Of a stretch of 38,952 bases of DNA, positions 1 through 38,952 are shown piece by piece. The stretch lies in assembly GCA_030751095.1 (NCBI GenBank), contig JASMGX010000008.1:1-38952 (forward strand), written 5' to 3'. Both the position numbers and the translations under genes were made by a program. The stretch's first letter is position 1, and every line of letters begins with the position of its first letter. Source of the stretch: Pirellulales bacterium (lineage in GTDB: Bacteria; Planctomycetota; Planctomycetia; Pirellulales; UBA7805). The notes beneath the pieces are model-generated. The model did no database searches. It was not told the DNA's origin and saw only the letters and a list, made by a program, of their open reading frames with translations.

Positions 1-267
1 CAGCCGTTTTTTCGAACAGTCTGTCTCTCACCAAGACACTGACAGCTGCCCACAGAGCGCCCACTGCCCGATACGCGATGCTATCACGATCTGCAAAAGC
101 CTATTTTGATTGAGTTTAGAGACTCAAGCGGGGTGTTTTTTGTGTGCCGTCATTCGGGCGCGTGTCCACACCCTGGTTTTCCGCAGAGAAAAGTATTCTG
201 CGAATCTCACCGCGGGCAATCATTCGCTAGCTGAGGGAAAGACTACCAGAAATTTGGCGATGCGATT

Positions 268-1281
268 TTAGAATCCCCGCGTTGCCCGCACATCCTCAAA
301 GTCACGAAGGTGGTAACCGATTCTGACAAAATCGAGTATCTGACAGAGCGAACGCAAGGCGACCCCCAAGCCGTCTGGACCGCTGAAACCTCCAAATTGC
401 CCACCACCCTTCAGGTGTGGTTCGAGATCCACGAACACACCGGGAATTCCCCGCCGCTTGAGCCGCTTGGTCAGTTTCGGTAACCGTTCGCGAAAATCCT
501 CCAGAATCATCTCGTGACCACTCTGTCCCATTTTGGCCGGCACAAAATGTCGCAGCGCCTCCTCATCAACATGCTCTATCCTCGTCCTCTTGCCCGGATG
601 CCGATAATCCTTGATATGTAGCCAGCCAATGGCATGCTTCATGGCTTGATACTGATTAAAAACCTCAAAAGTATCAAAACCCTGCGTCACCAGATTGCCA
701 CCATCGAAAATCAGAACCAAAGCAGGATGATTCACTTGACGATGAATCTCCGCTAATAACTCGCCCGTCTGGCCTACTAGATTGGCCTCTACCTCAAGTC
801 CAAAAGTCAAATCGCTACGATGACACATTTCCGCAATCTGCCCCAACTGATCGACCGTTTGTGTTAGGTGTTCGGTTGGATCGCTATCCTTGGGATGATA
901 GAAGGAAAATCCGCGAATCAATTTCGTTTCAAAGGCGTGTGCCAAATCGCATGCCTTGCGGACATCTTTGGCTAAATATTTTTGGAACGGCACATACGGA
1001 TTCTTAGTGCCATCCTCAATATCTTTCAGTTTCACCTTACCAATGGGTGATCCAATCGACGAGACATTCATCCCATATTCATCCTCAAGGTGACGAATTT
1101 TGGTGACTTCTGTCTTTGTCAGTTTCATCACGTTTTTGATGCCATTACCAACATCCATAAAACGGATACTGTAAAATTGAAGTCCAACAGCCGCAAAGGC
1201 TGCAAACTGCTCTACTGCCGTTTTGTGGTTCGCCGCTTCGTCGGCAAATCCACTTAAGATCACTTCAGCATCTTCAACCAT
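268..1281 (-). CDS. Sugar phosphate isomerase/epimerase-like TIM-barrel protein (xylose isomerase-like)
   Basis: 337 aa ORF; motifs such as 'TFGLEVEANLVGQTGELLAEIHRQVNHPALVLIFDGGN' and 'GWLHIKDYRH' fit the AP endonuclease 2/xylose isomerase-like family. Confidence 0.75.
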   Translation of the reverse strand: MVEDAEVILSGFADEAANHKTAVEQFAAFAAVGLQFYSIRFMDVGNGIKNVMKLTKTEVTKIRHLEDEYGMNVSSIGSPIGKVKLKDIEDGTKNPYVPFQKYLAKDVRKACDLAHAFETKLIRGFSFYHPKDSDPTEHLTQTVDQLGQIAEMCHRSDLTFGLEVEANLVGQTGELLAEIHRQVNHPALVLIFDGGNLVTQGFDTFEVFNQYQAMKHAIGWLHIKDYRHPGKRTRIEHVDEEALRHFVPAKMGQSGHEMILEDFRERLPKLTKRLKRRGIPGVFVDLEPHLKGGGQFGGFSGPDGLGVALRSLCQILDFVRIGYHLRDFEDVRATRGF

Positions 1282-1284
1282 AGA

Positions 1285-1671
1285 TCAATCTGTCTCCTGG
1301 AGATATTCAACCGTTACTTTGGTTGTGATGCCCCCCCGGGCAGTAAAGGCTGCCTCGCATTTTAATCTGCGAGGTTTGATAGAACCTACCAGATCGTCCA
1401 CGATCCGATTGGTGGCATGCTCGTAAAAAATCCCCTCGCTGCGGAATTGCTGGAGATACATCTTCAGACTCTTGAGTTCCACACAGAACCTATCGGGGAT
1501 GTAGGTAAACGTCAGGACGCCAAAATCGGGCTGTCCGGTTTTGGGACAGAGTGAAGTAAATTCTGGACAGACAATCTGAATGGAATAGTCCCGTTCAGAA
1601 AATTGATTGTCAAATACTTCCAAAACCTCTGTAAACGACTCGGCCATCGATAGAAACTCCCTCACGGACAA
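1285..1671 (-). CDS. queF: NADPH-dependent 7-cyano-7-deazaguanine reductase (QueF, unimodular)
   Basis: 128 aa; '[15 protein letters not shown]' catalytic Cys motif, '[32 protein letters not shown]'. Confidence 0.93.
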
Positions 1672-1827
1672 AAGCCTATTGTCGCATTATGCAGACGCGG
1701 ACAAAAGAGCCCCGCGATACAAACCTTTGCTGGCAACACAGCATGGCTTGGGGTACTACGGGGATTTGATAAAAAGAACGTAATCGAACACGGGATGTCC
1801 GTCGACCTATTTCGACAGCCGGACACG

Positions 1828-2172
1828 CTAGGGAGCCTCGACCATCTGACCCACTTCCCCAACGGCGACTTCCAGGGACTGGCGGGCCATCTGAAAATTA
1901 GTGTGCGTGGAAATCTCAGGCTGTAACTGACGGAACTGAGCAACTGCTGCGAGCAAGCGAGGATACTTCTTGGTCGCTTGCTTGAGGTAGCTTGCTGCAT
2001 CGCGGGCTTTTAGAGCAGACCCCAGTGCCAGCATGTAGTCGTAGAGAACGCGCTGCACCTCGAGTAAGGCCTCCTCCTCTTCTGCTTCTTCGGAATGTTT
2101 AATAAAGGTCCGTACGACCCAAACATGGGAAAGCAAATCATCGATGCGATCCATTTTTTCTTCCGGCGTCAT
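1828..2172 (-). CDS. Conserved hypothetical protein, small helical
   Basis: 114 aa ORF, charged and helix-rich; ATG directly follows a tandem-repeat tract. Confidence 0.6.
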   Translation of the reverse strand: MTPEEKMDRIDDLLSHVWVVRTFIKHSEEAEEEEALLEVQRVLYDYMLALGSALKARDAASYLKQATKKYPRLLAAVAQFRQLQPEISTHTNFQMARQSLEVAVGEVGQMVEAP

Positions 2173-2174
2173 GG

Positions 2175-2238
2175 CCCACCACTCTACAAGCCCACCACTC
2201 TACAAGCCCACCACTCCACAAGCCCACCACTCCACCAG
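2175..2238. repeat. Tandem repeat, 4 x 16 bp (CCCACCACTCYACAAG)
   Basis: Units 2175-2190 and 2191-2206 CCCACCACTCTACAAG, 2207-2222 CCCACCACTCCACAAG, 2223-2238 CCCACCACTCCACCAG. Confidence 0.95.
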
Positions 2239-2288
2239 ATGGCCAAAACGATGGAATGGTTGGTTCCACAGGCCAGTTTTGAATTGTC

Positions 2289-3338
2289 TTACATCTCGCT
2301 TGGTGTTTTAGAACCCGGTTGTGCTCGATCTTGCGCCGCAACAGGTTCATCAATTTTTCCCAAATGTCCTTTGGGAGCAAAAACCATGACTAGCACCGCG
2401 CCGGCAATCACGAGGATCAAGCCGGACCAAAAGAACGGGCTTATCGAACCGATATAATCCTGTCGCAACATCGTCGCCCCTGTATTGACTACCGGTGCGC
2501 CACCAAAGACCAGAGGCATGGCATAAATGGGTTTTCCCCCCCAATTAAAAGCCATGATAATGCCGAGGGAACCAAAAACGCCTGCCGCTCCGGCTGCCAG
2601 AGACCAAAAGGTACCGGACAGCGTAAAACTCGCCCAGCCACCATCGGTTCCCGCACTGAGAAGTACTGTCGGTACGGCAACGGAATTCCCAAAATAGGCC
2701 AAGCAAACACAAAGCAGCGGCCGCAACCGGCTCCCCTCCATCTTCATCTGGCCCCGATGCAAAAAGGGACCATAAGCGCCCCAACAAGCTACCGTCACCA
2801 CGATCGCACCAATAACCCAGAGCAAAGAAAGCGGTGGAGGATCCACTGTATGATTCGGCGGAGGTTTGCAAACCAGAACCGTAACGGCACCAAGGATCAC
2901 CATCATCAGACCGGCGATAAATACCGGACCTATTTTTTTTGTCAGCTTGTTCATCCCTGCCGTGATCAGCGAATTGACAATCGGCGCACCACCAAAGACG
3001 ATCGGCATGACGTACACCGGGTGACCACCACTCTTGAATGCGAGAATAATACCGAGCGCACCGATCGCACCGGTTGCCCCGGCCAACAGACTCCACAAAC
3101 CCCCGCCCACGCTCCAGTGGCCACTCTCACCACGGCGGCCAAGAATCAAGGCGGGTACAGCCACGGCAATCAGGAAATAGGCGATACCGACAAAGAAAAA
3201 GGGTAAGAGCATCGCATTCACAGACTCCGTCCCATCCATATAGCGCATGTCATGCTGTCCCTTATGGATCACCGGGCCATAGAGTCCCCAACAGAGAATC
3301 GTCAGGGCAATCGAGCCGATCACATACAAAAACTTCAT
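2289..3338 (-). CDS. Multi-spanning membrane protein, DMT/sugar-permease-like, with internally duplicated halves
   Basis: 349 aa, about 10 hydrophobic segments; both halves contain 'CWG.YGP..H.GQ' and 'G.LGII.AF..GG.P.Y.MP.VFGGAP.VN'. Confidence 0.75.
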   Translation of the reverse strand: MKFLYVIGSIALTILCWGLYGPVIHKGQHDMRYMDGTESVNAMLLPFFFVGIAYFLIAVAVPALILGRRGESGHWSVGGGLWSLLAGATGAIGALGIILAFKSGGHPVYVMPIVFGGAPIVNSLITAGMNKLTKKIGPVFIAGLMMVILGAVTVLVCKPPPNHTVDPPPLSLLWVIGAIVVTVACWGAYGPFLHRGQMKMEGSRLRPLLCVCLAYFGNSVAVPTVLLSAGTDGGWASFTLSGTFWSLAAGAAGVFGSLGIIMAFNWGGKPIYAMPLVFGGAPVVNTGATMLRQDYIGSISPFFWSGLILVIAGAVLVMVFAPKGHLGKIDEPVAAQDRAQPGSKTPSEM

Positions 3339-3435
3339 GAGAATGTGCTCCTGGATTTGCGATGGTCTTCCAGTGTATCAAAGGTCCAAAAGGATGCGAC
3401 AGGGGCAACCTCCTTTAAGGGCCCACTGGCACCTC

Positions 3436-6400
3436 TTATTCCCCACGAAGTGTGGCAATAACAGGTAGCCGCAGTGCAGCACGCACCACATAAACTCCTA
3501 CCAACAGGCCCACCAACACCACGAGCCCCAAGATCGCACAAAGCATCGCCCAGGGAATTGTGGCGCCGCCCATCGCAAATTGCGGCACTAGGGCCAAAAG
3601 AGCAGCCGCAAATCCGATCCCCAGACCTGCGAACAACAAAACCAGATTTTCCAGGACGATCATCGCAGCCAGACGACCCCGATGGAATCCACAAGCCTGC
3701 ATGAGGGCAAGTTCAGCCCGGCGACCGGAGATGTTCCTCAGTTGCACCGCCACCAACCCCACCGTGCCTAGTATCAACCCCAAGCCGCCGAGACTCTGAA
3801 AACTGGACAGATACGTGTTTTGAACGGCAAATAATGTTTCCAACCTTGCTGCGACCGGCTCAGCATCAAATCCAAAATCGGAGAGCCGCTGCTCAAGTAG
3901 ATTGGCTACCGCCCGCGTATTTTCAGGCGCCGTCTTGATGAGAAAATATTGGTAACCCTCGGTGTCCGGGAACAAACGCAGCAGTTGTGTCTCGGCAATC
4001 AATAGATCGCCCTGAAACAGACTGTTTTTCAGCAGGCCGACCACCTCGAGCGTCACGTTCTCTCCCACGGCATTTTCAATTTCAAAGCGTTCACCGATCC
4101 CGGCATAGAGTCCAAGGCCGTAGCGGGCGGTGTTTTCATCAAGGATCACCGGCACAACGCGGTTTTCTTCCGCATCCCGGCCAAGATTTTTTTCCAGATC
4201 GCTCCAGAACGATGGATCTAGACTGCCGGCAGAAAAAGATGTGGGCATGGTAGCCGGTATCCCCAGCAGTCTGGGTTGCCGGGCCCGATAGAGATTCAGG
4301 CAACTCGCATCATCCCCGCCATGGACCCTCAGCGATGCAACGGTCGCTCCCTCGAGCAGTCGGCGACTATTGGGATCGCTCATCCCGAGTTCAAAACGCC
4401 CTCTATCCGTTGCGAGGTCGTCGTGGATCGGCAGCGTACTCTCCGCGACCAATTCCCCACCATCGGAATTCAGGTCCACCAGCCGGAAAGCACTCACGGC
4501 CATGATCAGAAAGGTTGCACTCGCCAGCAAGCCAATCGTAATCCCGCTCCTTTGAGGATGTCGCGTCATGTTGCGGAAGGCGAGTTGTAAAAGGCCCAAT
4601 CGACCGACCCCAAGCTCTCGAGCGGGTCGTCTCCGCAGGATCTCGCCAAGCACCATCAAACAGGAGAACAGATCCAATCCACCCGCAGCAAAAAAGAGTC
4701 CCGCCTGCAGATAGATTGGGCCGGTTGCCGCAAAGAAAAGCAGCACCATCGCAATCAGGGCTCCCAGTCCGGCAGACCAAAGCCGCCACGATGACCTGCT
4801 GGTGCAGGGAAGAACTTCCTCACCGCTGTCCAGCCACCAGCGAGCAGGATGTCTCCGCTGTTGCCAGATGGACCATCCGATCGCAAGCGCAGAAATGACG
4901 ATTACCGATAGATATCCGACCAACAGACTCTCAAGATTGATATGGAGGTGCAAAAACGGAGTCCTCACGGCCGCAACCCACAAGGTGCGTAAACCGGTAA
5001 CCATCAGCGCAGCGTAGGCGACACCACCGACGATGCCGATCAGTCCCCCGGCGACTACCACCACGAGAGCTTGCACAAAGAACAACCAAAAAATCCTCGC
5101 CCTCGAAAACCCAACGACCAACAGGTACCCGATTTCAGCAGACCGCTCGTCAATGCCGAGACGAAAAAGAAGCACCAGAAGCATCAGAGCAGCAGCAATG
5201 AGAAACATGCTAAAACCGAGGAACAGCAGGCCGAATGGGGTCGTCCCCTCAGCCGCCTGAAGGGCCTCTTTACGTATAGGCCGGAATTGAATCAGATCCG
5301 CATCCGCCAGTTTGGATTCGAGATCGTCTCGAAGCACCTTGGCTTCGAGACCCAACGGCCCCGACCCGCCAACTGTGCCGGGTGCTTCTTTGGCCGGCAA
5401 CACTCTCAGCGAAGTGGCTTCACCAAATCGACTCCCCCATATCTGTTTGCCACGACTGCGCGAAATAAACGCTTTGGGTGTCGCCCGATAGGTGTCCCAG
5501 TATTGCTCGTCGCGGTCACGTACCCGTGAAGCATCGAACGGAAATGGGGGATTCCAGTCATCAATCGATTCCTGATCGGTCACCCCTTTGAGTTCGGGCG
5601 TCAAATTCCGGTCGCCTGCAACCGTCTGCCCACCTTGTTGGTCCAGAAGGGGCACGATGGCTCGCAGCTTAAATGTTTCGGTCCGCTCGCGAACCTGCCC
5701 ATGCGTTGTTTCAGGCTCAAAGAACGTGAGCTGGATCTCTGCTCCTGGTACAACGCCCAAATCCTCAGCCGCCCAGTCATTGAGTACGATCTCATCGTCG
5801 GCCAGCAACAGCGGCTCTCGGTCAGCCAGGAGGAGCGGCCCGAGCGTGGGAACCGAATCGATGGCAGTCACGGTCGAATAGGGGATTTTTTTCTCGCCTG
5901 AGGTGATCCAGTTGGCCAAATAGGTGAGTGCAGGCTGCACGGCCTGCTGGTCGGACCACACCTGAGCGGCCTTCTGCGCGACCTGTTCCGGAAGCAACAT
6001 CCGCTCACTCGTCAGGTTGATGTATTCAAGATTCTCCGCAATTTTCCTCCCTCCACCGAGCGGCAGCGATTGCAGTTGCAGGCCATAATCCTCCAAAGTC
6101 GGGACCATTTCCGGATCAGAACGATCCCCGCTGGCACCGGGGGACTCATCTGCCACCAAGATCAAATTGCATCTACCCGCAACATCAAGCATCTCTGAGA
6201 TCGCATCGATCCCGATAAAAGCGTTCCGTGGCAACTGCTGGCTCGGGCTGAGAGAAAAACCGCCTAAGGCATTTTCGGAAATGATTTCCGATACTCTAAA
6301 TTGTCGCCGACGGACCGATTCGGTTTTTCGTCCCAAGGGACTCTCTGCCGGAATCACACTAAAGCGACCAATCTGCAAAACCACCCGGTCCCCGACTTGG

Positions 6401-6849
6401 ACATCGAGATAACGGGACGATGCGAGACGGCTTGTAAGGACAATTTCATCGCCTGTAGGACTTGTTTCCGGCCCCCCCTGCCCGAGCTTCCAAAAACCCC
6501 GGTTGCAACCGATGACCGTTACGCCCGCAGCAACTTGCCCATCGCGCTGATTTTTGATCGACCCACGAACGAGAATTGCAGATTCCGCCAACTTGTCCTT
6601 TTTTTGAAAACCAGCGTCTTCGCGAATTTGGTCGATCAGGCTGTCTTGAAAAAACACATCGGTAATGACAATCTCCTCGACATTACCGAGTCGCTCGAGA
6701 ACCAGTCTGCGGAGACTACCACGCATGGAGTCACCCACCAGCAGCGCACCGGTGAGCACCGTTGCGGTGGTCGCAACCGCCAACAACAGCGCAACGTTCA
6801 AGCGGCGATGGTATCGCAGGCTTACAATCGCAAGACGGAAAAAGGACAT
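3436..6849 (-). CDS. ABC transporter permease, FtsX/MacB-like
   Basis: 1137 aa; N-terminal TM and periplasmic MacB-type region, C-terminal 'LRNISGRRAELALMQACGFHRGRLAAMIVLENLVLLFAGLGIG' FtsX domain. Confidence 0.85.
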   Translation of the reverse strand: MSFFRLAIVSLRYHRRLNVALLLAVATTATVLTGALLVGDSMRGSLRRLVLERLGNVEEIVITDVFFQDSLIDQIREDAGFQKKDKLAESAILVRGSIKNQRDGQVAAGVTVIGCNRGFWKLGQGGPETSPTGDEIVLTSRLASSRYLDVQVGDRVVLQIGRFSVIPAESPLGRKTESVRRRQFRVSEIISENALGGFSLSPSQQLPRNAFIGIDAISEMLDVAGRCNLILVADESPGASGDRSDPEMVPTLEDYGLQLQSLPLGGGRKIAENLEYINLTSERMLLPEQVAQKAAQVWSDQQAVQPALTYLANWITSGEKKIPYSTVTAIDSVPTLGPLLLADREPLLLADDEIVLNDWAAEDLGVVPGAEIQLTFFEPETTHGQVRERTETFKLRAIVPLLDQQGGQTVAGDRNLTPELKGVTDQESIDDWNPPFPFDASRVRDRDEQYWDTYRATPKAFISRSRGKQIWGSRFGEATSLRVLPAKEAPGTVGGSGPLGLEAKVLRDDLESKLADADLIQFRPIRKEALQAAEGTTPFGLLFLGFSMFLIAAALMLLVLLFRLGIDERSAEIGYLLVVGFSRARIFWLFFVQALVVVVAGGLIGIVGGVAYAALMVTGLRTLWVAAVRTPFLHLHINLESLLVGYLSVIVISALAIGWSIWQQRRHPARWWLDSGEEVLPCTSRSSWRLWSAGLGALIAMVLLFFAATGPIYLQAGLFFAAGGLDLFSCLMVLGEILRRRPARELGVGRLGLLQLAFRNMTRHPQRSGITIGLLASATFLIMAVSAFRLVDLNSDGGELVAESTLPIHDDLATDRGRFELGMSDPNSRRLLEGATVASLRVHGGDDASCLNLYRARQPRLLGIPATMPTSFSAGSLDPSFWSDLEKNLGRDAEENRVVPVILDENTARYGLGLYAGIGERFEIENAVGENVTLEVVGLLKNSLFQGDLLIAETQLLRLFPDTEGYQYFLIKTAPENTRAVANLLEQRLSDFGFDAEPVAARLETLFAVQNTYLSSFQSLGGLGLILGTVGLVAVQLRNISGRRAELALMQACGFHRGRLAAMIVLENLVLLFAGLGIGFAAALLALVPQFAMGGATIPWAMLCAILGLVVLVGLLVGVYVVRAALRLPVIATLRGE

Positions 6850-7059
6850 CCGCCCCTTCCAGTGCTCGGGCCAAATGTTTTGTGAAAAATCATCTTCTGT
6901 TATAGTCGCTCTTTTGCCTCACGGCATCTGGCCAATCTGAGAAAAGAGGGTGTGCCTCCAAGGTCGCTTTAAGAAATGTTAGTTGAGAGCCCGAAATTGG
7001 CGTTCTCTTTAGGCTGTGCGATCTCGCAGGTCTCGAGAGCATCACGTACAATTTCGAGC

Positions 7060-8790
7060 ATGTACAAATGCTTCCTTCGCTTCGCCAAATGCAGTCTTTT
7101 TGTCCTTGGGCACTTCGCCCAACTCTCTGCATCGGCTGATGGGACCAGCGACCTCGGTGCCGTCGCCACTGTCCACCCGACCGCCACTCGTGCCGGGCTC
7201 AAGGCCCTCTCAGAGGGAGGCAACGCCATCGATGCGGCAGTTGCAGCAGCACTCACACTTGGAGTGGTCGATTGTCACAACTCCGGGATTGGTGGAGGCT
7301 GTTTTATCCTGCTGCACCTACCGGACGGCAAACTCATCGCAATCGATGGCCGTGAAACCGCACCGGAGCATGCGAGCGACGATCGCTATTTCCGTGACGG
7401 CAAACTGCAACCGGAACGAAGTCGTATCGGCCCACTTGCGGTCGGCACCCCCGGCGCTCTTGCCGCCTATGCCTATGCCGTAGAAAAGTTTGGTCGTATG
7501 TCACTCGGCAAACTGCTGCTCCCGGCAGCGGAGATTGCCGAGAAGGGATTTGCGATCGATCCCACCTTTGCGGTGCGGCTCGCTGCGGAGACGCGGGCAC
7601 TTGCTCGTTTTGAAGGCTCCCGCAATCTTCTATTACAGGCAGACGGCAGACCCTATCGGCAAGGAGATCTGTTGCGAATGCCCGATCTGGCCCGGACCTA
7701 TCGATCCATTGCCGGTGAGGGAACGGACTGGTTTTATCGCGGACCGTTTGCCAGACAGGTTGGAACCTGGATGCAGCAGCATGGTGGTGTTCTCTCGGCC
7801 GAAGACTTTGGCAGCTACCGCGTGCAGCGGCGGCAACCGATTATAAGCAGCTATCGGGACCGCACCATTGTCGGTTTTCCGCCGCCGAGCAGTGGTGGAG
7901 TGCATGTGGCAGAAATCCTCAATATTCTTGAACATTTTGACCTCAAAGATGCCACCGATGCGCAAGTTGTTCATTTGACGACCGAAGCGATGAAACTTGC
8001 TTTTGCCGACCGAGCTTACTGGCTCGGAGACCCTGCGTTTACAAATATTCCCCGCGGCCTGATCGACAAAAAGTATGCCCGCGAGCTAGCGCGGGGGAAA
8101 ATCGATCCTGTTCAGGCCAGCCCGGTCAAACAACACGGCTTGCCCCCCAACGCCACGGAAAACGTGTTCGGAAAGCATACCACCCACATCGCAGCAGCCG
8201 ATACGAAAGGCTATTGGGTTGCGATCACAACAACGGTCAATACGCCATTCGGGTCCAAAGTCATCGTTCCCGGGACCGGTGTGGTACTCAACAATCAAAT
8301 GGATGATTTTTCTATTGCCCCGGGCGTTCCGAATGCTTTCGGGCTCATCGGTGCCAAAGCCAACCGCCTACAAGCGGGCAAACGCCCCCTTTCGAGTATG
8401 AGCCCTACAATCATGCTCGTTGGTGAAAAACCACAACTCACCCTAGGTGCAGCGGGAGGGCCTCGCATCATCAGCCAGGTGGTGCTCACGATCATACGCA
8501 TGGTCGATCGGAGCATGCCGCTTGCGGAAGCCGTTGCCGCTCCGCGCTTCCATCATCAATGGCGACCGGACCAACTTTTTATTGAAACGACTGGCGACAA
8601 TTTTACCTTTCCCGAACCACTGATTGAGAATTTACGCAAACGCGGCCACATCGTGACGGCCATGCCGTATGCGGGTGTCACAGAGTGCGTCGGCTACTCA
8701 GTGGCTGGCAAGTTGATTGCCGTGACAGACCCTCGCCTGCCAAAGGTAGCGTCTTCTGGCAAAGAGTCTGCGGAAAGAAACAACCGCTAA
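7060..8790 (+). CDS. ggt: Gamma-glutamyltransferase (ORF opens at 6976; ATG at 7060 gives a better signal peptide)
   Basis: 'GGNAIDAAVAAALTLGVVDCHNSGIGGGCF', catalytic 'TTHIAAADTKGYWVAITTTVN', 'PLSSMSPTIML...LTLGAAGGPRI'. Confidence 0.92.
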   Translation: MYKCFLRFAKCSLFVLGHFAQLSASADGTSDLGAVATVHPTATRAGLKALSEGGNAIDAAVAAALTLGVVDCHNSGIGGGCFILLHLPDGKLIAIDGRETAPEHASDDRYFRDGKLQPERSRIGPLAVGTPGALAAYAYAVEKFGRMSLGKLLLPAAEIAEKGFAIDPTFAVRLAAETRALARFEGSRNLLLQADGRPYRQGDLLRMPDLARTYRSIAGEGTDWFYRGPFARQVGTWMQQHGGVLSAEDFGSYRVQRRQPIISSYRDRTIVGFPPPSSGGVHVAEILNILEHFDLKDATDAQVVHLTTEAMKLAFADRAYWLGDPAFTNIPRGLIDKKYARELARGKIDPVQASPVKQHGLPPNATENVFGKHTTHIAAADTKGYWVAITTTVNTPFGSKVIVPGTGVVLNNQMDDFSIAPGVPNAFGLIGAKANRLQAGKRPLSSMSPTIMLVGEKPQLTLGAAGGPRIISQVVLTIIRMVDRSMPLAEAVAAPRFHHQWRPDQLFIETTGDNFTFPEPLIENLRKRGHIVTAMPYAGVTECVGYSVAGKLIAVTDPRLPKVASSGKESAERNNR

Positions 8791-9458
8791 TCGCGCGCAC
8801 GCAGCACAAAATACAACAGCGTCATCACCGCCTGCAGCGTTGCCGCCACATAGGTAAGTGCAGCCGCATTGAGTACCTTATTGACATAGGACATTTCCGC
8901 GGCGGGAACGATTCCCAATGCGACCAACTCGTGTTTTGCTCGCGCACTGGCATCAAATTCCACCGGTAAATTTACCAGTTGGAAGAAGACAACAACGCTA
9001 AAGATCCCAATACCGAGAAACAAAAGCGGCTGCCAGGAAAACATCAGGCCAAAAATGCACATCCAGATGCCCGCACCACTGCCGATACTCGCGGCCGGAA
9101 CGATCGCATTGCGAACGACTAGGGGTTTGTAATTCCGGGCATCTTGAATGGCATGTCCCGCTTCGTGGGCGGCGATCCCAACGGCAGCGAGGGAACGGTT
9201 TTGATAGACTTGCGTGCTGAGCCGCAAAACTTTTCCACGGGGATCGTAGTGATCGCTCAACTTGCCACCGATCTGCTCAATCGAAACGTTGCCGAGCCCC
9301 GCCGAGTCGAGTACATGGCGGGCGGCCGCCGCACCACTGAGTGTGGCTGGTTGCTTAGATGCCTATCCATAGGCCGAGTGGATGCGAAACTGGGCCCAAA
9401 GGCCCAACGCCAATGGAGGTAGGATCAACATCCAATAGAGCGAGTCGAAAAAATACAT
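8787..9458 (-). pseudogene. YugP-like neutral zinc metallopeptidase, interrupted by in-frame TAG at codon 32 (9363..9365)
   Basis: Minus-strand reading from ATG at 9456-9458: MYFFDSLYWMLILPPLALGLWAQFRIHSAYG*ASKQPATLSGAAAARHVLDSAGLGNVSIEQIGGKLSDHYDPRGKVLRLS...; HEAGH zinc motif downstream; frame otherwise intact to stop at 8787. Confidence 0.85.
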
Positions 9459-9837
9459 TTGGAAGCCTTTCGCTATTTTCTTTTGTGCAGCGCCTTTCGA
9501 GACTCCGGACCACTGAGACCGACGCCCATCGGCTATGCCATCATACGTGTTTGGCGAGGGCCACGTTCCTCAAAACGGGGCCGAATTCATCCTCCAAACC
9601 GGAAAAATCCCCCGATTTGTTGGCGGGATGGACCAACGGGGCCCCATCCTGCCTGTTAAGATATTTTTACATAATCTGGAGCCGGGAAAAGGCCGAAATC
9701 GGTATAAGGCGCTCTAGAAGAGACCAGAGGAGCGGACACCACTGAGAGGATGCCATTCGTTTCCTCGCCCGATCGCCCGCACGCCTGGCAGCGTAGCCGT
9801 TATTTTGAAACCGTCACCCCCTCAGAGAGATATTCTC

Positions 9838-10980
9838 ATGCATTTGCGGCTGCTTTTTGCCTGCCTGATTGTCCTCTCACTGCCGCTCGGCGGCTGTCGC
9901 AAAGAGCCGGCAAGCGAACCTGAAAGTACAGTGGTCGGCTTCAATGATGTTCCGGACGAGCAATTACAGGCAATGATCGATGAAGCGCTCCGCTACACGT
10001 TCAATGAGCGGCGATTGAGTCTGGATGTGAATGCCGCATGGCAAATTCTGCATGGGGCACTCCCGTTCGGAACCCACTTTCAGGTTCGAAATGGCGACGA
10101 GGCCGTCTCGGCGATGCAGTGGGTTCTCGATGGCAACCAAATGAAGGGTTGGACGTTGCGTCATGGCACCAAGGATCTTCCGGGGAACCGTCGTGGACTG
10201 AAGATGGTCATGGAACCGGGCACGAAGACCGGTCAGGGACATGAGGACCAATGGCTCGCGGTAATGTCGCAATGTGGTTTTGAAAAAGACCAGAAAATTC
10301 TCTTCCAGGGGCAGGAGTACCAACTGTGGGATGTCGTGCAGCAGTCGATGTCAGACATCTATCCCGGCAAAGAGTGCAGTTGGTCGTTGATTGCTCTGAC
10401 CCGCTATCTGGACGATTTTGACCAGGAGTGGAAATCGTCTGACGGGGAGACCTGGACGCTGGAAAAAGTTCTTCAGATGGAGGCGGACGAGGAGTTGTCG
10501 ATGAGCGCCTGTGGCGGTTCGCACCGGTTGATCGGCATGACCATGGCCCTCGATGCCTATCGCGATCGGGGAGGCGATGTGCAGGGCCCCTGGGAAGATG
10601 CCGAAGAAAAAATTACTGGAGCCATTGAAACGGCCAGCCGCTTTCAGCAACCCGATGGTTCTTTCTCCACAAGTTATTTTTCGAGACCCGGCACTTCGGC
10701 CGATTTAGCCTTACGGATTAATACGACGGGTCACACTCTCGAATTTCTTGCCCTGGCACTTCCGCCGGAGCGGCTCTCCGAACCCTGGGTCGAACAGGCA
10801 GTGACGCAACTCTGTGAACTCTTTAAAAAAACGGAGCCGATCCCCTTGGAGTGCGGCTCTCTGTATCACGCCGCCCACGGACTGATGGAATATCGGGAAC
10901 GGCGGTTCGGCCCATGGCCGTATCCCGTGGCCAAGGAGGCCGGGTCGCAGGATGATCCGCAGAAAGAATCTGGAAAATAG
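9838..10980 (+). CDS. Putative lipoprotein, conserved hypothetical, possibly alpha-toroid-like
   Basis: Start at 9838 gives MHLRLLFACLIVLSLPLGGC lipobox signal; repeated helical segments 'FQQPDGSFSTSYF'. Confidence 0.7.
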   Translation: MHLRLLFACLIVLSLPLGGCRKEPASEPESTVVGFNDVPDEQLQAMIDEALRYTFNERRLSLDVNAAWQILHGALPFGTHFQVRNGDEAVSAMQWVLDGNQMKGWTLRHGTKDLPGNRRGLKMVMEPGTKTGQGHEDQWLAVMSQCGFEKDQKILFQGQEYQLWDVVQQSMSDIYPGKECSWSLIALTRYLDDFDQEWKSSDGETWTLEKVLQMEADEELSMSACGGSHRLIGMTMALDAYRDRGGDVQGPWEDAEEKITGAIETASRFQQPDGSFSTSYFSRPGTSADLALRINTTGHTLEFLALALPPERLSEPWVEQAVTQLCELFKKTEPIPLECGSLYHAAHGLMEYRERRFGPWPYPVAKEAGSQDDPQKESGK

Positions 10981-11012
10981 GTCTTTTTGATTCGCTCGGC
11001 AGTGCCACCGGA

Positions 11013-11534
11013 TTACTTTTCAGAAAGGTCCGTCGGCAGGTCGATGTACGCCTCTGCGATGAGATCTTCTTCCGCAATTTCCAACCGCTCCATAAGATCC
11101 GCAACGATTTGTTGCCCCTCATTGATCGGCTGGCCGCTTCGCATCACAACTTCCAGTTCGATAAACTCTCCCAGGCCCTCGACGCGGTCAAAATGGATGC
11201 GGGTCTGTCCGTGCAGATAGAGGCAGCGCTCCTTGCAAACTTCGCCCGCAAGCGTGAGGGCTTTGGAGAGTACGGCATTGAGGGCATCTGGTACGGCAAC
11301 TTTACTGAGCACATAGTCGGACAGCTTTGCCTGCCGATCATCGGGGCGGAGGTAGTAGATCAACTCGCCGCTACCGTCGCCGAATTCTCGCAGCTTGAGG
11401 CGACCTTGGGGAACATCGTAGAACGTGTCGCGCTGAAGGATCTTTTCACCAGCCTGACCGCAAAGTAGCGCGGCCAGCGATTGCTGGCGGTCAAAATCGT
11501 GTGCCCTGGCTTTGATTTCTACATTTTCCGGCAT
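11013..11534 (-). CDS. CYTH domain protein (class IV adenylate cyclase/thiamine triphosphatase-like)
   Basis: 'MPENVEIKARAHD', 'QRDTFYDVPQGRLKLREFGDGSGELIYYLRPD', 'RIHFDRVEGLGEFIELEVV'; ORF extends to 11957 but the domain starts at 11534. Confidence 0.88.
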   Translation of the reverse strand: MPENVEIKARAHDFDRQQSLAALLCGQAGEKILQRDTFYDVPQGRLKLREFGDGSGELIYYLRPDDRQAKLSDYVLSKVAVPDALNAVLSKALTLAGEVCKERCLYLHGQTRIHFDRVEGLGEFIELEVVMRSGQPINEGQQIVADLMERLEIAEEDLIAEAYIDLPTDLSEK

Positions 11535-11605
11535 CGACACAAATTCGGAATCATCCACTCTTGGGGCTGAAACAATTTGGAGCGGCAGCAATCTGTCATA
11601 GCATA

Positions 11606-11935
11606 TTAATGTGCAGCGGTCTTGGACAGACTCACAACGACGACCCCGGCAATGATCAATCCAAGTCCGATCAGGCCCGGTATGTCCAACGACTGGCCAT
11701 GGACAAAAAATGCCAGCGCTGCAATTAAGACTATGCCCAAACCACTCCAGATGGCGTAGGCAATGCCTGTCGGAATCGTGCCCAAGGTCAGATATAGCAA
11801 AGCAAACGAAATCAAATAGCCAAAAACACAGAGCAACAGGATCGCTGGTTTGTGGGTTGCTTCGGCCTGCTTCATGAGCGTTGTTGCGATCACCTCGAAA
11901 ATAATGGCCACGGCAAGATAAAGGTAACTGATCAT
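11606..11935 (-). CDS. Small multidrug resistance (SMR) family efflux protein
   Basis: 109 aa, 4 TM; 'YLYLAVAIIFEVIATTLMKQAEATH', 'PTGIAYAIWSGLGIVLIA'. Confidence 0.93.
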   Translation of the reverse strand: MISYLYLAVAIIFEVIATTLMKQAEATHKPAILLLCVFGYLISFALLYLTLGTIPTGIAYAIWSGLGIVLIAALAFFVHGQSLDIPGLIGLGLIIAGVVVVSLSKTAAH

Positions 11936-12005
11936 TGTGCAAACACTTCACCGGCACGATTTTCCGGTGCCCTATTTAAAACGCAGTAACCCTGCAAAAA
12001 AGCAA

Positions 12006-12584
12006 CTACTGCTGGCCTAGCGAAAATGGTTTTTCCTCTGCAACATTTCCGTCAAAAGCGGCCCGCAATCGCTGAGCTTCTGCTGCGACAGTCTTGTCGG
12101 GTCCCACCAATTTCAGATAGTAGACTCCCTCACGGCCCTCTAATATCACGGCCAACACACGACTTCCGGGCACCTCCTTGGTCCTACCCGCAATCGGAGG
12201 ACCAATCGCCTTCTTATACGTTCCACTGATATCCGCCAGCGCATATCGTCCTTCCTTGGTCTTTCCATGAAAAAGGGAAACCTCTCTGTTTGCGGGGGTA
12301 AATTGGCCAATCCACCGCTCAATATTCTGCTTGAGAGAACCACCTCCAGGAAAACTGAACACCGCCAGTTCTGCATCCTCCTGATCGGCTCCACTAGCTG
12401 GAACACGAAACTGCAACAATCGCATTCGTGAACTGGGGGCCTCTTTTTTCCACGACGTGGGAATATGCAGGATGAGTTTTCCTACCTTTACATCCTCTGT
12501 TCCCGCAGAGGCGGCAGTTGTGAGAAGACCTCCGCTGAGCAGACATGTCATCGCAATGGTGAACGCAATAATCCGACTTGGCAT
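12006..12584 (-). CDS. Secreted conserved hypothetical protein
   Basis: Start at 12584 gives MPSRIIAFTIAMTCLLSGGLLTTAASAG signal peptide; ORF opens at 12695. Confidence 0.7.
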   Translation of the reverse strand: MPSRIIAFTIAMTCLLSGGLLTTAASAGTEDVKVGKLILHIPTSWKKEAPSSRMRLLQFRVPASGADQEDAELAVFSFPGGGSLKQNIERWIGQFTPANREVSLFHGKTKEGRYALADISGTYKKAIGPPIAGRTKEVPGSRVLAVILEGREGVYYLKLVGPDKTVAAEAQRLRAAFDGNVAEEKPFSLGQQ

Positions 12585-12753
12585 GATCGACGACTCCTGA
12601 GAAAAAGACTGGGATAGACTGGCCGCAACAGACAGCGACAAAGACCGAACAATGGCGCCACCTGCATAGATGCGGTTATAATAACACGACCCCATGGTAC
12701 CGCCAGATGGAGCAGACCGGCCGGCCCCGATCGCCAGTCGCGGCTATCGCCTT

Positions 12754-13164
12754 TTAGGCGCCCTTGCCCTTCTTTTTTTTCGCTTGTTTGGCAGCAGCCT
12801 TGGCCTGTTTTGCGGCAGCCTTGGCCTGTTTCTTCTCCGTCTGTTCCTGTTTCTTTTGCTCCTTAGCCTCCTGCTTTGCCCTCTTTTTTTCCTCCTTGGT
12901 CTCAGCCTCCGCTACGACCGCCTCGTCCGCAAACTCGTCGTCTTCTATCTCACCAGAAAAGGTATCTTCTAGCTCATCATTCTCCTCCTCATCATCATCC
13001 TCATCCCGGGCGGCACGATGATCGCAGATCGCGCCAATAATAACCATGAGAATACATGCTCCAATTAATGCAAAAAAGAAATTCGGAACGGAAAAAATCC
13101 CGCCGGAGGAAGGCTTCTCGGCGCTGGCCTGTGCCAACAGAAACAAGGTGTCGAACAAGGACAT
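12754..13164 (-). CDS. Single-TM protein with acidic linker and Lys/Ala/Gln-rich basic tail
   Basis: MSLFDT start at 13164; TM 'FFFALIGACILMVIIGAIC', then DEDDDEEENDE, then KQAKAAAKQAKAAAKQAKKKKGKGA. Confidence 0.65.
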   Translation of the reverse strand: MSLFDTLFLLAQASAEKPSSGGIFSVPNFFFALIGACILMVIIGAICDHRAARDEDDDEEENDELEDTFSGEIEDDEFADEAVVAEAETKEEKKRAKQEAKEQKKQEQTEKKQAKAAAKQAKAAAKQAKKKKGKGA

Positions 13165-13401
13165 GGGGACAATCTCAGGGCTCAGAAAACATCCACAGAA
13201 AATTGGTCGCCCTATTCTATCAAAAGTCACTCCCACCTACAGAGGCACCCAATATCAAAATATTCTTGCTCTTTAGGTGTGCTCCGGATGCATCTGCCGA
13301 TCCGACGGTTGCGACTCAGACAAATCGGAATAGAATGATCCGAGAACTGAGTTGTTTGAAGTGTATTGAGATCGCATTCTTCCCCAATTTTGGATCCAAC
13401 C

Positions 13402-14004
13402 ATGACCGAACGCGAACGCTGGATTGTCTATCCGCTTCTATTTCTTGCAATCAGTATCTCGTTGAAAGACAAATTTACGCCTCCGCCCAAAACACTTAAA
13501 GTCGACAGACTGGAAGCAGAGCAGATCAAGACCTCCTTACTTCTGGGAGCTCGGGCAAGCATCAATGAACTGCATGCGCCTTTGATCCATACCTATCAGA
13601 TTCAAGTAGAGGATTTACAAAGCAACCCGAAAATTGTACTTCGCAGCTTTACTCCATCCAACACAGACCAAGATCCGAATCAGAAAACGGTTGGCGGTAT
13701 CGATTTGTTCGGTACCGAGAGTCAGATTCTGGTAGGTCTTGGCGGAAATGTCGGGGGAGGCTATGTGGTCACACGACCCACAGATGACCCGAAGGACTTT
13801 GTTGCGTTTGGTTACGATCAACGCGGATCGGGACTTTTTTGGCTTGACAAACAGGGCCAACCGAAAGGTTTTTTCAGACCCAGAAAAGAAACGCCTCCGC
13901 AAACTCAGCCCACAGGCACCGTGGAAAACGACACCGTGGAAAATGACAGCGTGGAAAATGACACCGTGGAAAATGACACCGTGGAAAACGGCTCGGACGA
14001 ATAG
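13402..14004 (+). CDS. Hypothetical membrane-anchored protein with C-terminal VENDT repeats
   Basis: Start at 13402 (MTERERWIVYPLLFLAISIS); C-terminus VENDTVENDSVENDTVENDTVENGSDE. Confidence 0.6.
   Translation: MTERERWIVYPLLFLAISISLKDKFTPPPKTLKVDRLEAEQIKTSLLLGARASINELHAPLIHTYQIQVEDLQSNPKIVLRSFTPSNTDQDPNQKTVGGIDLFGTESQILVGLGGNVGGGYVVTRPTDDPKDFVAFGYDQRGSGLFWLDKQGQPKGFFRPRKETPPQTQPTGTVENDTVENDSVENDTVENDTVENGSDE
13921..13995 (+). repeat. 15-bp in-frame tandem repeat encoding VENDT, about 4.7 copies
   Basis: GTGGAAAAYGACASC units at 13921, 13936, 13951, 13966 and a partial unit from 13981. Confidence 0.93.
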
Positions 14005-14082
14005 GCAGAACAACAAGCTGCGCCGGACGACGAAAAATAAAATCGACCGCAACAGCATAGAGATCGACAGAAAGACGCCCAC

Positions 14083-15297
14083 TCAATAGTCGCGGGGATT
14101 CACCCGGGCCTGCACTCGCAGAGGCAGTCCCTGGAGCCGCAAAAAGCCTGCGGCATCATCCTGATTGTAGGAACCGCCACCCTCCATACTGGCAATCGCC
14201 TCGTCATACAGACTGTTGGGGCTTTCGCGGCCCTCGATCAGGATGTTGCCCTTGTAGAGTTTGAGCCGGACTTCACCACTCACTGGCTGCTGGGCCTCTT
14301 CGATGAACTTCATCAAGGCGTCCATCTTGCGGCAGTACCAGAAACCGTAGTAGACCATCTCCGCAACCTCAGGCGAGAGCCGATCCCGAAGATGGGCCAG
14401 ATCGCGATCGAGCGTGAGTTGTTCGAGCTGGCGGTGGGCCTCGTACAGCAATGTCATCCCGGGAGCTTCGTAGACGCCTCGGCTTTTCATACCTACAAAG
14501 CGGTTCTCGACGATGTCGATCCGCCCCACACCATGCCGCCCCCCTATTTGATTTAACTGTTGGACCACTTCTAAAGGGGAACATCGCTCACCGTTGACGG
14601 CAACCGGCATACCCGCTTCAAATTCAATGGAGAGTGGCTCCGGCTCATCGGGAGCCGCCAGCGGCGAAACGGTCATCCCAAAATCGACAACATCGAGACC
14701 ACACGTTGCCGGGTCCTCCAAGCAACCCGCCTCGTAACTGATGTGCAAACAATTCTCGTCGCTGCTGTAGGGTTTCTCCACCGATGCCTTGACCGGAATG
14801 TTCTTCGCCTGGCAATAATCGATCATCTCGGTGCGGCCTGGAAATTGGCTGCGAAACTCTTCCATACGCCACGGTGCAATCAATTCGATGTCCGGATCGA
14901 GCGCTTCTGCCGCCAACTGGAAGCGGCACTGGTCGTTGCCTTTGCCTGTCGCGCCATGTGCAAAGGCCCGTGCACCCACCTCCCGCGCCACCTGCAGACA
15001 GACTTTGGAAATCAGCGGCCGGGCAATCGAGGTCCCCAACAGATATATCCCTTCATATCGGGCCTGCCACTTGAGGACAGGAAACGCAAAGTCGCGACAG
15101 ACCTCTTCGCGAACATCGATCAAACGCGAAGAGGCCGCCCCATGAACTCGCGCCTTTTCAAGAATCGCTTCCCGATCTTCGCAGGGCTGCCCGAGGTCCA
15201 CATAGACACAATGGACTTCATACCCCTTGTCAATCAACCAACCGAGGATCACAGAGGTATCAAGCCCTCCCGAATATGCCAACACGCAGCTTGCCAT
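14083..15297 (-). CDS. argG: Argininosuccinate synthase
   Basis: 404 aa; 'VLAYSGGLDTSVILGWL', 'FAHGATGKGNDQCRFQL', 'SRGVYEAPGMTLLYEAH'. Confidence 0.97.
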   Translation of the reverse strand: MASCVLAYSGGLDTSVILGWLIDKGYEVHCVYVDLGQPCEDREAILEKARVHGAASSRLIDVREEVCRDFAFPVLKWQARYEGIYLLGTSIARPLISKVCLQVAREVGARAFAHGATGKGNDQCRFQLAAEALDPDIELIAPWRMEEFRSQFPGRTEMIDYCQAKNIPVKASVEKPYSSDENCLHISYEAGCLEDPATCGLDVVDFGMTVSPLAAPDEPEPLSIEFEAGMPVAVNGERCSPLEVVQQLNQIGGRHGVGRIDIVENRFVGMKSRGVYEAPGMTLLYEAHRQLEQLTLDRDLAHLRDRLSPEVAEMVYYGFWYCRKMDALMKFIEEAQQPVSGEVRLKLYKGNILIEGRESPNSLYDEAIASMEGGGSYNQDDAAGFLRLQGLPLRVQARVNPRDY

Positions 15298-15464
15298 CGC
15301 AATCCATCCCCTCTACGAACAAAAGAATCTTATCGACAACGTGCAATTTCGTGCAATTTTGATTTTCCCTTGCTCGGATGGCAAGGTACTTCAAAGCCAC
15401 CGCTTCTTTACAATCCAGCCCCTACCCACACAACCAGATGCCACCGAGCAACAAAGAGAGACAT

Positions 15465-16553
15465 CTAAAGATGTTCCGTCCAGCCCTTCTCCTCGATCAA
15501 TTGAACCAGCTTGCGAATCGATTCCTCATCGTTGCGATTGGCGACCAGTGTCGCGTCCGGTGTATGCACTACGATACAGTCCGATAGGCCCAAAGTCACC
15601 AGCAGGTGGTCGCCACGGCCCCGCACGATCGAACCGGTCGTATTGAGACCGAGGTGACGGGCATCAATCGTATTTCCCTCCTCATCTTCCCCCCGTAAAC
15701 GGCTCAGCGCGGTCCAGTTTCCGACATCATCCCAATCAAAGGGGGCCTCAAGCACGACAATATCCGTGGCATGTTCCATCACCGCGTAATCGATCGAGAC
15801 ACCGTCAATGGCTGAAAACTCTTGCCGGAAGACATCCTCAAAATCCTCAGACTCCCAGTGCTCCGTAATCGTACGAAGATGGCCGAGCATCTCCGGTTCG
15901 CGCTCTGCAAGTTCCTCGAGTATTGTGGCGGCTTTCCAGACAAAAATTCCCGAATTCCAATAGAACGTCCCTGCATCGAGATACGACTGGGCCACATCCG
16001 CCTTTGGCTTTTCGCGAAATTGTTTGACCCGGTACGCGCAAAGGTCATCCGTCTGCTCGGATTGCTCTAGCGGCTCATCGCGCTCGATGTAACCGAACGT
16101 TTCAGCCGGATAGGTTGGCCGGATACCAAACGTTACAATCCGCCCGGGCATTGCATCGACAAGTGCCGCTGCCTGTGCCACAGCCTGTCCAAAGGCTGCG
16201 GTTTGCTTGATGACATGATCGGCCGGCATGACAACCATCGTGGCATCCGGATCGGTGCGACTGCAAAGGAGTGCCGCCAAGCCAATACAGGGTGCTGTGT
16301 CTCGTCGACAGGGTTCACCAATGATCGATGTTCTCGACAATTCCGGAAGCTGCTCTGCTATTTTTTCGACCAATCTCTCACCTGTTACGATCAGAATCTG
16401 TTCGAAAGATACCAACCCTTCAAGGCGATCACATGTCGCCTGGATCATCGATCGGTTTCCTGCAATGGTAATCAACTGTTTGGGAAAATCTGCGCGACTC
16501 TCAGGCCAGAACCGCGTGCCGGCGCCACCGGCCATAATGACTGCGTGAATCAT
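15465..16553 (-). CDS. manC: Mannose-1-phosphate guanylyltransferase
   Basis: 'HAVIMAGGAGTRFWPESRADFPKQL', 'VVMPADHVI', 'FREKPKADVAQSYLDAGTFYWNSGIFVW', 'DWDDVGNW'. Confidence 0.92.
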   Translation of the reverse strand: MIHAVIMAGGAGTRFWPESRADFPKQLITIAGNRSMIQATCDRLEGLVSFEQILIVTGERLVEKIAEQLPELSRTSIIGEPCRRDTAPCIGLAALLCSRTDPDATMVVMPADHVIKQTAAFGQAVAQAAALVDAMPGRIVTFGIRPTYPAETFGYIERDEPLEQSEQTDDLCAYRVKQFREKPKADVAQSYLDAGTFYWNSGIFVWKAATILEELAEREPEMLGHLRTITEHWESEDFEDVFRQEFSAIDGVSIDYAVMEHATDIVVLEAPFDWDDVGNWTALSRLRGEDEEGNTIDARHLGLNTTGSIVRGRGDHLLVTLGLSDCIVVHTPDATLVANRNDEESIRKLVQLIEEKGWTEHL

Positions 16554-16633
16554 GAAATAATCCGAACTGGAGGGTGTTTACGATTGGCAACAGCTACATT
16601 CATACAAAACGACATCCCCGATACCAATGCGTT

Positions 16634-18070
16634 TTATCTGAAATACGTTTCTTCAACAATCGATGTGCCAGGAGTGATTTTTCCTCGGAGTTGGTCGACG
16701 GTCATTGCAAAGAGAGGGCTAATTTCAACGCGACACCCATTCTCCACCTGCACCCCTGCCTCGCGAAGCATGCTGCGGTGCAAGTCCATCATCTGATGGT
16801 GGACATGCTCGACAGTATCGGTAGCCGCACCAGATGCATTTTTCAGCGGTGCAAAGGCAACCGCCGGATCGACTTCAACCGACAGCGAACATTTCGCATG
16901 CGGCAGCAGATCAAAGATAAAGCGCTCGTACTTGATTGCATTTGGCTCGGCGGGATCGACATGCTGACCCGCCGGATCTACGAAGGGCACTTTCTTCCGG
17001 GCACAGTGGGTGGGCAAGGCGTTGTGTAATTTTGTCATCCGAGACAAAAACCCGACATCCAACACATGGACTGCGATGCTACCGGCCCAAAATTTTAGAG
17101 AGCCATCACCATTGCGCACTTTTGCGATATCTGCCGGCAGATCGCTGTACTCGATAATCCGTGTCACTCCATCCACCTGGACAACGTTCCCCACCCTCTC
17201 TTCCGGGTCCTGTTTGGCAATCACCTGCAATGTATATTCACTGTTTGCCAAAATATGACAACCGATCATGTATGCATCACAGACTGTCGCAATCGGATTA
17301 TCCACCTGAAAATAAAACAAATGCTCAATCCCCCTCTGCTGCATGTCCGCAAGAGCACCAGAGCGATCGAGCGCCGCCAGCATTCCTCCATGGCCATCGG
17401 GACTGAGAAAGAGTGAACCGCGGTCACTCAACAACAGCTTGCCCGTTGAGGCATCGACTGCCGGCAATGTCCCCTGACAAAAAACGGTCACATCTTCCTC
17501 AGCAAGACCGAACCATCGATTTGTCTTGAGATAGTCCACCGTCTCCTCATGGGTAGCCGGACTGGTCATTAAATAGATCGGGATAGCGGTACCGGAGCGC
17601 ATACCGGTTGCCAGGATTTTTGCAAACAGAATTTCAAATAAGCTTGCATCCGAGATGGGACCGACAGGATACATCCCCTTGGGATGATCGAATCCCAACC
17701 GGGACCCCTGTCCTCCAGCAACCAGTGCGACACCAACCTTTCCTTCAGCAAGTGCTCGTTCACCGAGCGGGCGGGCTTGCTCACTGGTGTACGGTGGATC
17801 GTTGCTATCGATGCGAACGGCCAAAGGAGGCATTGCCCGCTGAGCCAGTTTTCTCAGGTTCTCTTGGGCCTTGCTTCGTTCGAACATTGCCTCCATCTCT
17901 GGGAAGTCAATCTCCTGAATCTGCGCTGCCAAATTCGCTTGCTGGACACCGCTGAGTTTGTCCCAAAAGGCAAGCAGATGTTCCTGAGAAAAAGCTCTCA
18001 GTTGCAAAAGCAATTCGTCCCTCATGGCCAAATCCCCGGACGCGGACAATGCTTCACCCACCTCGAACAA
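16634..18070 (-). CDS. UDPGP-family UDP-sugar (UDP-N-acetylglucosamine/UDP-glucose) pyrophosphorylase, eukaryote-type UAP1-like
   Basis: 478 aa; 'VALVAGGQGSRLGFDHPKGMYPVGP', 'YFQVDNPIATVCDAYMIG', 'VVQVDGVTRIIEYSDLP'. Confidence 0.88.
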   Translation of the reverse strand: MFEVGEALSASGDLAMRDELLLQLRAFSQEHLLAFWDKLSGVQQANLAAQIQEIDFPEMEAMFERSKAQENLRKLAQRAMPPLAVRIDSNDPPYTSEQARPLGERALAEGKVGVALVAGGQGSRLGFDHPKGMYPVGPISDASLFEILFAKILATGMRSGTAIPIYLMTSPATHEETVDYLKTNRWFGLAEEDVTVFCQGTLPAVDASTGKLLLSDRGSLFLSPDGHGGMLAALDRSGALADMQQRGIEHLFYFQVDNPIATVCDAYMIGCHILANSEYTLQVIAKQDPEERVGNVVQVDGVTRIIEYSDLPADIAKVRNGDGSLKFWAGSIAVHVLDVGFLSRMTKLHNALPTHCARKKVPFVDPAGQHVDPAEPNAIKYERFIFDLLPHAKCSLSVEVDPAVAFAPLKNASGAATDTVEHVHHQMMDLHRSMLREAGVQVENGCRVEISPLFAMTVDQLRGKITPGTSIVEETYFR

Positions 18071-18108
18071 AAAGAAAAGCGAGATAACACAACAGCGGGA
18101 ACAACAGA

Positions 18109-18135
18109 AACATTGTCAAGTACGTAAACAATGTT
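18109..18135. repeat. Inverted repeat AACATTGT-N11-ACAATGTT
   Basis: Perfect 8-bp arms upstream of the UDPGP-family gene. Confidence 0.5.
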
Positions 18136-18267
18136 GTCCACTTCTTTCGGGGCCAACGAGCCATGATTTCGATTGGGGGAAGAGGCAGTAAATAACCGGC
18201 AGAAGTGGACCATTATCACGTGCTGTTGGCCAGATGCAATAGCGTGGGGCAATCCGTCAATCCGATG

Positions 18268-19101
18268 TCAATCCGAAATGGCCGAAAATTCAACCATTGT
18301 CTGCACAGGTTGGGTATAGGTTTTGGAAAGACGGATTTCCAAACGGGCACCATAGGGCAATATCTGCATGGTCTTGAGAGTCGCATCAGGACCGTCGATT
18401 TGCTCGGCGTGCAACTGTGGAGTTACCGCAAATGGTGGACAGAACGCGAGATGGATCGACTCGGTCCGCTGCCCCAATTGAAAGTGTGATCGGACCTGCC
18501 CACGGCAAATATCCCCCTCCTGCTCATCACATGTCCGCTCGATCCGATGGCGCACCCCCTCAGGAAGCGATGACGATTCGAGGCTGACGGCGGGCTCCCT
18601 CTTTATCGCAATCCGCTTGGGACCTGCATATAGCGGGTGCCACGATTTCTGTCCTCTGCCTCGGTGCTGTCGAACAACCCGCCTCAACCAGTATCCTTCT
18701 TCCACAGTAAGAAGTGCCACCATAGCCCAGATGCCATACAAGGAACTACCGGGCAAAGCAACCGCGATTGCCGATGCAACGAGACCAACAAGCAGGAGCA
18801 ACTGAAAGACCCAGATCCAAACCGGTTTACCCCGCCAACGCACCATCGCTCCGCGATGCACTAGGGCGGCAAGAAACGCCAGCAAGGCCCCAACTCCAAC
18901 CAACTCGACAGAGGTTAAGGGGATTTTCAGACCACCATCGAATCGCCTCACGAGCAAAAGCAACGCAAAGGCAAGCAGCAGAAAACCACTGCATAGGCTC
19001 AACACGCTCATCCACGTCCGAGCGAACCGGGCCATCGCCAAGGGGCGCAAGCTGCCACTTCCTTCGATTGTGACCGCCGTGGCCACTGCACGTGCATCCA
19101 T
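18268..19101 (-). CDS. Hypothetical membrane protein
   Basis: 277 aa with several TM segments; no family recognised. Confidence 0.55.
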   Translation of the reverse strand: MDARAVATAVTIEGSGSLRPLAMARFARTWMSVLSLCSGFLLLAFALLLLVRRFDGGLKIPLTSVELVGVGALLAFLAALVHRGAMVRWRGKPVWIWVFQLLLLVGLVASAIAVALPGSSLYGIWAMVALLTVEEGYWLRRVVRQHRGRGQKSWHPLYAGPKRIAIKREPAVSLESSSLPEGVRHRIERTCDEQEGDICRGQVRSHFQLGQRTESIHLAFCPPFAVTPQLHAEQIDGPDATLKTMQILPYGARLEIRLSKTYTQPVQTMVEFSAISD

Positions 19102-19129
19102 GCCCGTCTCCGAAATTCTACCTGCGCAC

Positions 19130-20317
19130 TTAGTTAGTGGTCGCTCCAGCCACCCTCGCTGCTTCGGCGAGTTCTTCTGCCCGGTCGGTCCGCTCCCAGG
19201 TCAGTTCCGGTTCCGAGCGCCCGAAATGTCCCCCGGCCGTCGTCTGACGATAAATGGGACGTCGCAGATCAAGATACTCAATAATTCCTCGGGGTGTCAG
19301 TTCAAAACATTCCCGGATCAATTCGCAAAGCCGGGAATCATCGACCCGACCCGTTCCCTGTGTATCGACATGCACGCTGACCGGTTCGGCGACGCCAATC
19401 GCATAGGCAAGCTGCACCTCACAGCGGTCCGCCAAATTTGCTGCGACAATATTCTTCGCGACGTGGCGCGCCATGTAGGCGGCACTGCGATCGACCTTCG
19501 TGGGATCTTTTCCACTAAAGGCTCCACCCCCGTGGCGACCCCAACCGCCGTAAGTATCCACAATAATTTTGCGTCCCGTCAGACCACAATCGCCATGCGG
19601 GCCACCAATCACAAAACGCCCCGTCGGATTAATGTGGTAGGTAATATCACCTTTATCCAATTCAGCCGGTAATATTGGCTTAACAATCTTCTCGATCACA
19701 AAATCGTGGATGTCTTCATTGCTCACTTTGTCAGAATGTTGCGTCGAAACGACAATCGTATCGATCCTTTTAGGTCTGTTTCCCTCATACTCCACTGTGA
19801 CCTGACTTTTACTGTCGGGACGCAGCCAATCAACTTCACCCTGCTGACGGGCTTCTGTGAGTCGGTCGAGTATCCGGTGCGAGAGCGCAATCGGCAGGGG
19901 CATCAGTTCAGGTGTATCATCGCAGGCAAAACCAAACATGAGCCCCTGATCGCCAGCGCCAACGTCTTTGCCGGCATCGGAATCCGCATTAACACCCTGT
20001 GCGATATCCGCACTTTGCGCGTCGATCTTCTTGACAAACTGACAGGTATCCGCGTTAAAACCGAGTTCCTCGTCGGTATAGCCAACTTCCCGAATCACAT
20101 TACGAACAACGTCTTCGTAATCGATGTCTGCTTTGGTTGTAATCTCACCAGCGATGACTACAAATCCAGTTGTCACCATTGTTTCACACGCCACTCGTGA
20201 ATGAGGGTCCTGTTCAAACAGGGCATCAAGAATGCCGTCCGAAATACGATCTGCCAATTTATCGGGATGCCCCATACTGACCGACTCACTGGTAAAGAAA
20301 TATTTTCCCTCTGCCAT
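19130..20317 (-). CDS. metK: S-adenosylmethionine synthetase
   Basis: [31 protein letters not shown]..., '[12 protein letters not shown]', '[18 protein letters not shown]'; preceded by GGGAGGATCTACG SD; ORF opens at 20584 but start is 20317. Confidence 0.97.
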
Positions 20318-20392
20318 CGTAGATCCTCCCGTACGGCCTGTGGACTGCCTGTTGGATTTTGTGTCATGAACGGATTTTAATTGCGTGTGCAA

Positions 20393-20422
20393 ATTGTAAC
20401 ACAGGGTGAGTCGCACCGACAA
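20393..20422 (-). promoter_or_regulatory. Candidate sigma70-type promoter of metK (TTGTCG-N18-TACAAT)
   Basis: -35-like TTGTCG and -10-like TACAAT on the minus strand about 75 nt before the metK ATG. Confidence 0.35.
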
Positions 20423-20546
20423 CGCCGTCGCCCGGGAGGGTTTTTGCCGATTCAGACGGCCAACTCCGGGAACCGCGAAACAGACCCTACAGATGGCTGC
20501 TAGCAGAGCCAGGCCCATTTTGCGCCGGCGTCTCCAAAATCGGAGG

Positions 20547-22268
20547 TCAGCGTAGATGTTCCATCGGCACGTTCTTGCCGACAAAACCGACCACGATCGG
20601 CCCCCAGATGGTCAGAAAGATGTTGGCCAAAGCGTAGGTGATCGTAAAGGTAGCAACCGGTGTCGAGTTGCCCGCCTTCTCAAGCAGGGCGGCAAAACCT
20701 GGATTGGCGCTCCGCCCACCGACTACGCAAGCCAATGCCACAATAGGACTGCGGATCCGGAGGATGTAATACGAGAAGAAAAAGACGACGATCTGCGGAA
20801 TCAGGGTGACCGACGCGCCAAGCAGCAAAAGAGTCATCCCATTTTCCTTGATGCTCGTGAACGCCTGTGGGGCCGCTGTAATACCCACGAGAGCGACAAA
20901 GACAGCCAAGCCAAAATCCCGTAGAAAATTTGATGCCCCACTCGGCAAGGCAGCAAACCGCGGATGGACACTCCGCAACCAACCGAAGAAGAGGCCAGAC
21001 AGGAGGCAGCCGACACCGCTACCGATGGTTACCGGGACACCAACGAGTTTGAATTCGATCATCCCGATCAGAAATCCGAGCGTCATCCCGACACCGAAGA
21101 ACACAAAATCGGTCACAGCCGCCGCCGAGACGGAGGGACCGATATGCCTCGCAACACGACCGACATCCTCGGGGCGACCGACGAGGGACAAAGCATCACC
21201 CTTGTGGAACTTAAGTTCGGGCGAACAGGGCATTGCCTGCCCCCAACGCTTTACACCTGTCACAAAAACTCCGTGCCGCGTTTCGATTGGGAGCAATTCG
21301 CTCAACTCGGCCATGGTCCGCTCTGCAAACTCACCGCTGTTCATGATCAACTCGCGGTTTTCCTCAACCACCTGCATACCGGGAGGAGCCTCCACCTCAG
21401 GACCGAAGTGAGCAGGCGACTGTTTGAGGGTCGGGATCTCTCCGATCACCGCAACGATGTCTCCATCCTGCAAAATTTCCTCCTCAGTAAAATCAATCGC
21501 TTTGCCGCTCCGCACAATGGCGACAACGGCTGCAGTGGAGAGCTCTTTGTCGATCTCGAGGACAGTTCGGCCAGTCGCTTGCCTCGCCGAATCGACCTGA
21601 AAGAACCGCGTCGAGACGCGCTGCACACCATTGAACTGGCCCGATTCGAGTTCCGCATTGCCGCCCGCTCTCTCTTTGGCAAGCGCAAGTGCCTCTTTGC
21701 GGACATCCCAACGCATGATCATCGGCAGCAACCAACTGACGACTATAATCGGCCCCAGGGATCCGAAGATGTAACAGACGGCGTAGCCGACAGCGACGTT
21801 CGTTTGCATGGTTTTGATCGCGGCCGGCGAAACGTCGAGCCTGGCAATCGCTGCATCGGCAGTCCCGATAATGGCGGACTGGGTCAGGCCGCCTGCCGCC
21901 AGTCCCGCTGCGGTACCACGATCAAGATCGAACCACCAGGCCGCACCGAGTACACACATCAGCCCGACGAAGGTCATCAGGAAGGCGGAGGTCAATTGAT
22001 TGAGGGACTGCAAATTGAGAGAACGGATGAACTGGGGGCCACCCTGATAACCGACGGCATAGATAAACAGCGCAAAGGCGATTGTCTCGATACTGGCATC
22101 AACGGGAATATCGAACTGACCGATCAGAACACCTACCAGGAGTGTTCCGGCAATCCCGCCCAACACAAACTTCCCAATCCGGAGTTTCCCAACCAGATAC
22201 CCGAGTGCCAACGACGTGAACAACCCGGCCAACGGTTCGGCCTGAAAGAAATTGCGAATCCACTCCAT
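20547..22268 (-). CDS. aspT: AspT/YbjL-type (AAE family) putative aspartate:alanine antiporter with two TrkA-C domains
   Basis: 573 aa; duplicated membrane halves flanking two TrkA-C-like regions ('GDIVAVIG', '[13 protein letters not shown]'); '[17 protein letters not shown]', '[46 protein letters not shown]'; directly downstream of aspD. Confidence 0.8.
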
Positions 22269-22287
22269 ACAGAATCTCCGACTCGTT

Positions 22288-23874
22288 TCAGGACGTTGCG
22301 TCCCATCGTTCGTGGTATTCCTTCAGCAAATCACCAATACCCTTTCCGATGGCGGTATATTCCTGGTCGGGAAGATTTGCCAACGAGACCCTCACAGACA
22401 TTTTCGGCGCATCGAATCCACCACCATCCATCAACACGATAGACTTCTCCTCGGCCAACCGCCACACAAAATCGATCGGCTCGTGATTTTCCAGGAGCCA
22501 TTTTGCGAAATCCTCGCCATACCGTTCGGTGGCAAGATGGGGTACATCAATCGTGGTGTAATAGTGCGCATCAAAGGGCGTTTCAGGACTCGGAACACCC
22601 AAAGCCGCGTAGAGCGCATGAAATCGCTCGATCACAATATCCTGAGCCCGCTCCTTGTAGACCCCTTCACGATCTGCCAGGCAGGCAAGGGAGAGCAACA
22701 CCATAAAAACCTGCTGGGGCGTCGATAGTCCCGCGGTATGGTGGAGCGCCACGGTACGGCTGTCGGCCACCATCCGATCGATAAGCTTGGCCGCATTGGG
22801 ATCGAGAAACACAGTGTGATAGCGTTCCCGGAGATTGTCCTGTTCCTGCCTCGGGAGTGCGGCAATCGCCGCATCGAGGATGTTGTCCTTAGCGAGTCCG
22901 ATGACACCGAGCCGCCAGCCGGTCGCGCCGAAGTATTTGGAATAGGAATAGACGAGGATCGTATTGCGCGGCACTATGGACGCTAAAGACTGAAATCCAT
23001 TGACGAAAGTGCCGTAGACATCATCGGTGAGTACGATAAGGTCGCTGCGGCGGGTAGCGATCAACTCGTGGAGGGCTTGGAGCGTTTCCGGGTGCATGGC
23101 CACCGAAGTCGGATTGGAAGGATTCACCACAAAAAACGCTTTGATGGCAGGGTCGGCGAGTTTCTCGATCTGCTGCGGAGAATACTGCCAGCCGCTGTCT
23201 GGCTCCTGCATCACCTCGAGTTCGACAAACTCAAAGTCGTTCAGAAGCGGAATCTCCAGATAGGGAGAGAAGATCGGGGCACCCAACGCGATCTTGTCGC
23301 CTTTGTGCAAAAGCTTATTCTCGATGAGGGTGTTGAAGACATAGGTCATCGCTGCCGTTCCCCCCTCGGTAGCGAAGAGGTCGAACTCGTCGGTCGAACG
23401 CTTCCCACCACACATCTCCTGAGCGAGGTAGCTGCTCACAATCTGTTCGCTGCAGCGGAGCATCCGGTCGGGTACCGGATAGTGATCACCGAGGATTCCA
23501 TCGATCATCTCAAGCAGGAAAATAGCCGGGTCCATGCCCATCTCATCGCGCACCATCGCAAGACTGGTGTTGAGCAGCGAGATTCCCGGCTCACGGGCGC
23601 GCTTGACGAGAAAGTCTTCAAACCGCTCGACGATCCCGTCGCTCTCCGGGACACTTCCGATACCGGGGCGAATCAGATGTCGCTCCGACTCCGCTACCGC
23701 AAAGTGCCCCAGTTCGAAAAAAGCGTAACGCGGTTCCAGCGCGACCCAGTTCGGGTTGCCGCGTCCGGCATTAAGCATCTTTTTTTCGCTGCCGGAAGAG
23801 GCCATGGCGATGAGCTTGTTCTTGATTTCAAATGGGCTCAGGCCTTCGTAGAGTTTTTCTTCCTGACGGGTCAC
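22288..23874 (-). CDS. aspD: Bifunctional aspartate aminotransferase/L-aspartate beta(4)-decarboxylase
   Basis: 528 aa; 'FEIKNKLIAMA', 'LNAGRGNPNW', 'FVVNPSNPTS', PLP-Lys region 'YSYSKYFGATGWRLGVI'; GTG start. Confidence 0.88.
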   Translation of the reverse strand: MTRQEEKLYEGLSPFEIKNKLIAMASSGSEKKMLNAGRGNPNWVALEPRYAFFELGHFAVAESERHLIRPGIGSVPESDGIVERFEDFLVKRAREPGISLLNTSLAMVRDEMGMDPAIFLLEMIDGILGDHYPVPDRMLRCSEQIVSSYLAQEMCGGKRSTDEFDLFATEGGTAAMTYVFNTLIENKLLHKGDKIALGAPIFSPYLEIPLLNDFEFVELEVMQEPDSGWQYSPQQIEKLADPAIKAFFVVNPSNPTSVAMHPETLQALHELIATRRSDLIVLTDDVYGTFVNGFQSLASIVPRNTILVYSYSKYFGATGWRLGVIGLAKDNILDAAIAALPRQEQDNLRERYHTVFLDPNAAKLIDRMVADSRTVALHHTAGLSTPQQVFMVLLSLACLADREGVYKERAQDIVIERFHALYAALGVPSPETPFDAHYYTTIDVPHLATERYGEDFAKWLLENHEPIDFVWRLAEEKSIVLMDGGGFDAPKMSVRVSLANLPDQEYTAIGKGIGDLLKEYHERWDATS

Positions 23875-23916
23875 GTCCTATTCTCCCGGGCTAGGTTTCA
23901 CAGAGGGCAATGCCTG

Positions 23917-25038
23917 TCAATAGTTAAAGATTTCTTGCAACTTCTTGGTATCGTTACCGTACTTGGCGAGTGCCACCATCAGAAGAATTCTAGCCTTGGG
24001 GCCACCAAGATCTTCAGGCCGAGAGAGAATACAGCCATGTTTAAGGAGATCTGCTCCGCCGCCCACATCGCCATAACTCGGCTCGACCGCACCCTCCCAA
24101 ACAATGCTCGTAATGACCACCGGGATCTGCTTCGAGAGGGCGTAGAGGACTGCCTCGAAGGTCTTCGCATTGACATTGCCCGCACCTAGGGAATCGATGA
24201 CAATTCCTTTCGCGCCGCGATCAACGGCATAACGCACAAATCGGCCGTCATCTCCAGCATACGTCGTCAAAAAGGAGACTGAGGGCAGAGGTTCGGTGAG
24301 CGGAATTTTGCGGCGTTTCAAACAGTCGTTAAAGCGAGTCACCTCTCCATTAAAGACATAGCCGAGATACCCTTTCTCGCCCGATTCAAAAGTCTGAACA
24401 TTGGTGGTCTGCGTTTTGCGGACGTACTGGGCAGCATTGACATATTGATTGAGGGTCACCGTGACACCCCAGTTGGTGGCATTCTTCGATATCACCTGGG
24501 TCACAGCGTCTAGAATATTCCCAGGACCGTCAGGTGCAGGAGAGGAAGCGTCTCGCATCGCGCCCGTAAAGACAACTGGCTTGTTGCTCTTGAGAGTCAA
24601 ATCGAGGAAAAAGGACCCTTCGGCCATCGTATCGGTACCGTGGGTGACGACAACACCGGTCACCTCAGGCTTGGCGAGGACGCGATCCACAGTGCGACTC
24701 AGCTTGGCCCAGTTCTCCGGTGCCATATGGGAACTGTCAATGTTTGAGAAATTCACAACGCCAATGTTGGCAAATTTTGAAAGTTCCGGAACGGCCGCCA
24801 CTAAATCGGTGCCCGAGAGAGCGGGGACCGAACCGCCTGTCTTCGCAGAACGCTTCTCGGCGATGGTTCCGCCAGTCGCGACAACAACGACCAACGGTAA
24901 TTTGGGATCGTGGATCGCGAGTTGGATCTGCGGTTCCTTGGACGTCCCTTTTTCCGAGAGCGGCACCGACGGGGGGGCCGCAAAGAGAGAGCATGCGATG
25001 AGGAGACCAACAGGGACGAGAGATACTATTTTTCGCAT
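23917..25038 (-). CDS. ansB: Type II L-asparaginase with signal peptide
   Basis: 'VVVVATGGTIAEKRSAKTGG', 'GVVVTHGTDTMAEGSFFLDLTL'; start at 25038 (MRKIVSLVPVGLLIACSLFAAPP) has AGGGAGG SD 5-6 nt upstream; ORF opens at 25053. Confidence 0.93.
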   Translation of the reverse strand: MRKIVSLVPVGLLIACSLFAAPPSVPLSEKGTSKEPQIQLAIHDPKLPLVVVVATGGTIAEKRSAKTGGSVPALSGTDLVAAVPELSKFANIGVVNFSNIDSSHMAPENWAKLSRTVDRVLAKPEVTGVVVTHGTDTMAEGSFFLDLTLKSNKPVVFTGAMRDASSPAPDGPGNILDAVTQVISKNATNWGVTVTLNQYVNAAQYVRKTQTTNVQTFESGEKGYLGYVFNGEVTRFNDCLKRRKIPLTEPLPSVSFLTTYAGDDGRFVRYAVDRGAKGIVIDSLGAGNVNAKTFEAVLYALSKQIPVVITSIVWEGAVEPSYGDVGGGADLLKHGCILSRPEDLGGPKARILLMVALAKYGNDTKKLQEIFNY

Positions 25039-25332
25039 CAAAACCTCCCTCATAGGCGTTTGTTCTGCCGAGCAGACGAATGTACCGGGTCAGCAACAGA
25101 GTCCGCAGAAATGGAGATATCTTTTCTGGATACTATTATCCAATTTGTTCTCCCCAAGGTAAAGGGGGCTATTAAATTCGGCGCGTGGATGGACACTGTT
25201 TGCTGCACTGTGGCAAGGGTTTGAATACATTGGCGCCGCCTCGACAACCCTAAAACAGCCCCCTATGCTCATTCTGCTGGGCCTCTGATGGCCTTTTAAA
25301 ATTACCTTTCTGCTATCGGTGGACTCAAAAGA

Positions 25333-26553
25333 ATGGCACGGCCCAAATTGCGAGCATCTTGCCACGTCCCCGATCATGCCGGTCGCTATGGAGAATTTGG
25401 GGGCCGCTACGTTCCCGAAACGCTGATCGCGGCACTCGACCAACTGGCGGACCAGTATGAGCAGGCACGGCACGATCCGGATTTTCAGGATCGACTTTCC
25501 GACTTACTCAAACACTATGTGGGCAGACCCTCACCTCTGTACCACGCTTCACGGCTGACAAAACTTTGTGGTGGAGCGCAGATTTATCTCAAACGAGAGG
25601 ACCTGAACCACACCGGCGCCCACAAAATCAACAACACGCTCGGACAGGCCTTGCTGACCTTACGGATGGGAAAAACCCGGGTCATTGCGGAAACGGGGGC
25701 AGGCCAGCATGGTGTGGCGACGGCGACCGCTTGTGCACGATTCGGTCTTCCGTGCGTCGTCTATATGGGCGAGGAGGACATTCGCCGACAGGCACCCAAC
25801 GTCTTCAGCATGAAACTACTCGGCGCAGAGGTGCGGTCTGTTACAAGTGGATCGCGCACGCTCAGAGACGCCATTAACGAAGCAATGCGAGATTGGATGG
25901 CCTCCGTTGAAAACACCCACTATATTCTTGGTTCCGTTGTTGGCCCCCATCCATTTCCCAGGATCGTGCGGGATTTTCAGTCGGTAATCGGGCAGGAAAC
26001 CCTCGCCCAATGCAATGACCAGATCGGTCGGTTGCCGGAGGTGGTGGTTGCCTGTGTGGGAGGTGGCAGCAATGCCGCCGGGATGTTCTACCCGTTCATC
26101 GAACACGATGCGGTTGAGTTGGTTGGCGTGGAAGCGGGCGGACGTTCTTCAGCGGCTGGAGAACACGCATCGCCACTTACATACGGATCGCCGGGAGTGC
26201 TCCATGGCAGTTACAGCTATGTGATGCAGGATCAGGATGGACAGACCTGTGATGTCCATTCCATTTCCGCCGGGCTCGACTATCCGGGCGTGGGACCTGA
26301 GCACAGTTATTGGAAGGCCACCGGACGGGTGAACTATGAAAGTTGCATAGATGACGACGCTCTAGAAGCATTTGAGACATTGGCTAAGAATGAAGGAATT
26401 TTAGCAGCCGTTGAGAGTTCGCATGCTATTTCGACCGCCATGCGAATCGCCGGAGAGCGACCTGCAGATCAAGTTGTTGTTGTCTGTCTCTCTGGACGAG
26501 GAGACAAGGACTCTGCAGAAGTTGCCCGTCTCCGCGGTGACGACGATTCATAG
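25333..26553 (+). CDS. trpB: Tryptophan synthase beta subunit
   Basis: '[16 protein letters not shown]', '[23 protein letters not shown]', '[15 protein letters not shown]'. Confidence 0.97.
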
Positions 26554-26596
26554 TGGACAGCATCGTGCACAATGAGGGGAAAGGAACGTTCTTTTA

Positions 26597-27403
26597 ATGT
26601 CGGCTGTGGATCAATTATTTCAGGAGCTCAAAAAGCAAGGCCAGAAGGCATTTATGCCGTTCATTACCGCCGGGGATCCCAATCTGGCATTTACTTCCAC
26701 CCTGCTCAAAACCCTCCTTCGACATGGCAGCCACATCTGCGAGGTGGGCATCCCCTACAGCGACCCCATTGCAGATGGGCCGGTCATCCAGGCCTCCTAC
26801 ACCCGTGCACTGGCACACGGGATCACACTCAGCGACATCTTCGAGATGCTCAGACAAACCACGCCTGAGTTGGCCGCACCGGTTGTTACCATGGTCAGCC
26901 ACGCCATCATCTATCGCGCGGGCCTGAAGCAGTATGTAAAGACTGCAAAACAGTCCGGCGTTGCGGGCCTGATTGTTCCTGACCTGCCCGTTGAAGAATC
27001 AAAGCCGCTTCAGCAAATCTGTCAAGCGGAGAACCTCAGCCTGATCCAACTGATCACCCCCAACACCCCCCGGGATCGAGCTTTGCGTATTGCCGCTTCA
27101 TCGACCGGCTTCATCTACTACGTGTCGGTCGTGGGAATTACCGGCGAACGAAAACAAGTTCCCCAATCGATAAAAGACAACGTCGGCTGGCTCCGTGAAC
27201 AGACCGACTTGCCGATCTGCATCGGTTTTGGGATCAGCAACCCGGAACACATCCGCACCTTAGCGCCGATGGCCGATGGGCTGATCGTTGGCAGCGCCAT
27301 TGTTCGTAGGATAGCCGCCCTCGATGAACAATCGGAGGCGGAGGTCCTGCAGGACGTAGAAGATTACGTCAAGACTCTCATGGTAGCGATCTCGGGTTGC
27401 TAG
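26597..27403 (+). CDS. trpA: Tryptophan synthase alpha subunit
   Basis: 'FMPFITAGDPNLAFT', 'EVGIPYSDPIADGPVIQASYTRAL', 'GFIYYVSVVGITGER', 'IGFGISNPEH'. Confidence 0.97.
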   Translation: MSAVDQLFQELKKQGQKAFMPFITAGDPNLAFTSTLLKTLLRHGSHICEVGIPYSDPIADGPVIQASYTRALAHGITLSDIFEMLRQTTPELAAPVVTMVSHAIIYRAGLKQYVKTAKQSGVAGLIVPDLPVEESKPLQQICQAENLSLIQLITPNTPRDRALRIAASSTGFIYYVSVVGITGERKQVPQSIKDNVGWLREQTDLPICIGFGISNPEHIRTLAPMADGLIVGSAIVRRIAALDEQSEAEVLQDVEDYVKTLMVAISGC

Positions 27404-27632
27404 CACATCTTTAGAAGACATGCCGTTTAGAAGACATAGCGTGACACACTTCTGCGGAGTGTAGCGATCGAACCCAGCAAAAAATTGGTTTTTCCGCTAC
27501 CAAATAAATAGCCACAGCATGCAACTCCCCTGCTCCTGGGGAGCATTGTACGTAAGTTGTTGTTTTTCGGGCGGTTGTCATCATTTTTTTCGCATAAAGT
27601 TCGATTTTCTTGACCCCATTTAACAAACAACG

Positions 27633-27649
27633 TTACATTAAAAATGTAA
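27633..27649. repeat. Perfect palindrome TTACATT-AAA-AATGTAA in AT-rich intergenic DNA
   Basis: 7-bp arms, about 65 bp upstream of the ATG at 27715. Confidence 0.6.
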
Positions 27650-27714
27650 GGTTTTGGTCCGCACATGCCGATAATAGTTGCTGGACCCTGGCGTTTTTGG
27701 GAGCTTGCATTCGC

Positions 27715-28245
27715 ATGAAACCCACATCGCGACAGACACTCTGCCGTTTTTTTAAAGGGGTTACAGAGTACGCCTTTGTAGCCCGTCTTGGCATTGCAGA
27801 CCCACCACTGGTGGACTATGTCTCCGCGCTGCTGCTGCGGTTTGTCCACAGTGATGTACTCTACCGCCTGCGCGACTTGGCAGGCCGTCGACTCGAAGAG
27901 GTCGCTGGCATGATGACTGAAGGTCAGGAACGCGTCGGGGAAGCGCGTCGCGATATCCACCAGCATGTTGGGGACTTTACACTTTTCTGGACTGGATTGT
28001 ATCCCGAATCGTTACGCCAACTTCAGAGTAAAGATCGCAAGGATTTCTTTCTCGATTATTGCCAACAGGGAAAGCGGGCGTATTATATTGCCAGCACAAT
28101 TCCCGGAGAAAAAACCGACAGCGAGAACGACGTGCTGCGTCGAATGAGCGACGAGTTTGAAATGTGCGTCTACGGCCTCGGAGAAGTCCGTCGGGAATGG
28201 GAACAACGAGACGATTTTCCCGGATTCAAGTCGATCAACAACTAG
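27715..28245 (+). CDS. Conserved hypothetical protein
   Basis: 176 aa from ATG at 27715; ORF opens at 27610 but that region looks like promoter DNA; no family recognised. Confidence 0.6.
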   Translation: MKPTSRQTLCRFFKGVTEYAFVARLGIADPPLVDYVSALLLRFVHSDVLYRLRDLAGRRLEEVAGMMTEGQERVGEARRDIHQHVGDFTLFWTGLYPESLRQLQSKDRKDFFLDYCQQGKRAYYIASTIPGEKTDSENDVLRRMSDEFEMCVYGLGEVRREWEQRDDFPGFKSINN

Positions 28246-28413
28246 CTCGCAACCCTCTCCAGCAGAGCAGACTCCTTAGTTCCCGAAAAACTGGCGATGG
28301 CATCGCTTCGCGCACAGAGTCGGGTCCCCCCTGGGGCCAGGATAGCGGGCTATGGTACAACCTCCTTTCTGCGACTGACTGCGATCCATCATCCCGTTGC
28401 AAAATGCTGCATC

Positions 28414-29586
28414 ATGAATCCATCCCGGCCAAACATCGATATTGAGAAAACCGTTCACAAGCGATATTCCACCGCCGCGCTCGAGACTCAAACGGCACTT
28501 TGCTGCCCAGTGGAATACGATGACCAATACCTCGAAATATTACCTAAGGAATTGATCGATCGAGATTACGGCTGTGGAGATCCTTCCAAGTACGTTCGTC
28601 CGGGAGAAACGGTCCTCGATCTTGGCAGCGGGGGCGGAAAAATCTGTTACATCGCCTCACAGATTGTCGGGCCCGAGGGGCGCGTTGTTGGTGTTGACCA
28701 AAATGATGAGATGCTCTCCCTAGCCCGACGTTTCCAAAATGAAGTCGGTGAGCGAATCGGTTGGCACAACACTGAATTTTACAAAGGACATATTCAAGAT
28801 CTGGCACTCGACCTTGAACGCTTTGAAGCCTATCTGGCAGACAACCCCGTTCTCAACAGTAGTGACTGGGCCCGTGCGGAAAGCTGGGCACACGAGCAGC
28901 GTCAAGCCAATGCCATGATTGGCAATCATTCCATCGATGTTGTTGTGTCCAACTGCGTCTTGAACCTCGTTCGTCCCGAAAGTCGTCGACAACTCTTTAC
29001 AGAACTCTTTCGCGTCCTCAAATGTGGCGGTCGCGCCGTGATCAGCGACATCGTGAGTGATGAACCGGTTCCAGATCACCTGCAAAATGACCCGAATCTC
29101 TGGAGCGGTTGCATTAGTGGTGCCTTCATCGAACACGACTTTCTTCGGGCCTTTGAAGACGCCGGATTTTGTGGTTTGGAAATCGTAGGCCGACAGGCAG
29201 AGGCCTGGGCAAAGATTGAAGGCATTGAATTCCGCAGCATGACGGTGCAGGCATTTAAAATCGACGAGGGACCTTGCCTCGACTTGCACCAGGCCGTTAT
29301 TTACAACGGGCCCTGGAAAAGTGTGAGCAACGATGATGGTTGCACTTTACGACGGGGTGAGCGAACAAGCGTCTGTGGGAAGACCTTTGACGCCTACAGC
29401 CAAAATCCCTATCGGGAACAACTCACGCTCGTACCGCCCATCCATTCGGTTTCCGAAGAGGAGGCCGAGGTGTTTGACTGCCAGGATCATCAACTCCGCG
29501 ATCCACGCGTCACTAAGGGCAATGCGTCATCGCTAAATATCTTGCCCGAGGATGGCTGCTGCAGCACCGATGGCGATTGCTGCTAG
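28414..29586 (+). CDS. SAM-dependent methyltransferase, arsenite methyltransferase (ArsM)-like, with Cys-rich C-terminus
   Basis: 'VLDLGSGGGKICYIASQIVGPEGRVVGVDQNDEML', 'VVSNCVLNLV', 'CISGAF', N-terminal 'CCPVEYD' and 'DYGCGDP', C-terminal 'DGCCSTDGDCC'. Confidence 0.82.
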   Translation: MNPSRPNIDIEKTVHKRYSTAALETQTALCCPVEYDDQYLEILPKELIDRDYGCGDPSKYVRPGETVLDLGSGGGKICYIASQIVGPEGRVVGVDQNDEMLSLARRFQNEVGERIGWHNTEFYKGHIQDLALDLERFEAYLADNPVLNSSDWARAESWAHEQRQANAMIGNHSIDVVVSNCVLNLVRPESRRQLFTELFRVLKCGGRAVISDIVSDEPVPDHLQNDPNLWSGCISGAFIEHDFLRAFEDAGFCGLEIVGRQAEAWAKIEGIEFRSMTVQAFKIDEGPCLDLHQAVIYNGPWKSVSNDDGCTLRRGERTSVCGKTFDAYSQNPYREQLTLVPPIHSVSEEEAEVFDCQDHQLRDPRVTKGNASSLNILPEDGCCSTDGDCC

Positions 29587-29626
29587 GGCAGCTTATGCGC
29601 CACGAACATCCAAGGGGCGGACATCT

Positions 29627-31333
29627 TTACTTATCGCGGCCGAAGCATACCAGACACATGTCATCACTCTGCGGATGATCGGCAACGTGTCGCTTGACAT
29701 CTTCGAGGATATGCTGGCCTAAATCTGCAGCGCTGGTTTGTGGATCAGCAAAGCGGGCCTCTAACTGTGCCATTCCATAAAGCTCGCCATCTGCATTCAT
29801 CGCTTCACTAAAACCATCGGTAAACACCGCCATCGTGTCACCCGTCTCAAGCCGCATCGCAAACGATTCGTACTGGAAGTCCTCGGAGATTCCGATCGGC
29901 AGGCCCGCCTTCTCTGCCCCGGGCATCTCAACGGCAAGGTTGCTCAAACGAAGCAGTGGAGGCATGTGCCCTGCGTTTACAATCGTGACATCTCCAGTGA
30001 CAGGATCGAGTACCAAAAGAACCATCGTGACAAAGCGATCTTCCCAGCCGCCGAGACAAAACACCTCATTTAATTTGGTCACTGCCGCAGCCGGGTCCGG
30101 TTCGGTTGCCAGGCAAAATCGCATTTCTGCAGAGAGTTTTGCCGTTAACAGGGCAGCCGAAATCCCCTTTCCCGATACATCTGCCACCATGATTGCCAGC
30201 TGGCCATTGGGCAGCTTGACGTAATCGTGGTAATCCCCTCCCACTTCGTACGCGGAATCATAAAAGTCAAAAAAGTGATAGCCGGGAATCTCCGGGGGTG
30301 CCGAGGGCAGAAATCCAAGTTGGACACGATGGGCCATCTGCAGATCTCGCTGCAAGGCCTGCTGGTGTAATTGATCCTCGTGAAGTTGGGCATTCTCAAT
30401 CGCAAGACCTGCCTGCGATGCCACGCCCACCAACACTTCCAGATCATCATCTCGAAAGCGGGCACTCTGATTGAGAGTATCGATTTGAATGACCCCCTGA
30501 GCATTGCCTTCGCTATCAAGAAGGGGCGCACACATCATCGATCGGATACGAAAATCGGCAATACTCTGGCTCATCTGAAATCGAGTATCGGTCGCCGCAT
30601 CCGCCGAAAGAATTGCCTCCTTGCTGGACATCACTTCGTCGACCACCATGCGGCTGATCCGGATTGCATCGTCTTCACCCGGCCGACGAAATTTCACCGC
30701 TTTGGGAATCAATTGGTCCCCGCTACTATCGCGGAGCACGACAAAGCCACGATCCGCCTGCAAAAAAATCGTAAACAGGCTATCGAGAACTTTCGGCAAA
30801 ACATCATCAAGCGAGAGTGACTTGCTCAGGTTATGGGTGATTTCCAGAACCGCTTTGAGTTTGGTGATCGGATTCACCTCGAGTCGCATTCGAGAGGTGT
30901 CGGACACCTCCAGTTTTGACATCACGTTTGAGCCACTCGGCATATCACGATCATCTTCGATCATAATCGATTGCGATGATTCTGATTCGATTGCAAAACC
31001 GGTATCCCCAACTTTATCTGCCTGCTTTTTCAGAAAGTCAATGTCATCAAAACGAAAACCCAAATCGCATATCCGCAAACTATCAGCATGACGCAGCAAG
31101 TGCCGCCCTGCGATTTTCTGATCGTTCACGAACGTACCGTTCCGACTTTGCAGATCTTCAACATAAAATTTGCCCCTATCGAGAATGATGTGGGCATGCT
31201 GCCGACTGACCGCACCAGCATCGATCACGATCTCACACCCAGGATGCCTACCCATAACCATCCTCGGTTTGTCGAGCTCGTACTTTTGGCCCATCACGGG
31301 ACCAACAACCATTACTAAACGCCCAATAGCCAT
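29627..31333 (-). CDS. FHA-GAF-PP2C (SpoIIE/RsbU-type) serine phosphatase
   Basis: FHA 'MGRHPGCEIVIDAGAVSRQHAHIIL...DLQSRNGTFVN'; GAF 'MMCAPLLDSEGNAQGVIQIDT'; PP2C 'EVGGDYHDYVKLPNGQLAIMVADVSGKGISAALL...FTDGFSEAMN'. Confidence 0.92.
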   Translation of the reverse strand: MAIGRLVMVVGPVMGQKYELDKPRMVMGRHPGCEIVIDAGAVSRQHAHIILDRGKFYVEDLQSRNGTFVNDQKIAGRHLLRHADSLRICDLGFRFDDIDFLKKQADKVGDTGFAIESESSQSIMIEDDRDMPSGSNVMSKLEVSDTSRMRLEVNPITKLKAVLEITHNLSKSLSLDDVLPKVLDSLFTIFLQADRGFVVLRDSSGDQLIPKAVKFRRPGEDDAIRISRMVVDEVMSSKEAILSADAATDTRFQMSQSIADFRIRSMMCAPLLDSEGNAQGVIQIDTLNQSARFRDDDLEVLVGVASQAGLAIENAQLHEDQLHQQALQRDLQMAHRVQLGFLPSAPPEIPGYHFFDFYDSAYEVGGDYHDYVKLPNGQLAIMVADVSGKGISAALLTAKLSAEMRFCLATEPDPAAAVTKLNEVFCLGGWEDRFVTMVLLVLDPVTGDVTIVNAGHMPPLLRLSNLAVEMPGAEKAGLPIGISEDFQYESFAMRLETGDTMAVFTDGFSEAMNADGELYGMAQLEARFADPQTSAADLGQHILEDVKRHVADHPQSDDMCLVCFGRDK

Positions 31334-31408
31334 TGCAAAGTGGTACTCGAAATGAAAGGAATAGGAAATCGCAACGGGATGAAACCGTATATTCTATGGC
31401 AGGTTTTA

Positions 31409-31424
31409 CATGCTGAAAAGCATG
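31409..31424. repeat. Perfect hairpin CATGCT-GAAA-AGCATG (GNRA-type loop on + strand)
   Basis: 6-bp stem in the intergenic region between the phosphatase gene and tRNA-Gln. Confidence 0.6.
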
Positions 31425-31566
31425 GGTGAAAAAGCTCGCGAGTGCCGACCCTTGACGCTCCCGAGTTGCCTGCATAGGTTAAACGACTGTCATCGGTTGC
31501 TCTTGGGCCATGCCGCAGGGGTTGCCGCATGTTTTGAGGCTGCCTCTGGATTCTAAATTCCCATCC

Positions 31567-31637
31567 TGGGGAATAGTGTAACGGTAGCACGAGTGACTCT
31601 GAATCACTTAGTCTAGGTTCAAATCCTAGTTCCCCAG
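31567..31637 (+). tRNA. tRNA-Gln (anticodon CTG), CCA not encoded
   Basis: Acceptor TGGGGAA/TTCCCCA; D-arm GTG..CAC; anticodon stem AGTGA/TCACT with loop CTCTGAA (CTG); T-arm CTAGG-TTCAAAT-CCTAG; discriminator G. Confidence 0.95.
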
Positions 31638-31639
31638 CT

Positions 31640-32614
31640 ATGAGTACCGATCTTATGGACAAGCTCGTCGCGGCCGAGGCCTGGACACGAGCCGATCTGC
31701 TGGGCCTGGAGCATCTTTCTGCGGAAGAAATCACGCTCATTCTGGATACTGCCGAACAATTAAAAACAATGACCGGGGGTTGCGCCGGGAAACTCGATTT
31801 GCTCCGTGGTGCGACAATTGCAAACCTTTTCTTTGAAAATTCAACCCGCACCAGAACCAGTTTTTCGCTGGCAGCCCGACGACTCGGGGCAGACACAATC
31901 GATTTTTCGTCTTCCGGTAGTAGCTTGTCTAAGGGTGAGACCTTTATCGATACCGCTAAAAATATCGAGGCCATGAATGTCGATGCCATCGTCGTAAGAC
32001 ATCGCACGCCTGGAACACCACACCTTTTAGCTCAGAATGTCGAATGCTGCGTCGTCAATGCAGGTGATGGTGCCCATGAACATCCTACCCAGGGTTTGCT
32101 CGACATCATGACCATCCGCGAACAACGTGGTCAGATTGAAGGCCTGACAGTAGCCCTCGTGGGCGACATTGCCCATAGTCGTACGGCTCGATCCAATATC
32201 TGGGGCCTGCAAAAACTCGGCGCACACGTCATCGTTTGTGGGCCTTCCACTCTTGTTTCCCGACATTGGGAAAAATTGGGCGTTGAAGTAGCCTACAGCC
32301 TCGACGCGATTCTGCCGCGTTGTGATGTTTTGAACCTGCTCCGAATACAGTTTGAGCGACAGTTGATGCGGCCCTTCCCTTCGGTTCGCGAGTATGCACT
32401 GCTCTATGCAATGAATGGCGAACGAATGACACGGGCAAAGAAGAATATCCTGATTATGGCTCCAGGTCCCATTAACCGCGGAGCGGAGATCACCCCTGAG
32501 GTTGCGGACGGTCCCCACTCGGTCATCCTCCATCAAGTCACCAATGGTCTGGCGATCCGCATGGCCGTGCTCTGGCTAACCTATTGTGCGGCCAACACGG
32601 GAGCTCCCTCGTAA
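31640..32614 (+). CDS. pyrB: Aspartate carbamoyltransferase catalytic subunit (start at 31640 or 31655)
   Basis: '[22 protein letters not shown]', '[14 protein letters not shown]', '[20 protein letters not shown]', '[12 protein letters not shown]'. Confidence 0.96.
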
Positions 32615-32657
32615 AACCAACTTCCCCTTTTTTGTGTTCCAATAGATCATCCAGATC

Positions 32658-33953
32658 ATGTCAAACATCCTGATCAAAAACGGCCGAGTCATTGATCCGT
32701 CCCAGGGCATGGACCGCGTGAGTAATGTGTTGATCGAGGATGGTCGCATCTCAGCGTATGATGTCAAAGTTGAAGAAAAGCCCATCAACGGTTCAATGCG
32801 TCTGATTGATGCCACTGGAAAGATCGTTGCGCCAGGCTTGATTGACATGCACGTACACCTTCGGGAACCGGGTCGCGAAGAAGACGAGACCATACGCAGC
32901 GGTACGGCGGCAGCATTAGCAGGCGGGTTTACTTCGATTGTCTGTACACCGAACACCAACCCACCCATGGATTCTCAGGGAACGGTCCAATTTGTTCAGC
33001 GACAGGCAGCCGAAGCAGACAACTGCAATGTCTATCCGATGGCATGCATCAGTAAAAATCGTGCTGGCGAAGAACTCGCTGAAATGGGAACGCTCGTGGA
33101 GGCTGGGGCTGTGGCTTTCAGCGATGAAAGTTCTCCCGTTGCAAATTCCGAATTGATGCGACGGGCATTGGAATATCTTTTGATGTTCGATAAGCCAGTC
33201 CTCAATCATCCGCAAGTTGCCGAACTTACCGCTGATGGCGTGATGCATGAAGGACTGGTTTCTATGGTCCTGGCCCTGCCCGGAATACCTGCTGAAGCAG
33301 AAGATGTGATGACAGGGCGCGACATTTCGCTTGCGGAATCGACCGGTGGAAAAATCCACATGATGCACCTTTCAACAGCGGGCAGCATCGATATGATACG
33401 ACGTGCAAAAACCCGGGGTGTTCGGGTCACCGCTGAAGTTTGTCCCCATCACTTCAGTCTCACCGACGAAACACTTCGATCGTTCGATTCTAATTTCAAG
33501 ATGAATCCGCCCCTGCGTGACAGCGAGCATCTCGATGCTTGTATTGCTGGGCTCACCGATGGAACCATCGACGTGATCGCTTCGGATCATGCACCCCACG
33601 CTGTAGAAAAAAAGATGCAGGAACTTGATCAAGCTCCCTTTGGTGCAATATCTCTTGAAACATCGCTCGCATTGGTCATCACCAATTTGATCCAACCAGG
33701 CCATCTTGACTGGATGACTGCCCTGGAAAAGATGACGATTAATCCGGCTCAAATCCTTGGGATCGCAAAAGGGACACTCCAGATTGGATCCGATGCGGAT
33801 GTCACCATCATTGATCCCGAAGATACCTGGACGGTCGACCCGGAAAAATTTTATTCCAAGAGCCGTAATTCTCCTTTTGTCGGGAAAAGTCTGACGGGAC
33901 GGGCAGAGACCGTAATTGTCGCTGGCCGCGTCAAATTCGAACGAGGTAGTTGA
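32658..33953 (+). CDS. pyrC: Dihydroorotase
   Basis: 'APGLIDMHVHLREPGREEDETIRSGTAAALAGGFTSIVCTPNTNPP', 'VIASDHAPHAVEKK'. Confidence 0.97.
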   Translation: MSNILIKNGRVIDPSQGMDRVSNVLIEDGRISAYDVKVEEKPINGSMRLIDATGKIVAPGLIDMHVHLREPGREEDETIRSGTAAALAGGFTSIVCTPNTNPPMDSQGTVQFVQRQAAEADNCNVYPMACISKNRAGEELAEMGTLVEAGAVAFSDESSPVANSELMRRALEYLLMFDKPVLNHPQVAELTADGVMHEGLVSMVLALPGIPAEAEDVMTGRDISLAESTGGKIHMMHLSTAGSIDMIRRAKTRGVRVTAEVCPHHFSLTDETLRSFDSNFKMNPPLRDSEHLDACIAGLTDGTIDVIASDHAPHAVEKKMQELDQAPFGAISLETSLALVITNLIQPGHLDWMTALEKMTINPAQILGIAKGTLQIGSDADVTIIDPEDTWTVDPEKFYSKSRNSPFVGKSLTGRAETVIVAGRVKFERGS

Positions 33954-33985
33954 CACTTGCAATCAGCGTTTCGTAATGGCACCTG

Positions 33986-34579
33986 ATGGCTCTCATCATT
34001 GACGGCTACAACCTGCTCAATGCGGTCGGCATCCTTTCCGGAGCCAGTGGTCCTGGAAATCTGCAGCGGGCCCGTGGAGCACTCTTAAACTTTCTTGCCG
34101 AATCTCTCCCGTTAGAGCAGCGCAAACGAACGGCCGTGATCTTCGATGCCGGTCCGGAGGCACCCCGTGGTCTGCCCCGTATCGTGTCGGACCGCGAAAT
34201 GACGATCCACTTTGCTTCGCAATACGACGACGCCGATGCGTTGATCGAGGAATTGATCCTTGCAGACTCGGCGCCTCGTAGTCTGACTGTGGTTTCGAGT
34301 GACCACCGCATCCAACGAGCAGCGAAACGGCGACGGGCCCGGAGTATTGATAGCGATCGCTGGTATGTGGAAATACTCCACAGTCGCCAGAACCAGGCCA
34401 ACAGGGACTCTTTGCCGGACAAACCCCAACTGCCACTTACCGCTGCAGATGTCGATTACTGGCTTTCCAAATTCCAGGATGCGGTGCCAAATGACAGTGG
34501 CAGAGAGTTCTATGACAGTCCGTTTCCACCAGGATACGCAGATGATTTGTTGGATGAAAAGTTCGAAGAAGAAGATTGA
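33986..34579 (+). CDS. NYN domain protein (YacP-like PIN-fold nuclease)
   Basis: 'MALIIDGYNLLNAVG', 'AVIFDAGPEAPRG', 'DADALIEELIL', 'LTVVSSDHRIQRAAKRR'. Confidence 0.85.
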   Translation: MALIIDGYNLLNAVGILSGASGPGNLQRARGALLNFLAESLPLEQRKRTAVIFDAGPEAPRGLPRIVSDREMTIHFASQYDDADALIEELILADSAPRSLTVVSSDHRIQRAAKRRRARSIDSDRWYVEILHSRQNQANRDSLPDKPQLPLTAADVDYWLSKFQDAVPNDSGREFYDSPFPPGYADDLLDEKFEEED

Positions 34580-34659
34580 TTTCCATTGGCGCACGAACCC
34601 GCCTCCAATGGCCAAACAGACCATTGATGTCCCCTTCCCTTTTTTATGAGAACAACGAC

Positions 34660-35616
34660 ATGCAACACCGAACATCTAATTTTGTCAAAACAGTTCTTTT
34701 GATCGTCCTTTATTGCATCACCCCCTTGTCGGATGCAACGGCTGAAGGCAAGGCTTTCTCACTGGAAACAACGGAACATGGAAAGGTATTGAAGACCGCT
34801 GATGGTCGGACCGTCTTTCAGTACATGGTTCGCAAACCCGCCGGGACCAATCTTTCTGCAAACAGCACTTGCTGTCTGTTTCCAGTCAACACGCCGATGG
34901 GAACACGTATCGTTGATTTTGCACCGGGCGATCATCGGCACCATCGAGGCATCTTCCTGGCGTGGCACGCCATGGAGTTTTCGCAGCGCGCGGACTTTTG
35001 GGGCTGGGGTGAAATGGCTCCGACCGATGGCTGCAAAATTGTCAATCAAGAGGTCGACTTGGTCGGCAGCGACGAGTCCACAGCACACCTTGCGATAAAG
35101 AACCAATGGCGAATCGGACAAAAGACCGTCATGGAAGAGAGGCTCTCTATTGATGTCCGGCAAATGCAAGCTGTGTTTGTGATTGACCTGCACTTCCAAC
35201 TGACACCGACGGTCGATCTGACAATCGACCAAACCGCCTTCGGTGGTTTTTGCGTCAAAAGTCGCCAGGATGGCAAAAGAGTCTTTTTTAACCCGAAAGG
35301 AGAAGTAAAACTTCCCTCACCCCACCATTTGAAGCCGGAAACCGACTGGCCCTCAAGCCCTTGGTACGATTACACCATTGCCCTTGATGACGGTAAAACT
35401 GCCGGTATTGCAGTGATGGATCATCCGAAAAATCCTCCTACAAAGTGGCACAACTCGCTCTCGCTTGCGATGATCAACCCGTGCATCGTCGCGAATGGTC
35501 CGCAAAGAGTCAAAAAAGGGGAAACGCTCTCGCTCCGGTATCGGCTCGTCGTCCACGACGGTCGCACACCAGAGAAACTATTGCAAACCCTTTGGGCCAC
35601 TTGGCCGGGAACTTAG
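34660..35616 (+). CDS. Secreted PmoA-like (DUF6807-type) family protein
   Basis: Start at 34660 gives signal peptide MQHRTSNFVKTVLLIVLYCITPLSDATA; 'DFAPGDHRHHRGIFLAWH' and 'GIAVMDHPKNPP' motifs. Confidence 0.75.
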   Translation: MQHRTSNFVKTVLLIVLYCITPLSDATAEGKAFSLETTEHGKVLKTADGRTVFQYMVRKPAGTNLSANSTCCLFPVNTPMGTRIVDFAPGDHRHHRGIFLAWHAMEFSQRADFWGWGEMAPTDGCKIVNQEVDLVGSDESTAHLAIKNQWRIGQKTVMEERLSIDVRQMQAVFVIDLHFQLTPTVDLTIDQTAFGGFCVKSRQDGKRVFFNPKGEVKLPSPHHLKPETDWPSSPWYDYTIALDDGKTAGIAVMDHPKNPPTKWHNSLSLAMINPCIVANGPQRVKKGETLSLRYRLVVHDGRTPEKLLQTLWATWPGT

Positions 35617-36885
35617 GGAAAGGGACCGACGGATATAGGGTCCGATGGTCAAACCCTGTACGACGATTGAGAAGACGACCACAACGTACGTCATCACCAA
35701 AATCAGATCCCGAACCGAAACGCTGCCAAGGCCCATTCCTTCCTGTAGATTTGCTGGTATGGAAAGGGCAAGTGCCACTGAGATTCCACCTCGCAAACCA
35801 CCCCAGGTAAGGATTCGCACCACCTTTGGGCTAAAAGTGCGAAATCTGCGCAACATCCCGACAGCCATTCCGATTGTAATGAAGCGGGCAAGCAGGACCG
35901 TCGGGATCATCAAGAGTCCCGCAATCAAAAACTGGGACTGCCAGGAAAGGATCAGTACCTCAAGACCAAGTAAAACGAAAAGCATCGCATTGAGGATCTC
36001 ATCGATAAGCTCCCATAGTGCATCGACTCTCTCGCGGACTTTATCTCCCATGGCATAATGTCGGCCATGATTCCCGATGAGCAGACCGGCAACGACCATG
36101 GCTATCGGGCCGGAAATATGCAGAGCCAAAGCAAGGGGATAGCCTCCCGCGACAATGGCCAACGAAACGAGAATTTCCACATGCTCATTTTCTACCGTGT
36201 TATGGAAATAATAGGCAAGCAGACCTAAAAGAAGGCCGAGGGCAAACCCACCAAGCACTTCTTTGAGGAACAACATCCCGAGTTGGCCAACGGTAAATTC
36301 TCCCGAGCCGGTCACCACGGCAAGAATTGCCAAAAAAACAACAACCCCTACTCCATCGTTAAAAAGCGATTCCCCCGACATCTTTGTCGCCAAGCTTTTG
36401 GGAGCACCAATTTTTTTCATGATGCCAAGCACCGAAATGGGATCTGTAGGCGAGATCAAAGCGCCGAATAGCAGACAATAGATCCAAGACATCTGCACTC
36501 CGAGCCCCATCAAAATACACCAAGCAATCCCACCGACGATCAACGTCGAACCGATTACTCCGATGGTCGCCGTAACCGTCACCACCCACTTCTGATTCGC
36601 CAAGTCACCGAGTTTGACATGCAGTGCACCGGCAAAAAGCAAAAACCCCAACATGCCATGCATTAGCATCTCATTAAAATCGACCTGCTGGATAAACGTT
36701 TTTGCAAAATGCATTACCTTCGGATATGCCAATCCTCCCAGCACCAACAGCAGTGAAAAAACCAGCGCCATCACCATCAGCCCAATGGTTTCTGGAAGTT
36801 TCAGCCACCGTTGGTTGCAGTAGGCAAACAGAGCGGAGAGCGTGATCACAACTCCGATGGCACTAACAAGGTTGAGATCTATCAT
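35578..36885 (-). CDS. CPA1 family Na+/H+ antiporter (NhaP-like)
   Basis: 'FGALISPTDPISVLGIMKKIGAPKSLATKMSGESLFNDGVGVVVFL', 'LTWGGLRGGISVALALSIP'. Confidence 0.92.
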   Translation of the reverse strand: MIDLNLVSAIGVVITLSALFAYCNQRWLKLPETIGLMVMALVFSLLLVLGGLAYPKVMHFAKTFIQQVDFNEMLMHGMLGFLLFAGALHVKLGDLANQKWVVTVTATIGVIGSTLIVGGIAWCILMGLGVQMSWIYCLLFGALISPTDPISVLGIMKKIGAPKSLATKMSGESLFNDGVGVVVFLAILAVVTGSGEFTVGQLGMLFLKEVLGGFALGLLLGLLAYYFHNTVENEHVEILVSLAIVAGGYPLALALHISGPIAMVVAGLLIGNHGRHYAMGDKVRERVDALWELIDEILNAMLFVLLGLEVLILSWQSQFLIAGLLMIPTVLLARFITIGMAVGMLRRFRTFSPKVVRILTWGGLRGGISVALALSIPANLQEGMGLGSVSVRDLILVMTYVVVVFSIVVQGLTIGPYIRRSLSLSSRPSGPKGLQ

Positions 36886-37089
36886 TACTCTCTCCAAAAA
36901 GAACTGCTGCACGACTCAAACTTTTCTAAGAAAACTCCCCTGGCGCGTATAGGTCAAGATCATTGCCGGAAGCGGCAGACAAACCGGGACCTGTCATACG
37001 AGCTGCCAATCTGTCATCATTGGCCCGATCGCAAACATTGAGGAATTCTAATACCTTCAAAAAATTGCTGCTTGAACGGGAAACAAACC

Positions 37090-37986
37090 ATGCAAATCGC
37101 CATTACCGGTGCCACAGGATTTCTCGGCCGGTACATTGTCCACCGACTCGCGGCGGCCGGACATTTTTGCAGATGCTGGTATCGTGAAGAGAGCGATCGC
37201 GGTGGATTTGAAGCGTGCGAATCAATGCTGGATTGGATACCGGGTGCTTTGGGAGACACGCAAAGCAGCCTAGAGCTAGTCACCGATTGCGATGCGGTGG
37301 TACACGCCGCTCTCTATCGCGTGGGCGCTGACTTCAGAGGTGGTGAAGGTGATTTGACCCTGTTTCTCGAACAGAATCTAATTGGCACCATCAAACTGGT
37401 CGAATCGGCCCGCATGCAAGATGTTTCCCGATTCGTGTTCATATCGAGTTGCGCGGTTCACGAACAGATATTCGACGACCGGCCCCTCGATGAAACGCAT
37501 CCCGCTTCTCCCAAATCACACTATGGCGCCCACAAGGCGGCCATCGAACAATTTATTCATAGTTTCGGCTGGGGAATGGATTACGACATCTGCGCACTTC
37601 GGCCAACGGGAATCTATGGATTGGCGCGACCCGCCGAGCGGAGCAAATGGTTTGACTTGATCCAGCGTGTTGTCCGGGGAGAACCGGTCGCATGCCGCTA
37701 TGGCGGCAAAGAGGTCCATGCAGAGGATGTTGCCCGGGCCATAGAAATTTTGTTATCGGCTAAGGACATTGCTGGCGAAACATACAACTGCTACGACCGT
37801 TATGTGTCTGAGTACGACGTTGCAACCCTTGCCAAACGCCTCACCCAAAGCGAGAGCCGAATTGACGGACAGCCCAAACAACCGGTGCACAATATTGAAA
37901 CCGGAAAGCTGCAAAGGTTAGGGATGCAGTTTGGTGGAGATTCCTTGCTCGAGAAAACGGTCAGAGAACTGATCGAAAGGATGTAA
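37090..37986 (+). CDS. NAD-dependent epimerase/dehydratase (extended SDR)
   Basis: 'MQIAITGATGFLGRYIVHRL', 'YGAHKAAIEQFIHSF', 'LRPTGIYG'. Confidence 0.88.
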   Translation: MQIAITGATGFLGRYIVHRLAAAGHFCRCWYREESDRGGFEACESMLDWIPGALGDTQSSLELVTDCDAVVHAALYRVGADFRGGEGDLTLFLEQNLIGTIKLVESARMQDVSRFVFISSCAVHEQIFDDRPLDETHPASPKSHYGAHKAAIEQFIHSFGWGMDYDICALRPTGIYGLARPAERSKWFDLIQRVVRGEPVACRYGGKEVHAEDVARAIEILLSAKDIAGETYNCYDRYVSEYDVATLAKRLTQSESRIDGQPKQPVHNIETGKLQRLGMQFGGDSLLEKTVRELIERM

Positions 37987-37989
37987 TCG

Positions 37990-38658
37990 GTGCAGGACAA
38001 AGCCGTAATCTTTGATATCGACGGGGTATTGATCGACTCCTATGCCGCACATCTACAAAGCTGGCAGGCAGTCGCGGGGAGTCATGGCCACTGTATGACG
38101 GAGTCGGATTTTGCAACGACCTTTGGCCAGACGAGTCGGGAAATCATCCAAACCCTCTGGAGTGAGGTCTCACTGAGCGATTCACAGATTGCAGATTTTG
38201 ATGCCGAGAAGGAAGCTGCTTTTCGCAAAATTGTCGCTGCAGATTACCCCTGGATGCCCGGAGCGAAATCTTTGCTCCGGGCACTGCACCTTGCCGGTTT
38301 TCAATTGGCCCTTGGTTCCTCCGGCCCCCCTGAAAATGTCGAACTTGCTCTTGAGCAACTCAACAAACCGGATTGGATCGGAGCGGCAGTGACCGGAGCC
38401 GATGTTCTGCGAGGAAAGCCAGATCCCGAAGTTTTTCTGCTTGCTGCCCGAACTCTTGCGGTGGCTCCTGCGGACTGTGTCGTGATTGAAGATGCACGGG
38501 CAGGCATTCAGGCAGCAAATGCGGCTGGCATGTTCAGCGTGGCGCTGGTGAGTACCGGACACACCCGCAGCGAAGTTGCCGAAGCGAACTGGATCATCGA
38601 GCAACTAGGCGAAATTTCACCCGAGATCATCTCCACTTGGCTTAAAGCAGAAGGCTAA
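37990..38658 (+). CDS. HAD-family hydrolase (beta-phosphoglucomutase-like), GTG start
   Basis: 'AVIFDIDGVLIDSYAAHLQSW', 'LALGSSGPPENVEL', 'GKPDPEVFLLAARTL', 'VVIEDARAGIQAANAAGM'. Confidence 0.92.
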   Translation: MQDKAVIFDIDGVLIDSYAAHLQSWQAVAGSHGHCMTESDFATTFGQTSREIIQTLWSEVSLSDSQIADFDAEKEAAFRKIVAADYPWMPGAKSLLRALHLAGFQLALGSSGPPENVELALEQLNKPDWIGAAVTGADVLRGKPDPEVFLLAARTLAVAPADCVVIEDARAGIQAANAAGMFSVALVSTGHTRSEVAEANWIIEQLGEISPEIISTWLKAEG

Positions 38659-38691
38659 GCAAACCGCTTTTCATCAAGCAGCACTGGTTGC

Positions 38692-38952
38692 TCAACTCTC
38701 TCCCCCTGTAGAATTCTCGGTGCCATCAAATTGCTCAGCGAGTAATTTACCCAATATCTCACCACGGGCCTGAAGTGAAATCACTTTGCCCTTCCGATCG
38801 ACCAAGATGACAGTCGGAATCCCCGAAATCCCATAGCGGTTGGCCAAAGGATTTTCAAACCCCCGCTCTCCATCTTTATCATTGAAGAGTGTTTTCCAGG
38901 GGAGTTTTTCCTTGTCAAGAAACGAGGTCACAGCCTTGCGGGTATCGTCCAG
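38692..38952 (-). CDS. TlpA/thioredoxin-like protein, C-terminal part; gene runs off the window edge
   Basis: 'LPWKTLFNDKDGERGFENPLANRYGISGIPTVILVDRKGKVISL'; frame stays open to 38952. Confidence 0.8.
   Translation of the reverse strand: MDDTRKAVTSFLDKEKLPWKTLFNDKDGERGFENPLANRYGISGIPTVILVDRKGKVISLQARGEILGKLLAEQFDGTENSTGGES

Follow-up and report, generated by a model that had tools for sequence, protein, structure and literature searches.

The window analysed here, a 38,952-nucleotide stretch of DNA from a Pirellulales bacterium, carries three co-directional genes in the order ansB-aspD-aspT (Table 1). The open frames leave intergenic gaps of 42 nt (ansB/aspD) and 19 nt (aspD/aspT), in agreement with the first-pass annotation, which had described three minus-strand genes with gaps of about these lengths. 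A purine-rich ribosome site precedes each of the three: AGGGAGG lies just ahead of the ansB ATG at 25038, as the same annotation had noted in calling it a strong Shine-Dalgarno sequence, while aspD is preceded by GGGAGAATAGGAC and aspT by CGGAG. The sigma-70-like match upstream of ansB is a pattern only and does not constitute promoter evidence. A terminator scan of the cluster gave a count no higher than that in shuffled sequences, and a search for a compositional sign of transfer found a cluster GC of 0.54-0.56, similar to that of the flanks. Elsewhere in the window, the frame at 6976-8790 (plus strand) reads, from its translation, as an exported gamma-glutamyltransferase. An ArsM-like arsenite methyltransferase is encoded at 28297-29586 (plus strand); it scores 342 bits on the arsinothricin-type model, whose cut-off is 500.

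Table 1. Features of the ansB-aspD-aspT locus (positions within the window)
Feature	Position	Strand	Description or basis
ansB-like	23917-25038	minus	predicted exported asparaginase-family amidohydrolase, 373 aa
aspD	22288-23874	minus	GTG start; PLP-dependent aspartate 4-decarboxylase by family, 528 aa
aspT	20547-22268	minus	aspartate-alanine antiporter by family, 573 aa; two Asp-Al_Ex halves and TrkA_C domains
Shine-Dalgarno AGGGAGG and spacer, 5' of ansB	25039..25051	minus	sequence
Weak sigma-70-like match, 9/12, upstream of ansB	25135..25163	minus	pattern scan

By family, the product of the second gene is AspD, an aspartate 4-decarboxylase. It scores 702.8 bits on the equivalog model for this enzyme (TIGR03801, cut-off 435.1), matches the solved aspartate 4-decarboxylase 2zy2 at 565 bits and, in alignment with the solved enzyme 3fdd, retains the PLP lysine (K313, equivalent to K315) together with two arginines (R38 and R495, equivalent to R37 and R497). 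It carries no signal peptide and is therefore predicted to be cytoplasmic.

The third product, the single AspT of the window genome, reaches 672.9 bits on the Asp-Ala antiporter equivalog model (TIGR03802, cut-off 546.95) and matches the solved AspT 9veb at 225 bits. A grouping with the non-aspartate YidE/YbjL paralogs, which the first-pass annotation had considered fatal to its reading, is ruled out by both scores and phylogeny: the protein stays far below the cut-offs of the YbjL-type (260 against 645) and YidE-type (161 against 449) models, and in the tree it falls inside clades of AspD-adjacent AspTs (SH-aLRT 99-100), with E. coli YidE and YbjL placed elsewhere. Residue R76, in TM3 of the Tetragenococcus halophilus AspT, has been reported as involved in transport. 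The equivalent position is Q in the window protein, and among AspD-linked AspTs R, K, Q, E, D, G, N, S and T all occur there; we dropped it as a diagnostic residue, since it is too variable. Given this substitution and variability, the 1:1 electrogenic stoichiometry should not simply be transferred from T. halophilus.

The product of the first gene, which is the sole PF00710 gene of the window genome, scores well above the cut-offs of PF00710 (198 bits against 22.5) and PF17763 (94 bits against 34.6). Its predicted structure (mean pLDDT 79) was matched by Foldseek to solved L-asparaginases (E ~1e-27, TMt mostly 0.84-0.90). Judged by eye, its N-terminus, MRKIVSLVPVGLLIACSLFAAPPS, is a signal sequence and its leader, MRKIVSLVPVGLLIACSLFAA, an export signal; within it LIAC fits a lipobox, suggesting that the enzyme could be a lipoprotein and not a free protein. 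The window protein thus resembles E. coli AnsB in its export signal, its fold and, by alignment, its equivalents of all four catalytic residues T12, T89, D90 and K162. It differs from that enzyme in scoring below the cut-off of the type II model (TIGR00520, 260.3 bits against 314.3), in having G, S and G in place of the substrate contacts Tyr25, Gln59 and Glu283, with the lid alignment uncertain, and in belonging to a well-supported clade that has GTIAEK as its lid motif and also carries YGDxGGG. The type I model is not reached either (TIGR00519, 175.6 bits against 260.5). L-asparaginase activity is likely, and because the protein lies outside both models and lacks the three contacts, L-asparagine is named here as its putative substrate. 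The initial call of an exported asparaginase has the fold, catalytic residues and export signal in its favour; the curated type II score and the three substrate contacts are cautions that it did not have.

Two characterised or proposed systems resemble parts of this locus. In T. halophilus, exchange of external aspartate for internal alanine, coupled to internal decarboxylation, generates a proton-motive force (PMC9508256, which cites a J. Biol. Chem. 1996 paper for the proton-motive cycle of the asp operon). The T. halophilus operon, like the window, encodes AspD and AspT together, and the two share family assignments and expected reactions; aspD and aspT of the window are adjacent, co-directional and 19 nt apart. 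The window differs in adding an exported asparaginase, such that the outside substrate would be asparagine, and in having Q in place of R76 of TM3. For Actinobacillus succinogenes, a comparable logic has been proposed for ansB-aspA-dcuA, in which an exported asparaginase is combined with aspartase and DcuA (PMC10634366). There too an exported asparaginase, a cytoplasmic aspartate-consuming enzyme and an aspartate exchanger are encoded side by side. Aspartase and DcuA are, however, absent from the window cluster: AspD replaces the former, AspT replaces the latter (an aspartate/C4-dicarboxylate exchanger), and the expected products are alanine and CO2 rather than fumarate/succinate and ammonium. 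The component parts are already known, the asparaginase being an addition to the AspD-AspT cycle; no prior description of the ansB-aspD-aspT trio was found in the open-licence papers searched.

The trio is rare within the order. The draft of the window genome comprises 3.7 Mb at 82% completeness. Across the order, AspD turns up in 3 of 397 genomes, AnsB and AspT in 5 of 347 each. All three AspD-carrying genomes also hold AnsB and AspT, a joint presence with a hypergeometric probability of 1.4e-6 (1e-4 when the window genome is left out), the value being approximate given the slightly different sample sizes (397 and 347). Matches to the three proteins are absent from the five sampled congeners of the window genome, three of which are only 62-70% complete. 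An exported asparaginase is clustered with AspD in all three carriers, in three different arrangements, so that either the trio or the ansB-aspD pair recurs in two further genomes of the order, here G123 and G755. In G123 the gene order differs from that of the window: aspD, an opposite-strand DcaP-like porin gene, ansB and aspT lie within 6.2 kb, and the trio proteins are 62-64% identical to those of the window; the interposed porin gene implies that co-transcription is not universal. In G755, aspD is followed directly by ansB (L158:7517-10419), with AspT homologues on other contigs only. The AspD of this pair scores 533 bits on the curated model with all checked active-site residues intact, bears a twin-arginine (Tat-type) leader, RRRSFLRIAG, and adjoins an exported canonical type II asparaginase (416 bits against a cut-off of 314). 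These features suggest that the G755 pair converts asparagine to alanine outside the cytoplasm. No second pair of this kind turned up among 117 relatives of G755.

A genome scan beyond the order covered 80 of at least 470 AspD loci. AspT adjoins AspD in most of the 80. A co-directional asparaginase adjoins AspD or AspT in 11 and is not found next door in the other 69. Chance would give about 0.3 such neighbours, on the rough assumption that a genome has 3000 genes, two of them for asparaginases. These 11 loci span at least four named phyla and several gene orders: aspD-aspT-ansB in four Omnitrophota and one Desulfarculaceae; the window order, ansB-aspD-aspT, in one further bacterium; aspT-aspT-aspD-ansB in Bradyrhizobium and in a deltaproteobacterium filed under Myxococcota; aspT-aspD-ansB in Gluconobacter; and aspD-ansB, with AspT not nearby, in two myxobacteria (L082 and L098). 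AspT is adjacent in nine of them. The signal peptide that the first-pass annotation had reported for the window asparaginase is present, by eye, on all 11 linked asparaginases as well. These come from two separate clades, and one of the enzymes (L067) is canonical type II (395 bits against 314). On the AspD tree the linkage label has to change nine times or more. The genome search for this adjacency that had been proposed as a check has therefore found the genes conserved together, in G123, in G755 (as the ansB-aspD pair) and in these 11 loci.

Several further observations concern the AspD neighbourhoods. Three genomes with aspD-aspT, G527, G529 and G535, carry a window-clade asparaginase gene at a separate locus; in the first, an Omnitrophota genome with aspD-aspT on another contig, the asparaginase gene directly follows one for an APC-type amino-acid permease (L148:6943-9461). 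Two tandem AspT genes precede aspD in L060, L067, L090, L099, L108 and L109, and the paired copies belong to different clades, apart from the L108 pair, which are sisters. Outer-membrane porin genes of different families lie near AspD-AspT clusters (OprB at L040:2312-3643 and L033:12933-14384, OprD at L108:10931-12382 and a DcaP-like porin at L154:8454-9980), and perhaps serve substrate entry. A Synechococcales cyanobacterium has AspD in a 901 aa frame that continues into an S51/cyanophycinase-like domain at the C-terminus (L058:7974-10676), a fusion with a possible cyanophycin-to-alanine function.

We consider it probable that the three window genes form a module in which asparagine feeds the decarboxylation and exchange of aspartate. 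Outside the inner membrane, the exported and perhaps lipid-anchored asparaginase would convert asparagine to aspartate and ammonium; AspT would bring aspartate in and alanine out; and AspD, in the cytoplasm, would decarboxylate aspartate to alanine and CO2, thereby consuming a proton and renewing the counter-substrate. If, as in T. halophilus, the exchange pairs Asp(1-) with Ala(0), the proton-motive force would gain about one charge-equivalent per turn, with ammonium left as a by-product or nitrogen source. At the level of sequence, the analysis establishes the identities of AspD and AspT, the asparaginase's fold and export signal, and the adjacency with its recurrence. Substrates, direction, stoichiometry and energy gain are what we infer for the module. 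The asparagine-powered proton-motive scheme originally advanced for this locus is partly supported, through gene identities, export signal and linkage, with the type II asparaginase score, the missing substrate contacts and the Q at the R76 position as cautions.

The same genes could instead scavenge nitrogen and carbon with no meaningful energy gain: external deamidation would supply ammonium, aspartate would be taken up, and the alanine made by AspD would be oxidised by alanine dehydrogenase. The window genome does encode an alanine dehydrogenase at curated level (491 bits against a cut-off of 392), by which part of the alanine may be assimilated rather than exported, and it has no aspartase above cut-off. 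The asparaginase-AspD pairs without an adjacent AspT in G755, L082 and L098 fit such a role, indicating that the pair can serve something beyond an exchange cycle. Nevertheless, AspT is an exchanger in its characterised member and adjoins its partners in the window, in G123 and at nine of the 11 linked loci, and we regard scavenging as unlikely. A similarly low probability attaches to pH homeostasis, in which AspD would take up cytoplasmic protons while deamidation outside frees ammonia, the module mainly resisting acid. Decarboxylase-antiporter pairs with the same chemistry are known from acid resistance, glutamate decarboxylase and its antiporter being an example, and the Tat-signal AspD of G755 with its exported asparaginase would be able to buffer the periplasm, though not to build a proton-motive force. 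Acid-stress genes, however, were not recognised beside the trio within the window, and this explanation overlaps with the energy-yielding cycle in that both need identical reactions.

That the exported enzyme is an amidohydrolase for some other beta-amide or for peptide-linked asparagine, its aspartate product still feeding AspT, is quite improbable. The altered lid tyrosine and substrate contacts and the subfamily scores below cut-off point in this direction, as does the cyanobacterial fusion, in which AspD has joined another aspartate-releasing hydrolase. Yet the fold and catalytic residues are of the asparaginase type, and canonical type II asparaginases fill the equivalent place in G755 and L067. 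It is extremely unlikely that the trio are chance neighbours without functional relation. All three genes are missing from close relatives of the window genome, as could follow from a recent random insertion, but recurrence in different orders and phyla, the repeated changes on the AspD tree and the hypergeometric value led us to reject chance adjacency.

More tentatively, and with a little less than even confidence, the asparagine-fed module may be taken to mean that asparagine is itself a bioenergetic substrate, exported asparaginases of two clades having been recruited repeatedly in unrelated bacteria to supply the AspD-AspT proton-motive cycle, including small-genome Omnitrophota, with the window clade representing a specialised, distinct subfamily. 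Since asparaginases are used as drugs, an exported clade whose lid differs is of biochemical interest. If the proposal is true, the textbook energy cycle of decarboxylation and exchange would be extended from free aspartate to asparagine, the occurrence of an exported asparaginase next to AspD and AspT across unrelated phyla would be explained, and uncultured groups such as the Omnitrophota would gain a testable energy metabolism.
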